Shown here piece after piece: positions 1 through 62,545 of a stretch of DNA of 62,545 bases. A program made the translations under genes and the position numbers. Each line of letters opens with the position of its first letter. Positions within the stretch are counted from its first letter, which is position 1. The stretch comes from Lachnospiraceae bacterium. GTDB lineage: Bacteria > Bacillota > Clostridia > Lachnospirales > Lachnospiraceae. The notes beneath the pieces are model-generated. The model was not told the DNA's origin, made no database searches, and worked only from the letters and a program-made list of their open reading frames with translations. The DNA lies in contig JAFSIQ010000007.1 in the NCBI GenBank assembly GCA_017439675.1, positions 84,310 to 146,854 on the forward strand, read 5' to 3'.

Positions 1-2
1 AA

Positions 3-887
3 GGCGAGTTACCTAGTGGACAGGGATTAAAACCCGAGCTTGTTATGGGATATGCGGCAAGCAGTTGGTTTTATGAAAGCTCCTCCGGTGTGTTTCTTGG
101 AGAATTAGAGGAGGAGGATAGACCTTCCTTCGTCGGAGAACGTTTGGAAGTAGAATTGAACTCCTGGGGTGAAAATCCGACAAAACATCGTTTGGCTGTA
201 ACAGGTATGACAGCTAATGCATATGACATGGGTATTTATTGCGAAATGAACACCCTAAAGGCATTCTTAAAAAGAGTGAGTGAAGGCACTATTATCGGTC
301 AGCCAGTCAACCAGGATGGAGAGAACTATAAGGATTGGGTATACAGTAAGGCTTATGTAATCGTAGAGGATGCGGAATATGTAGAAGAGGTTATGGATAA
401 GATTAGTGAACGTGGTTTTCAAGCGTACAGCGAGAAGGAATACGCGGATTCCATGAACCGAATGCTTAAGATTGCACAGGTTGTGTTGGCAGGAATTGGT
501 ATGATTGCACTGTTGGTTGCGGTAATCGGTATCAGCAATACCATGATGACGGCAGTTTATGACAGAATCAAAGAAATCGGAATCCTTAAGGTGTTGGGCT
601 GTGACCCGGACGAGCTTCTCTATTTGTTTTTGTTAGAGTCAGGAATTCTAGGTGCTATTGGCGGTGTGATTGGAGTGGCTGTTTCCTATTTGATTACAGG
701 ACTAGGAGTGAATAAAATTGCTACAAAGGTGATGGAGCTAGAAGCAGGGGAGCAGCTTGCAGTGATTCCTTGGTGGTTAGCGGTGGTAGCTATTTTATTT
801 GCAATCTGCCTTGGAGTCATTGCAGGATATTTCCCTGCACGGTGGGCAGCAAAGCTCCGACCAATTGAGGCAGTGAATAAGCAATAA
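3..887 (+). CDS. ABC transporter permease, FtsX/MacB type (5'-truncated)
   Basis: This is the C-terminal part of an inner-membrane permease of the FtsX/MacB superfamily. The reading frame is open to the window edge, so the real start lies upstream; the ATG at 45 is internal. An extracytoplasmic region of about 150 residues is followed by a transmembrane helix, the short cytoplasmic stretch with 'DRIKEIGILKVLGC' typical of FtsX domains, then two more helices ending in 'ARWAAKLRPIEAVNKQ'. That ending (RPIEA) is characteristic of MacB-like permeases. It is followed at 985 by a second FtsX permease, so both probably belong to one exporter or peptide-sensing ABC system whose ATPase lies upstream. 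The substrate cannot be told. Confidence in family is high. Confidence 0.9.
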   Translation, partial: GELPSGQGLKPELVMGYAASSWFYESSSGVFLGELEEEDRPSFVGERLEVELNSWGENPTKHRLAVTGMTANAYDMGIYCEMNTLKAFLKRVSEGTIIGQPVNQDGENYKDWVYSKAYVIVEDAEYVEEVMDKISERGFQAYSEKEYADSMNRMLKIAQVVLAGIGMIALLVAVIGISNTMMTAVYDRIKEIGILKVLGCDPDELLYLFLLESGILGAIGGVIGVAVSYLITGLGVNKIATKVMELEAGEQLAVIPWWLAVVAILFAICLGVIAGYFPARWAAKLRPIEAVNKQ

Positions 888-984
888 ATGATACGGAAAG
901 CATTGGGAAGAAAAGATAGAGTTAAGCGGTATATGAGATACTGAAAAATAATGCAAATAACATGAAAAAAGGATAGGTGTGGAG

Positions 985-3279
985 ATGGAAAATTACAAAT
1001 CAATAGCACTTCGATATCTCAAATTGAATAAAAGAAGAAGTATGATAACTGTCCTTGGAGTAGCATTTACGGTTCTTGTTTTGTATATCCTTTTAAATGC
1101 AGGATTTAGTTATCTAGATGTGGAAAAAGAGAATGTTCTGAAAGAAAGTAACTATGAAATGGTTTTCTATACTGAAACCATGGAACAGATTAAGAGCATC
1201 AGCAATGATTCGGTGGTAAAAACAGCCTCTGTGGGTGGTTGGTATGTAGATAATCAGGAAAAGAGTTATGAACAGGCTTTGTTTGTGGTGGGGGACAGTC
1301 CGTACCACATGGACAAGAATTTTCAATATATAAGGGATACCTATGGAGTGGATGGCCAATTGAATCAGGATTTAGCGGCATTTTATCTACAAGGATATGA
1401 GGGCAATGACACATATGTATTGATTTTGGTGTTGCTGATGGTTTCCTTTCTTTTTGCTATATTTGGAGTGGGGGTCATCCGTAATTCCATACAGTTGTCC
1501 TTGTTTGAACAGATTAAGGATTACGGAAATTTGCGGTGTATCGGTGCAACCTGTGGACAGCTAAAAGCAGTTATCTATTTGCAAGGTGTTGTGTTAGAGG
1601 TGTTGGGCGTTCTTGTAGGGATTGGAATTGGACAATTAGGCATGTGGTTGGTTGGATTGTTCATTTCCTTTGAGATGAATTTTCATATACTTCCTGTATT
1701 TTTGATAATAATTGCTTATCTTGTAGACTTGTATTTTGCTATGGAAGAAAATTGTAAGCTAGTAACAGGAATGTCTCCGGTTAGTGCTCTTAAGGGTGAG
1801 TTTCGAATCCGTAAGGAGAAGATTAAACGAAGAAAAAGGAGCTTATATGGTAAGCTGTTTGGCTTAGAAGGGGATTATGCTTACAAAAATCTGATGCGTA
1901 GTCCGGGAAGATTTTACAAGAATGTGGGAGCTATGTTTTTGGGAATCGCAGCGTTGATTGCTTTTTTAGGAGTATCAAATTCGGTTGGGAAGTACTATGA
2001 CTTGATGGACCAAATGTATAAGTATTATCAAGTCTATTATTGTAACCCGCTTAGCCTTAATGAGACCATTGATGATGTACAAAAATCCATTCCGACTGTG
2101 GAATATTTTGAAAAAATTGGAGAGGTTAACGCTGTTCAATCGGCAAAGAAAATGTATCAGGCAGATGTTTTGGTGGCGGATACAGTGGATTTGCTCAGCC
2201 ATTATACAGATGAAAACTGGTTTTATGAAGATTCAAAGGATTATGAAAAACGACAGGAGGAGTATAAGCGAGCATCTCAATATCATCTGTCTGTTCTTAG
2301 GTGTTATGGCTATGATGAAGAGGATTATGCAAGGTATGAAACACAACTGATAGACGGAACATTAGAGGTAAGTGAGAATGGAATTGTATTAGTCAATGGA
2401 ACGACAGGTATGGTGGAAGACGAAGAGACTCTCGGTTATATATGGAAAGATTTTGCATATAGTGATTACAAGGTTGGTGACACTATCGATATTGTGGATA
2501 CTGGAAAGATGCGAAGCTTACTGATAGAACGTTTAGAGGAGGTTCCAGAAGGGGAGCAGTATATCTACCCTCAAATATTTGCAGAGTGCAAGGAGGAATT
2601 GTTGAAACAGGGGGCCTATAAAACCTATGTGGTAGAAGGGATTGTGAAAGATGACAGCAATATCATGACTTATGAAATGACGATATCTATTGTGCTTCCT
2701 CTTGAAAGATTCTATGCCTTTACGGATACGGACGAGAGCTGTGTAACAGGAATGCAATACCACATTGATGGTGATTTGTCAGAAAATGACATTTTACAGA
2801 TGCAAAATGTGGACAGTATGAAGAGCTATGATGAATCGGATTATACATATATGGTTGAAGGTGTTGGCGGGTTAAGACAAATGCTAAAGTATTTCTTCAT
2901 TTTCGCAGCATTTCTAGTGATTGTGACTACTGCAAACATTATCAATACCACTGCTAGCAATATTCATATGAGGCGCAAGGAGTTTGCGCAGCTAAGGGTG
3001 ATTGGAGTATCAGAGAACCGGTTGATGAAAATGGTGATTCTAGAGGGTGTTATTACCACAATAGTTGCAAATTTCTGGGGAATCTTGATTGGAAATTTGG
3101 TTAGTTATGTAGTCTTTTTATTTGTCAATATGGTTACTGGAATTGAGTATTCCGTTCCTTGGGCTGGAATGATAATCGGTTTGGCATTTTCCGTTGCAGT
3201 ATTTTGTGGTTCTGTATATGTGGGAATGAAGACAATGAAACAGAATATGGCAAGCGATTTGGCTGCCAGTGGGGAGTAA
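985..3279 (+). CDS. ABC transporter permease, FtsX type, large
   Basis: A 764-residue membrane protein with two FtsX-like units. There is an N-terminal helix, three helices around residues 145-255, a further helix near 310 that starts the second unit, a large extracytoplasmic region of about 300 residues, and a C-terminal FtsX domain with three helices. The signature 'RRKEFAQLRVIGVSENRL' near residue 670 is the usual cytoplasmic coupling loop. This layout resembles the large permease of BceAB-like or lantibiotic-type exporters. A GTG at 979 is an alternative start; ATG at 985 was chosen because GGATAGG lies 7 nt upstream. It follows another FtsX permease and precedes a LytTR two-component system, which fits a sensing/export function, but the substrate is unknown. 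Confidence 0.88.
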   Translation: MENYKSIALRYLKLNKRRSMITVLGVAFTVLVLYILLNAGFSYLDVEKENVLKESNYEMVFYTETMEQIKSISNDSVVKTASVGGWYVDNQEKSYEQALFVVGDSPYHMDKNFQYIRDTYGVDGQLNQDLAAFYLQGYEGNDTYVLILVLLMVSFLFAIFGVGVIRNSIQLSLFEQIKDYGNLRCIGATCGQLKAVIYLQGVVLEVLGVLVGIGIGQLGMWLVGLFISFEMNFHILPVFLIIIAYLVDLYFAMEENCKLVTGMSPVSALKGEFRIRKEKIKRRKRSLYGKLFGLEGDYAYKNLMRSPGRFYKNVGAMFLGIAALIAFLGVSNSVGKYYDLMDQMYKYYQVYYCNPLSLNETIDDVQKSIPTVEYFEKIGEVNAVQSAKKMYQADVLVADTVDLLSHYTDENWFYEDSKDYEKRQEEYKRASQYHLSVLRCYGYDEEDYARYETQLIDGTLEVSENGIVLVNGTTGMVEDEETLGYIWKDFAYSDYKVGDTIDIVDTGKMRSLLIERLEEVPEGEQYIYPQIFAECKEELLKQGAYKTYVVEGIVKDDSNIMTYEMTISIVLPLERFYAFTDTDESCVTGMQYHIDGDLSENDILQMQNVDSMKSYDESDYTYMVEGVGGLRQMLKYFFIFAAFLVIVTTANIINTTASNIHMRRKEFAQLRVIGVSENRLMKMVILEGVITTIVANFWGILIGNLVSYVVFLFVNMVTGIEYSVPWAGMIIGLAFSVAVFCGSVYVGMKTMKQNMASDLAASGE

Positions 3280-3283
3280 GATT

Positions 3284-3322
3284 AAGAAGGACTGAGAGTA
3301 ATCTTGGTCCTTCTTGACATTT
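3284..3322 (+). terminator. Rho-independent terminator after FtsX permease
   Basis: A 9-bp perfect stem (AAGAAGGAC / GTCCTTCTT) with a 14-nt loop is followed by a T-rich stretch. The end of the stem overlaps the -35 of the next promoter. Confidence 0.7.
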
Positions 3323-3342
3323 TTGACATGTGTTGTCAAAAT
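3314..3342 (+). promoter_or_regulatory. Promoter with palindromic operator for the LytTR system
   Basis: TTGACA at 3314 is followed 17 nt later by CAAAAT at 3337 as a possible -10. Between and over the -10 lies a perfect 8-bp inverted repeat, TTTTGACA-tgtgt-TGTCAAAA (3321-3341). The palindrome could be a repressor site that blocks RNA polymerase. Promoter calls are by eye only. Confidence 0.5.
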
Positions 3343-3422
3343 AGAGAGATGTATTGTGATTAAACATGCGATTGCTCAGTGTTATGTAAACTAGAGGCTG
3401 ATAAGGGAAGAGAGGATTACAA

Positions 3423-4142
3423 ATGATACGTATTGCTATTTGTGATGATGAAAATCAATATGTAGAAAATCATACAAAAGTAGTGGAACAGGTATTACAG
3501 CAATGTGGTAGCGTTGGAGAGATATCCCAATATACGCACAGTGATAATCTGTTATATGATATTACAGAGGATCAATTTTTCTATGACCTTATATTGCTGG
3601 ATGTGGAAATGCCGGAATACAGTGGAATGGAACTGGCGGAAAAAATCAAACCACATTTACCAAATGTGAAAATTATATTTATCACATCTCATATTGAATA
3701 TGCCATTGATGCATTTGAATTATCAATTTTTCGATATGTGCCAAAAAATGATATGAAAAAGCGTTTGCCTGCGGCAATTCGCGATGCAGTTAAACTCATT
3801 GAATTGGAGAGTGGTAAGGTCTATACCATTCAGACCAATACGAGGTTGGAAAAGATACCATATAAAGAAATATATTACATCGAGAGAGATGGAAAGAATG
3901 CAAGGCTCATAACGGAATTAGGTGAATCCAAGGTTCGCAAGAGTTTACAGCAGGTTTTTGAGGAACTGGATTCTGAAGAATTCATTTTTGTGGAACGTGG
4001 ATGTATTGTGAATATGATTCATATTGTGCAGATTAAGGAAGGAATGGCAGTATTAAAAAATGGAGAAAGCTGTGTGATAAGTCGTTCTCATTTACAGCCT
4101 GTAAAAGAGCAGATTAATGCATATTGGGGGGCACATATATGA
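3423..4142 (+). CDS. LytTR-family response regulator
   Basis: A 239-residue response regulator of the AgrA/ComE class. The receiver domain (residues 1-120) has the acidic pair in 'IAICDDE', the phosphoacceptor Asp near residue 60 in 'LILLDVEMPE', the T in 'IIFITSH' and a conserved K. A LytTR DNA-binding domain (about 135-237) has 'IYYIERDGKNARLI' and the terminal 'ISRSHLQPVKEQ'. The stop overlaps the kinase start (ATGA), so the two are translationally coupled. LytTR proteins bind pairs of direct repeats; a candidate pair lies at 5573-5599 before the next operon. Likely a quorum or antimicrobial-peptide response regulator. Confidence 0.93.
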   Translation: MIRIAICDDENQYVENHTKVVEQVLQQCGSVGEISQYTHSDNLLYDITEDQFFYDLILLDVEMPEYSGMELAEKIKPHLPNVKIIFITSHIEYAIDAFELSIFRYVPKNDMKKRLPAAIRDAVKLIELESGKVYTIQTNTRLEKIPYKEIYYIERDGKNARLITELGESKVRKSLQQVFEELDSEEFIFVERGCIVNMIHIVQIKEGMAVLKNGESCVISRSHLQPVKEQINAYWGAHI

Positions 4143-5440
4143 CAGAGTATATCGTTTTTGCATCTATATTATTATCAAGTATCGTACATGTGTTACTCGG
4201 CATGTTAGTGCTAGCCCGTTTTTACCGAACAGGGCAACTTTCCAATAAGAAGATGGCAGTTGCCAGTATTTGCGGAGGTTTGGTAGCAGTTGTTATATAT
4301 ATATGTCCATTATCCCAATTGCAGATGGTATATCTAGAAATTCTATTGTTGATGATTTTGGCAAAGGTACTTTTGCGGATTGAAATGCGGAACAGTCTCT
4401 TGGTTGTTATGTTATATGAGATTGCTATTTGGCTGGGTGTATTTATCGTAAGTGCAGCGAGTAGTGTGTGGTGGAAATCCGAATCATTTATGAATACAGC
4501 ACATTTGTATGGGCAGCTACCGATTTGGATTGTACATATATTGTGTGTAATTATTTTAACATATGTGATAAAAAATGAGGATATAGGCGCCAAAGAAGTA
4601 TTTCGAATTACCTCAGTGATAGCAATCATTGAAATGTTTGCCGCAGTTACAATCTCCGGTATGGAGATTTCGTATATCCCCACAGATACCGTTTATATGT
4701 GGTTGATATTTTCTATGGTCCTATTGATGAATGTTCTGTTTTTGTATATTCTTCACCAGAGAAGGATGGAACAGGAAGTAGTAAAACTGAAACAGGAACA
4801 AGCCGAGCTTCTAGAAAAAGATTACAAGACACTGAATCAGGCTTATGAAATCAATGCCAAGCTGTTTCACGATTTCCATAATCATATTGGTGCCTTGCAA
4901 CAAATGCTTGCCCATGAAAAATATGTGGAAGCTGCCGATTATCTGGATGCACTGCAAGAGCCAGTAAAGGAAATGACGGATACGGTATGGACTGGGGATG
5001 ATACGGTGGATTATCTGATTAACAGCAAGATGACAGCTGCATCTGCGTGTGGTATTACATTCCATGTGGAGGTGGAATTTCCACGGAATACCAATATTCA
5101 AGGAGTAGATATATGTGCCATTATTGGCAACTTGATTGATAATGCATTAGATGCTACAAAGCAAAATGAAAATCAAGAGGATAGGAAAATTTCATTGACA
5201 ATACGCCGCATTCATCAAATGCTTGTAATCAAAGTGGAAAATCCCTATACAGTCCCAGTAGAACAAAAGGAAACCGGAGAGCTACAGACGACGAAAAAGC
5301 AAGACGGTTTGCATGGCTGGGGGCTTAAGAGTGCGCAGACGGCTGCCGAGAAGTATGATGGAATGGTACGAACGACTTGTGAAGACAATATATTTCGAGC
5401 GGTTGCAACATTATCCTACGAAGGCGTTTACAGAGAATAG
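4139..5440 (+). CDS. GHKL-domain sensor histidine kinase (AgrC-like)
   Basis: A 433-residue sensor kinase. The N-terminal half has about six transmembrane helices without an obvious periplasmic domain. It is followed by a short coiled coil (about 205-235), the phosphoacceptor His near residue 244 in 'LFHDFHNHIGAL', the N box 'GNLIDNALDAT' near 331, and a C-terminal GHKL ATPase with 'GWGLKSAQTAAEKY'. This is the HPK10 (AgrC) plan. The start is the ATG at 4139, inside the stop of the response regulator and 7 nt after a run of six G; an in-frame start at 4124 is less likely. It forms a two-component pair with the upstream LytTR regulator. The signal is probably a peptide but is unknown. Confidence 0.92.
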   Translation: MTEYIVFASILLSSIVHVLLGMLVLARFYRTGQLSNKKMAVASICGGLVAVVIYICPLSQLQMVYLEILLLMILAKVLLRIEMRNSLLVVMLYEIAIWLGVFIVSAASSVWWKSESFMNTAHLYGQLPIWIVHILCVIILTYVIKNEDIGAKEVFRITSVIAIIEMFAAVTISGMEISYIPTDTVYMWLIFSMVLLMNVLFLYILHQRRMEQEVVKLKQEQAELLEKDYKTLNQAYEINAKLFHDFHNHIGALQQMLAHEKYVEAADYLDALQEPVKEMTDTVWTGDDTVDYLINSKMTAASACGITFHVEVEFPRNTNIQGVDICAIIGNLIDNALDATKQNENQEDRKISLTIRRIHQMLVIKVENPYTVPVEQKETGELQTTKKQDGLHGWGLKSAQTAAEKYDGMVRTTCEDNIFRAVATLSYEGVYRE

Positions 5441-5453
5441 AATATGGTGATGA

Positions 5454-5502
5454 AAAAGAACATACCTGATGTTGGGTTACATAAGTTGGGTGTGTTCTTT
5501 TA
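5454..5502 (+). terminator. Rho-independent terminator after sensor kinase
   Basis: AAAGAACATACC pairs with GGGTGTGTTCTTT, followed by TTTT. It ends the LytTR/GHKL operon. Confidence 0.65.
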
Positions 5503-5572
5503 TTGTTATAGAAAATTCTGCTGGGGTGGGAAAGCGACGCAAGTGACTCTTTGTTCTCGTATCAACAATTCG

Positions 5573-5631
5573 CGGACAAAAGATGACCATTTACGGACAT
5601 TTCATGAAATATAGGAAAAATGCAGTATGAT
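5573..5631 (+). promoter_or_regulatory. Promoter with direct repeats, candidate LytTR target
   Basis: The two repeats CGGACAAAAGATG (5573) and CGGACATTTCATG (5594) start exactly 21 bp apart, two helical turns, which is the usual spacing of LytTR binding sites. A -10-like TATGAT at 5626 has no good -35, as expected for an activator-dependent promoter. The transcript would have a leader of about 110 nt that carries a TTCGTG/CACGAA hairpin and the 15-nt palindrome GACTTGTAACAAGTC at 5708-5722. The rest of the 5441-5748 gap holds only the terminator above. Confidence 0.5.
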
Positions 5632-5748
5632 ACATACATAGCAAACAAGAAAGTATACAGATTCGTGGTGTCTTATGTCGGCATGGTTTACACGAACCTG
5701 GTAAGAAGACTTGTAACAAGTCATAAAAAGGATTAGGAGGAATGTGTT

Positions 5749-5913
5749 ATGTATCGCATGTATTTACGTTTAGTATTAGGTTTGATTTGGATGGGAGTAG
5801 CAATTATTGGACTTGTATCCGGTAATATGGGAATGGCTGGTTTATTTGTGGTTGTTGGTATTGCCTATCTTTCATCTGGCGTTTCTATGTGGAAGAAAAC
5901 AAAAGAAAATTAA
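5749..5913 (+). CDS. Small membrane protein, 54 residues, two helices
   Basis: An unrecognised short protein starting MYRMYLRLVLGL and ending in 'WKKTKEN'. It has two hydrophobic segments (about 6-24 and 27-46) separated by 'GNMGMAG'. The start is strongly supported by AGGAGG 6 nt upstream. It is the first gene after the candidate LytTR-regulated promoter and lies 18 nt before the ABC ATPase, so it is cotranscribed with the transporter. It could be a small transporter subunit or a regulator of it. It has no cysteines or Gly-Gly leader, so it does not look like a bacteriocin precursor. Confidence 0.75.
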   Translation: MYRMYLRLVLGLIWMGVAIIGLVSGNMGMAGLFVVVGIAYLSSGVSMWKKTKEN

Positions 5914-5931
5914 GCAAGGAGAACTGAGAGA

Positions 5932-6651
5932 GTGGAACATACATTATTATCGGTACAGCATTTGAATGCGTGGTATCAAAAAGATAAAAGGATATTAAAG
6001 GATTTATCCTTTGGCTTACAGGAGCATGAGGTGGTAGGGCTGATTGGTCTAAATGGCGCTGGAAAGACAACGCTTTTAAAATGGCTGTCAGGTTTGCTGG
6101 ATAGCTATGAAGTGGAGGCTATTTCTTTACAAGGATGCGCAGTTGGTTTAAAAAAGAATGCTTTTAAGAAAGAGCGTTATACTGTGTTTTCGGATGATCA
6201 AGCATTTGGGTACTTTACCTTTGAAGAATATCTATCTTATGTCTTTGATTCTTACGGAAAGAAAAAGGTGGATGTGGAGTCTTTGGTACAGGGATTTCAT
6301 TTTGAAGAATACAGAAATGTATTGATTAAGGATTTGTCCTTGGGAAATAAAAAGAAAGTCTTTTTAATAACAGCCTTTGCATTAAAACCAGAATTACTAT
6401 TATTAGATGAGCCAGTGAATGGATTGGATTTTCAGAGCACGGAATTTTTGTATCAGTTGATTTCAGAGTATAGAGCATACGGAACGGTATTGTTTTCGTC
6501 TCATATTCTAGAAAGCATTACGCTGACATCGGACAGGGTGCTTGTTTTGCAGGAAGGAAGCATTAGCAAGACCTTTGAACAGGATGAGATAGATGCAGTG
6601 AAGATTAGGGAGGTATTGAAGGTTGAGGAGCTTCATGAGAGTGTTCAGTAA
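5932..6651 (+). CDS. ABC transporter ATP-binding protein
   Basis: A 239-residue ATPase with Walker A 'GLNGAGKTT' (about 42-50), signature-like 'LSLGNKKKV' in place of LSGGQ, Walker B 'LLLLDEPVNGLD', and an H-loop 'SSHILES'. It starts with GTG after AAGGAGAA. Its partner permease (6635) overlaps its 3' end, and a small membrane protein precedes it. The divergent signature motif is common in two-gene ABC exporters of the CcmA/NatA type. It probably exports, or protects against, a hydrophobic or peptide compound sensed by the upstream two-component system. Confidence 0.9.
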   Translation: MEHTLLSVQHLNAWYQKDKRILKDLSFGLQEHEVVGLIGLNGAGKTTLLKWLSGLLDSYEVEAISLQGCAVGLKKNAFKKERYTVFSDDQAFGYFTFEEYLSYVFDSYGKKKVDVESLVQGFHFEEYRNVLIKDLSLGNKKKVFLITAFALKPELLLLDEPVNGLDFQSTEFLYQLISEYRAYGTVLFSSHILESITLTSDRVLVLQEGSISKTFEQDEIDAVKIREVLKVEELHESVQ

Positions 6652-7765
6652 AAAAATGCTTGGAGCAAACTACGAAAAGGCGAGAAAGAATATACTTGTT
6701 TGTCTGTTCGTGTTTTGTAGTTTGAAAATGGCAGAATTTCATATTGTGATTGCGCCATTTGTGTTATATCTCATGTCATCTATGGTGACAGCGGGTGCAG
6801 CTTGGCAGGCATTTTCATCTACGAGCAACATGGAGGAAATGAGACATGTGTTGATGTTACCTACTTGTAATAGGAAGCTTTCCTTAAGTTATATAGTGTC
6901 GGTTGGAATCTATGCCATTGTAACAGTCAGTGGTCCTTTATTAGCTGTGGTATTTGCTGTTGCCGATTGTAGAGGGATGGAAATTGTGACGAGTCTGTTC
7001 TGTGTTATCAATGCGGTGTTTATGAGTGCGTGCATTTACGTCTATAGAAAGTACAGGTGGCTTGGCGTTCTATGGATTGGTCTGTTGCTTATAGTTATCT
7101 ATATTGGAAACCAATGGAATATGTTTTGGTTGGTTGTCTTGGTCAATGCTGTGGTATCTGTAGGTTTGTTGTTCGTTGTAAATGCCTATGATTTCATAGA
7201 AAAAGGGAACGAAAAAAGTGGTGTTCGTCATGGTGGAAATCGCCACTCTGTTTGTCGATATATTTTGCGTTATCTGACGTCACATAAAAACTATATAGCG
7301 AACACCTTTGCTATGTGGGGAGTGGCAGTGTTATTGCCAATGCTTTTAGGTGAATTGGGTAGTACCTTTGTATTGCCAATCGGATTTGCAATTTTAACAC
7401 TGAATACACCGATATGTATTTTACTTTCCTGTGATCCTTCTCTGGAACAGGCTGTGCGCAGTATGCCGGGACAAATGAGAAGATTTATTTTTCCATACGG
7501 TTTCTTTATATTTATCTGTAACAGTATAGCAGATTTGTTTTTTTTAATAAGCTGGCGCGTGCAGATTGGTGATGTGTCACCGTTACTTGCGGGAATTGCA
7601 TTTGGTTTTGCTCTGCTTAGTGCCATTGGCTCTGTGTTGTTAGAGTGGTTTTGTCCGCTTAGAAATTGGAAAATTGAAAGTGATTTGTGGCATCATCCAA
7701 GAAAATATGTGGTGCCAGGAATTATGATGCTATTAGCAGGTGTTGTGGGAGTGTTGCTTTGTTAA
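6635..7765 (+). CDS. ABC transporter membrane subunit (ABC-2-like)
   Basis: A 376-residue polytopic protein with about ten predicted hydrophobic segments and no recognisable soluble domain. Translation probably starts at ATG 6635, preceded by GAGGAG at 6625, with the start inside the ATPase gene. A TTG at 6623 is possible but lacks a site at the right distance. The overlap shows it is the transmembrane partner of the preceding ATPase. The 3' end forms the first arm of a terminator. No substrate can be assigned. Confidence 0.8.
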   Translation: MRVFSKKMLGANYEKARKNILVCLFVFCSLKMAEFHIVIAPFVLYLMSSMVTAGAAWQAFSSTSNMEEMRHVLMLPTCNRKLSLSYIVSVGIYAIVTVSGPLLAVVFAVADCRGMEIVTSLFCVINAVFMSACIYVYRKYRWLGVLWIGLLLIVIYIGNQWNMFWLVVLVNAVVSVGLLFVVNAYDFIEKGNEKSGVRHGGNRHSVCRYILRYLTSHKNYIANTFAMWGVAVLLPMLLGELGSTFVLPIGFAILTLNTPICILLSCDPSLEQAVRSMPGQMRRFIFPYGFFIFICNSIADLFFLISWRVQIGDVSPLLAGIAFGFALLSAIGSVLLEWFCPLRNWKIESDLWHHPRKYVVPGIMMLLAGVVGVLLC

Positions 7766-7783
7766 GCAGCACTCCTTTTTTCT
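7748..7783 (+). terminator. Rho-independent terminator overlapping permease stop
   Basis: GGAGTGTTGCT (7748) pairs with AGCAGCACTCC (7765) with one G-T wobble, followed by six T. The 5' arm lies inside the last codons of the permease. Confidence 0.8.
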
Positions 7784-7811
7784 TGACAGTTTTTGTGAAA
7801 GTTGTCACAAT
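7783..7811 (+). promoter_or_regulatory. Promoter with internal palindrome
   Basis: TTGACA (7783), a 17-nt spacer, then CACAAT (7806). The spacer and -10 contain TTGTGA-N6-TCACAA (7793-7810). The arrangement, and the sequence GTTGTCAxAATAxAG, resemble the promoter at 3314. Confidence 0.45.
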
Positions 7812-7835
7812 AAAGTGGCATTGGTAATTATTCCA

Positions 7836-7958
7836 ATGTTGCTATTTTTGCTTAGTGGAAGTACATTAAGACATATGCTGTTAATTATAATAGCGATTAT
7901 TTTCGGGGTAGGACATATCTATGTAACCTATGTAAATGCAAAATTGAGTGAAGAGTAA
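7836..7958 (+). CDS. Possible small two-helix membrane protein
   Basis: An open frame encoding about 40 residues, two hydrophobic stretches split by 'GSTLRH' and ending 'NAKLSEE'. The frame is open further upstream, with a TTG at 7821, but no convincing ribosome binding site is seen for any start. It could be a real small membrane protein or a decayed gene end between the permease and the next gene. The hydrophobicity pattern and charged tail favour coding. No family was recognised. Confidence 0.35.
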   Translation: MLLFLLSGSTLRHMLLIIIAIIFGVGHIYVTYVNAKLSEE

Positions 7959-8001
7959 TGATTGATTTAAGGTTCGATACAGATGAAAGGGAGAGAAACG
8001 T

Positions 8002-8415
8002 ATGAAGACAAGAGTGGAAGAAACGATAACAAGACACAGCAAGGGTTATAATTGCGCTCAGGCGGTTGCCTGTACATATTGTGACTTGGTGGGAGTAGAT
8101 GAGGAAACTATGTTTAAAATGACAGAAGCCTTGGGTTTAGGTATGGGCGGTATGCAGGGAACCTGTGGTGCTGTGACGGGAGCCTGTGTGTTAGCTGGAA
8201 TGAAGGCGAGCACTGGTAATTTGGAGCAACCGAATAGCAAGATGAAGTCTTATCAATTGGCACGCGAGATTACCAATCAGTTTCAGGAACAGAATGGTTC
8301 TTTGATTTGCAAGGAATTGAAAGGTGTAGATACAGGAAAGGTATTGCGTCCATGTCAAGAATGTATTAGAGATGCAGCGGGACTTGTGGAGCAAGTCTTG
8401 TTTGCTGAAGAATAG
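8002..8415 (+). CDS. C_GCAxxG_C_C family redox-active protein
   Basis: A 137-residue protein with the family pattern: 'YNCAQAV' at about 16-22, then a glycine-rich 'MGGMQGTCGAVTGA' near 50, a cysteine in 'SLICKEL' and a final 'CQECIRD' near 117. The family (PF09719) is proposed to be redox-active through conserved cysteines; no substrate is known. It starts at ATG 8002 after AAGGGAGAG. It lies alone between the ABC operon and an AraC regulator, probably transcribed from the promoter at 7783. Function beyond the family label cannot be given. Confidence 0.88.
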   Translation: MKTRVEETITRHSKGYNCAQAVACTYCDLVGVDEETMFKMTEALGLGMGGMQGTCGAVTGACVLAGMKASTGNLEQPNSKMKSYQLAREITNQFQEQNGSLICKELKGVDTGKVLRPCQECIRDAAGLVEQVLFAEE

Positions 8416-8430
8416 TCAGGCAAGAATTTG

Positions 8431-8489
8431 GGACAAACAAAACCACAAATGGACAAGAAGATCATGATTGAATCCACTATACTCATGTC
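8431..8489 (+). promoter_or_regulatory. Candidate promoter of the AraC-type gene with GGACAA repeats
   Basis: GGACAA occurs at 8431 and 8451, 20 bp apart, followed by a -10-like TATACT about 27 nt after the second copy. The layout is similar to the CGGACA repeats at 5573, so a shared regulator is possible. Confidence 0.35.
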
Positions 8490-8509
8490 ATGAGGAAGGA
8501 GGAACGAAG

Positions 8510-9403
8510 ATGGAATGGACAGAGAGCTTAAGAAGTGCAATTGATTACATGGAAAAGAATTTGCTAGAGGATATTCGCGCAGAGGATGTGGCGGAACAGG
8601 TGCACATTTCGTCCTTTTATCTGCAAAAGGTGTTTCGTATTATGACGGGATATTCCATTGGTGAATATATTAGGTTCCGTAGGTTGTATTTGGCTGCTTT
8701 AGAAGTGGTACAGGATGATGAGAAAATTATCGACATTGCATACAAGTATGGATACGAGACACCGGAAAGCTTTACGAAAGCATTTTCTCGCTTTCATGGC
8801 GTAAGTCCTGCACAGATTAAGAAGAAACCAGACCATATCAAAATGTTCCTGCCTCTGAAAATTCGTATTGAAGTCAAAGGAGGAAATGATATGGATGTAG
8901 TAGTGGAGAAAATGAATGGTTTCAAGGTGATTGGTTTTGATAAAGTATTTGAAACAGAGACGGCACAGGAAGAAATTCCAAAGTATTGGACAAAGTTTCA
9001 GCACCAATATATTATCCCATTGTTTTGGAAGGGAAAGAAACCAAAGAATGCTGTTGAGGAGGCAGTTCTTCGCTGTGCAGTTGCGGAGTTCGGTATCTGT
9101 ATTGACGATATGGAAGAAAAGGGTAAGTTCCATTATATGATTGCTGGCCGTTATGATGGCGGTGAGGTGCCGGAAGGAATGAAGGTCTATGAGTTTCAGG
9201 ATATGGAATGGGCTAAGTTTACCTGTGTGGGTCCGATGCCTGGAGCATTACATGCTTTGAATAATCAGATTTTTAAGGAATGGTTACCGGGAAATCCGGA
9301 TTATGAAGTGGCACAATATGTGAATATTGAATGGTACACAGAAGGTGATATGAGTGCTACAAATTATGAAAGCGGTGTGTGGATTCCAGTAAAGAGAAAA
9401 TAA
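8510..9403 (+). CDS. AraC-family regulator with GyrI-like effector domain
   Basis: A 297-residue regulator. Residues 1-110 are an AraC-type double helix-turn-helix with 'LYLAALEVVQDDEKIIDIAYKYG' and 'TPESFTKAFSRFHGVSPAQIKK'. Residues about 130-297 form a GyrI/BmrR-like small-molecule binding domain (AraC_E_bind), with 'FKVIGFDKVFETE' and the final 'YESGVWIPVKRK'. This is the Rob/SoxS-like plan with a fused sensor, typical of regulators of efflux or drug stress. ATG 8510 was chosen because AAGGAGG sits 7 nt upstream; an in-frame TTG at 8468 lacks one. No target gene is obvious from the neighbours. Confidence 0.92.
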   Translation: MEWTESLRSAIDYMEKNLLEDIRAEDVAEQVHISSFYLQKVFRIMTGYSIGEYIRFRRLYLAALEVVQDDEKIIDIAYKYGYETPESFTKAFSRFHGVSPAQIKKKPDHIKMFLPLKIRIEVKGGNDMDVVVEKMNGFKVIGFDKVFETETAQEEIPKYWTKFQHQYIIPLFWKGKKPKNAVEEAVLRCAVAEFGICIDDMEEKGKFHYMIAGRYDGGEVPEGMKVYEFQDMEWAKFTCVGPMPGALHALNNQIFKEWLPGNPDYEVAQYVNIEWYTEGDMSATNYESGVWIPVKRK

Positions 9404-9417
9404 TATCGTTGTCAAAT

Positions 9418-9458
9418 AAAAAAGCAAGTATCTTGAAATGAAGATTCTTGCTTTTTTA
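9418..9458 (+). terminator. Rho-independent terminator
   Basis: AAAGCAAG-t-ATCTT pairs with AAGAT-t-CTTGCTTTTTT around a short loop. It ends the AraC-type gene. Confidence 0.75.
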
Positions 9459-9481
9459 CGTAAAATTTATATTCATTTTAC

Positions 9482-9510
9482 TTGCTGATATACAGTAGAA
9501 TTGGTATTAT
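9482..9510 (+). promoter_or_regulatory. Sigma-70 type promoter for the EAL gene
   Basis: TTGCTG (9482), a 17-nt spacer and TATTAT (9505), about 40 nt before the start codon. Confidence 0.5.
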
Positions 9511-9551
9511 AAGAAAAGGTAATGAAGTATTATATACAAGGGGATGAAAAC

Positions 9552-11459
9552 ATGGAATACAGAACACAGATTGTATCATTGGCAGTAGTGCTTACTATTA
9601 TATTCAATTTCTTTCGAAACAAGAGAATGCCATTTTTATCGACAAAACTGTTTGCAGCATTTTTGGCTAGCGCGGGGCTTAATATTGTATTTGAACTATG
9701 GTCCCTTTATACCCTGATTCATACGGACGAGGTGTTACCATGGCTGAATCGTCTTGCACACCAGTTTTTTATTGGAACCTTGGATTTAACTATTTTCTTT
9801 CTTTATCTTTATGTGGATGTGAAAGAACGAGAACAAAGACGTTATACAGGGAAAGAATTATTCCTTCGCATGATTCCGCTATTAATAGCTTTTGTTATGG
9901 TTTTGTTTGGTGGGATTCATTACTATGTTGGAGAAGATGGCGTGTATTCTTATGGAACAATGGCACTGACGATTTATATATCGGTTGCAGTCTATATGTG
10001 TATGATCTTGGCTCGGTTGTTCCGCAAGAAGGCTTGCTTTGTACCACATGAGAGAAGTACCATTACAATAGGTATTGCAGTGTGGTTAGGTATTGCAGTG
10101 TTACAGTTTCTGTATCCTCATTTATTGTTGTCTTCTATGGCGTTAGCGTTGATGACATTGTTTGTCTATATCTCCATGGAGAATCCAAGAGAATATATGG
10201 ACTGCGATATGGAGAGTGTGTTTAGTCAGAAAGCGTATGGTCTTGTGGTGACAGAAAAACTGGAATCGAAACAGAAGTTTTGGATTGTAAATGTTGCACT
10301 TATGAATGAACGTCTAGTGCGTACGACCTATGGTAATTCAGAGCTTGCACACATTTTGGAGCATATTGCCCGGGCGATGTCTGCATATACAGGAGAGGAT
10401 GCATATCACAGTCATCGACAGATGGTTGCGGTGATATTAAATGACAAAAAAGAGTGTGAACAGCTTCTGTTAGATGGTTTGGTTGAAGCAATTCAGAAGG
10501 AATTAGTTGTTGACCATGAAATGGCAGATTTACGTTTGACGGTTTTGGAGTGTCCAACCTACGCCACCACTTATTTGGAGGTGGAGAATGTCTTTGATTT
10601 TGTTAATGGCAACCAGTTTGATGCCAACGGTAGAGTGCAGTTTGTCATCAACCAGGATATGGTTGAGAAATATCAATATTATGCAACGGTGGAACAGCTA
10701 GTGCAAAAGGCAATCAAAGAAGACGGATTAGAGGTGTTTTATCAACCAATCTACTCTACGCAGAAGAAGCGATTTGTGTCTGCCGAAGCGTTAGTTCGAT
10801 TGAAGGACAAGGAAACCGTGGGGTTTGTGTCACCAGAGTTGTTCATTCCAATTGCGGAGCGCAGGGGATATATCAATGAATTAGGACAAATTATTTTTGA
10901 AAAGGTTTGTAAGTTTTATAAAGAGAATAATTTGCAGAGTATGGGAATTGAGTACATTGAAGTTAACTTGTCTGGTAAGCAGATTGTGGATAAACATTTG
11001 CCGGAACAGCTTCTCGAATGTATGGAGAAATATGAACTTTCTTCATCCTGCATCAATTTAGAGATTACGGAAACGGCAGCAGTGAATGCAGAAGATATTC
11101 TTGCTCAGAATATGGAATGCTTGCAAGGAGCAGGCTTTGGATTTTCTATGGACGATTTTGGGACAGGATACTCCAATCTTTCTAAGATGGCAGATGTAGG
11201 CTTTGACTTAATTAAGCTAGATAAGAGTCTGATCTGGCCTTGCTTTGATGCTAATAGTGAAGGGGCTAAGGTAATCCTGAATTCTTGTATAGATATGATT
11301 CATCGTTTGGGGCGCCATATCGTTGCAGAAGGTGTGGAAACGGAAGAGCAGGTGAATATGTTGACAGATAAGGGCGTTAGTTATCTACAAGGCTACTATT
11401 TTTCAAGACCGTTGCCAGAGGAGCAGTATCTGGAGTTTATGGAAAAAGCGGTAAAATAA
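9552..11459 (+). CDS. Membrane EAL-domain cyclic-di-GMP phosphodiesterase
   Basis: A 635-residue protein: about seven transmembrane helices in residues 5-220, a degenerate GGDEF-like region (about 225-375) with no GG[DE]EF motif, and a C-terminal EAL domain (about 390-632). The EAL catalytic set looks complete: 'SAEALVR', 'VNLSG', 'EITET', 'DDFGTGYSNL', 'IKLDKSL', 'AEGVET' and 'LQGYYFSRP'. It should therefore hydrolyse cyclic-di-GMP to pGpG at the membrane, with the cyclase half retained only for sensing. The start is ATG 9552 after AAGGGG; an upstream in-frame ATG at 9522 is less likely. It is monocistronic between two terminators. Confidence 0.93.
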   Translation: MEYRTQIVSLAVVLTIIFNFFRNKRMPFLSTKLFAAFLASAGLNIVFELWSLYTLIHTDEVLPWLNRLAHQFFIGTLDLTIFFLYLYVDVKEREQRRYTGKELFLRMIPLLIAFVMVLFGGIHYYVGEDGVYSYGTMALTIYISVAVYMCMILARLFRKKACFVPHERSTITIGIAVWLGIAVLQFLYPHLLLSSMALALMTLFVYISMENPREYMDCDMESVFSQKAYGLVVTEKLESKQKFWIVNVALMNERLVRTTYGNSELAHILEHIARAMSAYTGEDAYHSHRQMVAVILNDKKECEQLLLDGLVEAIQKELVVDHEMADLRLTVLECPTYATTYLEVENVFDFVNGNQFDANGRVQFVINQDMVEKYQYYATVEQLVQKAIKEDGLEVFYQPIYSTQKKRFVSAEALVRLKDKETVGFVSPELFIPIAERRGYINELGQIIFEKVCKFYKENNLQSMGIEYIEVNLSGKQIVDKHLPEQLLECMEKYELSSSCINLEITETAAVNAEDILAQNMECLQGAGFGFSMDDFGTGYSNLSKMADVGFDLIKLDKSLIWPCFDANSEGAKVILNSCIDMIHRLGRHIVAEGVETEEQVNMLTDKGVSYLQGYYFSRPLPEEQYLEFMEKAVK

Positions 11460-11487
11460 TATCAGAATTAATAATTACCATTAAAAG

Positions 11488-11530
11488 TATTCTACACATA
11501 AGTCGGTATCTTATGTGTAGAATATTTCTT
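11488..11530 (+). terminator. Strong Rho-independent terminator
   Basis: A perfect 15-bp stem (ATTCTACACATAAG and its complement, plus one T-A pair) with loop TCGGTAT, then ATTTCTTT. It could act in both directions. Confidence 0.8.
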
Positions 11531-11633
11531 TCAAGAATTAAGTGTAAGAAAGTAAAATGAACCCAATTATCGTTGTTTATGAGTAAAACTAGTAAAAAGG
11601 AAAACACTATGAATAAGATGAGGTGGTGATTCT

Positions 11634-12629
11634 TTGAAGCTTTCTATAACACAAATTAGATGTGCAAATCGATTACTGTTGTTAAATTCCTTAAAAATCA
11701 TCCTCGCAGCAATAGGAGGAATCGCTTTAGCGGAGTTTTTACATTTGCAGCATTCGATATCTGCTGGAATTGTTGCAATCCTTACCATTCAACCGACTAA
11801 GAAGGAAACATTGGAAACTGCCCTCACAAGGTTTTACGCATTTGTTGTATCATTGATATTGGCATATGTTTGTTTTCAACTGTTCGGTTTTTCTATATCG
11901 GGTTTTCTGATATATTTTTCAATCTATATTGTTTTGTGTCATGTCTTGCATTGGTTCTATGCTATGACGATTAATGCAGTGCTCATCTCACATTTTGTTG
12001 CTTATGGAGTGATGAATGGACAAACCATTATGAATGAGGTACTGATATTTGTAATTGGTGTTGGCATTGGTATCATTGCTAATCTGCACTTAAGAAAAAA
12101 TGTGGACGCTATCGAGAATCTGAAAGAAGAAGCTGACACGCAGATTGTGGAGATTTTGAATCGAATGTCTGAGCGGATTGTAAACGTCGATATGACAGAC
12201 TATAACGCAGAAAGCTTTATTGAGCTACGAAAAATGATTCGAAAAGCGAAGAATTTGGCAGAGGAAAATTATCTAAACCAGTTTAATAAGGATGACCGTT
12301 ATGACATCGAATATATTCTGATGCGGGACCGCCAATGTCAGGTTTTATATGAGATGTACAAAAATGTGCGAAAGCTTAACAGCACGCCAGAGACAGCAAG
12401 GGAAATCTCTCATTTTCTCAAAATGATGGCGATGAAGTTTCACAGGGATAATGATGGACATGAGATGATGAAATATTTTCGGGAGATGGATGTGTATATG
12501 AAGCAACGACCACTTCCTGTGGAGCGGCTGGAATTTGAAAATCGGGCAAGACTCTTTGTAGTGATGAGAAATATAGAAGAATTCATTCAGATTAAGGCGG
12601 ATTTTTCAAGAAAACAATCGGAATGTTGA
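11634..12629 (+). CDS. Aromatic acid exporter (ArAE_1/FUSC-like) membrane protein
   Basis: A 331-residue protein. Residues 1-155 hold about five transmembrane helices with the family-like 'SAGIVAILTIQPTKKETLE'. Residues 160-331 are a soluble helical domain resembling the DUF939 C-terminal domain, with 'KNLAEENYLNQF' and 'YEMYKNVRKL'. This matches Gram-positive ArAE_1 proteins such as B. subtilis YgaE/YqjA, whose substrate is not established. It uses TTG at 11634, with AGGTGGTG 5 nt upstream. It has its own terminator upstream and is followed by a lipoprotein gene without a clear terminator between. Confidence 0.85.
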   Translation: MKLSITQIRCANRLLLLNSLKIILAAIGGIALAEFLHLQHSISAGIVAILTIQPTKKETLETALTRFYAFVVSLILAYVCFQLFGFSISGFLIYFSIYIVLCHVLHWFYAMTINAVLISHFVAYGVMNGQTIMNEVLIFVIGVGIGIIANLHLRKNVDAIENLKEEADTQIVEILNRMSERIVNVDMTDYNAESFIELRKMIRKAKNLAEENYLNQFNKDDRYDIEYILMRDRQCQVLYEMYKNVRKLNSTPETAREISHFLKMMAMKFHRDNDGHEMMKYFREMDVYMKQRPLPVERLEFENRARLFVVMRNIEEFIQIKADFSRKQSEC

Positions 12630-12731
12630 AATAATTATACAGTTTGCTACAATACGTGAAAAGGCTTGTATAGGCAAACAAATACGGATATATTAGAATA
12701 AGTAGAAATGATATGGTAAAGGAGAATGACA

Positions 12732-13382
12732 ATGAAAAAGAGATTAATACTAATTACAATGACTTGCATGATGTTATCCTTGGTAGGATGTGGCAACCAG
12801 GAGAATGCGAATGATATGGGAAATGATAGTGCAGAAGTGGGAACAGAATCAGTAGCAGGTGATGATGCGAAACCAGAGGGTGATACACCAGAAAATGAAG
12901 TGGTAATTGGAGATGCTTTGGAAATCCTCACAACTGTCTGGGGCACTTACGAAGAAGCGGACAAGTTCCCGGTAGCAGGTGGAGATTCCGCAAACCAGAA
13001 CTTTGAGGGACCGGCAGTATTTGATGCGACAAATGCAGAAGAGTTAGATGTTACTTTGGGCTTCCCAACAGCACAAGTGGAGAATATTGATGATGCCGCT
13101 TCTATGATGAACGCCATGATGGCAAATAATTTCACAGCAGGTGTGTATCATGTGAAAGCGGAGAGTAAAGAAGATGTAGAAGTAGTGGCTACAGCGATAA
13201 AAGACAATATTATGGCAAAGCAGTGGATGTGTGGTATGCCAGAGAAGATGGTAATTATCGTAATCGATGATTATGTGGTTTCTGCATTTGGTTTGGGGGA
13301 TACGATTGATGTGTTTAAAACGAAAGTGACAGAAGCATATGGTAATGCTTATGTATTGTATGAAGAGGTGATTGCACAATAA
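12732..13382 (+). CDS. Lipoprotein, conserved in Lachnospiraceae-type genomes
   Basis: A 216-residue secreted lipoprotein. It has a signal peptide with lipobox 'SLVGC' at about 14-18, an acidic low-complexity linker to about residue 55, then a globular domain with 'EILTTVWGTYEEADKFPVAG', 'TLGFPTAQV' and 'MAKQWMCGMPEKM'. I recall similar proteins carrying the label 'bacteriocin transport accessory protein', but nothing in the sequence shows that function. ATG 12732 is preferred over 12726 because AAAGGAG lies 7 nt before it. Role unknown. Confidence 0.75.
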   Translation: MKKRLILITMTCMMLSLVGCGNQENANDMGNDSAEVGTESVAGDDAKPEGDTPENEVVIGDALEILTTVWGTYEEADKFPVAGGDSANQNFEGPAVFDATNAEELDVTLGFPTAQVENIDDAASMMNAMMANNFTAGVYHVKAESKEDVEVVATAIKDNIMAKQWMCGMPEKMVIIVIDDYVVSAFGLGDTIDVFKTKVTEAYGNAYVLYEEVIAQ

Positions 13383-13445
13383 GATACGAGTGTTATCGAT
13401 GTTGTGTGGGAGCGATACTACTTTTGAAATGAGAATGTGATGTAT

Positions 13446-13478
13446 GGAAAAGTCCTATGGTTCATTAGGACTTTTTCC
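13446..13478 (+). terminator. Rho-independent terminator
   Basis: GGAAAA-GTCCTA pairs with TAGGAC-TTTTTCC around TGGTTCAT; the T-run is inside the 3' arm. Confidence 0.75.
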
Positions 13479-13536
13479 GTATTTGCATATAAATGATATG
13501 TTTTGTGGATTTAATTAGGAGGAGTGCATTCGGGCA

Positions 13537-14934
13537 ATGATATTTAGTAGCATTACATTTTTGTACTATTTTTTACCTGTTGTACTTGGCTTGTACTACC
13601 TTGCACCGGCAAAGGGAAAGAATCTGGTATTATTTCTTTCAAGCCTTGTATTCTACGCATGGGGAGAACCGAAATATGTATTCTTAATGCTTGGTTCTAT
13701 TTTAATTGGCTATGCAGCGGGAATACTTATGGATAAGCTTCCGAAGAAACTGGTGATGACAGTTTCTGTGGGGGGTTGTTTGCTTGCGCTTATCTATTTC
13801 AAATATGCAGATTTTTTGGTGAGTAATATCAATGTGGCATTGAAAACAGAAATACCACTTTTGGAGGTGGCGTTGCCAATCGGTATTAGCTTTTATACCT
13901 TTCAGATTATCAGTTATATTGTGGATGTGTATCGTGGAACGGTGGAGAAACAAACCAGTTTTTTGAAGCTAGCCACCTATGTGTCAATGTTTCCGCAGTT
14001 GATTGCTGGACCGATAGTTCGATATAAGGATATCAATGAGCAGCTAGAAATGAGAATGCTAGAGTCAAGATGTATCGCAGATGGTATTAGACGTTTCGCA
14101 ATTGGTTTAGGAAAAAAGGTGTTGATTGCAAACCAGCTTGGAGAATTGTGTCAGGTGTTCCGAGTGTCCGATGAGAAAACCTTGGCGTTTTACTGGTTAT
14201 ATGCGGTGGCTGTTTCTTTACAGATATATTTTGACTTCAGTGGCTACAGTGATATGGCAATCGGACTTGGTAAACTACTGGGATTTGAGTTCTCGGAAAA
14301 CTTCAACTATCCGTTTGTGAGTAAGAGTGTGACAGAATTCTGGCGCAGATGGCATATTTCTTTGGGAAGCTGGTTCCGTGATTATGTGTACATTCCTCTT
14401 GGAGGCAACCGAAAGGGACTTGCCAAACAGATGGTTAATATCTTGGTGGTATGGATGCTTACAGGTTTCTGGCATGGAGCACAGTGGAACTTTGTACTAT
14501 GGGGATTATTCTTTGCGATTCTTTTGGTGCTAGAGAAAATGTGGATTTATAATTGGTTGCAAGCAAGTAGAATCTGGAGTCGCATTTATATGTTTCTTGT
14601 GGTGACGGTGAGCTTTGTTATTTTCAGTGCTGGCAATATGAGTGAACTATGTACAGATGTGGGAAGTCTGTTCTTTATAGGAGATGTATCGCATAAGGAA
14701 ATCGTGGGAATGCAGTGTACTTATTACCTTAGAAGCTATGGTGGTATTTTATTGATAGCGATAATAGGTGCAACGAATGTTCCCAAAATGTGTTATGAAA
14801 CCTTGCGTAAAAAGATAGGCAATACTTGTGTAGTAGCTGTTTTAGAAGCGCTGTTCGTAGTGGCGATGTTATTTTTATCAACCGCTTATCTGATTGACGG
14901 TTCCTTTAACCCATTTTTGTATTTTAGATTTTAG
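13537..14934 (+). CDS. MBOAT O-acyltransferase (AlgI/DltB-like)
   Basis: A 465-residue polytopic membrane O-acyltransferase. Family hallmarks are the N-terminal 'FLYYFLPVVLGLYY', 'FPQLIAGPIVRYKDI', 'WRRWHISLGSWFRDYVYIPL' (about 270-290) and the catalytic His in 'MLTGFWHGAQWNFVLWGL' (about 311). Such proteins move acetyl or other acyl groups across the membrane onto extracellular polysaccharide or teichoic acid. The next gene, 8 nt away, encodes the SGNH/DHHW-type partner that usually completes the transfer. AGGAGGAG lies 12 nt before the ATG. Substrate unknown; a surface glycan is most likely. Confidence 0.93.
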   Translation: MIFSSITFLYYFLPVVLGLYYLAPAKGKNLVLFLSSLVFYAWGEPKYVFLMLGSILIGYAAGILMDKLPKKLVMTVSVGGCLLALIYFKYADFLVSNINVALKTEIPLLEVALPIGISFYTFQIISYIVDVYRGTVEKQTSFLKLATYVSMFPQLIAGPIVRYKDINEQLEMRMLESRCIADGIRRFAIGLGKKVLIANQLGELCQVFRVSDEKTLAFYWLYAVAVSLQIYFDFSGYSDMAIGLGKLLGFEFSENFNYPFVSKSVTEFWRRWHISLGSWFRDYVYIPLGGNRKGLAKQMVNILVVWMLTGFWHGAQWNFVLWGLFFAILLVLEKMWIYNWLQASRIWSRIYMFLVVTVSFVIFSAGNMSELCTDVGSLFFIGDVSHKEIVGMQCTYYLRSYGGILLIAIIGATNVPKMCYETLRKKIGNTCVVAVLEALFVVAMLFLSTAYLIDGSFNPFLYFRF

Positions 14935-14942
14935 GAGTATGT

Positions 14943-16145
14943 ATGGAAGAACAAAGAGAAAAAAACTCAAACCTGCAATTTCATATATTTATCGGTTTCG
15001 TGGGTGTTATTTTTGTACTGCTTTGTGTTTTTGTATGGATAAAGCCGGATGAAAAGTATTCTGTTTCGGAACGAAGATTGTTAAAACAAATGCCGGAATT
15101 TTCCAAGGAAACTGTGCTAAGCGGACGATTCATGTCTTCATTTGAGGAATACAGTCTAGACCAGTTTCCAGCTCGTGATACATTTCGTAGTATGAAAGCA
15201 ATGACATCTTTAACCCTGGACAACAATGGAATCTACGTGGTGGAAGATGAGATTGACGGAGAAACCTGCAAAGTAATATGTGATATGGAGTATCCGCTAA
15301 ATGAAGATAGCCTACAGTATGCTAGCAAGCGTTTCCAAAATGTGTATGATATGTATCTGAAGGATAACAATTGTCAGGTGTATCTGTCCATTGTTCCGGA
15401 TAAGAATTATTTTTATGGAACAGAGAATGGATATCTTTCGATGGATTACGGGAATGCGGTTGACATAATGTTAGAAGGGAATTCCAATATGACCTACATT
15501 GACATCCTTCTGTATTTATCTGGTGAGGATTATTATCGGACCGATATCCATTGGCGACAGGAAAAGCTTGCTGATGTGGCAGATGTACTTTTGGGTGGAA
15601 TGAGACAAGGGATTGGCAACTTGGAAACGGAAGTACAGGGTACAGAGGAAGTGGAGCAAGTGACATCGGAAGAAAATGTTATGATTCAAACTCGATATCG
15701 CACCATGACAGTGGAAGGAGACTTCTATGGAGTCTATCACGGTCAGGCAGCTATGCCAATCGCACCGGATAGCTTGCAATATTTTACCAATGATATGATT
15801 GGACAGATGAGGGTATATGATTATCAGAATAATAAGGAAATCCCTGTGTATGATAAGGGAAAGATAGAAGGTGATGACCCATACGAACTGTATGTGGGAG
15901 GTCCGATTTCTCTGGCAACCATTGAAAATCCACTGTGTGATAACGGAAAGCATCTTATCATCTTTCGGGATTCCTTTGGAAGCAGTATTGCACCATTGTT
16001 GGCACAAGGGTATGAAAAGACAACATTGATTGATATTCGATATATATTGCCGTCTGTGCTGGGACAATATGTAGATTTTCAAGATGCGGATGTGTTGTTC
16101 TTATATAGTACATCGGTATTGAATCATAGTGATGTGTTGAAGTGA
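14943..16145 (+). CDS. DHHW/AlgX-like acetylation partner protein
   Basis: A 400-residue membrane-anchored extracytoplasmic protein with one transmembrane helix at about 15-37. It has 'YSVSERRLLKQMPEFS' typical of the family, then an SGNH-like fold with 'TDIHWR' near 200 (the D-x-H-W catalytic motif, DHHW in most members) and 'IFRDSFGSSIAPLLAQGY' near 340. These proteins partner with MBOAT acyltransferases in polysaccharide O-acetylation. Its ribosome binding site AGGAG overlaps the stop of the MBOAT gene, so the two are coupled. The final region is followed by a terminator shared with the convergent XRE gene. Confidence 0.85.
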   Translation: MEEQREKNSNLQFHIFIGFVGVIFVLLCVFVWIKPDEKYSVSERRLLKQMPEFSKETVLSGRFMSSFEEYSLDQFPARDTFRSMKAMTSLTLDNNGIYVVEDEIDGETCKVICDMEYPLNEDSLQYASKRFQNVYDMYLKDNNCQVYLSIVPDKNYFYGTENGYLSMDYGNAVDIMLEGNSNMTYIDILLYLSGEDYYRTDIHWRQEKLADVADVLLGGMRQGIGNLETEVQGTEEVEQVTSEENVMIQTRYRTMTVEGDFYGVYHGQAAMPIAPDSLQYFTNDMIGQMRVYDYQNNKEIPVYDKGKIEGDDPYELYVGGPISLATIENPLCDNGKHLIIFRDSFGSSIAPLLAQGYEKTTLIDIRYILPSVLGQYVDFQDADVLFLYSTSVLNHSDVLK

Positions 16146-16189
16146 AAATGACGAATTTGCAGAAAAATAGCAAAATTAACACGACGAAT

Positions 16190-16474
16190 TTACGAAAAAG
16201 AAGGTACATACAAGCTATAATGTTTGTAATGTACCTTCTTTTTATTTGAATGTTTTGCAATATCTTCTAATCCATTCATAAAGTCGGATAAGGAAATTTG
16301 TAATCCGGTTGTTATCTTATATAGAGTTTCAATGGAAGGTGTTTTCTCGCCACGTTCTAATTGTCCAATGTATGAAGGGTGCAAATCACTGTATTCTGCC
16401 AACTGTTCATGGCTAAACCCGAGTTCATTTCTTCTGTGTCGAATACGGTTTCCAATTTCGGTTGTTATGTTCAA
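16190..16474 (-). CDS. XRE-family transcriptional regulator
   Basis: A small DNA-binding protein with an HTH_3 fold: 'RIRHRRNELGFSHEQLAEYS' then 'DLHPSYIGQLERGEKTPSIE'. The core resembles SinR/Xre single-domain regulators. The start is uncertain. TTG at 16474 gives 94 residues and begins where the family usually begins. The longer frame reaches an ATG at 16519, but those 15 codons lie in a duplicated intergenic cassette and do not look like the family. Neither start has a ribosome binding site, so the gene may have been truncated by the rearrangement that built the neighbouring locus. A shuffled toxin-antitoxin regulator or a decaying gene are both possible. Confidence 0.65.
   Translation of the reverse strand: MNITTEIGNRIRHRRNELGFSHEQLAEYSDLHPSYIGQLERGEKTPSIETLYKITTGLQISLSDFMNGLEDIAKHSNKKKVHYKHYSLYVPSFS
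16194..16243. terminator. Bidirectional terminator between convergent genes
   Basis: AAAAAGAAGGTACAT pairs exactly with ATGTACCTTCTTTTT, extended by ACAA/TTGT. It ends the MBOAT operon; its sequence also encodes the last residues of the minus-strand XRE protein. Confidence 0.8.
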
Positions 16475-16490
16475 GATGTAGTGAATGATG

Positions 16491-16607
16491 TAAAGTTGGA
16501 TATTGACAAGAAGAACCATAAATGATACTATAAATGTATCACTTATGGTTCTTTTTGTGGGTTTGTATTGATTATACTAATTCTTGTAGAAAGAATGGCA
16601 TAGACAA
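16491..16607 (+). repeat. Duplicated intergenic cassette, copy 1
   Basis: This stretch aligns with 16901-17018 at roughly 75-80% identity. Shared blocks are 'TAAAGTTG', 'TTGACAAGAAG', a long hairpin, 'CTTGTATT' and 'AGAAAGAATGGCATAGACAA'. Each copy is followed 25-40 nt later by a strong promoter (16631, 17057) and then by a toxin-antitoxin-like unit, so a whole module has been duplicated. Confidence 0.8.
16511..16552 (+). terminator. Long hairpin/terminator or operator in cassette copy 1
   Basis: AAGAACCATAA-a-TGATAC pairs with GTATCA-c-TTATGGTTCTT and is followed by TTT. A TTGACA at 16504 with TACTAT 17 nt later lies across it, so it may instead be an operator. The copy at 16921 keeps the pairing through compensating and G-T changes. 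Confidence 0.6.
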
Positions 16608-16630
16608 ATGATATGATATTTAAAAATCAG

Positions 16631-16659
16631 TTGCTTATAAACGGTCTTCTGTGTATAAT
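16631..16659 (+). promoter_or_regulatory. Promoter of the ToxIN-like remnant
   Basis: TTGCTT, exactly 17 nt, then TATAAT. Transcription would begin about 16666, just before the ToxI-like repeat. Confidence 0.65.
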
Positions 16660-16679
16660 GATAGAGATGAGAAATCATT

Positions 16680-16768
16680 AGGTGAGTCCTACCGTTAAGT
16701 GGAATCGATATGAGAGTTTTCCGTTGCGACGGATACTACCAAGAGGCTGTGCATGTGCATGGCCTCTT
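16680..16768 (+). ncRNA. Candidate ToxI-like antitoxin RNA (one repeat) with hairpin
   Basis: AGGTGAGTCCTACCGTTAAG (16680) closely resembles the 36-nt ToxI antitoxin repeat of Pectobacterium as I remember it (AGGTGATTTGCTACC followed by TTTAAGTGCAGC). Only one unit is present where ToxI loci have several. It is followed by the stem-loop CCGT-TGCG-ACGG and by AAGAGGC/GCCTCTT (16741-16768) in the place of the attenuating terminator. A truncated toxin frame follows. The identity is inferred from memory of ToxI. Confidence 0.5.
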
Positions 16769-16784
16769 GTGTTGTGGAGGAATA

Positions 16785-16889
16785 ATGGGTAAAAGATTCA
16801 AACTATACAATGTTAATAAAAAATATATCCGTAATCTACATAATATTGATGACAATGTACCTTCTGTATCTCCTCAGATTGGAAAGTAA
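16785..16889 (+). pseudogene. N-terminal remnant of a ToxN/AbiQ-type endoribonuclease
   Basis: A 34-residue frame, with GGAGG 5 nt before its ATG. Its sequence includes 'FKLYNVNKKYIRNLHNIDD' and then 'NVPSV'. ToxN and AbiQ begin with a very similar stretch (as I recall, 'KFYTISSKYIKYLKEFDDKVP'). A functional ToxN is about 170 residues, so about 80% is missing. The stop is followed directly by the second cassette copy, which suggests the rest was lost in the duplication. Its promoter, a ToxI-like repeat and a hairpin remain in the correct order upstream. It could still be translated, but should not be an active nuclease. Confidence 0.6.
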
Positions 16890-16900
16890 TTGTAAGATGG

Positions 16901-17018
16901 TAAAGTTGTATGTTGACAAGAAGGAATCATAAGTGATACTATGAATGTATCGTTTGTGGTTCCTTTTGAGGGCTTGTATTAATTGTACTAATCTTTACAG
17001 AAAGAATGGCATAGACAA
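16901..17018 (+). repeat. Duplicated intergenic cassette, copy 2
   Basis: The second copy of the segment at 16491-16607, including the long hairpin at 16921-16962 with conserved pairing. It separates the ToxN remnant from the next module. Confidence 0.8.
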
Positions 17019-17056
17019 GTGTTATGAGTAGACAATAATATTTTAACTAAAACAAG

Positions 17057-17085
17057 TTGCATAGTGTGATTTTCTTGTGTATACT
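17057..17085 (+). promoter_or_regulatory. Promoter of the second RNA/toxin module
   Basis: TTGCAT, exactly 17 nt, then TATACT. The same layout as at 16631. Transcription would start near 17092, about 55 nt before the first tandem repeat. Confidence 0.65.
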
Positions 17086-17146
17086 ATAATTAATAGATAG
17101 GCTATATGCCTATCATGTGGACTGACACATTCAATCCGACATTCTT

Positions 17147-17293
17147 TTCAGACTATGGGTGCTGAACAGTTGACTGGCAACGGAAAAACCAGAGTACTTG
17201 TCAGACTATGGGTGCTGACCGGTTGGCGGACAACGGTAAAATCAGTCATAAGAGGAAGGTGACACAAGCTGCGGCGAGTGTACCTTCCTTTTT
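17147..17293 (+). ncRNA. Candidate antitoxin RNA: two 53-nt structured repeats plus terminator
   Basis: Two tandem units start at 17148 and 17201, about 75% identical. Each has a hairpin with an invariant 10-nt loop ACTATGGGTG. Its stem changes from TTCAG/CTGAA in unit 1 to GTCAG/CTGAC in unit 2, a compensated pair. Each also has a second hairpin GTTG-N5-CAAC with a variable loop. A strong terminator follows at once (GGAAGGT-g-ACAC / GTGT-ACCTTCC, TTTTT), then a ribosome binding site and the 17328 gene. Repeats, attenuating terminator and nuclease gene in this order are the signature layout of type III toxin-antitoxin loci. Confidence 0.6.
17254..17293 (+). terminator. Attenuating terminator between repeat RNA and toxin-like gene
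   Basis: An 11-bp stem with one bulged G, loop AAGCTGCGGCGA, followed by five T. It ends about 35 nt before the coding start. Confidence 0.85.
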
Positions 17294-17327
17294 CTGTTAA
17301 AGGAGAAGCTTATTATATGAGGTGAAT

Positions 17328-17942
17328 ATGACAAAAGAGAAAGCGATTGCAATCATACATCAAAGTGCACAAGAGTTTGAAAGGAATCTTTGTGGTAAAC
17401 AAATTATGTTTATATTCAGAGATGGTAATAATCATGTGGATTATATAGAAGTGCGTTTTCGTTCACAGAATTTTCTGCATTTTACAGGAGTTAAGACAGC
17501 AAGAGGGCTGTCAGCTAATGATTTCTATCGTTCTGTGCTACGACATAGATTGGCTTTGACGGATTTTACATTTAGTGATCAACATACTACAGATATGAAA
17601 TTAAGCGTGTTATCATCTATAATGAATATTGATAAGACGGCACGAATGGTTGGGAATTATATTGGTGGTCATACAGATTTGTATACAGAAAAAGTAACGG
17701 GTACTACTACTGCAAGTCTTGGTCTTATACAAAAGAATGATTATTATTTACCCAATAGTGTATTGAAAGAGGATATTCGTGACATTGTAGCAAGGCCACC
17801 TGGTAAGATATTTTTAATATGCAAGAAGAATATTAATGATACATTGTATACACAGGTTACTTATAAAAGTAAGAATATGAAGATTACACCGAAATGTTTG
17901 AATCAAGATATTCTGACAAAGATAGATAGTGATATATTATGA
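17328..17942 (+). CDS. PBECR4-like nuclease, candidate toxin of a type III-like system
   Basis: A 204-residue protein that I place, from memory of the family pattern, with the phage-associated Barnase/EndoU/ColicinE5/RelE-like nucleases (PBECR4). It has 'RFRSQNFLHFTGVKTARGLS' near 50, a central Lys/His-rich part, 'DLYTEKVTGTTTASLGLIQK' near 125 and 'YYLPNSVLKEDIRDIVARPP' near 145. No signal peptide or membrane segment is seen. A GTG at 17322 is an alternative start; AGGTGA is 2 nt from the ATG and AAAGGAG is 16 nt from the GTG, so neither is ideal. Weak translation would suit a toxin. It follows the tandem-repeat RNA and terminator, and precedes an XRE gene by 73 nt. Cleavage activity is inferred, not shown. 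Confidence 0.6.
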   Translation: MTKEKAIAIIHQSAQEFERNLCGKQIMFIFRDGNNHVDYIEVRFRSQNFLHFTGVKTARGLSANDFYRSVLRHRLALTDFTFSDQHTTDMKLSVLSSIMNIDKTARMVGNYIGGHTDLYTEKVTGTTTASLGLIQKNDYYLPNSVLKEDIRDIVARPPGKIFLICKKNINDTLYTQVTYKSKNMKITPKCLNQDILTKIDSDIL

Positions 17943-17966
17943 TACATAACATGAAGAGTGCCACTT

Positions 17967-17983
17967 GGTGACAGATTATCACC
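17967..17983 (+). promoter_or_regulatory. Inverted repeat before the XRE gene
   Basis: GGTGA-cagatta-TCACC lies 32 nt before the XRE start. It may be its operator or a small hairpin in the toxin-XRE transcript. Confidence 0.35.
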
Positions 17984-18015
17984 CACTGAAAATAACCTAG
18001 AAAAGGAGTACCCAC

Positions 18016-18297
18016 ATGGAACCAAGAATTGAGATGGATTACATTTATGATAATAATGGAGAGAAGATATTGATTGAGCAGGAGCAATCTCGTGCCAAAG
18101 AAGAAGTGATAGAGCAATTCATTCGCTATCGTAAGAGCAAGAAGATGACACAGGAAGACCTTGCCAAGAAAGTAGGTGTTCCACGAACCAATATTACAAG
18201 ATTTGAGAGCGGAAGATATAATCCAAGTCTTGAGATGATGGTTAAGGTGGCTACAGCACTAGGAATGAAGTTAAGTATCACATTGGAAGAACAGTAG
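18016..18297 (+). CDS. XRE-family regulator, HigA-like antitoxin candidate
   Basis: A 93-residue protein with a 35-residue N-terminal extension and a clean HTH_3 domain: 'FIRYRKSKKMTQEDLAKKVG' then 'RTNITRFESGRYNPSLEMMV' and 'ALGMKLSITLEEQ'. That ending is usual in HigA-type antitoxins. AAAAGGAG lies 8 nt before the ATG. It directly follows the PBECR4-like gene in the same direction with no terminator between, so it is probably cotranscribed. It may repress the locus, act as a second (protein) antitoxin, or be unrelated. Confidence 0.85.
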   Translation: MEPRIEMDYIYDNNGEKILIEQEQSRAKEEVIEQFIRYRKSKKMTQEDLAKKVGVPRTNITRFESGRYNPSLEMMVKVATALGMKLSITLEEQ

Positions 18298-18361
18298 AAC
18301 AAAGAATGTACTGAATAGGTTTAGTAGAGGGAGATTATATAGTGCGAAATCCCTAGATTTC

Positions 18362-18390
18362 TTGACAAAATATCCCTGTGTGGTTACAAT
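18362..18390 (+). promoter_or_regulatory. Promoter of leuS
   Basis: TTGACA, exactly 17 nt, then TACAAT. The leader is about 120 nt and contains GGGC-AAT-GCCC just before the ribosome binding site. No T-box features are seen. Confidence 0.65.
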
Positions 18391-18513
18391 GTATAGGTTA
18401 AAGATTGTGTTGCGAGATGTATCTAGAATGTCAGTAGTACAATATGATTTTTGACAAATAATAAATGATGTACAAAATGCGGGCAATGCCCAATGATAAT
18501 AGGAGGAGAAACA

Positions 18514-20943
18514 ATGGCAACAGCATATAATCACAAGCTGATTGAAGGCAAATGGCGTAAGAATTGGGAAGCAAACCCAATCAATGTAGAAGATGGTAAG
18601 AAACCAAAGTATTATTGTTTGGATATGTTCCCATATCCATCAGGTAATGGACTTCATGTAGGACACTGGAGAGGATATGTAATCTCTGATGTGTGGAGCC
18701 GTTACAAGATGATGCAGGGATATTATTTGATTCACCCAATGGGATGGGATGCGTTTGGTCTTCCGGCTGAGAATTATGCGATTCAGAATGGAGTACATCC
18801 AAGTGTAGCAGTTGAGCGTAATGTTGCAAACTTCAAGCGTCAGATGAATGAGATTGCTGCAATCTATGACTGGGATAGAGAAGTAAATACCACAGATCCA
18901 GAATACTATAAGTGGACACAGTGGATTTTTGTAAAAATGTTCAAGGAAGGTCTTGCCTATGAGAAGGAGATGCCAATTAACTGGTGTCCGTCTTGTAAGA
19001 CAGGTCTTGCAAATGAAGAGGTTGTGGATGGTAAGTGTGAGCGTTGTCATAGCGAAGTAACCAAGAAGAATCTTCGTCAGTGGATGTTGAAGATTACAGC
19101 TTATGCAGACCGTTTGTTATCTGACCTTGATAAGCTTGACTGGCCAGAGAAGGTTAAGAAGATGCAGTCTGACTGGATTGGCAAGTCTTATGGTGCAGAG
19201 GTTGACTTTAAGGTGGATGGTATGGATGAGAGCATTACTGTCTATACTACACGTCCAGATACATTGTGGGGTGCAACATTTATGGTACTTGCACCAGAGC
19301 ATGCATTAGCAGCAAAGCTTGCTACAGATGAGACAAGGCAAGCAGTTGAAAAGTACATTTTCGATTCTTCTATGAAGTCTAACGTAGACCGTATGCAGGA
19401 TAAGGAAAAGACTGGTGTATTCACAGGTTCTTACGCAATCAATCCATTGAATGGTAAGAAGACACCAATCTGGTTAGCGGATTATGTATTAGCAGATTAT
19501 GGTACAGGTGCAATCATGTGTGTACCTGCTCATGATGATAGGGACTTTGAGTTTGCAAAGAAGTTTGATTTACCAATTATTCAGGTTATCGCAAAAGATG
19601 GCGTAGAAATTGAGAATATGGAAGAAGCTTACACAGAGGCTGTTGGTACCATGATTAATTCTGGTGATTGGAATGGTATGGAATCTTCTGTATTGAAGGT
19701 GGAAGCACCAGCTATGATCGAGAAGATGGGCTATGGTAAGAAGACCACCAATTACAAGTTGCGTGACTGGGTATTCTCTCGTCAGCGTTATTGGGGTGAG
19801 CCAATTCCTATTATTCATTGTCCAGATTGTGGAGCAGTTGCAGTACCTGAAGAACAGTTGCCGGTATTGCTTCCAGATGTAGAGAAATATGAGCCAACTG
19901 GAACAGGAGAATCACCACTTGCAGCCATTGACTCATGGGTGAATACCACATGTCCATGCTGTGGTAAGCCTGCAAAACGTGAGACAAACACAATGCCACA
20001 GTGGGCTGGTTCTTCATGGTATTTCTTACGTTATGTGGATAACAAGAATCCGAATGAATTAGTGAACAAGGAAAAGGCTGACAAGTATTTGCCGGTTGAT
20101 ATGTATATCGGTGGTGTAGAGCATGCAGTATTGCATTTGTTGTATGCACGTTTCTATACCAAGTTCTTAAATGATATTGGAGTAGTAGACTTTGATGAGC
20201 CATTTACCAAGTTATTTAACCAGGGTATGGTTTGTGGTCGTGATAAGGTAACAGGTGCAGCTACGAAGATGAGTAAGTCACTTGGTAACATCGTTTCTCC
20301 GGATGATATGGTAAACGATTATGGTTGTGACTCTTTAAGACTTTACGAGTTGTTCATCGGACCACCAGAGTTAGACTCTATCTGGGATGACAGAGGAATT
20401 GATGGTGTATACCGTTTCCTTACACGTCTCTATACGATGGCAGTTAAGAATATTGAGAATCCTGGCGCAGAGACACCAGAGCTTATCAAGCTTCGTAACC
20501 GTATGGTTTATGATATTACAACCCGTTTGGAGAGCTTCTCTTTGAATACAGTTATTTCTGGTTTCATGGAGTACAACAATAAGTTGGTTGATCTTACAAA
20601 GAATGGTGGGGTAGACAGAGAGACCATTAAGACATTGGTTCAGTTGATTGCACCATTTGCACCTCACATGGGTGAAGAACTTTGGGAGATGTTAGGTGAG
20701 AGTGGTTCTGTCTTCCACACAACATGGCCAACTTTTGATAAGGCAGCGATGGAGGATGATGTCATTACCATTCCTGTTCAGATTAATGGTAAGACAAAGG
20801 GAACCATTGATATCGCTAAAGATGCTGTTAAGGATGATGTGATTGCCAAGGGTAAGGAAGCAATTGCTGACAAGCTTGAAGGCTTGAATGTTATCAAGGA
20901 GATTTATGTTCCTGGCAAGATTGTGAATATTGTTGCGAAGTAA
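18514..20943 (+). CDS. leuS: Leucyl-tRNA synthetase
   Basis: An 809-residue class I aminoacyl-tRNA synthetase that charges tRNA-Leu. The HIGH-type motif is 'HVGH' (about 48-51) in 'YPSGNGLHVGHWRGY', and KMSKS is at about 585 in 'TKMSKSLGNIV'. Between them are a zinc-type 'CPSCKTGLANEEVVDGKCERC' region (about 160-180) and the editing domain with 'TTRPDTLWGATF'. The C-terminal end matches the usual bacterial LeuRS tail. Length is normal for the family. ATG 18514 follows AGGAGG by 7 nt. It is an ordinary housekeeping gene with its own promoter; no tRNA-dependent leader was found. Confidence 0.97.
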   Translation: MATAYNHKLIEGKWRKNWEANPINVEDGKKPKYYCLDMFPYPSGNGLHVGHWRGYVISDVWSRYKMMQGYYLIHPMGWDAFGLPAENYAIQNGVHPSVAVERNVANFKRQMNEIAAIYDWDREVNTTDPEYYKWTQWIFVKMFKEGLAYEKEMPINWCPSCKTGLANEEVVDGKCERCHSEVTKKNLRQWMLKITAYADRLLSDLDKLDWPEKVKKMQSDWIGKSYGAEVDFKVDGMDESITVYTTRPDTLWGATFMVLAPEHALAAKLATDETRQAVEKYIFDSSMKSNVDRMQDKEKTGVFTGSYAINPLNGKKTPIWLADYVLADYGTGAIMCVPAHDDRDFEFAKKFDLPIIQVIAKDGVEIENMEEAYTEAVGTMINSGDWNGMESSVLKVEAPAMIEKMGYGKKTTNYKLRDWVFSRQRYWGEPIPIIHCPDCGAVAVPEEQLPVLLPDVEKYEPTGTGESPLAAIDSWVNTTCPCCGKPAKRETNTMPQWAGSSWYFLRYVDNKNPNELVNKEKADKYLPVDMYIGGVEHAVLHLLYARFYTKFLNDIGVVDFDEPFTKLFNQGMVCGRDKVTGAATKMSKSLGNIVSPDDMVNDYGCDSLRLYELFIGPPELDSIWDDRGIDGVYRFLTRLYTMAVKNIENPGAETPELIKLRNRMVYDITTRLESFSLNTVISGFMEYNNKLVDLTKNGGVDRETIKTLVQLIAPFAPHMGEELWEMLGESGSVFHTTWPTFDKAAMEDDVITIPVQINGKTKGTIDIAKDAVKDDVIAKGKEAIADKLEGLNVIKEIYVPGKIVNIVAK

Positions 20944-20971
20944 ATGAAGTTAATATTAGGAAAAATTTAAG

Positions 20972-21264
20972 GGGGCAAACCTCATCATGCACTTTTTGTC
21001 ATTTTGAACGATAATTATGATTTTGCGACCTGCGAAGAACATATAGTTTTTCTTAGTGTTTTATTTGGCAAACAGTGATTTTCCAACAGGACGTTGGAAA
21101 AAGGCTTAGTTGAGCCCATGGATGGCGAATCTAAGCCGGTCACGTTATGTGTTAATGCTTTCTGCAAAACACTTAGAAAACCTTATGTTTGTAGACTTGA
21201 GCAAAACATAATTATGTTAAAAAATGACACCTGCATGATGCGTTTGCTCCTTCATTTTTAGGAG
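20972..21264 (+). promoter_or_regulatory. Large structured leader RNA of prfC
   Basis: The 328-nt gap before prfC is filled by one long imperfect hairpin. The left arm (20972-21070) matches the reverse complement of 21150-21250 in many blocks: CATCATGCA, GTCATTTT, ATAATTATG, TTTTGC and TTAGTGTTTT. The apex is a junction closed by GTGA/TCAC (21075/21140), with hairpins TTCCAAC/GTTGGAA and GGCTTAG/CTAAGCC. At the 3' end CTCC (21247) can pair either with GGGG of the left arm or with GGAG of the prfC ribosome binding site. This suggests control of translation. It could also be an independent ncRNA. No known class was recognised. Confidence 0.6.
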
Positions 21265-21271
21265 AGAAATC

Positions 21272-22864
21272 ATGGCAGATTTAAAGAAAGAGATTGAAAA
21301 GAGAAGAACCTTTGCGATTATTTCCCATCCGGATGCGGGTAAAACCACTTTAACAGAGAAATTCTTGTTATTTGGCGGTGCAATTAATACTGCGGGTTCC
21401 GTTAAGGGAAAAGCAAATTCCAAGTATGCAGTTTCAGATTGGATGGATATTGAAAAGGAAAGAGGTATTTCTGTAACATCTTCTGTACTTCAGTTTGAGT
21501 ATGATGGGTATTGCATCAACATTTTGGATACTCCGGGACATCAGGATTTCTCGGAGGATACCTATCGAACCCTTATGGCGGCTGATTCTGCGGTAATGGT
21601 AATAGATGCTTCTAAGGGTGTTGAGGCACAGACTATCAAATTATTCAAGGTTTGTGTCATGCGTCATATTCCGATTTTTACATTTATCAATAAGATGGAC
21701 CGAGATGCAAAGGATACCTTTGAATTGTTAGATGATATTGAGACGGTATTGGGTATTCAGACTTGTCCGGTGAACTGGCCAATTGGTTCGGGTAAGGAAT
21801 TTAAGGGTGTATATGACAGAGAAACACGTGTGGTTTCTAAGTTCCAGGCAGTTTCTACTGGTGGAGCAAAGAAGGCTGCTGAAACAGATTATTCTATAGA
21901 TGACGCAGATTTACAAAATGATATCGGTGAGATTCTATACAATCAGTTGATGGAAGAAGTAGAGCTTTTGGATGGAGCAAGTGAGCCATTAGATTTAGAG
22001 AAGGTGAACCGTGGTGAATTGTCACCTGTATTCTTTGGTTCGGCACTTAACACATTTGGTATCGAAACCTTTTTGAATCATTTCCTGGCCATGACAAGTT
22101 CACCACTTCCAAGAATGTCCAATGAAGGTGAAATTGATCCTATGTCAGAGGATTTCTCTGCATTTGTATTTAAGATTCAGGCAAATATGAACAAGGCACA
22201 CCGCGATAGAATTGCATTTATGAGAGTTTGCTCCGGTAAGTTTGACGCGAGTAAGGACGTGTACCATGTACAAAGTAAACGTAAGCTGAAATTGTCTCAG
22301 CCACAGCAGCTTATGGCACAGGATAGAAAGATTGTGGATGAGGCCTATGCAGGTGATGTGATAGGTGTTCATGATGCTGGTTTGTTCTCTATTGGAGACA
22401 CTGTATGTCAGCCTGGTAGGAAGTTTGAGTATGAAGGTATTCCTACCTTTGCACCGGAACATTTCTGCCGTGTTGTGCAGATGAATACCATGAAGCGTAA
22501 GCAGTTCGTACAAGGTGTTACCCAGATTGCCCAGGAAGGTGCGATTCAGATTTTCCAGGAGTACACAGCGGGAATGTCTGAGATTATCGTGGGAGTAGTA
22601 GGTGTACTTCAGTTTGAGGTATTGAAATATCGTTTGGAGAATGAGTACGGTTGTGAGATTAAGCTTGAACCATTGCCATATAACTTTATTCGCTGGATTA
22701 AGGATCCATCTACGGATGTGAATTCCTTGAAACGTGTAAATGAAGTTAAGAAGGTAAAGGATATGAAGGGCAATCCGCTTCTGTTGTTTACCAACCAATG
22801 GACGATTAATACGGTATTGGAGCACAACGAAGGATTGGAGCTTCTTGAATTTAGAAAAAATTAA
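21272..22864 (+). CDS. prfC: Peptide chain release factor 3
   Basis: A 530-residue translational GTPase that recycles RF1/RF2 from the ribosome after peptide release. G1 'SHPDAGKTT' (about 18-26), G2 region 'DIEKERGISVTSSV', G3 'DTPGH' and G4 'NKMDRD' are present. The C-terminal 'FEVLKYRLENEYG' region is typical of RF3 and differs from EF-G. Length is normal. The ribosome binding site GGAG is 9 nt before the ATG and lies at the edge of a large RNA structure that could mask it. RF3 is absent from many bacteria, so a dedicated leader would be of interest. Confidence 0.96.
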   Translation: MADLKKEIEKRRTFAIISHPDAGKTTLTEKFLLFGGAINTAGSVKGKANSKYAVSDWMDIEKERGISVTSSVLQFEYDGYCINILDTPGHQDFSEDTYRTLMAADSAVMVIDASKGVEAQTIKLFKVCVMRHIPIFTFINKMDRDAKDTFELLDDIETVLGIQTCPVNWPIGSGKEFKGVYDRETRVVSKFQAVSTGGAKKAAETDYSIDDADLQNDIGEILYNQLMEEVELLDGASEPLDLEKVNRGELSPVFFGSALNTFGIETFLNHFLAMTSSPLPRMSNEGEIDPMSEDFSAFVFKIQANMNKAHRDRIAFMRVCSGKFDASKDVYHVQSKRKLKLSQPQQLMAQDRKIVDEAYAGDVIGVHDAGLFSIGDTVCQPGRKFEYEGIPTFAPEHFCRVVQMNTMKRKQFVQGVTQIAQEGAIQIFQEYTAGMSEIIVGVVGVLQFEVLKYRLENEYGCEIKLEPLPYNFIRWIKDPSTDVNSLKRVNEVKKVKDMKGNPLLLFTNQWTINTVLEHNEGLELLEFRKN

Positions 22865-22892
22865 CGTTGGAAACAAGTTAAGAATACGAACG

Positions 22893-22924
22893 CAGATAGA
22901 ATCCGGCAAGCCGAATTCTATCTG
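22893..22924 (+). terminator. Hairpin after prfC
   Basis: CAGATAGAAT pairs exactly with ATTCTATCTG, with inner CGG/CCG. There is no T-run, so it may stabilise or process the RNA rather than terminate it. Confidence 0.5.
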
Positions 22925-22943
22925 TGATTAGGGGAACAAAATA

Positions 22944-24221
22944 GTGAGAACTAAGGTAAGAATGGTGTTGTTACTTTTGATGTTATTGGTGCCGTGTAAG
23001 ATTTCATTTGCTGTAACTGATTTGACTGTTGAGACGACAAAGCAACCGAAGGATCGGGTTGAGGTTGCTTGGAATGTAGTGGATGGAGCAACACAGTATC
23101 AGGTATTGATGTCAGAGGGAAACAAAGACAATTACAAAGTGAAAGCGACCTTATCTTCTGAGAATGTGGGCGCAAATGCATATGCAGAAGAAATTGCCAT
23201 GGAACGACTTTCAGCCACTATCGGAAGTATATCTAAGAAAAAGCAATATTATTTTTTGGTGCAGGCACTGAGTGCAGATGGTGCTGTCATTGCACAGGAT
23301 ACAACAGATTTGTATAATGGTGATATTGTATCTACCACAAAGCAGAAATATTCTTACGCTGATATGAAAAAGGATATTAAGCAGTTGGAAAAAAAGTACG
23401 CTGATTATATTGAGGTGAATATCATTGGAACTACCGTTGACAAGCGTAATATCTATGATGTGATATTGGGAAATCCTAATGCGGAAAAATGTGTGGTATT
23501 TCAAGCTAGTATTCATGCAAGAGAATATATGACATCACAGCTTGTAATGGAGCAGATGGAGTATTATCTTGATAATTACAACAAAAAATACGATGGAAAA
23601 ACCTACAAAAAGATATTTGATGAGGTTTGTGTTCATGTAGTTGCTATGTCTAATCCGGATGGTGTCACTATTTCTCAACAGGGATTTGGCGGAATACGGA
23701 GTACAGTTCTCCGTAAGAAATTGAAAAAAATGCGTGGTGCGAATAACACGACTGTCTGGAAGGCAAATGCCAGAGGTGTAGATTTGAACCGGCAATTTAA
23801 TTATCGCTTTAAATATGTGAAGAAGTGGAAGAAGGGTTCTTATGCTATGTATGGTGGCAGGAATCCGGTTTCTGAAAATGAATCTAAATCCTTGGTGAAG
23901 CTAGTAAATGATGTGAATCCGAAAGCAGTGGTGAACTATCATGCCATGGGTAATGTGATATATTGTAATTATGGGGCATCGAAGAAGATGCAGAAAAAGG
24001 TGTATCAGTTATCTGGTGAAATTCGAAGTCTCACAGGCTATTCTTATATGGGCTTAGACCAGACGCCGGGGTTTGCCAATTGGCTTGTTTGTAAGAAAGG
24101 AATACCGTCTTGTACGGTGGAAATTGGAATGCATACAACGCCAGTTCCAATCAGTCAGTTTAAGACAGTTTGGAAGCAGAATAAGAACGTTATGGTAGCA
24201 GTTGCTAAGATGTATGATTAA
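22944..24221 (+). CDS. Secreted M14-family zinc carboxypeptidase
   Basis: A 425-residue exported peptidase. A signal peptide (1-24, ending 'CKISFA') is followed by a fibronectin-III-like domain (about 25-125), then the M14 domain. Zinc and catalytic motifs are 'QASIHARE' (H and E), 'NPDGV', the substrate Arg in 'ANARGVDLNRQFNY', the third zinc ligand in 'NYHAMGN', and the catalytic Glu in 'CTVEIGM'. All key residues are kept, so it should be active on peptides outside the cell, possibly cell-wall peptides. The start is GTG 22944 with AGGGGAA 8 nt upstream. It ends in a strong terminator. Confidence 0.93.
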   Translation: MRTKVRMVLLLLMLLVPCKISFAVTDLTVETTKQPKDRVEVAWNVVDGATQYQVLMSEGNKDNYKVKATLSSENVGANAYAEEIAMERLSATIGSISKKKQYYFLVQALSADGAVIAQDTTDLYNGDIVSTTKQKYSYADMKKDIKQLEKKYADYIEVNIIGTTVDKRNIYDVILGNPNAEKCVVFQASIHAREYMTSQLVMEQMEYYLDNYNKKYDGKTYKKIFDEVCVHVVAMSNPDGVTISQQGFGGIRSTVLRKKLKKMRGANNTTVWKANARGVDLNRQFNYRFKYVKKWKKGSYAMYGGRNPVSENESKSLVKLVNDVNPKAVVNYHAMGNVIYCNYGASKKMQKKVYQLSGEIRSLTGYSYMGLDQTPGFANWLVCKKGIPSCTVEIGMHTTPVPISQFKTVWKQNKNVMVAVAKMYD

Positions 24222-24250
24222 GAACGAGTCGCATGGCGACTCGTTCTTTC
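24221..24250. terminator. Strong bidirectional terminator
   Basis: A perfect 12-bp stem AGAACGAGTCGC / GCGACTCGTTCT with loop ATG, followed by TTCTG. It separates the convergent carboxypeptidase and the 24253 gene. Confidence 0.85.
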
Positions 24251-24252
24251 TG

Positions 24253-24519
24253 TTAGCGGAAAAATCCCATGAGCATATCAACCTTTTGTTGTTCTTCAGG
24301 GGTCATTCCTTGTTTCATAATGCGAATCAGCAACGCAGTTTCTTCTTTTGTAAAATTCAACTTCCTTTTGGAAAGTTCTTTGTTAACTGTCATAATCCTT
24401 GGTAGCATAGATTCAGGTGTAGTGCTCTCACCATTTAAGGCAAGCTCCTTAATGACCTGTTGTTTCACCGGATGTAATTTTCTAAACTCCGGTGTGGTGA
24501 AAAAATCTTCTGGATTCAT
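24253..24519 (-). CDS. Conserved small protein of unknown function
   Basis: An 88-residue soluble, mostly helical protein starting 'MNPEDFFTTPEFRKLHPVKQ' and ending 'EEQQKVDMLMGFFR'. GGAGG lies 7 nt before the ATG on the minus strand, so it is a real gene. It is the second gene of a minus-strand pair after the 218-residue protein at 24619. No domain was recognised; I believe similar proteins occur in Lachnospiraceae. The Met-rich helical tail resembles the Met-rich helix of its neighbour, which suggests they act together. Confidence 0.7.
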   Translation of the reverse strand: MNPEDFFTTPEFRKLHPVKQQVIKELALNGESTTPESMLPRIMTVNKELSKRKLNFTKEETALLIRIMKQGMTPEEQQKVDMLMGFFR

Positions 24520-24548
24520 AAATTAACCTCCATTTTCATAATTTGATG

Positions 24549-24619
24549 ATATAAGTGTCAAAAGTACAAAAAGCGATTTTGCTTGCAGAAGGAGCTTTTT
24601 GATTTTAGTTGACTTATAT
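24549..24619 (+). repeat. Conserved structured intergenic element, copy A
   Basis: The core 24553-24606 contains GTGTCAAAAG, an inner hairpin TTTTGC-TT-GCAGAA and a closing CTTTTTGATTTTA. It matches 51262-51315 closely in sequence and position of elements. Outer pairing continues here as ATATAAG/CTTATAT. Both copies are preceded by ATGATATA. It lies between two minus-strand genes, so it could be a small RNA on the plus strand or a transcript-processing structure on the minus strand. Confidence 0.6.
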
Positions 24620-25275
24620 TAAGAGTAATAGTTTGAGTCTTCTGGATAATGCGAATGATTTTCACAGTAATGCGGTGAATACGGATATTCATCGTGGCTT
24701 TTCTGTTGTGCATCGTATTCCGCAAGAATTTGAGCGATGTTTTGCTGGAAGGTGTCTTGCGTTGTTTCGTGAGAAGTATCGTGGTGGTAATCATGCTCGT
24801 TTTCGTGTGAAGTGTTGCCAAAAGAATTGAATTCATTAAAGTTAGAAGCTGAGTAATTTGATGATTTGTTATCGGAATAGTTTGCATCAGGGGAATTTCC
24901 GAAATTCATGCCGGAAAAATCCATCTTGGAAAAATCTATGCCGGAAAACCCGGCTAAGTTGCTTAGAATATCCGGGGACATTCCACCACTGCCTTCGTTC
25001 ATCATGGAAAACATCATTTTTAACATCTCTGGTGCCATGCCAGTGAGATGTGCAATCATATCTAGGGGATCATTTGTTGCATTATGTAAACCTAGACGAA
25101 TTAGATTATCTCTACTTTGAAAACAGTTTATAATAAGACGGATTTCGCTGAATTTAATAAAAAGTGCTAGAGGAAGCTTCATTGAAAAGTCCACAAATGG
25201 GATGAGGGACTCTAACATGGAGAGCTGTTCATAACCTTGTATTGCATTGAATGGGTGACAATTTCTTGGGTCCAT
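24619..25275 (-). CDS. Unknown protein with asparagine/serine/histidine-rich tail
   Basis: A 218-residue protein of unknown function. Residues 1-95 are ordered, with hydrophobic helices and the Met-rich 'MAPEMLKMMFSMMNEGSGGM' near 80. Residues 105-218 are low-complexity, rich in N, S, H, Y, D and E, with repeats of 'FSGxxFSKMDFSGMNF' type. AGGGGC stands 7 nt before the ATG. It is the first gene of a two-gene minus-strand operon. The composition suggests a spore-coat or phase-separating scaffold protein, but this is speculation. No family was recognised. Confidence 0.65.
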   Translation of the reverse strand: MDPRNCHPFNAIQGYEQLSMLESLIPFVDFSMKLPLALFIKFSEIRLIINCFQSRDNLIRLGLHNATNDPLDMIAHLTGMAPEMLKMMFSMMNEGSGGMSPDILSNLAGFSGIDFSKMDFSGMNFGNSPDANYSDNKSSNYSASNFNEFNSFGNTSHENEHDYHHDTSHETTQDTFQQNIAQILAEYDAQQKSHDEYPYSPHYCENHSHYPEDSNYYS

Positions 25276-25462
25276 GTAAATGCCCCTAATCTTTTCTATT
25301 CATTATATGCAGAAAGCAAATGGATATGAATCCTTTCAAGTTGACGATTTTGGAAGATTTTTTTATAATGACTAAGATATATTGAATGCAATGAATGGAT
25401 ATCACTGACAACTAGTTCAGTTGTTTCATCGTAAAATAATAAAAAGAAAGATAGGAACACAG

Positions 25463-27256
25463 ATGGACTTACAGAATTATTACAATGGAAATGAATGGTT
25501 TGCATACCGATATTTTGGAGCGCACTTAGAAGAAGAGGGAGTGCGCTTTACCGTCTATGCTCCGAAGGCAAAGAAGGTTACATTGATTGGCGAGTTTAGT
25601 AATTGGCATGATTTGGATATGCGCAATACAGGTCGCGGTGGTGTCTATAGCATTGTTGTGAAAGAAGCGAAGTTAAATCAGATGTATAAGTATCGTGTTT
25701 ATCATCACGATGGTACAGTTACTGATAAGGCGGACCCTTATGGATTTGGAATGGAGTTACGTCCATGTTCTGCATCCATTATTCGTGATATGGGTACCTT
25801 TCATTTTACAGATGATGTATGGATGGGGCAACGAGAGAAGAATTATAATAAACCAATGCATATCTATGAGTTACATTTTGGTACTTGGAAAGCGAATGGT
25901 GATAAATGGTACCGATATGAGGAGTTGGCGGAGGAATTGATTCCATATTTAAAAGAAATGGGATACACCCATGTAGAGTTGATGCCGTTATCGGAATATC
26001 CGCTAGATGAGTCCTGGGGATATCAGAGCACTGGATTTTTTGCACCGACAGCGCGATATGGTGATTGCGATGGTTTGAAGGAGTTTGTAAATCAGTGCCA
26101 TCAGGCAGGGATTGGTGTATTACTTGATTTTGTAATGGTTCATTTCGCAGTGGATGATTATGGATTGGAATCTTTTGACGGTTCTCCGCTATATGAGTTG
26201 CCTTTTGAGGATGCTGAGCGGAGCGAATGGGGTTCCTATCAGTTTGCCCACGGCAAAGGAGAGGTGGCAAGCTTCCTAAAGTCCTGTGCTAATTACTGGC
26301 TTGCGGAGTATCATTTTGACGGACTTCGCATGGATGCCATTTCTAATATGATATATTGGCGAGGACAACAACAGTGTGGTGTCAACGAGGAGGCGTTGCA
26401 TTTTGTACAGTCCTTAAATGAAGGTTTACATAATCTTCATCCGACTGCAATGCTTGTGGCAGAGGATTCCACTAGCTATTTGAAGGTGACGGCTCCTGTG
26501 TCATATGAAGGTCTCGGTTTTGACTATAAGTGGGATTTGGGCTGGATGCATGACACCTTAGAGTTTTTCCGTCTTTCGCTAGAAGAGCGCAAGAATCATT
26601 ATCAGGACATCCTGTTTTCTATGCATTATTTCTATAATGAATTGTATTTGCTGGCGTTGTCCCATGATGAGGTGGTGCATGGCAAGAAGACCATATTGGA
26701 TAAGATGCATGGAACCTATGAGGAGAAGTTTTCCCAGTGTAGAGCATTGTTTCTATATATGATGACCCATCCGGGCAAGAAATTGAATTTCATGGGAAAT
26801 GAAATGGGACAGTTTCGTGAATGGGCGGAATATCGTCCACAGGATTTTGATATATTAGAGCAGTTTCCAATGCATACAATGTTTAAACGGTTTATAAGGG
26901 ATATTAACCATGTGTATCTGTCGCATCCTGCATTGTATAACGAGGAGTATAACAGGGCTTGCTTTGACTATGTAATTGCAGATAAGCCACAGGATTTGGT
27001 CTATGCCTACACAAGAAATGCAGGTGGAGAACAGATGCTTGCAGTGTTTAATTTTAGTGATAAAATGTATATGGGATATGAAGTGAGATTGTCCGGCAAT
27101 CATATGTTGAAGGAGCTTGTGAATAGTGCAAGTAAGATATATGGTGGAAAAGTTCGGCAGGAATCCATTGCAAATGGAATGGAAATTCCAATGAGGAATG
27201 GACAGTGTCGAATGGATTTGGAACCGTATTCTGGAAGATTGTTTCAAGTGGTGTGA
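25463..27256 (+). CDS. glgB: 1,4-alpha-glucan branching enzyme (GH13)
   Basis: A 597-residue enzyme that makes alpha-1,6 branches in glycogen. It has an N-terminal CBM48 domain (about 15-110) and a GH13 barrel. Region I is 'DFVMVHFAVDDYGL' (the usual form has W after D), region II 'GLRMDAIS' gives the nucleophile Asp near 290, region III 'LVAEDSTS' gives the acid Glu near 334, and region IV is 'LSHDEVVHGK'. The C-terminal beta domain is present. ATG 25463 was chosen; TTG 25421 adds a basic stretch not typical of the family. No other glycogen genes are next to it. Confidence 0.94.
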   Translation: MDLQNYYNGNEWFAYRYFGAHLEEEGVRFTVYAPKAKKVTLIGEFSNWHDLDMRNTGRGGVYSIVVKEAKLNQMYKYRVYHHDGTVTDKADPYGFGMELRPCSASIIRDMGTFHFTDDVWMGQREKNYNKPMHIYELHFGTWKANGDKWYRYEELAEELIPYLKEMGYTHVELMPLSEYPLDESWGYQSTGFFAPTARYGDCDGLKEFVNQCHQAGIGVLLDFVMVHFAVDDYGLESFDGSPLYELPFEDAERSEWGSYQFAHGKGEVASFLKSCANYWLAEYHFDGLRMDAISNMIYWRGQQQCGVNEEALHFVQSLNEGLHNLHPTAMLVAEDSTSYLKVTAPVSYEGLGFDYKWDLGWMHDTLEFFRLSLEERKNHYQDILFSMHYFYNELYLLALSHDEVVHGKKTILDKMHGTYEEKFSQCRALFLYMMTHPGKKLNFMGNEMGQFREWAEYRPQDFDILEQFPMHTMFKRFIRDINHVYLSHPALYNEEYNRACFDYVIADKPQDLVYAYTRNAGGEQMLAVFNFSDKMYMGYEVRLSGNHMLKELVNSASKIYGGKVRQESIANGMEIPMRNGQCRMDLEPYSGRLFQVV

Positions 27257-27363
27257 TTGGAGTTATGTAAACCAGTTTTGACGTTGTGGTTTGAATGTTA
27301 TGTAAACTGCTGACGGTGATAGATCGTGAATATATAAGATGTTATGAGAAAAGAGGAAGTATT

Positions 27364-27933
27364 ATGTTGAGTGATTGGATTACAAAAACGGACTTGAATG
27401 TGTTGAACTGGATTCAAGAGAATTTGAGAAGTGATGCACTGGATACAATTATGCCAGCAATCACATTTCTTGGTGATAAAGGTTGGCTGTTTATTGTCAT
27501 TGCGGTGATTCTTGTTTTACTTCCAAAGACGAGACTTTGGGGAGCGAAGCTTAGCACTAGCTTAATCTTGGGACTTGTGTTTGGCAATATGCTATTAAAA
27601 AATGTGGTGGCGAGAATTCGTCCCTATGATGTGGTGGAGAATGTGACATTGTTGGTAGATAAGCTTAGTGATTATTCCTTTCCATCTGGACATACCATGG
27701 CATCCTTTGAATTCTTTACCGTGGTGTGTTTTATGCCAATTAAGAAGAGATACAAGGTGTTGGCGGGAATCTTAGCATTTACTATTGCATTTTCAAGACT
27801 TTATCTGTATGTCCACTATCCATCCGATGTGCTAGGTGGAATGTTTTTTGGAACTCTTTTTGGAATTATGGGTATACGAATTGTGGATATGATAGTTGAG
27901 GAGCGAAAGGCGAAGAAAGAAATGGAGGGGTGA
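27364..27933 (+). CDS. PAP2-family membrane phosphatase
   Basis: A 189-residue integral membrane phosphatase with about five helices. The three catalytic motifs are 'KNVVARIRP' (K-x6-RP), 'PSGHTMAS' and 'SRLYLYVHYPSDV'. Such enzymes remove phosphate from undecaprenyl diphosphate, phosphatidate or phosphatidylglycerol phosphate; the short length fits a BcrC/YodM-like or PgpB-like role. ATG 27364 follows GAGGAAG by 5 nt; an upstream in-frame start at 27295 is unlikely. It is followed at once by a deleted Fic gene whose ribosome binding site lies inside its 3' end. Confidence 0.92.
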   Translation: MLSDWITKTDLNVLNWIQENLRSDALDTIMPAITFLGDKGWLFIVIAVILVLLPKTRLWGAKLSTSLILGLVFGNMLLKNVVARIRPYDVVENVTLLVDKLSDYSFPSGHTMASFEFFTVVCFMPIKKRYKVLAGILAFTIAFSRLYLYVHYPSDVLGGMFFGTLFGIMGIRIVDMIVEERKAKKEMEG

Positions 27934-27935
27934 TA

Positions 27936-28244
27936 ATGGTACTTGATAATAGGTTGGGGCTGAAAGATAGTGCGGAGTTTGCTCCGGTGATGTATTTAGA
28001 GGCTGCCCTATGGCTTGACTTAATTCTTAAGAAAGAACTTCATAAGGTTGTGGATTGGAGTAAATTGGACAAAGAAGATTATCTGCTTGCTATGGAACGA
28101 AGTCCAATCAGAAATATTGAAATTAAGCATGTTTTATACGAAGTTTTGACGGATGAGATTGATAGCCGAGAGGTTTATATGAAAGGTATTGACCATAGCT
28201 ATTACTATGAAGGGTATAACATTTTTAAGGCAGAGGATTTATAA
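27936..28244 (+). pseudogene. Internally deleted Fic protein, active site missing
   Basis: A 102-residue frame with a good start (GGAGGGG, 5 nt). The first part, 'LDNRLGLKDSAEFA', looks like the N-terminus of a Fic protein. From 'LWLDLILKKELHKVVDW' to the end 'GIDHSYYYEGYNIFKAEDL' it looks like the C-terminus that normally follows HPFxxGNGR. The middle of about 100 residues, including the AMP-transferase motif HPFx[DE]GNGR and the inhibitory helix region, is gone, but the frame is kept. It cannot be an active transferase. It may be decaying or a retained regulatory fragment. The family call is from memory of Fic tails. Confidence 0.6.
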
Positions 28245-28252
28245 GAAAACCA

Positions 28253-28286
28253 AGGACTTGATTCATGTTGAATCAAGTCCTATTTT
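28253..28286. terminator. Bidirectional terminator
   Basis: A perfect 12-bp stem AGGACTTGATTC / GAATCAAGTCCT with a 5-nt loop, then ATTTTC. It separates the Fic remnant and the convergent aminotransferase. Confidence 0.85.
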
Positions 28287-28287
28287 C

Positions 28288-29502
28288 TTACTGTTTGTAA
28301 TGCTCTAAGAAATCGCTTAACCGGTTGGTTGCAACCTTCAAATCTTCAATTCTAGGAAGATACACAATTCGGAAATGGTCTGGCTCGTGCCAGTTAAAAC
28401 CGCTACCCTGTACAATCAGTACATGCTTTTCACGCAAGAAGTCCAAGGCAAATTTCTCATCATTTACGATATTGAATTTTTTCACATCCAGTTTAGGGAA
28501 AATGTAAAATGCAGCCTCTGGCTTCACTGCACTAACTCCTGGGATATCATTTAACGCGTTGTATATGTATTCGCGCTGTTCGTAGATTCTTCCACCTGGT
28601 AACAAGAGCTCATCTGCACTCTGGATTCCGCCTAAGGCAGTCTGGATAATGGACTGGGCTGGTACGTTGGAGCAAAGTCGCATAGAGGACAACATGTTAA
28701 GTCCTTCAATGTATCCCTTGCAGCGAGATTTGTCACCGCTTAAGCTCATCCAGCCACTGCGGAAACCTGCGATGCGGTGAGACTTGGAAAGTCCGTTAAA
28801 TGTTACACACATTAGGTCTGGTGCAAGAGAAGCAATGGAGATGTGTTTCTTGCCATCCATAACCAGACGGTCATATATTTCATCCGAAAAGATAATTAAT
28901 TCGTATTTTCTTGCGAGCTCAACAATCTCTTCTAATACCTCCTTTGGATAGAGAGCACCAGTTGGATTGTTTGGGTTGATAATTACAATACCCTTGGTGC
29001 GGTCTGTAATCTTGCTTTCCATATCCTTGATATCTGGATACCAGTTTGCTTGCTCGTCGCAGATATAATGTACTGGTTTACCGCCTGCAAGATTCGCAGC
29101 AGCTGTCCACAATGGATAATCTGGTGCAGGAACTAGAATTTCGTCGCCGTCGTCTAACAAGCCTTGCATACTCATAGTAATCAATTCCGAGGCACCATTA
29201 CCAGTGTAGATATCGTTGATTCCAACATTTGGGATGTTCTTAAGCTGGCAGTACTGCATGATTGCCTTACGGGCACCAAAGATTCCCTTAGAATCGGAAT
29301 ATCCTTGGGATTCTAATAGATTGTATTGGATATCCTGAATGATTTCATTTGGTGCATTGAATCCAAATGGATAAGGATTACCAATGTTTAACTTTAATAT
29401 ATCAATATTATTCTCGCTCATGCGGTTGGCTTCTTCTACAACCGGTCCACGAACGTCATAACATACATTATCTAATTTGTGGGATTTTTCAAACTGTCTC
29501 AT
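28288..29502 (-). CDS. Class I aminotransferase, alanine-transaminase type
   Basis: A 404-residue pyridoxal-phosphate enzyme. Fold type I landmarks are 'GASELI' (cofactor phosphate), 'APDYPLWTAAANLAGG', 'NPNNPTGALYP', 'FSDEIYDRL' and the Schiff-base lysine in 'NGLSKSHRIAGFRSGW'. The start 'MRQFEKSHKLDNVCYDVRGP' and the Pro-rich motifs match the AlaA/AlaT group, which makes alanine from pyruvate and glutamate. ATG 29502 was chosen because GAGGAG is 8 nt upstream; a GTG nine bases earlier is less good. Its leader contains a nested hairpin (29534-29583). Confidence 0.9.
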   Translation of the reverse strand: MRQFEKSHKLDNVCYDVRGPVVEEANRMSENNIDILKLNIGNPYPFGFNAPNEIIQDIQYNLLESQGYSDSKGIFGARKAIMQYCQLKNIPNVGINDIYTGNGASELITMSMQGLLDDGDEILVPAPDYPLWTAAANLAGGKPVHYICDEQANWYPDIKDMESKITDRTKGIVIINPNNPTGALYPKEVLEEIVELARKYELIIFSDEIYDRLVMDGKKHISIASLAPDLMCVTFNGLSKSHRIAGFRSGWMSLSGDKSRCKGYIEGLNMLSSMRLCSNVPAQSIIQTALGGIQSADELLLPGGRIYEQREYIYNALNDIPGVSAVKPEAAFYIFPKLDVKKFNIVNDEKFALDFLREKHVLIVQGSGFNWHEPDHFRIVYLPRIEDLKVATNRLSDFLEHYKQ

Positions 29503-29533
29503 GTTGTTCACTCCTCTTTATTTGAAATAATCG

Positions 29534-29583
29534 TAACGGTTCAGAGTTTCATTCAAAACTCTTGGTTTTGAACAGTTACAAAC
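29534..29583 (-). promoter_or_regulatory. Nested hairpin in the aminotransferase leader
   Basis: On the minus strand GTAAC-t-GTTCA ... TGAAC-c-GTTAC encloses AGAGTTT-TGAATG-AAACTCT. A TATAAT lies about 16 nt further upstream on the same strand, so the structure would be at the very 5' end of the mRNA. Confidence 0.5.
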
Positions 29584-29703
29584 AACCAAAAGTATTATAG
29601 TCCTTTTTTCTTGATTTGTATATGGTGTAATTTCCTTTTTTTGGGAAAGTGTATTTTATTATATGTAAGTGATAAAAGTAAGATGTAAATTTGTATTCTA
29701 GGG

Positions 29704-29756
29704 TTGACAGGAAGAGGTATGAATGTTATAACTGTATCATAACGAGTGGTACAGTT
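29704..29756 (+). promoter_or_regulatory. Promoter with YtrA-type operator
   Basis: TTGACA (29704), 17 nt, TATAAC (29727). Over the -10 and start lies a perfect inverted repeat AACTGTA-N13-TACAGTT (29730-29756). YtrA-subfamily GntR repressors bind AGTGTA-N13-TACACT in B. subtilis, so spacing and symmetry agree. It should mediate autorepression of the following operon. Confidence 0.8.
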
Positions 29757-29779
29757 AATACAGTGAAAGGAGGGGTTGC

Positions 29780-30160
29780 ATGGTACAGTTGGATTATAAA
29801 AGTAGTAAACCTATTTATGAACAGATTGTAGAGCAAGTCAAGTTGAACGTAATGAAGCAGTACTTAAAGTCGGGAGACGCTATTCCGTCAGTACGCAAGC
29901 TTGCGTTGGAGTTGTCCATTACACCGGGAACGGTGGCGAAGGCATACCAAGAATTGGAACGACAGCAGATCATTGAAACTATTCGGGGAAAGGGAACATT
30001 TATTGCAGGGGAGATTGAGTTAAAACCGGATGAAAAGAAGGTGTTAGAGATTAAGAAATGCCTGCAAACAGAATTGATGGAACTGAAGATGATGGGTTAC
30101 GATTTGAAAAAGGTGCTCAAGATGGTTGAGGAAATATATGAGGAGATGAGTGTATGTTAG
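29780..30160 (+). CDS. GntR-family regulator, YtrA subfamily
   Basis: A 126-residue repressor. Residues 5-75 are the winged helix: 'KPIYEQIVEQVK', 'GDAIPSVRKLALELSITPGT', 'QELERQQIIETIRGKGTF'. A short helical tail of about 45 residues replaces the large effector domain, as in YtrA. It overlaps the ABC ATPase by 7 nt and is the first gene of a four-gene ABC operon. It most likely binds the inverted repeat at 29730 and responds to cell-envelope stress, as YtrA does in B. subtilis. AAAGGAGG lies 7 nt before the ATG. Confidence 0.95.
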   Translation: MVQLDYKSSKPIYEQIVEQVKLNVMKQYLKSGDAIPSVRKLALELSITPGTVAKAYQELERQQIIETIRGKGTFIAGEIELKPDEKKVLEIKKCLQTELMELKMMGYDLKKVLKMVEEIYEEMSVC

Positions 30161-31080
30161 AGATTAAGAATGTATGCAAAAGCTATAACAAAACAATGGC
30201 GGTACAGGATGTTAGTCTCACTGTTATGCCGGGTGAGATTCATGGATTAATTGGCGAGAATAGTGCCGGAAAGACAACGTTAATCAAATGTACAGTTGGA
30301 ATTTTTAGGGCAGATAAAGGCGAAATTCTATATGATGGGAAGCCGGTGTATGACAATCCAGAGGTAAAGGAAAAGATTGGTTATGTAGCGGATTACAATG
30401 AATACATCAAGTATTACACGGTATCCCAGATGGTGTACATGTATGAAAAGTTCTATCCAGCCTTTAACAAGGAGAAGTTCAATGATTTTAATCAGGTGTT
30501 TCAGTTGCCGGTGAATAAGAGGATTATGAGTTTTTCTAAAGGACAGAAGATGCGTCTCGCATTTATGCTAGAGGTTTCAAAAGAACCGGATTATCTCATA
30601 TTGGATGAGCCTACTTCTGGACTTGACCCGGTGGCAAAAGCGAAGTTTTTTGAATTGTTAATCAATGAAGTGGAACAGAGAGAAATTGGTGTACTCATTA
30701 GTTCCCATAACCTAGATGGCTTGGAGAAGATTTGTGATTCGGTAACCATGATGCATGGAAGTCGGGTGGAGCGTCAGATGTCCATGGAGGATATGAAGAG
30801 CGAGCTTTGTAAGCTGAATGTGGTATTTGAAGGTGGGGCAGGCAAGAAGGTATATGATTTGCCACAGGTTCTCCGTATCAGCAATGTGGGTAGCATTTAT
30901 ACCATGATTGTGAAGGATTATGATGAGGATTTTGCGAAACAGTTAAAAGAGCATGGCGCAAGCCTTGTGGAACCAGTGGATATTTCCTTGGAGGAATTGT
31001 TTGTGGTATTAGAGGAATCGAAGGGGCGAAGCAAGATGGATTCTGACAAGAAGGATGTGTCGGCAATCAAGGAGAGATAG
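30154..31080 (+). CDS. ABC transporter ATP-binding protein (YtrB-like)
   Basis: A 308-residue ATPase. Walker A 'GLIGENSAGKTTL' (about 34-46), Q-loop region 'GYVADYNEYIKYYT', signature 'FSKGQKMRLA' in place of LSGGQ, Walker B 'YLILDEPTSGLD', H-loop 'SSHNLDGL'. The C-terminal 80 residues are the extension common in drug and antibiotic exporters of the YtrB/BcrA group. The start overlaps the GntR gene. With the two following permeases it forms one exporter under YtrA-type control. Confidence 0.93.
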   Translation: MLEIKNVCKSYNKTMAVQDVSLTVMPGEIHGLIGENSAGKTTLIKCTVGIFRADKGEILYDGKPVYDNPEVKEKIGYVADYNEYIKYYTVSQMVYMYEKFYPAFNKEKFNDFNQVFQLPVNKRIMSFSKGQKMRLAFMLEVSKEPDYLILDEPTSGLDPVAKAKFFELLINEVEQREIGVLISSHNLDGLEKICDSVTMMHGSRVERQMSMEDMKSELCKLNVVFEGGAGKKVYDLPQVLRISNVGSIYTMIVKDYDEDFAKQLKEHGASLVEPVDISLEELFVVLEESKGRSKMDSDKKDVSAIKER

Positions 31081-31091
31081 GAGGGGTGACA

Positions 31092-32198
31092 ATGAAAGAT
31101 TGTAAGAAATTATGGAATGTGTCCCGGTATTTTTATCTTGGTGTCTTGTTGCTTGCAACGTTGGTTGTATTGTTGGATTGCGTGTTTATATGCCATGATA
31201 AGGATATACATATTACACGGAGCGGTATGGAACGCTATGTTGTGGAGCAGCAGAGCCTAGGGTATCTGACACCAATTTTTTCCGATTTAGAAGAATTACC
31301 ATTAGATAAGGGGTCGAATTATGACTTGAATGGTATGTTTGTCAGTGTGTGTGGTATTGTGTTGATTCTCTTTGCAAAGGAGCTTTGCTATTCGGATTCT
31401 AGAACAAGAGAATTTCGTCGTGTTTGGCCAGTGAGGAATTGGGTGCGGGAGCTATACGATTACATCATGGTACTAGCAATTATTGTATATAGTAATGTAT
31501 TACAGTTTGTAGTATTGTTGCTGTGTCAGAATCGTAGTAATAGTCTATTGCTTTCTGTTGTAACGGGGCAAGGAGTGACAATAACCGGTGAACAGGCAAT
31601 ATGGGCGCAGGCAAATGAAGCATTTGCATGTAACATGTTATTTTATATGATGGCAATGATTATAAATTATACATGGATTTATCTTGGAATGAGTGTGACA
31701 AAGAATCCGCTACTTGGTGCAGGTTTGGCTATTGTCGTAAAATCATGTGTTTGGTGGATTGGAGAGACATTATTTTATTCCTTGTCCATGAAAGAGCTAT
31801 TAGATTATTTCTTGCCGAATATGTACACCTTTTTGAATTTTAACTATCAGAGGAAGTATGGTATGACGGAAATCTATATGGGAGAACAATTTTATACTGT
31901 ATCTTGGTCACAGTGGTTTGCGATTACGATAGGTATTCTAGCGGTTGCAGTTATTATGATTATTGTCTTTGCAAAGTACAAGGATATGGCAAAGGGAAAG
32001 ATTTTCTATTTTGTGGGACTTGATATATTGTTTGCATTTGTGGTTGGACTCGGTTTCTTTGCCTTTTGGTTAGAATGGTTCGATTTTTTGTATTATGAAT
32101 TAGTGAGTCTAATACTTAGCTTAGTTGTAGTGGTGGTGGTATCTTGTTTAACACATGCATTTTCCGCGTCAAAACGGTTGAAACTGGAGGTGAAATGA
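31092..32198 (+). CDS. ABC transporter membrane protein 1 of YtrA-type operon
   Basis: A 368-residue polytopic membrane protein with a first helix at about 15-35, an extracytoplasmic loop of about 50 residues, then roughly seven further helices. No soluble domain. ATG 31092 lies 6 nt after GGAGGGG; the GTG at 31086 is less likely. It has no sequence family that I recognise, but its place between the ATPase and a second membrane protein indicates a transporter subunit. The last codons carry the ribosome binding site of the next gene. Confidence 0.8.
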   Translation: MKDCKKLWNVSRYFYLGVLLLATLVVLLDCVFICHDKDIHITRSGMERYVVEQQSLGYLTPIFSDLEELPLDKGSNYDLNGMFVSVCGIVLILFAKELCYSDSRTREFRRVWPVRNWVRELYDYIMVLAIIVYSNVLQFVVLLLCQNRSNSLLLSVVTGQGVTITGEQAIWAQANEAFACNMLFYMMAMIINYTWIYLGMSVTKNPLLGAGLAIVVKSCVWWIGETLFYSLSMKELLDYFLPNMYTFLNFNYQRKYGMTEIYMGEQFYTVSWSQWFAITIGILAVAVIMIIVFAKYKDMAKGKIFYFVGLDILFAFVVGLGFFAFWLEWFDFLYYELVSLILSLVVVVVVSCLTHAFSASKRLKLEVK

Positions 32199-32199
32199 T

Positions 32200-33372
32200 A
32201 TGAAGAAGCTATGGAGACAGGAATGGAAATATCATTTGTTCTTTGTGCTGTTTGCAATGTTAGCCGTGATATTTGGTATTATTTATGAAGGTGGTGGGAA
32301 TGCATATACTTCAGAGACGAGAGTAGAGGTGTTTACCTTGGAGGCGCTGTGGGGAATGGATGTTTTCTTGGGGAATGCGTTATATATCCTTTTTAAAAAT
32401 GTACCAGTAATTATCCTAATCGTACTTTTGCTAAAGAAAGCGTTTATCTATTGGTTGGAAAAAGAACGTTGTGGAAGAGAGTTCTTTCAGAGCTTACCAG
32501 TGACAAGGGCGGAGCGTGTGTGGTTTCATTTTGCGGTGGATGTGTTGACCATAGTCTTTGCCGTGGCAATCGGTGCGGTGACAAGTATAGAACAGGTAAA
32601 AGAACAATTGGCTGGGTTGTCTGATATTTTTACAGTAGAAATTCCATGGCTTGTCAAGGCTTATGCGGGAATTGGAATTACGGTGGTTGCATACTGTGTT
32701 ATGGTACTTTGCCTGTTGTATCTAATGGAGCAAATTTTTGTAAATGGCTGCTTGAAAGTGGTAGGTTTCCTAGGATGTATCCTTATGGTGGCGATTGTGT
32801 TGACAAAGCTTTGGCATACTTACTATGATATTTCTTGGGTTTCCGCTTTGTACGGATTCTTTGCCTTGGAGGCTGTAGGTGGGAATTATATGATGCCGAC
32901 GTATGGATCTTCCCTTGATTCCTATATATGGGTACATAACAGCAACAATCCGCCGTTCCTGATTAATGGAGAGACTGTAGATTGCAGTAGAGTAGGATAT
33001 ACGGAGATTCTAGACGGGGAATATTCAGATATAATGAATGTTTTTAGCCGGTTCTATGATTTTACAAAACTGGGAAATTACATGGGACAGGTTGCGATTT
33101 GTCTTGGTATTGGAATCATTTTGTTTGTCATAGCCTTACATCTGGCGAAGAAGAAGGATTTGTCTAGGGAGGGGCTATATTTTGACAAGACCAAATATCC
33201 GATTGCTTTGGCATTGGCAATGACCATGTATGTAATGTTACTAGATAAGTACCTTTTTTGGTATCAGCATTTGTTGAATATCTTGACGGCGGTAATTGTG
33301 TTTGTATTTCTTTGTTATATGTTAAGTTCTAACAGAAGACCGGTATTTGCGAAGAAGGATAGAAATTCGTAA
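32200..33372 (+). CDS. ABC transporter membrane protein 2 of YtrA-type operon
   Basis: A 390-residue polytopic protein starting 'MKKLWRQEWKYHLFF'. It has an ABC-2-like loop 'KERCGREFFQSLPVTRAERV' near 90, which resembles the cytoplasmic coupling segment of YtrC/D-type permeases ('SLPITR' motif), and about eight helices. It begins 1 nt after the preceding stop, with GGAGGTG 6 nt upstream. It completes the four-gene operon, which probably exports or defends against an envelope-active compound. Confidence 0.82.
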   Translation: MKKLWRQEWKYHLFFVLFAMLAVIFGIIYEGGGNAYTSETRVEVFTLEALWGMDVFLGNALYILFKNVPVIILIVLLLKKAFIYWLEKERCGREFFQSLPVTRAERVWFHFAVDVLTIVFAVAIGAVTSIEQVKEQLAGLSDIFTVEIPWLVKAYAGIGITVVAYCVMVLCLLYLMEQIFVNGCLKVVGFLGCILMVAIVLTKLWHTYYDISWVSALYGFFALEAVGGNYMMPTYGSSLDSYIWVHNSNNPPFLINGETVDCSRVGYTEILDGEYSDIMNVFSRFYDFTKLGNYMGQVAICLGIGIILFVIALHLAKKKDLSREGLYFDKTKYPIALALAMTMYVMLLDKYLFWYQHLLNILTAVIVFVFLCYMLSSNRRPVFAKKDRNS

Positions 33373-33442
33373 TTATCTAATAAATGAAATAAAAGGATAG
33401 TCTAACTAAATGTAGTCAAAATGGAAGAATTGTGGTAAAATG

Positions 33443-33476
33443 GACGGGCGTAGCATGTGCTACGTCTGTTTTCGTT
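33443..33476 (+). terminator. Rho-independent terminator after ABC operon
   Basis: ACGGGCGTAGCA pairs with TGCTACGTCTGT (two G-T wobbles) around TG, then TTTTCGTTTT. Confidence 0.7.
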
Positions 33477-33504
33477 TTGCAATTGAGGTGAATGATTGTG
33501 AGAT

Positions 33505-35085
33505 GTGGAAACTGTTTCGAATGGTGTAAAATTGATTCGAAGAGAATATGAGAATACAGATAAGGAGAAAGGGCCCGTGAGAAATCTAGAGACCAATGTG
33601 AAACGATTAAGAAGACAAGTATTTACTGAGGTTGCCAATGTGGCGTACAATTCGGATAATATCATTGATGATATTGAGGCGATTCCATATAAGATTACGC
33701 CGGGAGATACACCACAGTATCGTGAGAGTATATATCGTGAGCGTGCTATTGCAAGAGAGCGAATCCGTCTTGCGATGGGTATGTCGTTGCGTCCTGAGGA
33801 TAAACCAGTTCATTTGACTCAGGGGATTGAGGAGAGTAATATCGATGAGAAATATTACGAACCCCCACTTATGCAGGTGATTCCGGCTGCATGTAATGCC
33901 TGTGAGCACAATGTGTATGAAGTGAGTAACCAGTGTAAAGGCTGTGTGGCACATCCGTGTATGGAGGTTTGTCCGGTAGGGGCAATCCACATGGAGAATG
34001 GCAAGTCTGTTATTGATAAGAGTGTTTGTATCAAGTGTGGAAAATGTAAGAATAATTGTCCTTATGATGCCATTTCTCATAAACGTCGTCCATGTGCAGA
34101 TGCCTGCGGTGCCAATGCAATTATTAGTGATGATTTGGGGCGTGCTAAGATTGATCAGAACAAATGTGTATCCTGTGGTCAGTGTATGGTAAGTTGTCCC
34201 TTCGGTGCCATTGCAGATAAATCTCAGATTTTTCAATTGATTCGTGCACTTCGTTCTGGCAGGGAAATCTACGCGGAGATTGCACCGGCATTCGTGGGTC
34301 AATTTGGTGACCATGCCACACCAGATAAGGTGAAGGCAGCACTTCTTAAACTTGGTTTTAAGGATGTTGTAGAGGTTGCAGTTGGTGCAGATATGGGATG
34401 CGTAGAGGAAGCAAAGCATTATGTAGAAGAGGTTGCAACAGGTAAGGTTCCATTTTTACTTACCTCATGTTGTCCATCATGGGCAATGCTCTCCAAGAAG
34501 CATTTTCCAGAGACTATTGATAAGATTTCTAATGCGTTGACACCGATGGTAGCTACCGCTAGATTGATTAAAAAAGAGCATCCGAATGCATCGGTAGTGT
34601 TCATAGGTCCTTGTGCAGCTAAGAAGCTAGAGGCTATGCGGCGCACGGTGCGAAGTGATGTGGACTTTGTAATTACTTTTGAGGAATTAGATGCTATGTT
34701 TGTGGCAAGGGATATTGAATTTGATGATTTTCGCGTGGGAGTACCGATGGAGGATGCCACCGGAGCAGGTCGTGGCTATGCGGTTGCCGGTGGCGTTGCT
34801 AAAGCGGTGGAAGCGTGCATTAATGAATATCATCCGGGCACGGAAGTACATATTGAGCATGCAGAAGGCTTGGATGAGTGTCGTAAGATGTTGATGCTTG
34901 CTAAAGCGGGCAAGAAGAATGGTTGCTTGATTGAGGGTATGGCTTGTCCGGGTGGCTGTATCGCCGGAGCAGGTACCAATATTCCGGTTAATAAGGCTAC
35001 GGTGCAGGTTCGCAATTTTGTAAATTCTACAAAGAGGACCTTGCCGGAGCAGGATGTGTTAAAAGATTATCATCCAGAGGAGTAG
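33505..35085 (+). CDS. [FeFe] hydrogenase, group B-like
   Basis: A 526-residue iron-sulfur protein. An N-terminal part of about 125 residues is followed by ferredoxin-type clusters: 'CNACEHNVYEVSNQCKGC', 'CIKCGKCKNNCP' and 'CVSCGQCMVSCP'. The H-cluster domain has L1 'TSCCPSW', L2 'GPCAAKKLE' and L3 'EGMACPGGCIAGAG'. All active-site cysteines are kept; L2 has G where most have M. This is the pattern of monomeric group B enzymes (TIGR04105 as I recall). It probably oxidises or makes H2 with ferredoxin during fermentation. GTG 33505 has only a distant ribosome binding site; GTG 33577, with AAGGAG 12 nt upstream, is a good alternative. No maturases are nearby. Confidence 0.85.
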   Translation: METVSNGVKLIRREYENTDKEKGPVRNLETNVKRLRRQVFTEVANVAYNSDNIIDDIEAIPYKITPGDTPQYRESIYRERAIARERIRLAMGMSLRPEDKPVHLTQGIEESNIDEKYYEPPLMQVIPAACNACEHNVYEVSNQCKGCVAHPCMEVCPVGAIHMENGKSVIDKSVCIKCGKCKNNCPYDAISHKRRPCADACGANAIISDDLGRAKIDQNKCVSCGQCMVSCPFGAIADKSQIFQLIRALRSGREIYAEIAPAFVGQFGDHATPDKVKAALLKLGFKDVVEVAVGADMGCVEEAKHYVEEVATGKVPFLLTSCCPSWAMLSKKHFPETIDKISNALTPMVATARLIKKEHPNASVVFIGPCAAKKLEAMRRTVRSDVDFVITFEELDAMFVARDIEFDDFRVGVPMEDATGAGRGYAVAGGVAKAVEACINEYHPGTEVHIEHAEGLDECRKMLMLAKAGKKNGCLIEGMACPGGCIAGAGTNIPVNKATVQVRNFVNSTKRTLPEQDVLKDYHPEE

Positions 35086-35109
35086 GTATAAAGAAATGGA
35101 GAGATGTAT

Positions 35110-35271
35110 ATGTATAATACAATGCTTGCGTTAGCGCAGACGGGAGATAATTCAAAACCTTGGTTGATTGCAATCTGTATGATTGTATCTATCGTTGTTG
35201 TGGTTGCCCTTTTTATCATTGGACAAAAGGACAAAAATGCAGAGGATGACAGCGAGGATTTTGAGGAGTAA
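35110..35271 (+). CDS. Small single-helix membrane protein, 53 residues
   Basis: An unrecognised protein with a short N-terminus, 'LALAQTGDNSKP', one transmembrane helix (about 19-39) and an acidic tail 'QKDKNAEDDSEDFEE'. GGAGAG lies 6 nt before the ATG. The TGD-helix part looks a little like a sortase sorting region, but the tail is acidic, not basic, and no exported domain precedes it. It sits between the hydrogenase and the AEC transporter (6 nt from the latter), in the same direction, so it is probably cotranscribed with them. Confidence 0.65.
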   Translation: MYNTMLALAQTGDNSKPWLIAICMIVSIVVVVALFIIGQKDKNAEDDSEDFEE

Positions 35272-35277
35272 AATGTT

Positions 35278-36225
35278 ATGGAGAGTTTTATATATAGCTT
35301 GAACGCTACAATGCCTGTGTTTCTTGTGATGGTGTTTGGTTGGTGGCTTAAGAAGATAAAATTTATATCAGATGAATTCGTGTCTGTGGCAGATAAGTTT
35401 GTCTTCAAAATTGCATTGCCAGTGTATGTGTTCTGTGATATTGCCAAAGCCGATTTGAGCAGTGATTTCGATTTGCGGTTTGTGTTGTTTTGTTCTTTGG
35501 GAACCTGTGCTTTTTTTGGTGTGACATGGCTGTTGTCCGAGATTTTTATTAAGGATAAATCTATGATTGGTAGCTTCGTACAGGGGTGTTTCAGAGGAAG
35601 TGCGGCGATTCTTGGAATTGCATTTGCGCAAAACATCTATGGAGATACAGGTTTGGTTCCTATGATGATTGTAGCGTCCATACCATTGTTTAACATTTTT
35701 TCGGTGATTGTGTTAATCCGAAGCAATCACAGTGCAGAACTGAATAAGAGAGCACTAATTAAGAAGACCTTGAAAGGAATTGTAACCAATCCTATTATTA
35801 TAGGCATTTTTGCAGGAGTTCCGTTTGCAATATGGCAGATTGAGTTTCCGGTTATTGTACAGAAGGTGCTAGGCAGTGTGGGAAGTCTTTCTACCCCACT
35901 TGCGCTGATTGCGATTGGAGGAAGTTTTTCTATGGGTGCTGCTTTGGATAAGTGGAAACCTACCTTGATTGCTTCTGTTGTAAAACTGTTAGTGATACCG
36001 GGCGTATTTTTGCCATTGGCAATTTGGATGGGCTTTTCTGGAGAAGCGTTGGTGGCGGTATTGATTTTAACCGGAGCTCCGACGACAGTAAGTGCATATA
36101 TTATGGCAAAGAATATGGGGAATGACGCTACGTTGGCATCTGGTATTGTGGTGATGACCACGTTGCTGTCTTCTGTCACTTTGACAGGAATTATCTTTAT
36201 ATTGAAGAGTTTGACATATATATAA
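35278..36225 (+). CDS. AEC (auxin efflux carrier) family transporter
   Basis: A 315-residue membrane protein with about ten helices in two halves. It starts 'SLNATMPVFLVMVFGWWLKK', with the family-typical 'FVFKIALPVYVF' near 45 and 'NPIIIGIFAGVPFAIW' near 175, and the conserved 'TGAPTTVSAYIMAKNMG' near 270. In bacteria these carry organic acids such as malate or lactate; the substrate here is unknown. GAGGAG lies 9 nt before ATG 35278. It ends with a terminator at 36320. Confidence 0.92.
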   Translation: MESFIYSLNATMPVFLVMVFGWWLKKIKFISDEFVSVADKFVFKIALPVYVFCDIAKADLSSDFDLRFVLFCSLGTCAFFGVTWLLSEIFIKDKSMIGSFVQGCFRGSAAILGIAFAQNIYGDTGLVPMMIVASIPLFNIFSVIVLIRSNHSAELNKRALIKKTLKGIVTNPIIIGIFAGVPFAIWQIEFPVIVQKVLGSVGSLSTPLALIAIGGSFSMGAALDKWKPTLIASVVKLLVIPGVFLPLAIWMGFSGEALVAVLILTGAPTTVSAYIMAKNMGNDATLASGIVVMTTLLSSVTLTGIIFILKSLTYI

Positions 36226-36319
36226 GCGGTGCAGCTAGTTTGCATTTTCGATGGTGTTATGCCATGAAAACAAAAAGTGATTATAGTATGATATGAATTT
36301 GAATATGGTATGTAATGCG

Positions 36320-36353
36320 AAGGGTGTACTTAAGATAATTAAGTGCACCTTTT
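36320..36353 (+). terminator. Rho-independent terminator after AEC transporter
   Basis: AAGGGTGTACTT pairs with AAGTGCACCTT, then TTTTG. The rest of the 36226-36648 gap is AT-rich, without a gene. Confidence 0.65.
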
Positions 36354-36535
36354 GAGGCTAAAATGAAAGGAAAAGTGCTCTTTAATAAATGATGTATTTT
36401 GGGATAACACGGTGATGACGAAATAATAAGAAGAATATAACGATAAAAAATAATATAATAAAGAGAGATGGAAGGTAAACTTTATTGAATAAAGAAAACA
36501 GGTGTGAAGGTTAATATAATTATGGAAAAACAAGA

Positions 36536-36624
36536 TTGAACTTTCGTAAGTATTTAGTTTGAGATTCAAAAGTAAAGTTCAAATAGATTTTTTGTTTGAC
36601 ACGAACTACAAATTCCCATAAAAT
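36536..36624 (+). promoter_or_regulatory. Promoter and inverted repeat before Re-citrate synthase
   Basis: TTGACA (36596), 17 nt, TAAAAT (36619). Just upstream is a perfect 9-bp inverted repeat TTGAACTTT-N29-AAAGTTCAA (36536-36582), which may be a regulator site. Confidence 0.55.
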
Positions 36625-36648
36625 AAGCGTTACGAAAGAGAGGTAAAA

Positions 36649-38052
36649 ATGGAAAATCGATTAGTTATTAACAATGAAAAGACAAATTTATTAGAATTAG
36701 AGGAGCATATGTATCATTTGGTAGATGTGGATAAGCCGAATGTGTTTCGCAATCTGTTTCCTTATGATGAGGTTCCTAAAATTGCGTTTAATGAGAGAAT
36801 TGTTCCCCATAACATGCCAAAGGACATCTGGATTACAGATACTACCTTCCGTGATGGTCAGCAGTCGAGAGAACCATATACAACAGAGCAGATTGTTACC
36901 ATTTATGATTATTTACATAGACTCGGAGGACCCAATGGTTTAATTCGTCAGAGTGAGTTTTTCTTATATAGTAAGAAAGATAGAGATGCAGTGTATAAAT
37001 GTTTAGAGAGAGGGTATCGTTTCCCAGAGGTAACTAGCTGGATTCGTGCTACTAAGCAGGACTTTGAGCTGGTTAAGGATATTGGATTAAAGGAAACTGG
37101 TATTTTGGTAAGCTGTTCGGATTATCATATCTTCTATAAGATGAAAAAGACTAGAAAACAGGCATTAGAGCAGTATCTTTCTGTTGTTCGTGATTGTTTG
37201 GAGATTGGAATTAGTCCGAGATGTCATCTAGAAGATATTACAAGGGCAGATATCTATGGTTTTGTAGTTCCATTTTGCTCAGAGCTTATGAAATTGATGG
37301 ATGAGTATAAAATTCCAGTTAAGATTCGTGCTTGTGACACCATGGGATATGGCGTGAATTTTGCAGGTGCGGTGATTCCACGTTCGGTGCAGGGAATCAT
37401 TTATGCACTGAATAAGCATGCAGGTGTGCCAAGTGAACAGTTAGAGTGGCATGGACATAATGATTTTTATAAGGCTGTAACCAATTCTACAACAGCATGG
37501 CTATATGGTGCTTGTGGTGTGAATTGCTCCTTGTTTGGTATCGGTGAGCGTACAGGTAATACACCACTTGAGGCGATGATTTTTGAGTATGCACAGCTTA
37601 AGGGTAATTTGAATGGTGCAGATACTACAGTAATTACAGAGCTTGCAGAGTATTACAAGAAAGAACTTGATTTTGATGTTCCAGACCAGACTCCATTTGT
37701 TGGAAAGAACTTTAATATTACAAGAGCTGGAATTCATGCAGACGGTTTATTGAAAAATGAAGAGATTTATAATATTTTTGATACAGACAAATTTTTGAAT
37801 CGCCCAGTACAGGTTGCGGTCTCTAACACTTCAGGTCTTGCTGGAATCGCACATTGGATTAACACCCATTACAAGCTTCGTGTGGAAGATAAGATTGATA
37901 AGAGTGAACCAATCGTTGTGGTAGTGAAGGAATGGGTAGATAAGGAATACGACGAAGGTCGTGTGACCTCTATTACCGATGAAGAGTTAGAGCGTGTAGT
38001 GGAAGAACAGGCAAAGAAGTTAGATGTGAAGGGTTTAATAACAAATTACTAA
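36649..38052 (+). CDS. Re-citrate synthase-type enzyme (homocitrate/isopropylmalate synthase family)
   Basis: A 467-residue HMGL-like acyl-CoA transferase. It has the metal-binding 'DTTFRDGQQSR' (about 65-75), 'CHLEDITRADIYG', 'RACDTMGYG', 'EWHGHNDFYKAV' and 'NITRAGIHADGL'. The N-terminal 60 residues and the overall sequence look like the clostridial Re-citrate synthase (Clostridium kluyveri type) rather than LeuA or NifV. It would condense acetyl-CoA and oxaloacetate to citrate. Support comes from the next gene, NADP isocitrate dehydrogenase, which points to 2-oxoglutarate and glutamate synthesis. Aconitase is not adjacent. A homocitrate synthase role cannot be excluded from sequence alone. 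Confidence 0.85.
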   Translation: MENRLVINNEKTNLLELEEHMYHLVDVDKPNVFRNLFPYDEVPKIAFNERIVPHNMPKDIWITDTTFRDGQQSREPYTTEQIVTIYDYLHRLGGPNGLIRQSEFFLYSKKDRDAVYKCLERGYRFPEVTSWIRATKQDFELVKDIGLKETGILVSCSDYHIFYKMKKTRKQALEQYLSVVRDCLEIGISPRCHLEDITRADIYGFVVPFCSELMKLMDEYKIPVKIRACDTMGYGVNFAGAVIPRSVQGIIYALNKHAGVPSEQLEWHGHNDFYKAVTNSTTAWLYGACGVNCSLFGIGERTGNTPLEAMIFEYAQLKGNLNGADTTVITELAEYYKKELDFDVPDQTPFVGKNFNITRAGIHADGLLKNEEIYNIFDTDKFLNRPVQVAVSNTSGLAGIAHWINTHYKLRVEDKIDKSEPIVVVVKEWVDKEYDEGRVTSITDEELERVVEEQAKKLDVKGLITNY

Positions 38053-38133
38053 AAATTTACATAGTTAAAGTTGCCAGAACATTGATTTTCTGTTATCCTA
38101 TATGAGGTATTCGGAAGGAAACTCTGGTGTGAA

Positions 38134-38172
38134 ATGAGTCATAAGTGAATACACCTATGACTTATTTTCATA
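38134..38172 (+). terminator. Hairpin between Re-citrate synthase and icd
   Basis: GAAATGAGTCATA pairs with TATGACTTATTTTC around a 12-nt loop. It lies inside a wider pairing ATGAGGTAT (38102) / ATACCTC-t-CAT (38212). No T-run follows, so it may be an attenuator or leader structure for icd. Confidence 0.45.
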
Positions 38173-38293
38173 ATGGGATGGAATGTAGAATTGCAATGAT
38201 AAATATTCAGATACCTCTCATTTACAATGGAATACGGTTTGGATGATGCGATTATGTATCAATTATTATAATAAGATTTAGGAGGACAATACA

Positions 38294-39502
38294 GTGGATA
38301 AGATTAAAATGACAACTCCATTGGTAGAGATGGACGGAGACGAAATGACAAGAATTCTCTGGAAGATGATTAAGGATGAGCTTTTGGAGCCATTCATTGA
38401 TTTGAAGACAGAGTATTATGATTTGGGTCTTGAGTATAGAAATGAGACAAATGACCAGGTCACCATTGATTCGGCAGAGGCAACTAAGAAGTACGGTGTA
38501 GCAGTTAAATGTGCTACCATCACACCAAATGCTGCCCGTATGACAGAGTATAATTTGAAGGAAATGTGGAAGTCTCCAAACGGAACTATCCGTGCAGCAT
38601 TGGATGGTACAGTATTCCGCGCACCAATCGTTGTAAAGGGGATTGAGCCATGCGTGAAGAACTGGGTAAAGCCAATTACACTTGCGAGACATGCTTATGG
38701 TGATGTATATAAGAATACAGAGATTCAGATTCCAGGTGCTGGTAAGGCAGAGTTAGTATTTACAGCAGAAGATGGAACTGAGATTCGTGAGACCATCCAT
38801 GAGTTCAAGGGTCCTGGTATTATTCAGGGTATGCACAACTTAGATGAGTCTATCGGAAGCTTTGCAAGAGCATGCTTTAACTATGCATTAGATACCAAGC
38901 AGTCTGTGTGGTTTGCAACAAAGGATACCATTTCTAAGAAGTATGACCACAGATTCAAGGATATCTTTCAGGAAATCTACGATGCAGAGTATGATGAGAA
39001 ATTCAAGGCGGCAGGCATTGAATATTTCTATACATTGATTGATGATGCGGTGGCTCGTGTTATGAAGGCTGAGGGTGGATTTATCTGGGCATGTAAGAAC
39101 TATGATGGTGATGTTATGTCGGACATGGTTTCAAGTGCATTTGGTTCCCTTGCTATGATGACATCCGTACTTGTTTCTCCAACTGGTGTTTATGAGTACG
39201 AGGCAGCTCATGGAACTGTACAGAGACACTACTACAAGCATTTAGCTGGTGAGGAGACATCAACTAATTCTGTCGCAACTATCTTTGCTTGGACTGGTGC
39301 ACTTAGAAAGCGTGGAGAGCTTGATAACATTCCAGAGTTAATGACATTTGCAGATAAGTTAGAGGCTGCAACTCTTGGAACCATCGAGTCTGGAAGAATG
39401 ACAAAGGATTTAGCTTTGATTACAAGCATTGAGAATCCAACTGTATTGAATTCTGAGAATTTCATCAAGGAGATTCGCAAGACGTTAGAGGAAACTTTGT
39501 AA
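38294..39502 (+). CDS. icd: NADP-dependent isocitrate dehydrogenase (homodimeric, type II)
   Basis: A 402-residue enzyme converting isocitrate to 2-oxoglutarate with NADP. It is of the eukaryote-like type: '[13 protein letters not shown]', '[17 protein letters not shown]', substrate Ser/Arg in '[17 protein letters not shown]', '[14 protein letters not shown]', and the cofactor motif '[14 protein letters not shown]'. The start is GTG 38294 with AGGAGGA 8 nt upstream. It is next to a Re-citrate synthase, so the two supply 2-oxoglutarate for glutamate. Length is normal. Confidence 0.96.
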
Positions 39503-39528
39503 TCTAATAGAATCGTGTATTTAATGAA

Positions 39529-39559
39529 CTGCTGGAATCTGAGGATTTCAGCGGTTTTT
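39529..39559 (+). terminator. Rho-independent terminator after icd
   Basis: CTGCTG-g-AATC pairs with GATT-t-CAGCGG around a 4-nt loop, then TTTTTG. Confidence 0.75.
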
Positions 39560-39821
39560 GTGTTAAAAATGAGTTAAGTTGATTCATGTTTGCATGAAAA
39601 TCCATTGGGTGATGCTTAAAACCTTAACGAATGCAGTGAGTTTAGTTTGAAGCTATACAGAGTAATGTCCATCACTGAGCATGCTTTGCATGCGATGTGT
39701 GAGGTTAACTAAATCAAGTAGGAGTCAGCCTGCTCGATTTGTGTGTTCAAGTATCGTATAGTTTTGTATGAAGGCGCGAGGTAAGCGGTGTTGTTTGAGA
39801 AGTGAAAGGTGGATAACAATT
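39560..39821 (+). other. Non-coding gap with possible RNA structure
   Basis: No gene is seen. There is a perfect hairpin GCATGC-ttt-GCATGC at 39679. A stem GTGATG (39609) / CATCAC (39670) would cross with TTTAGTT (39641) / AACTAAA (39707), a possible pseudoknot. It may be a leader for the next lipoprotein gene. Support is weak. Confidence 0.3.
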
Positions 39822-40637
39822 ATGAAAAAAATGAAAACCGTATTCTTAGTGGGTATATTAGCTATCTCATTAGTGGGATGTACAAATGACGAAAATACAA
39901 AAGAAGTTGAAAATGAGGCTGTTGGGATAACGACAGAAATAACAAGTGATGAAATGACAGAGGAAGCGTCCGATGAACAAGTAGAGGATGTGACGGAAGC
40001 ATTCACTGAAGAACAACTAGTGGAAGAAGTAGAAATTCCAACACCATTTGAATTTATTCTGAATAACATATATGATTCTTTGCTTCTTGATCCAATGGTA
40101 GATGAGATTACCTGTGTTCATTATTCTACAGGTATCAGTGAAGTTGTTTTATCTGGAGCAACAGCAGACGACAGATTAAATGCAGTTGCATACCGTATTA
40201 TGGATGTAAATGAAGATGAGGTACTTGAGCTTTTGATAATCGATAATGCTTATAAAGATAATGACGAAGCAAGAATTCTTGATATGTATACGATTGTGGA
40301 AGGAACGCCGGTAAGAGTTATTGAAGGTTGGGCGAGAAATCGGTTTTATATGTTAGAGGATGGAACCTTTTATTGTTCTGGCTCTGGTGGAACGGCGTGT
40401 TCTATGAATAAAATATGGACCTTTGAGGCGGGAGCCACAGAGCTTACGCCAAAGGAAATCTATTTTACCGGGTTAAAGGAAGATGGAACCACCATAGCTT
40501 TTTATTATAATGCTGAGGGAGTTTATGATGCATCTGCATCAACTGAAATTACAGAAGAACAATATACTTCATTTGTAACGGAGTGTGTAAACAAATCTAT
40601 CTCCATTGAAGCTAAGCCAATTGGTGCGTTTAAGTAA
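39822..40637 (+). CDS. Lipoprotein of unknown function
   Basis: A 271-residue secreted lipoprotein. The lipobox is 'SLVGC' at about 16-20, followed by a long acidic linker rich in E, D and T to about 80, then a domain of about 190 residues with 'YRIMDVNEDEVLELLIIDNA' (a calcium-like or repeat-in-DNEL motif seen in many clostridial lipoproteins) and 'FYCSGSGGTACSMNKIW'. ATG 39822 is supported by AAGGTGG 9 nt upstream; an in-frame ATG at 39768 would put the signal peptide inside. Function unknown. Confidence 0.75.
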   Translation: MKKMKTVFLVGILAISLVGCTNDENTKEVENEAVGITTEITSDEMTEEASDEQVEDVTEAFTEEQLVEEVEIPTPFEFILNNIYDSLLLDPMVDEITCVHYSTGISEVVLSGATADDRLNAVAYRIMDVNEDEVLELLIIDNAYKDNDEARILDMYTIVEGTPVRVIEGWARNRFYMLEDGTFYCSGSGGTACSMNKIWTFEAGATELTPKEIYFTGLKEDGTTIAFYYNAEGVYDASASTEITEEQYTSFVTECVNKSISIEAKPIGAFK

Positions 40638-40678
40638 GAAGCGTAATTGAATTATACGTTGATGGTAAGTCAAAGAGA

Positions 40679-40716
40679 GAAGTCGTCAGCACATAGATGC
40701 CTGGCGGCTTCTTTAC
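40679..40716 (+). terminator. Rho-independent terminator
   Basis: GAAGTCGTCAG pairs with CTGGCGGCTTC (two G-T wobbles) around an 11-nt loop, then TTTAC. Confidence 0.65.
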
Positions 40717-40748
40717 TAATTGTAAAGATATAATAGGTTAAATTTTTA

Positions 40749-40775
40749 TGTAACCATTTTCGCTGTTCCTACGTC
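40749..40775 (+). promoter_or_regulatory. ECF-type promoter, probably autoregulatory
   Basis: TGTAACC, exactly 16 nt, then CGTC. This matches the group of promoters read by SigW/SigX/SigV-like factors (TGAAAC or TGTAAC, 16-17 nt, CGTC or CGAC). It lies 60 nt before the sigma gene. A TATAAT at 40785 may add a housekeeping start. Confidence 0.7.
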
Positions 40776-40835
40776 TAATTAGTGTATAATGAAATGAGAA
40801 AATTCCGGAATACTCATGGAAAAGAGGTGTGGTAG

Positions 40836-41480
40836 TTGTTAGATGACAAAATGATAGCAAAGCTTACAAAGAAAGCGATACGAGGTCACGCGGAAAGCTA
40901 TGGGAAGCTTATCGAACACTATAAAGAATATTTGTACAAAACAGCAATGTTATCGACTAAGAATGAAGATATTGCATTGGATGTGGTTGGTGATTGTATA
41001 TTAAAGGGATTTCAGTCTATTCGTAGTTTGAAGGAAGCGAAGTACTTCAAAACTTGGATTACTAGAATTCTATATAATACAATCAACGATTATTATCGCA
41101 AGGAATTAGGTGGCGATAATATTGAAAATGTACATATTGCAATGCCAGAGGAAGCGGTATCTAGTGAAGAGAAGATGGATCTGTACCAAGCCATTGATAT
41201 GCTTTCTGAAAAATATCGAACCGTAATTATCTTAAAGTATTTTGATGAGTTGAAGGTCAGTGAGATTGCTTATGTTATGGATATACCAGTAGGTTCTGTA
41301 AAAGCATACCTTAGCCGAGCAAGGGAAGAATTAAAGCATTTATTGATGGAGGAAGATTTATATGAAGATGGAATTTCAGAATATACCAGTATCAGAGAAA
41401 CTGGATCAAGTAGTAGAGAACAGTTTAGAGCAAGTATATACCCAGAGCAGACGAAGCAGAGCAAAGTCGTGGGCTATTAA
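40836..41480 (+). CDS. RNA polymerase sigma factor, ECF/sigma-70 family
   Basis: A 214-residue sigma factor. Region 2 (about 20-90) has 'YKEYLYKTAMLSTKNEDIAL' and 'YFKTWITRILYNTINDYYRK'. Region 4 (about 115-170) has 'LSEKYRTVIILKYFDELKVS' and 'DIPVGSVKAYLSRAREELKH'. It uses TTG 40836 with GAGGTG 6 nt upstream. The last 40 residues overlap the anti-sigma gene in another frame and look unlike a sigma tail, so the original stop was probably lost. It should direct a stress regulon and its own operon. Confidence 0.9.
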   Translation: MLDDKMIAKLTKKAIRGHAESYGKLIEHYKEYLYKTAMLSTKNEDIALDVVGDCILKGFQSIRSLKEAKYFKTWITRILYNTINDYYRKELGGDNIENVHIAMPEEAVSSEEKMDLYQAIDMLSEKYRTVIILKYFDELKVSEIAYVMDIPVGSVKAYLSRAREELKHLLMEEDLYEDGISEYTSIRETGSSSREQFRASIYPEQTKQSKVVGY

Positions 41481-42660
41481 AGGAGGTGCCATTGCTGCAA
41501 CATTTGTGATGGGTGCATTTGTTTGCATTAGTAATCCGAGCATCGCGGCAGGATTACCATTTGTCGGTCATATTTTTGAGAGATTGGATAAGTTTGCGTA
41601 TCCAGGTGATTACAGTGAAGTAGGTGAACCTTTGGAAGCAGATACAGTAGGTGCTGAATTAGACAATTCGCAAAGCGCTGAGGAAATGGAGGCTGTATCT
41701 GAGTATACGAAGACAGTGGACGGAATGACCATAACTTTGTCAGAAGTATATTGCAATGCGCAAGCCTTGAATATTACAGTGCAGATAAAATCGGAGGAGC
41801 CGTTGCCAGAGACAAGTGGAGGTTTTTATTGTTATACCTCGGAAAAATATAGCTTCACGCCGAGTGTGATGGATGATGTTGTATACATAAAAGGTGAAAT
41901 GATAGATGCATATACTTATGCCGGCGTTATGCGCTTTGATTTGAATGAGAGAGCGAAGGATGATTCTGCTTTACAAGAAGTAATAGGAAAAGATACGGGA
42001 TTTGTAACGGATGCGGAAGTAATAGACAAATACGTGAAAGATGTAGTTGTTCCAGAAAACTTTACGCTTCATTTAATCATGACCGATATTACAGGTGATT
42101 TGTTGAATCCAGAACCAATTGATTATGGTAAATCGGTGGAGGAATTAAATGCAATGTCGGAGAAAGAATGGCATGATTATATGGTACAGTATGAGAATGA
42201 ACATCCAGATTTGTACGAGGGTCAATCAGTCTCATATAAAGGTACGTGGGATTTTGAGTTGGATATCACCATGGATAATACTGCTACACAAGTAGTAGAG
42301 CTTAATGATTACAATGAATTAGGAATCGGTTTTGAAAAGGTTGTGAAAGATCGTTTTGAGATTACGATGTATGATGCATATAAAGATGAATCAAAACGTA
42401 TAGATTATTTTCCTGTTATGCTGGATGCGGATGGAATTTTGATGGATTATGGAAGTGTCGGTGGATTGGTTAATACTGTTGCAATTAATGGTAGAGATGT
42501 TTCCAAGGTAGACATTTTCTTGATTGACTGGGATTTGTGGATGGAAGAACTAAAGGGCGATAAATGGAGACAACCAGGTGCTATGACAGAGGATGGTAGA
42601 ACGTATCGGGAACTTTTGTTAGAGAAATGCGCATATCACAAGGAAGTTGTGTTTGAGTAA
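41362..42660 (+). CDS. DUF4179-type membrane anti-sigma factor
   Basis: A 432-residue protein: a cytoplasmic N-terminus of about 38 residues ('NIPVSEKLDQVVENSLEQVY'), one transmembrane helix (about 39-58), 'GLPFVGHIFERLDKFAYPGD' as in DUF4179 proteins, then a large extracytoplasmic domain of beta type. Such proteins are encoded next to sigma factors and hold them at the membrane. GGAGGAAG lies 7 nt before the ATG. It overlaps the sigma gene by 119 nt in a different frame, far more than the usual few bases. Confidence 0.88.
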   Translation: MKMEFQNIPVSEKLDQVVENSLEQVYTQSRRSRAKSWAIKGGAIAATFVMGAFVCISNPSIAAGLPFVGHIFERLDKFAYPGDYSEVGEPLEADTVGAELDNSQSAEEMEAVSEYTKTVDGMTITLSEVYCNAQALNITVQIKSEEPLPETSGGFYCYTSEKYSFTPSVMDDVVYIKGEMIDAYTYAGVMRFDLNERAKDDSALQEVIGKDTGFVTDAEVIDKYVKDVVVPENFTLHLIMTDITGDLLNPEPIDYGKSVEELNAMSEKEWHDYMVQYENEHPDLYEGQSVSYKGTWDFELDITMDNTATQVVELNDYNELGIGFEKVVKDRFEITMYDAYKDESKRIDYFPVMLDADGILMDYGSVGGLVNTVAINGRDVSKVDIFLIDWDLWMEELKGDKWRQPGAMTEDGRTYRELLLEKCAYHKEVVFE

Positions 42661-42771
42661 AATGTGAATTAGATTAGAAAAAGGATAGTGTGGCATTGTT
42701 AAAATTATTTAAATAAAATCTAAAATATTATGTGACTTTTGAGTGTGAAAAATTATCTAAGTAATGTAAAG

Positions 42772-42819
42772 AATAGTGTTATTGTCAAATGTTCAGGTGT
42801 TTGCAATAACACTATTTTT
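42772..42819 (+). terminator. Rho-independent terminator after the sigma/anti-sigma operon
   Basis: A 13-bp perfect stem AATAGTGTTATTG / CAATAACACTATT, then TTTTT. Confidence 0.85.
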
Positions 42820-42989
42820 ATATTTAAATTTAGAGCAGAATTATTAAATTATATTGGCGAATGGTGCAACTGTGCAATGTGAATATTGCGTAGGGCAATA
42901 AGTTATGTTATTATATAAGGAACGCACTGCGTGTTATGCTGGATGCGAATGGATGTAAAAGCTGATAGGGAACAGGTAAAAGAATTTAA

Positions 42990-43098
42990 TATAATATATT
43001 TAATTGGGTAGCCGGGGGACGAGCTGTTCATTCGACCTGAGCCTTACAGGGTGGGTGAAGCGCACTCACCTTCCGACTACCTTGTTAAGTATATTATA
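42990..43098. ncRNA. Orphan GC-rich hairpin RNA candidate
   Basis: A 109-nt symmetrical structure in an AT-rich gap without a gene. The outer stem TATAATATATTTAA (42990) pairs with TTAAGTATATTATA (43085), 14 bp with one wobble. Then comes GGTAG-c-CGG / CCG-a-CTACC, and inside it GGTG-g-GTG / CAC-t-CACC (43050/43063). The 75-nt core is clearly richer in G+C than its flanks. Its strand is unclear. It follows a terminated operon and faces the 3' end of a minus-strand gene, so it serves neither as a leader. No known RNA class was recognised. Confidence 0.5.
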
Positions 43099-43143
43099 AC
43101 AGATTACAATAGGATGTTAATTTTTCTTTTTGTTAAAATCTGC

Positions 43144-45045
43144 CTATTCCGAAAGTTGCTCCCACAACTCATAAAGTTGTTCTAACTCCTCATTTGCAAC
43201 CGCCTGTTTCTCTGCAATCTCGTTAAGCTTTGCAGAATTGGTTGCATTTTCAGGTAAAGCCATCTCGTCGTTTAAGTCAGAGAGTAATTGCTCTAATTCC
43301 TCGATTCGGGCTTCTGCCTTTTTGATATCATTCTGGCGTTTGCGTTCCTTTGCTTGTTCTTCCTTGGAACGCTTCCAGTCCTTCTTCGTTTCGGTTTCTT
43401 CTTTTGCAACAACAGTCTTTTCTTCGGTTCTGGAAGTGGAAGCTAGCTGCTGTTCAATATAGTAATCATAGTTACCAATATAGGATGTGATACCACCATT
43501 GTGCAAATCCAGGATTCTGGTTGCAGTCTGATTGATGAAATAACGGTCATGGGAAACATAAAGAATTGTTCCGCTGTAATTCTTCAACGCATTTTCCAGT
43601 ATTTCTTTTGATGTGATATCCAAATGGTTGGTTGGCTCGTCTAGGATTAAGAAGTTGGCATTGCTTAGCATAAGCTTTGCAAGGCTTACACGTCCTCGTT
43701 CGCCACCGCTTAAATCTTTGATTTCTTTAAATACATCTTCTCCGGTAAATAGAAATGCAGCCAAGATATTGCGGATTTTGGTATTGGTCATATTCGGATA
43801 AGTATCGTGCAATTCATCAAAGATGGTTTTGTCTGGATGCAATACCTGATGCTCCTGGTCATAGTAACCAACATGTACTTGCGCACCTAAGACAATCTTT
43901 CCGGCATCCTTAGGAATTAACTGATTGATAATCTTGAGGATGGTTGTTTTACCAGTTCCATTATTGCCGATTAAAGCTACATGCTCACCGCGTTTGATAT
44001 CCATACCAAGATTGGTGAATAGATTGTTATCCCCATAGGATTTTGCCAACCCTTCTACCAATAGTACATCGTTTCCACTTTCAATATCAGGGGTAAGAGT
44101 AAGACGCATTTCGTCATGAACCTCTTGTGGCTTATCCAAACGTTCTATCTTATCTAGCATTTTCTCACGGCTTTCTGCACGCTTGATGGATTTCTCGCGA
44201 TTAAACTGCTTAAGCTTTGCGATAACCTCTTCCTGATGCTTAATCTCAGCTTGCTGGTTCATGTAAGCACGATACTTAGATAAACGTACCTCTTCACGCT
44301 TTTTTGCATAGTAGCTGTAGTTGCCATGATAAATGGTGTTTTTCGTAAGCTCTAATTCCACCACCTTAGTTACAATCTTATCTAAGAAATAACGGTCATG
44401 GGATACGATAATCACTGCACCGTCATAGTTTTTCAAATATCCCTCTAGCCATGCAATGCTGTTTAAATCCAAGTGGTTGGTTGGCTCGTCTAGCAATATA
44501 ACATCTGGTCGGGAAAGCAGAAGTCGTCCTAAGGATACTCGCGTTTTCTGCCCGCCGGAAAGCTCCGACACCGGACGGTGGAAATCGCTTTCTTCAAACC
44601 CAAGTCCCTTTAGAACACCAGTGATTTGACTCTCGAATGCGTATCCATCCTGTTGCTCAAAGGTATGATTCATTCGTGTATAGCGTTCAAGAGCCTCTTC
44701 TAATTCCTGACCTTCTAAATGTTTCATGTCTAGCTCTAGTTGTCGAATCTGCTCCTGCAAATCAATGACATTCTGCTTCACGCTTACCAGTTCCTCATAG
44801 ATGGTTTTGTCATAATAATCATTTTGGTGCTGGGCAAGGTAACCGATGGAAATATCCTTGCCAATCACTACCAGACCCTCATCAGCTTCCTCCTCCTGCA
44901 TAATGATTTTCAAAAGAGTAGACTTGCCGGCACCATTTGCTCCCACAATGGCAAGCTTTTCCTTCGCCTCGATATGAAAGTTGATGTTGTTCAATATTTC
45001 CACGATTCCATAGGATTTAGAAATATTCTGACATGCTAATATCAT
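43144..45045 (-). CDS. ABC-F family ATPase
   Basis: A 633-residue soluble protein with two ABC ATPase domains. Walker A motifs are 'GANGAGKST' (about 36) and 'GNNGTGKTT' (about 350). Signatures are 'LSGGQKTRVS' and 'LSGGERGRVS', and both Walker B have 'LLDEPTNHLD' or 'LILDEPTNHLD'. A linker of about 80 residues between them (P-site tRNA interaction motif) and a C-terminal charged coiled coil (about 535-630) complete the plan. These proteins act on the ribosome. The coiled-coil tail suggests the Uup/YdiF group; resistance is not indicated. AGGT is a weak ribosome binding site. Confidence 0.93.
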   Translation of the reverse strand: MILACQNISKSYGIVEILNNINFHIEAKEKLAIVGANGAGKSTLLKIIMQEEEADEGLVVIGKDISIGYLAQHQNDYYDKTIYEELVSVKQNVIDLQEQIRQLELDMKHLEGQELEEALERYTRMNHTFEQQDGYAFESQITGVLKGLGFEESDFHRPVSELSGGQKTRVSLGRLLLSRPDVILLDEPTNHLDLNSIAWLEGYLKNYDGAVIIVSHDRYFLDKIVTKVVELELTKNTIYHGNYSYYAKKREEVRLSKYRAYMNQQAEIKHQEEVIAKLKQFNREKSIKRAESREKMLDKIERLDKPQEVHDEMRLTLTPDIESGNDVLLVEGLAKSYGDNNLFTNLGMDIKRGEHVALIGNNGTGKTTILKIINQLIPKDAGKIVLGAQVHVGYYDQEHQVLHPDKTIFDELHDTYPNMTNTKIRNILAAFLFTGEDVFKEIKDLSGGERGRVSLAKLMLSNANFLILDEPTNHLDITSKEILENALKNYSGTILYVSHDRYFINQTATRILDLHNGGITSYIGNYDYYIEQQLASTSRTEEKTVVAKEETETKKDWKRSKEEQAKERKRQNDIKKAEARIEELEQLLSDLNDEMALPENATNSAKLNEIAEKQAVANEELEQLYELWEQLSE

Positions 45046-45138
45046 GTTGCTTTACCTCGTATCTGTGATGTTTCTGTGTATCAGTGTTGTTTTCTATAAA
45101 AAGGTTCATAAAAGCGGCATTTTGCGCAGCGGTATATT

Positions 45139-46083
45139 CTATATTTCATAGATATATTCTGTTGCTGACAATTCTGCTCTGGCTTCATTTTTGATGGCTA
45201 AATCCGGCGGGGTAACAGAAACCCTTGTCTTAGCGGGAATGGAGTTTGTAATAAAGGCACCACCACCGATAACGGATTCTTTGCCAATCACAGTTTCGCC
45301 ACCGAGTATGGTTGCATTCGAATAAATGGTCACGTTATCCTCTATGGTCGGATGACGGCGCACGCCGGAAAGGTGCTGTCCGCCACGAGTGCTAAGTGCG
45401 CCTAGTGTAACACCCTGATAGAGTTTTACATAATCGCCAATCACAGTGGTTTCACCGATTACAATGCCAGTTCCATGATCCATAAAGAAGTATTTGCCGA
45501 TGGTGGCACCGGCGTTAATGTCGATACCCGTTTTGTTATGGGCGTGCTCTGTCATGATTCGTGGAATAAATGGTACACTCATTTTGTATAGCTCGTGTGC
45601 TACACGATATACAAAAATAGCGTAGAAACCAGGATAGGAGAAGATAATCTGCTCCCTGCTGTCAGCAGCCGGATCTCCGTCATAGCCTGCCTGTACATCC
45701 AAAAGCAACATTTCCTGTATAGTTGGAATGGCAGATAGAAACCGGCAACAGATTTCTTCTGCTTTTTCCTTGATAATTGGACTAGCGGAAGTGATATCCT
45801 CTGTACTGTCGTAAGCCAGTGCCAAAGCAATTTGCTTTTTCATTTTGTGATGTAGAGCAGATAGCATCTGACCGGTATAATAAGATGCATTGTTGGTATC
45901 AATGCGCTCGGAACTAAAATATCCCGGAAACATAAGTTGTTTCAAATCATCCAAAATACCGATAATGGTGCTACGCACGGGAAGTTGTTTATCGGATTTC
46001 CCTAGTAGTAAATCCGACTTTGTATAATTGTTGTTAATTTCTGTCACAATATTTGGTAATATCTCGTTGAAATGTTTTCCCAT
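45139..46083 (-). CDS. Serine O-acetyltransferase (EpsC-type)
   Basis: A 314-residue enzyme making O-acetylserine for cysteine synthesis. The N-terminal helical domain (1-180) is followed by a left-handed hexapeptide beta-helix with 'IGKYFFMDHGTGIVIGET' carrying the catalytic His, 'LYQGVTLGALS' and 'TIYSNATILGGETVIGKES'. It is longer than E. coli CysE (273) and fits the EpsC/SATase group of anaerobes. AGGAGG lies 6 nt before the ATG. It is alone on its strand, followed by the ABC-F gene after about 93 nt. No T-box or S-box was found in its leader. Confidence 0.92.
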   Translation of the reverse strand: MGKHFNEILPNIVTEINNNYTKSDLLLGKSDKQLPVRSTIIGILDDLKQLMFPGYFSSERIDTNNASYYTGQMLSALHHKMKKQIALALAYDSTEDITSASPIIKEKAEEICCRFLSAIPTIQEMLLLDVQAGYDGDPAADSREQIIFSYPGFYAIFVYRVAHELYKMSVPFIPRIMTEHAHNKTGIDINAGATIGKYFFMDHGTGIVIGETTVIGDYVKLYQGVTLGALSTRGGQHLSGVRRHPTIEDNVTIYSNATILGGETVIGKESVIGGGAFITNSIPAKTRVSVTPPDLAIKNEARAELSATEYIYEI

Positions 46084-46436
46084 AGTATCCTCCTAAAGAT
46101 ATTGTTAACTATGACAAGATAATACAGAATCGCTAGTATTTTCCGATTTGTTATACGTCGCCATAATACAATATATGTAAGAAATTCTAAGATGACTCTT
46201 ATAAGGTCACATTTAGTATCTAGTATAACATAGTAAGGAAAAAGAAAAAACAAAAAATATTTCTGAAAAATTTATTAAAATTTTGTAAAAAAGGGGGTTG
46301 AAAAAACGAAAACAAATGATACAATAGACAAATATCAAAAAAAGAAAAAAACATTGCTTTTTTGTTTGCTAACTATTTGGGTTTCATGTATAATAAATAT
46401 ATTATGTGATTAGCAATTAAGCGGAAAGAGGATACT
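46084..46436. promoter_or_regulatory. Divergent promoter region, AT-rich
   Basis: A 353-nt gap between divergent genes. For the plus strand TTGAAA (46298), 16 nt, TACAAT (46320) is a likely promoter, and a second TATAAT lies at 46391. The cysE-side start is less clear. Long A and T runs, no gene. Confidence 0.45.
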
Positions 46437-48397
<1,961 letters not shown>

Positions 48398-48420
48398 TAT
48401 TAAGTAAATATAATGCTATG

Positions 48421-48450
48421 GAAGGGAATCAAGAGCTTGGTTCCCTTCTT
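48421..48450 (+). terminator. Rho-independent terminator after guaB
   Basis: GAAGGGAATCAA pairs with TTGGTTCCCTTC around GAGC, then TT. Confidence 0.7.
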
Positions 48451-48526
48451 GCATTTGTATGAAAAATAATGTAGAATATTGATGGTTTTTGTTGAAAATA
48501 TATATTATATATGAGGAGGAGAGAAT

Positions 48527-49366
48527 ATGAGTCGTTTTATATCAAGAGTTGCGTGGGTTTTTATTATTTTGGGAGGAGTTTTTCTTTATGATGGAGTAAC
48601 CTCTACAATTAACAGTAAGAAAACACCAGTGGATTTTAATTCGTTACAGGAATCTCAATTGGAATCTGGCATGATTGTTGAGGGATATATTGAATATAAT
48701 TATGGATATTTTGAAGAAGAGTATCGTACAACATATGGCATCAAAACAGGTGATTCTATATACAATTACGCAATTGAAATAGGCAAGGAACGATATATGG
48801 GATTGAAAAATCAGACAGAGGAACAAAGAATTGCGTTAGATGCACAGATGAATGACACATATACTGCATTATCTGGTTATGGAGTTACACCTGAGAAGTT
48901 CTATTTCAAGGGTCAGGTTAAGCAGATGACTAGCCAAGAGATTGGTTTTTTGAAAGACTATTTGGTGAGTGCAGGATATACAGCAGAACAGGCTGAGAAG
49001 TGCATTTGTGCATATTACATTCAATGTGTAGATTTTGATGGAGGCTTGCTTTGGGCTGGAATTGGTGCACTTCTGCTAGTTGCGGGCTTAGGTAGTTTGA
49101 TAGTGCCAGTAATAAGGGAACGAAGAGAAAATACAAGAAAACAAGAGATGTGGAATAGTGTAGCATCTCAATCATCGCAGGCGTCCTACAATGCAAGACC
49201 TATAGATCCGTTTGCTCCACCTGTTGATGAACCTGCAAGTACTTCTTCTGCTGACGAGGTTTGGAATCCTGCACCTACATCTTCACAGAAAGAAGAATTT
49301 TCGTCTACGGATAATGACAGTACTTCACAATCTGGTTCGTCTACTGGTTTGAAGCTAAAAATGTAA
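48527..49366 (+). CDS. Membrane protein of unknown function, two helices
   Basis: A 279-residue protein. Helix 1 (about 8-24) is followed by an extracytoplasmic domain of about 150 residues, helix 2 (about 172-195), then a cytoplasmic low-complexity tail rich in S, P, T, D and E ending 'STGLKLKM'. The domain between the helices has 'GMIVEGYIEYNYGYFEEEY', a pattern I have seen in clostridial membrane proteins of unknown function. GAGGAGAG is 5 nt upstream. The next gene (49410) is a smaller membrane protein, and they may act together. Confidence 0.7.
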   Translation: MSRFISRVAWVFIILGGVFLYDGVTSTINSKKTPVDFNSLQESQLESGMIVEGYIEYNYGYFEEEYRTTYGIKTGDSIYNYAIEIGKERYMGLKNQTEEQRIALDAQMNDTYTALSGYGVTPEKFYFKGQVKQMTSQEIGFLKDYLVSAGYTAEQAEKCICAYYIQCVDFDGGLLWAGIGALLLVAGLGSLIVPVIRERRENTRKQEMWNSVASQSSQASYNARPIDPFAPPVDEPASTSSADEVWNPAPTSSQKEEFSSTDNDSTSQSGSSTGLKLKM

Positions 49367-49409
49367 ATAATACTGCCAGTTATATATAAGATAGAAGGAT
49401 GGGAAGTAT

Positions 49410-49802
49410 ATGGGAAAATTCAAAGCATTTCTTGTTATGATTGCCTTGTGGGCAGCACTTTTTTTCTTGATATTTGACCCTACAGGAGTTCAAAAGAATT
49501 ATGATGAACGCGGAATAGAGGTTACAGCGACAATTACAGAAGTTACCAATGGAGTGAAAATGCGCAAGTATTATACGTGTACATATTATAATGATGTAGG
49601 ACAGGAGGTGACTGCTAGATTGACTCTAAATCGTTTTGGAGGAGAGGTTGGGCAGGTGGTGGAAGGCAAGTATCTTCCTGAAACCCCAGAGCATGTGTAT
49701 TGTGAAGCGAGTACCGGGTTAAAAATAGGAGTTGCAGTATTTTTTTTAGTTCTTGCAATTTGTGCAACAATTGGTTTTTTTGGTAATACAGAAGGGGATT
49801 GA
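49410..49802 (+). CDS. DUF3592-like membrane protein
   Basis: A 130-residue protein with a helix at each end (about 6-22 and 106-124) and a small beta domain between. It has 'GIEVTATITEVTNG', 'YTCTYYNDVGQEVTARL' and 'VGQVVEGKYLPETPEHVYC', the pattern of DUF3592 proteins. AGAAGGATGGGAAG provides the ribosome binding site. It lies 43 nt after another membrane protein and before a terminator. Function unknown. Confidence 0.75.
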   Translation: MGKFKAFLVMIALWAALFFLIFDPTGVQKNYDERGIEVTATITEVTNGVKMRKYYTCTYYNDVGQEVTARLTLNRFGGEVGQVVEGKYLPETPEHVYCEASTGLKIGVAVFFLVLAICATIGFFGNTEGD

Positions 49803-49822
49803 TGAAAATCAATCCTCTTTTG
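49794..49822 (+). terminator. Rho-independent terminator
   Basis: GGATTGAT pairs exactly with ATCAATCC around GAAA, then TCTTTT. Confidence 0.8.
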
Positions 49823-49879
49823 GTATATTGTGGAGTAAATTGGAAATCCTTATAAATATCAAATTATAAGGAGGACAAT

Positions 49880-50485
49880 ATGGCAGTTGATTTTAAAAGT
49901 AGTAAGACAAAAGAAAATTTGATGAAAGCATTCGCAGGGGAGTCTCAGGCTAGAAACCGTTACACCTATGCAGCAGATAAGGCTTGTGAACAGAATTTAC
50001 ATGTATTAGAAGAGGTGTTCAAATTTACCGCAGAACAAGAGCGGGCACATGGCAAGGTGTTTTATGAATTTTTGACAGAGTTGTCAGGGGAGAATATAGA
50101 AATTGAGGGCACATATCCAGTTGATATCAGTGAGTCCTTGGAGGAACTGTTGGATATGGCTGCTCACAATGAAAATGAAGAACATGATGTGGTATATAAG
50201 GAATTTGAACAAGTTGCAAAGGAAGAAGGATTTGACGACATTGCAAGAGCTTTCTTTATGATTGGTCGTGTAGAGAAAATGCATGCGGAACGTTTTGAGA
50301 AATTTAAGAAATGGATGCAGGAGAATCAGTTGTTTGTATCAGATGTGTCAACAGCGTGGATGTGCTTAAATTGCGGTCATACTATAGAGACAAAGGGAGC
50401 ACCGAGCGAGTGTCCGGTTTGCGGTGAAAATCAAGGGTATTTTGTACGAGTTACTTTAGCACCGTATACAGAACAGGGAATGTAA
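49880..50485 (+). CDS. Rubrerythrin
   Basis: A 201-residue non-haem iron peroxidase that protects anaerobes from hydrogen peroxide. The ferritin-like diiron domain (1-145) has 'FAGESQARNRYTYAA', 'FKFTAEQERAHGKVFYEFL' and 'GRVEKMHAERFEKF', with the E-x-x-H ligands in place. The C-terminal rubredoxin-like domain has 'CLNCGHT' and 'CPVCGEN'. AAGGAGGA lies 7 nt before the ATG. It has its own terminator upstream; electrons probably come from rubredoxin or NADH. Typical for strict anaerobes. Confidence 0.95.
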   Translation: MAVDFKSSKTKENLMKAFAGESQARNRYTYAADKACEQNLHVLEEVFKFTAEQERAHGKVFYEFLTELSGENIEIEGTYPVDISESLEELLDMAAHNENEEHDVVYKEFEQVAKEEGFDDIARAFFMIGRVEKMHAERFEKFKKWMQENQLFVSDVSTAWMCLNCGHTIETKGAPSECPVCGENQGYFVRVTLAPYTEQGM

Positions 50486-50523
50486 AAGAGCGTATAGGTG
50501 AGAATTAAAAATATAATATAACA

Positions 50524-50585
50524 ATACAAGCTGTTCGTCATATTGATTTGTAAACAATTCGGTTTGGTGAATGGCTTGTTTTATG
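50524..50585 (+). terminator. Probable terminator after rubrerythrin
   Basis: ACAAGC-N2-TTC-g-TCA pairs with TG-g-TGAA-N2-GCTTGT, then TTTATG. The stem is interrupted. Confidence 0.5.
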
Positions 50586-50631
50586 TAGAATCATTTTGTA
50601 TAATAATTTGAGATTTGGAGGTGGTGTTATT

Positions 50632-51123
50632 ATGAAACTTACAACTCTTTGTTACATTGAAAAAGACAATCAGTATTTAATGTTACATAGAACAAAAAAG
50701 AAAAATGACCAAAGTCATGACAAGTGGCTTGGTATTGGCGGAAAGTTAGAACAGGATGAAAGTCCAGAGGATTGTATGAGGCGTGAGGTTATGGAGGAAA
50801 CTGGACTGACAGTGACGAGTTTTATTTTTGCGGGAGTCATAACCTTTGTATCCGATATATGGGAGACAGAGTATATGTTTTTGTATGTGGTAGATGGGTT
50901 TACTGGTGAATTGATTACCTGTAATGAGGGCGACTTACAATGGATTCCCAAAGAGGATGTGATGAAACTTAATTTGTGGGAGGGTGATCGCATTTTTATT
51001 AAGCGCTTGTCAGATGAAAAGTATGGTTTTTCTATTCGCTATCTCTATCATGGAGATGATTTGGTAGAGGTGACGGGAACGGTTACAGATGAGGATTGGG
51101 ATATTATCAAAAAATATCGATAA
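50632..51123 (+). CDS. NUDIX hydrolase, MutT/8-oxo-dGTPase-like
   Basis: A 163-residue hydrolase. The NUDIX box is 'GGKLEQDESPEDCMRREVME' continuing into ETGL (about 37-60), with all metal ligands. The N-terminal 'TTLCYIEKDNQYLMLHRTKK' is typical of 8-oxo-dGTP diphosphatases of the MutT/YtkD type. The exact substrate is uncertain. ATG 50632 was chosen because GGAGGTGG lies 8 nt upstream; an earlier in-frame ATG (50596) falls in the leader. A single gene with no operon partner. Confidence 0.88.
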   Translation: MKLTTLCYIEKDNQYLMLHRTKKKNDQSHDKWLGIGGKLEQDESPEDCMRREVMEETGLTVTSFIFAGVITFVSDIWETEYMFLYVVDGFTGELITCNEGDLQWIPKEDVMKLNLWEGDRIFIKRLSDEKYGFSIRYLYHGDDLVEVTGTVTDEDWDIIKKYR

Positions 51124-51227
51124 AGGGGAATAGATGATAAAATGTCATCGCTTCATTATTGCAGAAATATGCATTATATAAGGAAATGTCAGTTCACAGA
51201 AAATGTCCTGATAAGTGAAAATAACCC

Positions 51228-51255
51228 TTGTGGATAATTGGATTTAGGGTATAAT
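51228..51255 (+). promoter_or_regulatory. Promoter of the pyr operon
   Basis: TTGTGG (51228), 16 nt, TATAAT (51250). Transcription would start near 51262, exactly at the conserved leader element. Confidence 0.55.
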
Positions 51256-51261
51256 ATGATA

Positions 51262-51315
51262 TAGGTGTCAAAAGATTAGAGCGTGATTCTGCTTGCAGAA
51301 AGAGGTTTTTGACTT
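51262..51315 (+). repeat. Conserved structured leader element, copy B (pyr operon)
   Basis: GTGTCAAAAG, an inner perfect hairpin TTCTGC-TT-GCAGAA and a closing TTTTTGAC; the outer stem is GTCAAAA / TTTTTGAC. It matches the element at 24553-24606, keeping the pairing although bases differ (TTTTGC versus TTCTGC). It would be the first part of the pyrF mRNA, about 70 nt before the start codon. No PyrR binding motif was noticed. Confidence 0.65.
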
Positions 51316-51383
51316 TATGATACGCAAAACATGAGCAAGTAACAATAATGGGCACGGAATGTCCGTTACTATAGGAGGATAAC

Positions 51384-52310
51384 ATGATTAACAAATTAGT
51401 AAACAAAATTGCAACTTTGAATGCACCAGTTGTTGTGGGCTTAGATCCAATGCTTTCTTATGTACCAGAACATATTCAGAAAGTAGCATTTGAACAATAT
51501 GGTGAGACCTTGGAAGGAGCAGCAGAAGCAATTTGGCAGTTTAACAAAGCCATTGTAGATGCTACCTATGACTTGATTCCAGCAGTAAAGCCACAGATTG
51601 CGATGTATGAGCAGTTTGGTATTCCGGGACTTGCGGCATTCGAGAAAACTTGTGCGTATTGTAAGGAAAAGGGACTAGTTGTAATTGGTGATATAAAAAG
51701 AGGTGATATCGGTTCTACTTCTACCGCATATGCAGTAGGACATATCGGTAAGGTGCAGGTTGGCAGTAACACATTTTCTGGATTTTCTGAGGATTTCGTA
51801 ACTGTGAATCCATACCTTGGTTCGGATGGTGTGAAGCCTTTCGTAGAAGTATGTAAGCAGGAGAACAAGGGTATCTTCGTTTTGGTTAAGACCTCCAATC
51901 CTTCTTCTGGTGAGTTCCAGGATCAGTTGATTGACGGCACACCACTTTATGAGTTGGTTGCTAAGAAGGTTGTAGAATGGGGCGAAGAGTGCATGGGTGA
52001 CACCTACAGCAATGTGGGCTGTGTAGTTGGTGCTACTTATCCAGAGATGGGTAAAGTGCTTCGTAAATTGATGCCTAAGACATATATCTTAGTACCTGGT
52101 TATGGTGCCCAGGGTGGTAAGGCTGAGGATTTGGTACACTACTTCAATGCAGATGGACTTGGTGCGATTGTGAATTCTTCAAGAGGAATTATTGCAGCTT
52201 ATAAGCAGGACAAGTATGCTAAGTTTGGATCAGAGAATTTTGCAGACGCTTCTCGTCAGGCTGTAATTGATATGGTAGAGGATATTACAGGAGCGATTGC
52301 AAAACGATAA
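51384..52310 (+). CDS. pyrF: Orotidine-5'-phosphate decarboxylase (type 2)
   Basis: A 308-residue enzyme for the last step of UMP synthesis. It has 'NAPVVVGLDPMLSYVPEHI', the catalytic 'VIGDIKRGDIGSTSTAYA' (D-x-K-R-x-D-I), 'VNPYLGSDGVKPF' and 'LVPGYGAQGGKAEDL'. The length of about 300 is that of the type 2 (PyrF-long) branch. TAGGAGGA lies 6 nt before the ATG. It leads the pyrF-pyrK-pyrD-pyrE operon; a palindromic element separates it from pyrK. Confidence 0.96.
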   Translation: MINKLVNKIATLNAPVVVGLDPMLSYVPEHIQKVAFEQYGETLEGAAEAIWQFNKAIVDATYDLIPAVKPQIAMYEQFGIPGLAAFEKTCAYCKEKGLVVIGDIKRGDIGSTSTAYAVGHIGKVQVGSNTFSGFSEDFVTVNPYLGSDGVKPFVEVCKQENKGIFVLVKTSNPSSGEFQDQLIDGTPLYELVAKKVVEWGEECMGDTYSNVGCVVGATYPEMGKVLRKLMPKTYILVPGYGAQGGKAEDLVHYFNADGLGAIVNSSRGIIAAYKQDKYAKFGSENFADASRQAVIDMVEDITGAIAKR

Positions 52311-52481
52311 TTTGCGCGTAGCAATGAGCCATGCTGGACAGTGGCTAAAATGCTCGTCGGGTGCTCGCACACGTAAGAGCATTTTTAGACAGTGGACAAT
52401 ACGGCGAACGCCGCGACAACGAGTAAGCGCTAGCTTACGAGTCTGTCGGCATGGCTTAGATAAATAATAAGGAGAACAACA
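52311..52481 (+). repeat. GC-rich palindromic intercistronic element in the pyr operon
   Basis: It holds three nested palindromes: AGCCATGC (52328) with GCATGGCT near the end, and next to it GACAG/CTGTC; CTAAAATGCTC with GAGCATTTTTAG; and GTAAGC-GCTA-GCTTAC. GACAGTGG occurs twice. Its composition differs from its surroundings. It may be a dispersed palindromic repeat of the species or an RNA-processing structure. Confidence 0.5.
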
Positions 52482-53246
52482 ATGAGTGGAGTGAAAATGA
52501 CTGCTAAGGTCAGAAGTCAAGAAAAGCTTGCAAGTGATATTTACAGCTTGGTTTTGCATGCACCTGAGATTGCAACGGCATCAAAACCAGGACAGTTTGT
52601 TTCTTTATATAGTAAAAATGGAGCAAATTTATTGCCGAGACCAATCAGTATATGTGAGTTTGATACAGAGAACGGAACTGTTCGTCTTGTGTATCGCGTG
52701 GTTGGTAAGGGAACGGATGAGTTTTCCAAGTTAAAAGAGGGCGATAAAATTGATGTCATGGGTCCTCTTGGTAATGGATTTACTTTGAAGGATAAGAAAG
52801 CGATTTTGATTGGTGGAGGAATCGGTATTCCACCGATGGTAGAGTTGGCGAAATGGCTAGATTGCGAGAAGAGTATTGTGTTAGGTTTTCGTGATGAGAC
52901 GTTTCTGTTGGATGACTTAGAGCCAAGTGGAGAGGTGTATATTGCCAGTGAAGATGGCAAGCATGGTGTGCAGGGCAATGTGTTGGATGCCATTCGCGAA
53001 TACGAGATTGAGGGTGATATCATTTATGCTTGCGGACCGACTCCAATGCTTCGTGCGATTAAGGAATATGCAATCGCCAATGGTATTGAGGCGCAGATTT
53101 CCATGGAGGAGAAAATGGCATGTGGAATTGGTGCCTGCCTTGCTTGTGTATGCAAGTCCAAGGATGTGGACCATCACACCAATGTGAATAATAAGCGAAT
53201 TTGTAAGGATGGACCAGTATTTGATGCACAGGAGGTTGAATTCTAA
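52482..53246 (+). CDS. pyrK: Dihydroorotate dehydrogenase electron-transfer subunit
   Basis: A 254-residue flavoprotein passing electrons from PyrD (1B) to NAD. It has an FAD domain with 'LLPRPISICEF' (R-P-x-S/T), an NAD domain with 'AILIGGGIGIPPMVELAKWL' and 'YACGPTPMLRAIK', and a C-terminal [2Fe-2S] site 'CGIGACLACVCKSK' plus a last Cys in 'RICKDG'. The stop overlaps the pyrD start (TAATG). AAGGAGAA lies 6 nt before the ATG. Fits the NAD-linked PyrD1B complex of Gram-positives. Confidence 0.95.
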   Translation: MSGVKMTAKVRSQEKLASDIYSLVLHAPEIATASKPGQFVSLYSKNGANLLPRPISICEFDTENGTVRLVYRVVGKGTDEFSKLKEGDKIDVMGPLGNGFTLKDKKAILIGGGIGIPPMVELAKWLDCEKSIVLGFRDETFLLDDLEPSGEVYIASEDGKHGVQGNVLDAIREYEIEGDIIYACGPTPMLRAIKEYAIANGIEAQISMEEKMACGIGACLACVCKSKDVDHHTNVNNKRICKDGPVFDAQEVEF

Positions 53247-54148
53247 TGAATCTTTCGGTAAATATTGCAGGGGTAGAGTTTAAGAATCCAGTGACAGTGG
53301 CATCGGGTACATTTGGTTCTGGTGCGGAGTACGGTGATTTTGTTGATTTGAGTAAGTTGGGTGCAGTTACTACTAAAGGTGTAGCAAATATCCCTTGGGC
53401 TGGTAATCCAACTCCACGTATCGCGGAGACTTATGGAGGAATGATGAATGCAGTTGGGTTGCAGAATCCAGGTATTGATGTGTTCTGTAAGAGGGATATT
53501 CCGTTTTTGCAGCAGCAGAATGCCAGCATTATTGTTAATGTATGTGGTAAGTCAGAAAAGGATTATGTAGAGGTTGTAGAGCGTTTGGCAGATGAGGATG
53601 TGGCATTGCTTGAGATTAATGTGTCGTGTCCGAATGTCAAAGAGGGCGGTATCGCATTTGGTCAGGACCCTAAGGCGTTAGAGCAGATTACCAAGGCAGT
53701 GAAAGCAAAGGCGAAGCAGCCGATTGTGATGAAACTGAGTCCGAATGTAACAGATATTACGGAGATGGCGAGAGCTGCAGAAGCAGGTGGTGCAGATGCA
53801 CTTTCCTTGATTAATACATTAACAGGTATGAAGATTGATATTCACCGACGAAGCTTTGCGGTTGCCAACAAGACTGGTGGCGTATCGGGACCGGCAATTA
53901 AGCCAATTGCAGTGCGCATGGTATATCAGGTTGCCAATGCGGTGAAGCTACCATTGATTGGTATGGGCGGTATTATGAACTACGAGGATGCAATCGAATT
54001 TATGATGGCAGGTGCTACTATGGTTTCTGTTGGTACAGCGAACTTCCATAATCCTTGTGTAACGCTTGAGATTATTGAGGGTATGAAGAAGTTTATGGAA
54101 GAAAAGGGTATTGAGGATATTAACGAGATTATTGGATGTGTGAAATAA
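53246..54148 (+). CDS. pyrD: Dihydroorotate dehydrogenase (NAD+), catalytic subunit 1B
   Basis: A 300-residue FMN enzyme converting dihydroorotate to orotate. It has 'NPVTVASGTFGSG', 'TTKGVANIPWAGNPTPRIAE', 'LEINVSCPNVKEGG' with the catalytic Cys, 'VMKLSPNVTDI', 'GVSGPAIKPIAVRMVYQVA' and 'GMGGIMNYEDAIEFMMAGAT'. The class 1B is confirmed by its fused order with pyrK, with a 1-nt overlap. Normal length. Confidence 0.96.
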   Translation: MNLSVNIAGVEFKNPVTVASGTFGSGAEYGDFVDLSKLGAVTTKGVANIPWAGNPTPRIAETYGGMMNAVGLQNPGIDVFCKRDIPFLQQQNASIIVNVCGKSEKDYVEVVERLADEDVALLEINVSCPNVKEGGIAFGQDPKALEQITKAVKAKAKQPIVMKLSPNVTDITEMARAAEAGGADALSLINTLTGMKIDIHRRSFAVANKTGGVSGPAIKPIAVRMVYQVANAVKLPLIGMGGIMNYEDAIEFMMAGATMVSVGTANFHNPCVTLEIIEGMKKFMEEKGIEDINEIIGCVK

Positions 54149-54163
54149 AGGAGGAGTTAAGTG

Positions 54164-54841
54164 ATGGAAGCATACAAGCAGGAATTTATTGAATTTATGG
54201 TGGATTCAGACGTACTTAAATTTGGAGATTTTACATTAAAGAGTGGACGTAAGTCTCCGTTTTTTATGAATGCAGGAGCGTATGTAACAGGCTCGCAACT
54301 TATGCGATTAGGCGAATATTATGCAAAGGCAATTCATGAGACCTATGGTGATGATTTTGATGTGTTGTTTGGACCGGCTTATAAAGGTATTCCAATCAGT
54401 GTTGTGACAGCAGTTGCATACAGCAAGCTTTATGGTAAGGAAGTTCGTTACTGTTCTGACCGCAAGGAAGAGAAGGATCACGGCGCAGATAAGGGAAGTT
54501 TTCTTGGCAGTTCTTTGAAAGATGGTGACAGAGTGGTTATGATAGAAGATGTGACAACCTCTGGTAAATCTATGGAAGAGACTGTGCCAAAGGTAAGAGG
54601 TGCTGCGGATGTTGAGATTGTTGGACTTATGGTTTCCTTGAACCGTATGGAAAAGGGTAAAGGGACAAAGAGTGCACTAGAAGAAATTAAAGAATTATAT
54701 GGATTTGAAACGGCTGCGATTGTCTCTATGGCGGAGGTGACAGAGCATCTTTATAATAAGCCATATAAGGGAAAGATCATCATTGACGATACATTGAAGG
54801 TTGCAATTGATGCATACTATAAGCAATACGGCGCTGAATAG
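54164..54841 (+). CDS. pyrE: Orotate phosphoribosyltransferase
   Basis: A 225-residue enzyme joining orotate to PRPP. The PRPP-binding motif is 'RVVMIEDVTTSGKSMEE' (about 125-140). The substrate loop 'RKEEKDHGADKGSFLG' near 105 and 'FTLKSGRKSPFFMNAG' near 20 are typical. ATG 54164 is 6 nt after AGGAGGAG; GTG 54161 just before it is an alternative. It is the last biosynthetic gene of the pyr operon and is followed by a small membrane protein 10 nt on. Confidence 0.96.
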   Translation: MEAYKQEFIEFMVDSDVLKFGDFTLKSGRKSPFFMNAGAYVTGSQLMRLGEYYAKAIHETYGDDFDVLFGPAYKGIPISVVTAVAYSKLYGKEVRYCSDRKEEKDHGADKGSFLGSSLKDGDRVVMIEDVTTSGKSMEETVPKVRGAADVEIVGLMVSLNRMEKGKGTKSALEEIKELYGFETAAIVSMAEVTEHLYNKPYKGKIIIDDTLKVAIDAYYKQYGAE

Positions 54842-54851
54842 GAGGTAAACT

Positions 54852-55004
54852 ATGAACGAAAAAGTATATAAGACAATGGGAAGCATTGGTGGTTGGAATA
54901 TTGCATTTGGTATTATTTTGATTGTTGTGGGTGTGACCATGGGTGTGATGCAGATTATTCATGGCGGAAGACTATTGCACGACAAGAAGGATATTACGTT
55001 CTAA
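54852..55004 (+). CDS. Small membrane protein at the end of the pyr operon, 50 residues
   Basis: A short protein 'MNEKVYKTMGSIGGWNIAFG' with one transmembrane helix (about 15-36) and a basic tail 'GGRLLHDKKDITF'. GGAGGTAA lies 4 nt before the ATG, immediately after the pyrE stop, so it is translated with the operon. I recall similar small proteins after pyrE in Lachnospiraceae, but no function is known. Confidence 0.7.
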   Translation: MNEKVYKTMGSIGGWNIAFGIILIVVGVTMGVMQIIHGGRLLHDKKDITF

Positions 55005-55024
55005 TGGCTTAAAATGGAGAATAT

Positions 55025-56581
55025 ATGATGAAGGTAAAAAGAATAACCGCATTTTTTCTTATGGCGGTAATGCTAGTGGGAATGATTGGCGTATCGGATA
55101 CGGTATATGCAGAAAATGACGATTCTACACTGGTTGTGGGATTCGATGCAGAATTTCCACCATATGGATATAAGGATGAAAATGGTGAGTATGTGGGATT
55201 TGATTTGGATTTGGCTGCGGAGGTGTGTAAGCGTCGAGGATGGACGCTGGTGAAACAGCCTATCGATTGGAATTCCAAGGATATGGAGCTTTCTTCGGGA
55301 AGCATCGATTGTATCTGGAATGGTTTTACCATTAATGGACGTGAGAATGAATACACGTGGTCTGTGCCGTATGTGGATAATTCTCAGGTGGTAATTGTTA
55401 AGAGAGATTCTGGTATCGCGACTTTGGCTGATTTGAAAGGCAAGGTTGTAGTAGTACAAACGGATTCTTCGGCATTAGCTGCATTTACAGGAGAGGGTGC
55501 TACGGAAGAGAATATTGCTCTATGTAAGTCATTCAGTGACTTGCAACAGGTAGCAGATTATAACAGCGCATTTATGAATTTAGAAAGCGGCATGGTGGAT
55601 GCTATTTGTATGGATATTGGTGTTGCTAAGTTTCAGGTAGAATCCCGTGGGGATGCGTTTGTGATTTTGGAAGAAAATGTGTCCTCAGAAGCCTATGGTG
55701 TAGGATTCAAGCTTGGTAACGAGGCGCTTCGTGATGAGGTGCAGGAGACCTTGCGTGAGATGGAAGCGGATGGAACATTTGCTGTAATTGCCAAAGAGTG
55801 GGGCTTATCGGATTGTATCTGTCTTGAAACTTCCTTTGAGGAGTTGGATACTATAGGTGGTACAGAAGAAAGTGCTACAGATAGTGAGACGGGGGTTGTG
55901 AAAGATGGAACGTCTGGTAACAAATTGGATATTGCTTCCATTGTGAAACAGTTAGGACAGGGAATGCTTGCTACATTGACGATTTTTGCGCTTACTTTGT
56001 TGTTTGCTTTACCGCTTGGCTTGGTTATTATGTTTATAAGAACTTCCAATTTCGCACCATTTCGTTGGTTGGCAAAGCTGTACATATCTATTATGCGTGG
56101 AACGCCGTTGATGTTGCAGCTGTTGGTTGTGTTCTTTGGTCCGTACTACTTGTTTGAGTGGGAGATGCCGAGTAGCTATCGTTTTACTGCGGTTATTATT
56201 GGATTTTCTCTAAATTATGCAGCATATTTTGCAGAAATCTATCGTTCTGGTATACAGAGTATTCCGGTGGGACAGCGAGAAGCTGCTTTGGTGCTTGGTT
56301 ATAGTAGGGGACAGACATTTCGAAAGATTATATTTCCACAAATGGCAAAGGTGGTTATGCCTTCAGTGACAAATGAAGTTATTACGTTGGTGAAAGATAC
56401 TTCCCTTGCGTTTGCACTTGCATATACAGAAATGTTTACGTTGGCAAAACAGATTGCGGCAGCAAAAACCAGTATTGTGCCATTGTTTGTGGCAGGTATT
56501 TTCTATTATGTATTTAATTTCTTGGTTGCGTTTGTAATGGAACAAATCGAAAAGAAAATGGACTATTATAAGTCAAAATGA
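55025..56581 (+). CDS. Amino-acid ABC transporter, fused binding protein and permease
   Basis: A 518-residue fusion. A signal peptide (1-28) is followed by an SBP_bac_3 domain (about 35-265) with 'LVVGFDAEFPPYGYKDENGE' and 'GFDLDLAAEVCKRRGWTL', typical of polar amino-acid binders, then a linker and a HisM/GlnP-type permease (about 300-515) with five helices and the EAA-like loop 'GQREAALVLGYSRGQTFRKI'. Such fusions occur in GlnPQ-type importers of Firmicutes. The expected ATPase (GlnQ) is not downstream; a 241-nt gap and an unrelated gene follow. GGAG is 6 nt before the ATG. Confidence 0.93.
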   Translation: MMKVKRITAFFLMAVMLVGMIGVSDTVYAENDDSTLVVGFDAEFPPYGYKDENGEYVGFDLDLAAEVCKRRGWTLVKQPIDWNSKDMELSSGSIDCIWNGFTINGRENEYTWSVPYVDNSQVVIVKRDSGIATLADLKGKVVVVQTDSSALAAFTGEGATEENIALCKSFSDLQQVADYNSAFMNLESGMVDAICMDIGVAKFQVESRGDAFVILEENVSSEAYGVGFKLGNEALRDEVQETLREMEADGTFAVIAKEWGLSDCICLETSFEELDTIGGTEESATDSETGVVKDGTSGNKLDIASIVKQLGQGMLATLTIFALTLLFALPLGLVIMFIRTSNFAPFRWLAKLYISIMRGTPLMLQLLVVFFGPYYLFEWEMPSSYRFTAVIIGFSLNYAAYFAEIYRSGIQSIPVGQREAALVLGYSRGQTFRKIIFPQMAKVVMPSVTNEVITLVKDTSLAFALAYTEMFTLAKQIAAAKTSIVPLFVAGIFYYVFNFLVAFVMEQIEKKMDYYKSK

Positions 56582-56754
56582 TTGTGGGCATTTTGTACAA
56601 AGGGATTGTGCAAAAGGCTGACAAATTGACGTTGTATGGGAAAAAATGGAAATGAAAAGTGGATATTTCAGTTTTTAAAAGTTGAAATATGGGCAGAATG
56701 CACAATGAGTGCTGTGCAAAAAGCACTAAATATAAATTCACGCGTTGAGAATTG

Positions 56755-56783
56755 TTGAAAATACACAAAAGATGTAGTATAAT
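56755..56783 (+). promoter_or_regulatory. Promoter of the 56823 gene
   Basis: TTGAAA, exactly 17 nt, then TATAAT. The rest of the 56582-56822 gap has a small hairpin TGCACA/TGTGCA at 56699 and no gene. Confidence 0.65.
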
Positions 56784-56822
56784 ATGTATATGTTGAAGGC
56801 GCGGTGAATGGAGGTGACGCAT

Positions 56823-57053
56823 ATGGCACTTTTTGGAAAGAAAGAAGAGAAGAATTATATAGTATTTGATCCATACACGGAAGAGGCAATTGCTGTATGC
56901 ATAACCAAAGAGGTTAAGCAGATTTCACAGGTTCAGCCCAAAGCTCAATTTGTAGAGTGCTCCTCTTACGAATTCTTCAAATACAAAGAACATGCACAGT
57001 TGCCGGCAGATGTGGCAAGTCGTCCGAGACTTTCAGCCAAAGATATTAAGTAA
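56823..57053 (+). CDS. Small soluble protein of unknown function, 76 residues
   Basis: A 76-residue protein 'MALFGKKEEKNYIVFDPYTE' ending 'DVASRPRLSAKDIK'. No membrane segment. GGAGGTGA lies 5 nt before ATG 56823; an earlier ATG at 56808 is less well placed. It has its own strong promoter and a terminator, so it is an independent gene. No family was recognised. It is the last gene before the GTPase-nuclease fusion, which lies beyond the terminator. Confidence 0.65.
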   Translation: MALFGKKEEKNYIVFDPYTEEAIAVCITKEVKQISQVQPKAQFVECSSYEFFKYKEHAQLPADVASRPRLSAKDIK

Positions 57054-57096
57054 GATGTTTATTCATATAGATTGTGTTACACATTTCCTTTCCTTC

Positions 57097-57137
57097 GGGG
57101 CAGATTTTATCTAGTATAGAATCTGCCCTCCTTTCTT
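57097..57137 (+). terminator. Rho-independent terminator
   Basis: GGGCAGATT pairs exactly with AATCTGCCC around a 13-nt loop, then TCCTTTCTTTTC. Confidence 0.75.
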
Positions 57138-57250
57138 TTCTGACAATAGTTAGGCGTTTGCGAAACAAGGAAAAGCACATTTTAGAATGCTTGCAATTCC
57201 TGTTGTTTTATTCTATAGTGAAGATATGAAGAGTTTTGCAGGAGGCAATT

Positions 57251-59839
57251 ATGAAACGATTTGCGGTGGGTATTCTTGCTCATGTGGATGCGGGAAAAAC
57301 TACATTATCAGAAAGTCTTTTATATGAAAGTGGAATGATTAAGAAATTAGGACGGGTGGATAATCAGAATGCTTTTTTGGATACGGATGAGTTAGAGCGT
57401 GCCAGAGGGATTACCATTTTTTCTAAGCAAGCCGTAATTCGATGTGAGGATACACAGATTACGTTGTTAGATACCCCAGGACATGTGGATTTTTCAGCAG
57501 AGATGGAACGTACTCTGTGGGTTATGGATTATGCAATTTTGGTAGTCAGTGGTGCAGATGGTGTACAGGGACATACGCTGACGTTATGGAAATTGTTACA
57601 ACGATATGGCATACCTACATTTATCTTTGTCAATAAAATGGATCAGGATGGGACGGATAAGCAAAAGGTGCTGTGTGAACTGCAAAAGGAATTTGGCAGT
57701 GGTTGCGTAGATTTTACGGAGCAACAACAGGAAATGTGGAAGGAACATATTGCTGTCTGTGATGAAATATTGTTAGAACGTTATCTGGAGGGACAGGACA
57801 TTTCTCGGGATGATATTGTGAGGTTGACTCAAAGTCGAAAATTGTTTCCTTGTTATTTTGGTTCGGCATTGAAATTGCAGGGGGTAGAGGTCTTTTTGTC
57901 TGATGTGATTCGGTATATGAAAGAATCATCGAAGGGCGATACATTTGGTGCGAAGGTGTTTAAGATTGGGCGAGATGCACAGGGGAATCGCCTTACGTAT
58001 CTGAAAATTACTGGTGGTGAGTTGAAGGTAAAGGATATTGTCGGTGGAAAGTCGAAGGATGGTTTCTTCGAAGAAAAGGTGAATCAGATTCGCATTTATT
58101 CCGGTGAAAAATATGAGACGGAACAAAGTGTGTCTGTAGGTGCGGTGTGTGCTGTGACGGGGCTTACAAAAACTTATCCGGGACAGGGTTTAGGGGTGGA
58201 ACGAGAGTCGGAACTTCCGTTGTTGGAACCAGTGTTGAACTATCGGGTGGAATTGCCAGAGGATGTAGATGCTGCCCGTATGCTCCTGATGCTCAAGCAA
58301 TTAGAGGAGGAACAGCCTGAATTGCATGTTGTCTGGCAGGAGGAGTCGAAATCCATTCAGGTAAAGCTTATGGGTGAGGTTCAGATTGACGTGTTGAAAA
58401 AGCGTATAGCAGATCGGTTTGGTGTGCAGGTTTCTTTTGGAGTTGGAGATATCGTATATAAGGAGACCATACAAAGTAGAGTAGAGGGAGTTGGTCATTT
58501 TGAACCTCTTCGCCACTATGCAGAGGTGCATCTGCTGTTAGAACCAGGCGAACTAGGCAGTGGAATGCAGTTTGCTATGGATTGTAGTGAAGATGAGTTG
58601 GATAAGAATTGGCAAAGATTGATTGTGACGCACTTGGAGGAAAAGGAATATATTGGTGTGCTTACCGGTTCTGCCATAACGGATATGAAGATTACAGTGG
58701 TTGGTGGACGAGCACATACCAAGCATACAGAGGGTGGCGATTTTCGTCAATCCACCTATCGTGCTGTGCGTCAAGGTTTGATGCAGGCAGATTCTGTTTT
58801 ACTGGAGCCATATTATGATTTTCGCATTGTGGTTCCGCAGGACATGGTGGGAAGAGTAATGACGGATTTGAGTCAGATGAGCGGAATATTTGAAGCTCCG
58901 GTGATAGAAGGCGACAATGCCATTGTAACGGGAACGGTTCCGGTTGCTACGATGCGAGATTATCAGATTGCATTGAATTCTTTTTCGAAGGGAAGAGGAA
59001 ACTTACTTTGTACTTTGAAAGGATATGGACTATGTCACAATCCGGAGGAGGTTATAGAACGTATTGGTTATGATGCGGAAAAGGATACAGACAATCCGTC
59101 TTCTTCTGTATTTTGTTCTCATGGTGCGGGATTTGTAGTGCCGTGGCATCAGGTGAAGGACTATATGCATGTGGAATCTATATTTGCAGATGCAGATAGA
59201 GAAGATGCATGGGAAAATGATATAGAAGAGATGTCGGAGCTTGCAAAGAGAAAGGCATCTTTGGTGGAGTATTCTATTGATGAAGAACAGATTGAAGCAA
59301 TTTTGAATCGGACTTCTCATGCCAATGAAAGGGCATCTAAACATTACTATAAGAAACCAAAGCCTAAGATGGAGGTTACGTATAAGGGGCAATCAAAACC
59401 GAAATTTAAGGATAAATACTTAATTGTGGATGGGTATAATATTGTTCATGCATGGGATGACTTGAAGTGTTTGGTGGAAGATAACCTAGAGGGAGCACGA
59501 ATGAAGTTAATGGACGTGCTTTCCAATTATCAAGGATTTGTGAAATGTGAAGTGATTGTGGTATTTGATGCGTACCTAGTAAAGGGAAATCTAGGAGAAA
59601 TGTTTGATTATCAGAACATTCATGTGGTGTATACCAAGGAAGCTGAAACAGCAGATTCTTATATAGAGAAGCTAACTCATAGGATATCAAAAGACTATCA
59701 TGTGACGGTTGCTACATCGGATGGGCTAGTGCAGTTGATTACAAGGGGACAGAATTGTGTTGTTATGTCTGCCAAGGAATTGCAGGTTGAGGTAGAACGG
59801 GTTAATCAGGCAATACGGGAATATTTACACAATATTTAG
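57251..59839 (+). CDS. TetM/EF-G-like ribosomal GTPase fused to a Rae1/YacP-type NYN nuclease
   Basis: An 862-residue fusion. Residues 1-650 follow the plan of TetM-type ribosome protection proteins/EF-G: G1 'AHVDAGKTT' (10-18), G2 'RGITIF', G3 'DTPGHVDF', G4 'NKMDQDG', then domains II-V with 'GVGHFEPLRHYAEVHLLLEP'. A Lys-rich linker (about 675-720) leads to an NYN/PIN-like nuclease (724-862). It has 'LIVDGYNIVHAW', 'VIVVFDAY', 'TADSYIEKL' and 'VATSDGLVQ', which place acidic residues near D727, D773, D802 and D824. That domain resembles B. subtilis Rae1 (YacP), which cleaves mRNA in the ribosomal A site. The fusion may deliver the nuclease to ribosomes. AGGAGG is 5 nt from the ATG. No evidence of tetracycline resistance; single gene, not mobile. 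Confidence 0.88.
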   Translation: MKRFAVGILAHVDAGKTTLSESLLYESGMIKKLGRVDNQNAFLDTDELERARGITIFSKQAVIRCEDTQITLLDTPGHVDFSAEMERTLWVMDYAILVVSGADGVQGHTLTLWKLLQRYGIPTFIFVNKMDQDGTDKQKVLCELQKEFGSGCVDFTEQQQEMWKEHIAVCDEILLERYLEGQDISRDDIVRLTQSRKLFPCYFGSALKLQGVEVFLSDVIRYMKESSKGDTFGAKVFKIGRDAQGNRLTYLKITGGELKVKDIVGGKSKDGFFEEKVNQIRIYSGEKYETEQSVSVGAVCAVTGLTKTYPGQGLGVERESELPLLEPVLNYRVELPEDVDAARMLLMLKQLEEEQPELHVVWQEESKSIQVKLMGEVQIDVLKKRIADRFGVQVSFGVGDIVYKETIQSRVEGVGHFEPLRHYAEVHLLLEPGELGSGMQFAMDCSEDELDKNWQRLIVTHLEEKEYIGVLTGSAITDMKITVVGGRAHTKHTEGGDFRQSTYRAVRQGLMQADSVLLEPYYDFRIVVPQDMVGRVMTDLSQMSGIFEAPVIEGDNAIVTGTVPVATMRDYQIALNSFSKGRGNLLCTLKGYGLCHNPEEVIERIGYDAEKDTDNPSSSVFCSHGAGFVVPWHQVKDYMHVESIFADADREDAWENDIEEMSELAKRKASLVEYSIDEEQIEAILNRTSHANERASKHYYKKPKPKMEVTYKGQSKPKFKDKYLIVDGYNIVHAWDDLKCLVEDNLEGARMKLMDVLSNYQGFVKCEVIVVFDAYLVKGNLGEMFDYQNIHVVYTKEAETADSYIEKLTHRISKDYHVTVATSDGLVQLITRGQNCVVMSAKELQVEVERVNQAIREYLHNI

Positions 59840-60436
59840 TTTCTTCAATTCGTGATATAGTTTGCTGATTGGCAATCCGACTACATTAAAATAGTCGCCA
59901 TGGATTCCTTTTATATGTTTGGCAAATGGTCCCTGAATTCCATACGCTCCCGCTTTGTCCATACAGTCTTTTGTGCTGATATAGTCCTTCAATTCATAAT
60001 CGTTTATGGAACAGAAGGTTACATCGGTTTTCTCGTGAAAGAAGTAAGTCTGTTTGGCACCGTCGCATCTATATAGAATGGCAACGCCAGTATAGACTTG
60101 ATGTGTCCGATCGGAAAGGAGCTTTAGCATATCAAATGCTTCTTGTTCATCTTCTGGCTTTCCTAATATTTCACCATTGTAGCATACGATAGTGTCTGCA
60201 CCGATAACGAGAAAATCTTTTCCTTCGTAATTCTTTTTAATTGTGCGATATACGTCATTTGCTTTTTGTAAAGCTAAATTCTCTACAACCTTATCCGGTG
60301 TGTCGGAGAGGGTGGTTTCCTCTATGGTGGATGGTATGATGGTAAAGGAAAATCCTGCTTGTGTCATTAATTCGGAACGTCTAGGAGATGCAGATGCAAG
60401 TGTAATTGGAATCTTGTTCAATGGTTGAGTTTTCAT
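59825..60436 (-). CDS. maf: Maf-like nucleotide pyrophosphatase
   Basis: A 203-residue house-cleaning nucleotide pyrophosphatase. Signature 'LASASPRRSELM' (about 12-23), the catalytic 'IGADTIVCYNGEILGKPEDE' and 'TKDCMDKAGAYGIQG' are all present. It hydrolyses non-canonical or methylated NTPs, probably dTTP/UTP-type in the Maf group. The ATG at 60436 has AAAGGAG 11 nt upstream. An upstream in-frame start at 60502 is less likely. It converges on the GTPase-nuclease gene with a 15-nt tail overlap and no terminator between. Confidence 0.93.
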   Translation of the reverse strand: MKTQPLNKIPITLASASPRRSELMTQAGFSFTIIPSTIEETTLSDTPDKVVENLALQKANDVYRTIKKNYEGKDFLVIGADTIVCYNGEILGKPEDEQEAFDMLKLLSDRTHQVYTGVAILYRCDGAKQTYFFHEKTDVTFCSINDYELKDYISTKDCMDKAGAYGIQGPFAKHIKGIHGDYFNVVGLPISKLYHELKKLNIV

Positions 60437-60617
60437 AATGTGTGTTTCTCCTTTCTGGTCTTCGAACTTGTGATGCCTAACTTGTCTAATATTTGTGAGC
60501 AAGTGAAACGGCTAACTGCATTATAACACAAAATCTTCAAAATTCGGATATTCATTTGCAAGAAATGTGTATGAGTGATACAATCAGACAATAGTCATGT
60601 TATTTTAAGGAGTGCTT

Positions 60618-61727
60618 ATGAAAAAAGGTATTATAATATTCATAGTAATTTTAATATTGGCGTTGGGTGGTTTGTATGGATACATGACCAATCCGTTTAT
60701 TCAGGAAAAAATTGCATCTATTACAGAAGAAGATTTTTCGGAGGAGAATATTTATTCAGACTTGGAAAATCTTTCTGTTCGTTTGGATGAGGAGATTATG
60801 AATGGAGAAGAATCATTTACTGTGTACTTAAAAGATATGGATTTGAGTGCGATTGACCAGATTAATGATTCCTTGAGTGGAGTGTACGGAAGTGGAACTA
60901 CTTATCAGCAGGTAGGAGCAATTGGTGATACTTACAAAAAGGTTACCATTACAGTTGGACGAACTACTAATTATTATGCGGTTAAGGCTTATTTGAATCA
61001 GGAGCCGATACCAGCGACGGAGCAGAAAGCACAACAGCTATATCAGGTGATATGCCAGGTTATGGCAAATTATGTAGATGAGTCTATGACAGACTTTGAA
61101 AAAGAGATTGCGATACATGATTATCTGGTGAAGAATTGTCGGTATAGCGAAGATACAACACAGCCATCCGGAAGTGATATTTTTCGCGCGTATGGTGCGT
61201 TGGTAAATAAGGACGCAGTTTGTAACGGGTATGCAGAAGCGTTACACATATTATTTACCTGTGCAGGTCTGGAAACACAATTTGTGGTGGGAACTGCAGA
61301 TGGAGTGGATCATGCGTGGAATTTAGTACAGTTAGACGGAGAATGGTATCATTTGGACGCTACGTGGAATGATCCGGTGCCAGACCAGAAGAATACAGCG
61401 ATACATGCATATTTTAATGTTCCAGATGATATTATGTCAGTCACCCATGTGTGGGAGCAGGAGAGGTATCCGAAGGCGAGAAGCATGGACTACAATTATT
61501 ATGCATACCACAATTTGTATTTTGATAATTTCATGCTTTGTAAGGATAATGCGTATACTTCTATGGTGACCAACAAGAATGATTGGTACGAAGCAGCCGT
61601 GAAGAACTATGTGGAAAATGAAAATGATATGCAATTTGTGTTTGAGAATAATAATATGTATGAAAGTGTGAGTTGGAAAATGCTCGGTTCGGGCGAATAT
61701 TGTGTTTTGGTAATCGAGGCAGATTAA
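60618..61727 (+). CDS. Transglutaminase-like protein, membrane-anchored
   Basis: A 369-residue protein with an N-terminal helix (about 5-25) facing outward, then a transglutaminase-core domain (about 135-270). The Cys-His-Asp triad is seen in 'KDAVCNGYAEALHILFTCAG', 'GVDHAWNLVQLDG' and 'HLDATWNDP'. Such bacterial proteins act as peptidases or cross-linkers at the cell surface; the substrate is unknown. ATG 60618 was chosen, with AAGGAG 5 nt upstream. A DUF1700-like gene follows by 10 nt. Confidence 0.88.
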   Translation: MKKGIIIFIVILILALGGLYGYMTNPFIQEKIASITEEDFSEENIYSDLENLSVRLDEEIMNGEESFTVYLKDMDLSAIDQINDSLSGVYGSGTTYQQVGAIGDTYKKVTITVGRTTNYYAVKAYLNQEPIPATEQKAQQLYQVICQVMANYVDESMTDFEKEIAIHDYLVKNCRYSEDTTQPSGSDIFRAYGALVNKDAVCNGYAEALHILFTCAGLETQFVVGTADGVDHAWNLVQLDGEWYHLDATWNDPVPDQKNTAIHAYFNVPDDIMSVTHVWEQERYPKARSMDYNYYAYHNLYFDNFMLCKDNAYTSMVTNKNDWYEAAVKNYVENENDMQFVFENNNMYESVSWKMLGSGEYCVLVIEAD

Positions 61728-61737
61728 GGAGGCAGAC

Positions 61738-62265
61738 ATGACAAAACAGGAATTTTTAGATGAGTTGCGACAGTCGCTATCCGGTGAGGTTTCCCCTGAA
61801 GCAATTATGGATGCGTACCGATATTATTCTACTTATATTGAGGATGAGATGCGCAGTGGTAAAGCTGAGGAGCTGGTGTTAGAGGAATTGGGACGTCCGG
61901 CTTTGATTGCACGTTCTATTATTGCGGCAAATACTGGTGAGAGGGAAGCGGATGTAGAATATACAGAGGATGGAAGAAGTCGTAAGATATATAACAATCC
62001 ATTTTTCTCGGATTCTGCGAAGGAAGAACGGCAGGAACGCAAAAAGGAGCGGCAGAATGGAAGGCAGAGAACGAAAAGCAAGACGTTTGTGTTTGACTTC
62101 AATTCCTGGTATGCCAAGGTTATCTATGTGCTTATTTTTATTTTGTTGGTATTAATTGTGTTTGGACTGATTAAAATTGGTTTCTGGGTGTTGATTCATT
62201 TTGGGGTTCCGATACTGTTGGTCCTTGGAATTGTGTATCTGATTCTTTATTTTGTGAATCGATGA
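61738..62265 (+). CDS. DUF1700-like membrane protein
   Basis: A 175-residue protein. The N-terminal part 'MTKQEFLDELRQSLSGEVSP' and 'EELVLEELGRPALIARSII' matches DUF1700/HAAS-type helical domains, often paired with PadR-like regulators. A basic linker (about 95-120) precedes two transmembrane helices (about 125-146 and 153-174). AAGGAGG lies 6 nt before the ATG and the gene is cotranscribed with the transglutaminase-like one. No PadR gene is visible nearby. Confidence 0.8.
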   Translation: MTKQEFLDELRQSLSGEVSPEAIMDAYRYYSTYIEDEMRSGKAEELVLEELGRPALIARSIIAANTGEREADVEYTEDGRSRKIYNNPFFSDSAKEERQERKKERQNGRQRTKSKTFVFDFNSWYAKVIYVLIFILLVLIVFGLIKIGFWVLIHFGVPILLVLGIVYLILYFVNR

Positions 62266-62358
62266 AGGCGTGAATGATTAGAATAGTCCGAGAAATTAGG
62301 GGGGCAATTCGCATTATAAAGTAATAGAAAAATTTTATGAAAAAAGTGAAAATAATGC

Positions 62359-62387
62359 TTGACAAGTGGCTGGATTTTTAATATACT
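62359..62387 (+). promoter_or_regulatory. Promoter of the tRNA cluster
   Basis: TTGACA, exactly 17 nt, then TATACT, 24 nt before the first tRNA. A near-consensus stable-RNA promoter. Confidence 0.8.
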
Positions 62388-62410
62388 ATGATTCGTGTCA
62401 AGCGCACAAT

Positions 62411-62483
62411 GGAATCTTAGCTCAGCTGGGAGAGCATCTGCCTTACAAGCAGAGGGTCACAGGTTCGAGCCCTGTAGGTTCCA
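62411..62483 (+). tRNA. tRNA-Val (anticodon TAC)
   Basis: A complete 73-nt cloverleaf. The acceptor GGAATCT pairs with AGGTTCC, the anticodon loop is CTTACAA between CTGC and GCAG, and the T arm is ACAGG-TTCGAGC-CCTGT. Discriminator A; CCA is not encoded. Confidence 0.95.
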
Positions 62484-62487
62484 TTTT

Positions 62488-62545
62488 GGCGGGATAGCTC
62501 AGTTGGCTAGAGCACTTGGTTCATACCCAAGGTGTCGGGAGTTCA
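62488..62545 (+). tRNA. tRNA-Met (anticodon CAT), truncated by the window
   Basis: The 5' part of a tRNA with acceptor GGCGGGA, D arm AGCTC/GAGC and anticodon stem CTTGG/CCAAG around TTCATAC. The anticodon stem lacks the GGG/CCC of initiator tRNA, and position 1 is G, so elongator Met (or tRNA-Ile with lysidine) is meant. The 3' end is outside the window. Confidence 0.85.

Follow-up and report, generated by a model that had tools for sequence, protein, structure and literature searches.

Rae1 (YacP) of Bacillus subtilis is a standalone protein of about 170 residues that works there without a fused GTPase. The portions of the literature consulted present it as an endoribonuclease of the A site, for which entry into stalled ribosomes has been proposed, and as destabilizing mRNAs in a translation-dependent manner. 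On the GTPase side, the part of the source consulted describes Ser508-Pro509-Val510 of TetM as clashing with bound tetracyclines (PMC7456112). Both kinds of module were placed in one chain by Atkinson 2015 (BMC Genomics, PMC4342817), where the architecture studied here was recorded in ten species of clostridiales, named as 'Tet' proteins with a YacP-like NYN domain and read as antibiotic resistance or as an rRNA RNase; the portion of that text consulted contains no rae1 replacement, emptied operon, relic, breadth or distinction from true Tet proteins. Among the literature matches listed, only PMC4342817 describes the fusion and none reads it as Rae1. The architecture itself has been known since 2015, and the replacement of rae1, its emptied seat, its relic and the breadth of the fusion appear to be new within the literature searched.

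The window analyzed here, a 62,545-nucleotide stretch of a Lachnospiraceae contig, carries one such gene on its forward strand. An earlier note, made from the letters alone, had proposed a translational GTPase fused to a Rae1-type nuclease at 57251-59839, and its coordinates and residues proved right: the fusion of GTPase and Rae1-type nuclease is real and confirmed. The mechanical open reading frame opens at TTG 57236; AGGAGG lies at 57240-57245, and ATG 57251 is therefore the likely start, so that Pfam residue numbers were converted to ATG numbering (minus 5). The features are as follows.

57097..57129, + strand: terminator-like hairpin in the gap from a small upstream ORF to the fusion gene (one hairpin, where shuffled sequence gives 2.1 on average; weak by count alone)
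57240..57245, + strand: ribosome-binding site AGGAGG, 5 nt ahead of ATG 57251 (direct reading)
57251..59839, + strand: whole fusion gene, 862 residues plus stop (ORF calling, Pfam, position of the ribosome-binding site)
57263..57922, + strand: G domain GTP_EFTU, residues 5-224 (Pfam 174.9 bits, cut-off 26.5; motifs by alignment)
58226..58441, + strand: EFG_III, residues 326-397 (Pfam 40.3 bits, cut-off 27)
58448..58789, + strand: EFG_IV, residues 400-513 (Pfam 54.6 bits, cut-off 24)
58715..58750, + strand: domain IV loop III tip HTKHTEGGDFRQ, residues 489-500, TetM counterpart YSPVSTPADFR (alignment)
58796..59038, + strand: EFG_C (domain V), residues 516-596 (Pfam 72.1 bits, cut-off 27.9)
59024..59185, + strand: C-terminal segment (CHN..EVI..Y, SVFC.HGAG, W, MH) (alignment)
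59186..59404, + strand: linker, charged and poorly conserved (alignment)
59420..59824, + strand: NYN_YacP (Rae1-type) nuclease domain, residues 724-858 (Pfam and solved-structure match)
59429..59431, + strand: active-site Asp D727 (alignment to 5mq8/5mq9, conservation)
59567..59569, + strand: active-site Asp D773 (same basis)
59654..59656, + strand: active-site Asp D802 (same basis)
59720..59722, + strand: active-site Asp D824 (same basis)

Upstream, an 81-residue ORF (56808-57053, + strand) has no Pfam or NCBIfam match, and a promoter-like site lies near it at 56755-56783. An Rfam scan of 54000-62545 returned tRNAs only, two of whose genes occupy the window's end (62411-62545), the second one cut.

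The nuclease half was identified with the HMM search that the earlier note had suggested: PF05991 (NYN_YacP) matches residues 724-858 at 159.9 bits against a cut-off of 24.6 (E 7e-47). Among solved structures the sole good match to this domain is 5mq8/5mq9, 'Uncharacterized protein YacP' (E 3.8e-23), which we take to be Rae1/YacP from Bacillus subtilis. The alignment covers residues 4-137 of that chain, and D727, D773, D802 and D824 each fall on an Asp, which bears out the claim that all four acidic sites are intact; B. subtilis Rae1 differs in having no GTPase attached and in possessing a C-terminal tail that the window protein is without. Across 150 fused ORFs, in which some genomes are represented more than once (130 distinct fused C-terminal parts are complete), Asp occupies positions 727 and 773 in 150/150 and positions 802 and 824 in 149/150, the exception (L135, genome G230) being cut by a contig end. 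The G-domain motifs are likewise intact by alignment, as the earlier note had it, and 55 other near-full-length fused proteins conserve the majority of positions in these motifs, in the domain IV tip and among the NYN Asp residues (conservation alignment A1, 41 rows). Judged from these residues, both enzyme halves look live. Two places after D773, position 775 (59573-59575) is Tyr in all 150 fused ORFs (repeats included) and, in standalone Rae1, Tyr in 11/34 and His in 23/34, a lineage-specific residue.

Distribution was surveyed in 150 genomes of the window's family (Lachnospiraceae) and 196 of its class (Clostridia), with the window's own genome in both samples. NYN_YacP occurs in 135 of the 150 family genomes: 123 fused, 9 standalone (G007, G016, G020, G024, G029, G054, G059, G068, G099) and 3 that are split or sit at the edge of a contig (G042, G095, G128). 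The 123 comprise 120 with a frame of at least 700 residues and 3 shorter frames that also hold GTPase sequence (G098, G135, G140). At class level the domain is found in 128/196 genomes, with 67 fused, 58 standalone and 3 split or edge cases (G200, G288, G329). A survey for a separate intact rae1 beside the fusion, named in the earlier note as a test of its reading, found none: an intact standalone rae1 accompanies an intact fusion in 0/123 family and 0/67 class fused genomes, against 9/27 and 58/129 of the non-fused ones, an exclusion for which the Fisher test takes no account of phylogeny. Second NYN matches consist of a 139-residue fragment at a contig start (G039), weak sub-threshold hits (G076, G285), two pieces of one ORF (G130) and two fused copies (G282). 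The window's own genome, only 70% complete, has one PF05991 match, the fusion itself. In 14 control genomes the same search gave two matches, B. subtilis and Synechococcus. No NYN_YacP match was obtained in 15/150 family and 68/196 class genomes, so the Rae1 function is either dispensable or was missed there; the 15 family genomes (G004, G030, G033 and 12 others) have no GTPase match at E 1e-100 either, and may have lost the system entirely. That the fused form replaces standalone rae1 in the sampled genomes is well supported.

Standalone rae1 has rlmB just upstream in 18/21 loci (exceptions L162, L169, L171), with mrnC nearby in 16/21, sigH in 15/21 and cysS in 13/21, some loci being cut short. 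These neighbor names rest on locus L164, where cysS, RlmB and SigH pass curated models and mrnC is presumed from its position. The surroundings of rlmB were inspected in 36 fused genomes picked by hand (20 from the 123 of the family, 16 from the 67 of the class), and an NYN gene is missing beside it in 36/36; sigH comes next in 24/36 (15/20 plus 9/16), and 12/36, the window's own genome included, show no sigH within the ~1.5 kb examined. The own-genome locus (L207) reads cysS, mrnC, rlmB, with no NYN beside, and two standalone controls (G208, G258) both keep the order rlmB-rae1-sigH. Genus g181 holds a live rae1 in G208 and the fusion in G174 and G285. The rlmB-sigH gap of G174 contains an NYN match of 32.7 bits in a stop-broken frame, where 300 shuffles reached no more than 4.6 bits. 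Aligned with the rae1 region of G208 across 587 columns, indels included, the gap shows 71.6% identity (E 3.5e-80). The ancestral rae1 decayed in place in this one lineage. Weaker traces remain in the gaps of G261 (14.3 bits, shuffle maximum 6.1) and G308 (11.1 bits, shuffle maximum 5.1), while the other five of the eight gaps tested (G127, G203, G282, G285, G304) gave nothing above the HMMER inclusion line. The plainest account is that rae1 became dispensable once the fusion had been gained.

Since the fused form stands in for a separate rae1 among the relatives sampled, its probable role is cleavage of mRNA on stuck ribosomes and not tetracycline resistance. Stalled-ribosome rescue, mRNA quality control and stress shut-off, the roles suggested in the earlier note, are conjectural. 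Our preferred reading, to which we give a probability of roughly two in three, is that the fusion is the cell's Rae1, a ribosome-dependent mRNA endonuclease, borne by its own translational GTPase to paused ribosomes. For the fused protein itself we infer ribosome binding, the cutting site and GTP gating; the replacement of rae1 speaks for equivalence of the nuclease part and is not proof of delivery by the GTPase. By analogy with EF-G and TetM, the GTP-bound module would bind the factor site when a ribosome is paused and its A site is empty, and the conserved KHTEGGDFR tip of the module would reach the decoding center. GTP hydrolysis would then release domain IV, and the NYN domain, kept near by a linker of ~80 residues, could enter the A site and cut the exposed codon, so that mRNA decay would begin. 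The two modules cannot share one A site; they would therefore act sequentially, or the cut would fall on a neighboring ribosome. More tentatively, and at well under even odds, the GTPase might sense the paused ribosome and its empty decoding center, with the tethered Rae1 cutting only after GTP hydrolysis; such a protein would replace an ungated standalone Rae1 across much of Clostridia and free Rae1 of its docking tail. One fused ORF (L273, genome G135) consists of GTPase domains I-III, ~110 residues and NYN, with domains IV and V absent. Such an ORF would not be expected if delivery depended strictly on the tip, although it could be an artifact of assembly. If the preferred reading holds, a natural fusion that replaces Rae1 in most sampled family genomes would make docking, GTP hydrolysis and cutting separable by point mutations in one protein, and with that give access to the question of how Rae1 reaches and picks its ribosomes.

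The tail of the nuclease bears on whether the halves depend on each other. The stretch after the last Asp is at least 63 residues in 34/34 standalone proteins and shorter than 50 in 30/130 distinct fused proteins, a difference with p 0.0008, uncorrected for kinship. The window protein has 38 residues there, against a typical tail of about 65, a length that is a trait shared by the sequences compared here and not a published definition. In B. subtilis, R166P, near the Rae1 C-terminus, was among the suppressors of an efp mutant and is read as loss of function by the authors in the text consulted (PMC6613710); R166 lies beyond the NYN part aligned to the fusion. In some lineages, including that of the window, ribosome docking may have passed from the lost tail of Rae1 to the GTPase. 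We considered and set aside a relic of the lost tail downstream of the stop codon, since the matches in G031, G086 and G094, which run past stops, are too weak to claim.

The strongest alternative, which we nevertheless consider unlikely, is that one chain carries two independent enzymes, a GTPase with its own job, such as the removal of a drug or the relief of a stalled A site, and a Rae1 that is merely co-expressed. The linker would allow it, being long (66-145 residues, median 80, in the 150 fused ORFs, repeats included), variable and charged (E/K/R-rich), and Rae1 works alone elsewhere. Further room is given by an unfused sister GTPase, present at 780 bits or more in ten class genomes, five with a standalone Rae1 and five without any NYN_YacP (G178, G183, G211, G227, G332); with half of its carriers lacking the nuclease, this sister GTPase therefore has a Rae1-independent role. 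Left out of the ten were G280 (NYN absent, match truncated by the end of a contig), G219 (a fused genome whose second piece sits at the edge of a contig) and G198, G266 and G296 (459-534 bits, standalone Rae1). A coupling of the unfused GTPase to Rae1 was examined as a candidate and dropped, as the two show no association among non-fused class genomes (p=1). Within the family the association is positive (5/5 vs 4/19, p=0.003, with split and edge cases dropped and phylogeny ignored). A full unfused sister GTPase gene beside the fusion was found in 0/67 class and 0/123 family genomes, the second piece in G219 lying at a contig edge.

What tells against independence is the persistence of the joined form together with the loss of the tail in those 30/130 fused proteins, which suggests dependence on the partner. 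A tree built from 85 selected NYN rows puts every one of the 51 fused domains in one well supported set (100/99), along with ten standalone rows from the same order. Three changes are required on the free tree; a single fusion origin, though not proven, is compatible with the data (AU p 0.464). Rows from families f9, f23, f24, f28, f50, f54 and f64 nest inside the window family's fused proteins in this tree, pointing to horizontal spread, and the fused form lasts in many families. Natural fission was pursued in the two split cases examined (G042 and G200) and discarded, as both have the look of frameshifts. For the GTPase half, a quick tree of 61 selected rows, with SH-aLRT support only, gathers 42 fused proteins and one Ligilactobacillus protein (94), places 13 unfused Clostridia proteins as their sister group (93) and sets five Tet-like rows apart (99), one of which (L199) is without the TetM tip. 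In aligned rows the unfused relatives have the GHFEPLRHY, HTxGGDFR and SVFC segments in common with the fusion and, unlike it, no NYN domain.

It is far less probable that a tetracycline ribosomal protection protein has here acquired a nuclease that aids resistance, for example by cutting rRNA, as suggested in 2015 in the text of PMC4342817 consulted. Several signs lean that way on their face: the best-scoring curated model for the fusion protein is tet_protect (NF012153), its top PDB matches are TetM, and the Agathobacter rectalis copy is named TetM/TetW/TetO/TetS resistance protein by NCBI. The tet_protect score, however, is 438.5 bits, far under the cut-off of 775, and NF033148 (297.5 vs 1100), the TetM model (254.9 vs 1420) and EF-G TIGR00484 (318.7 vs 659.4) fall short as well. 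TetM Ser508-Pro509-Val510 align to T490-K491-H492, within the conserved KHTEGGDFR of the fusion protein, so the TetM-specific domain IV loop residues that the earlier note had proposed to look for are absent; the TetM C-terminal end RRPNSR..KVRHMF is absent too, and the SVFC segment stands in its place. This segment (59024-59185) is common to the fusion and its unfused relatives and missing from the aligned TetM-type rows. The likeness to TetM, TetO and TetW lies in the order of the domains and in roughly 30-33% identity across some 600 residues; the tip of domain IV, the C-terminal end, the curated score and the distribution among genomes are unlike theirs. Separate Tet-like genes of 643-644 residues (372-412 bits) coexist with the fusion in at least 14 family genomes; the TetM tip is present in 3/3 of those aligned, and four sit on a long separate branch.

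The gene is also seldom carried on plasmids, as matches over at least 80% of the protein occur on just 2 of 72,556 plasmid records. The description 'TetM-like' in the earlier note calls for correction: G-domain motifs together with EF-G domains III, IV and V place the protein in the EF2 family of translational GTPases, but it fails the curated Tet models and is without the TetM tip and C-terminal end. On scores and alignments, the GTPase half is best placed in a separate, non-Tet translational GTPase subfamily. The accompanying forecast that automatic annotation would call tetracycline resistance came true for A. rectalis and failed for Monoglobus, whose copy is a 'translation factor GTPase family protein'. 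Some gut-bacterial 'tetracycline resistance' genes, that of A. rectalis being one example, are thus suggested to be mRNA-decay factors, and would inflate resistance surveys. A nuclease for rRNA or tRNA maturation, steered by the GTPase to assembling ribosomes, has very little likelihood, despite the early proposal of such a role for the NYN domain (cited in the part of PMC4342817 consulted) and the position of standalone rae1 next to rlmB, a 23S rRNA methyltransferase gene, and a putative mrnC, because B. subtilis Rae1 is described, in the text consulted, as a translation-dependent destabilizer of mRNA and the fused domain keeps its residues.

The fused gene has no neighborhood common to more than a small part of its loci. 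A phage collection yielded two records with a full fusion, the unverified 'Bacteriophage sp.' entries MT835563 (L160) and MT835514 (L161). Ten ORFs were scanned across both; the scan of L160 was uninformative, and phage origin was rejected for MT835514, which looks like bacterial chromosome, L161 ORFs matching UvrD helicase, FeoB, a carbohydrate kinase and radical SAM. The nearest named relatives of the window protein, 77% identical, come from Lachnospiraceae of deer colon, goat colon and similar sources, and the host bacterium is probably from an animal gut. Outside Clostridia, a Ligilactobacillus salivarius megaplasmid encodes a 'translation factor GTPase family protein' whose identity across residues 1-642 is 47%; it is unfused and groups, on a long branch, with the fused proteins and not with the 13-row Clostridia sister group. 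At its locus (L159), the unfused gene is divergently oriented, its neighbors being an extra rpsN and the gene of a 'putative metal homeostasis protein'.
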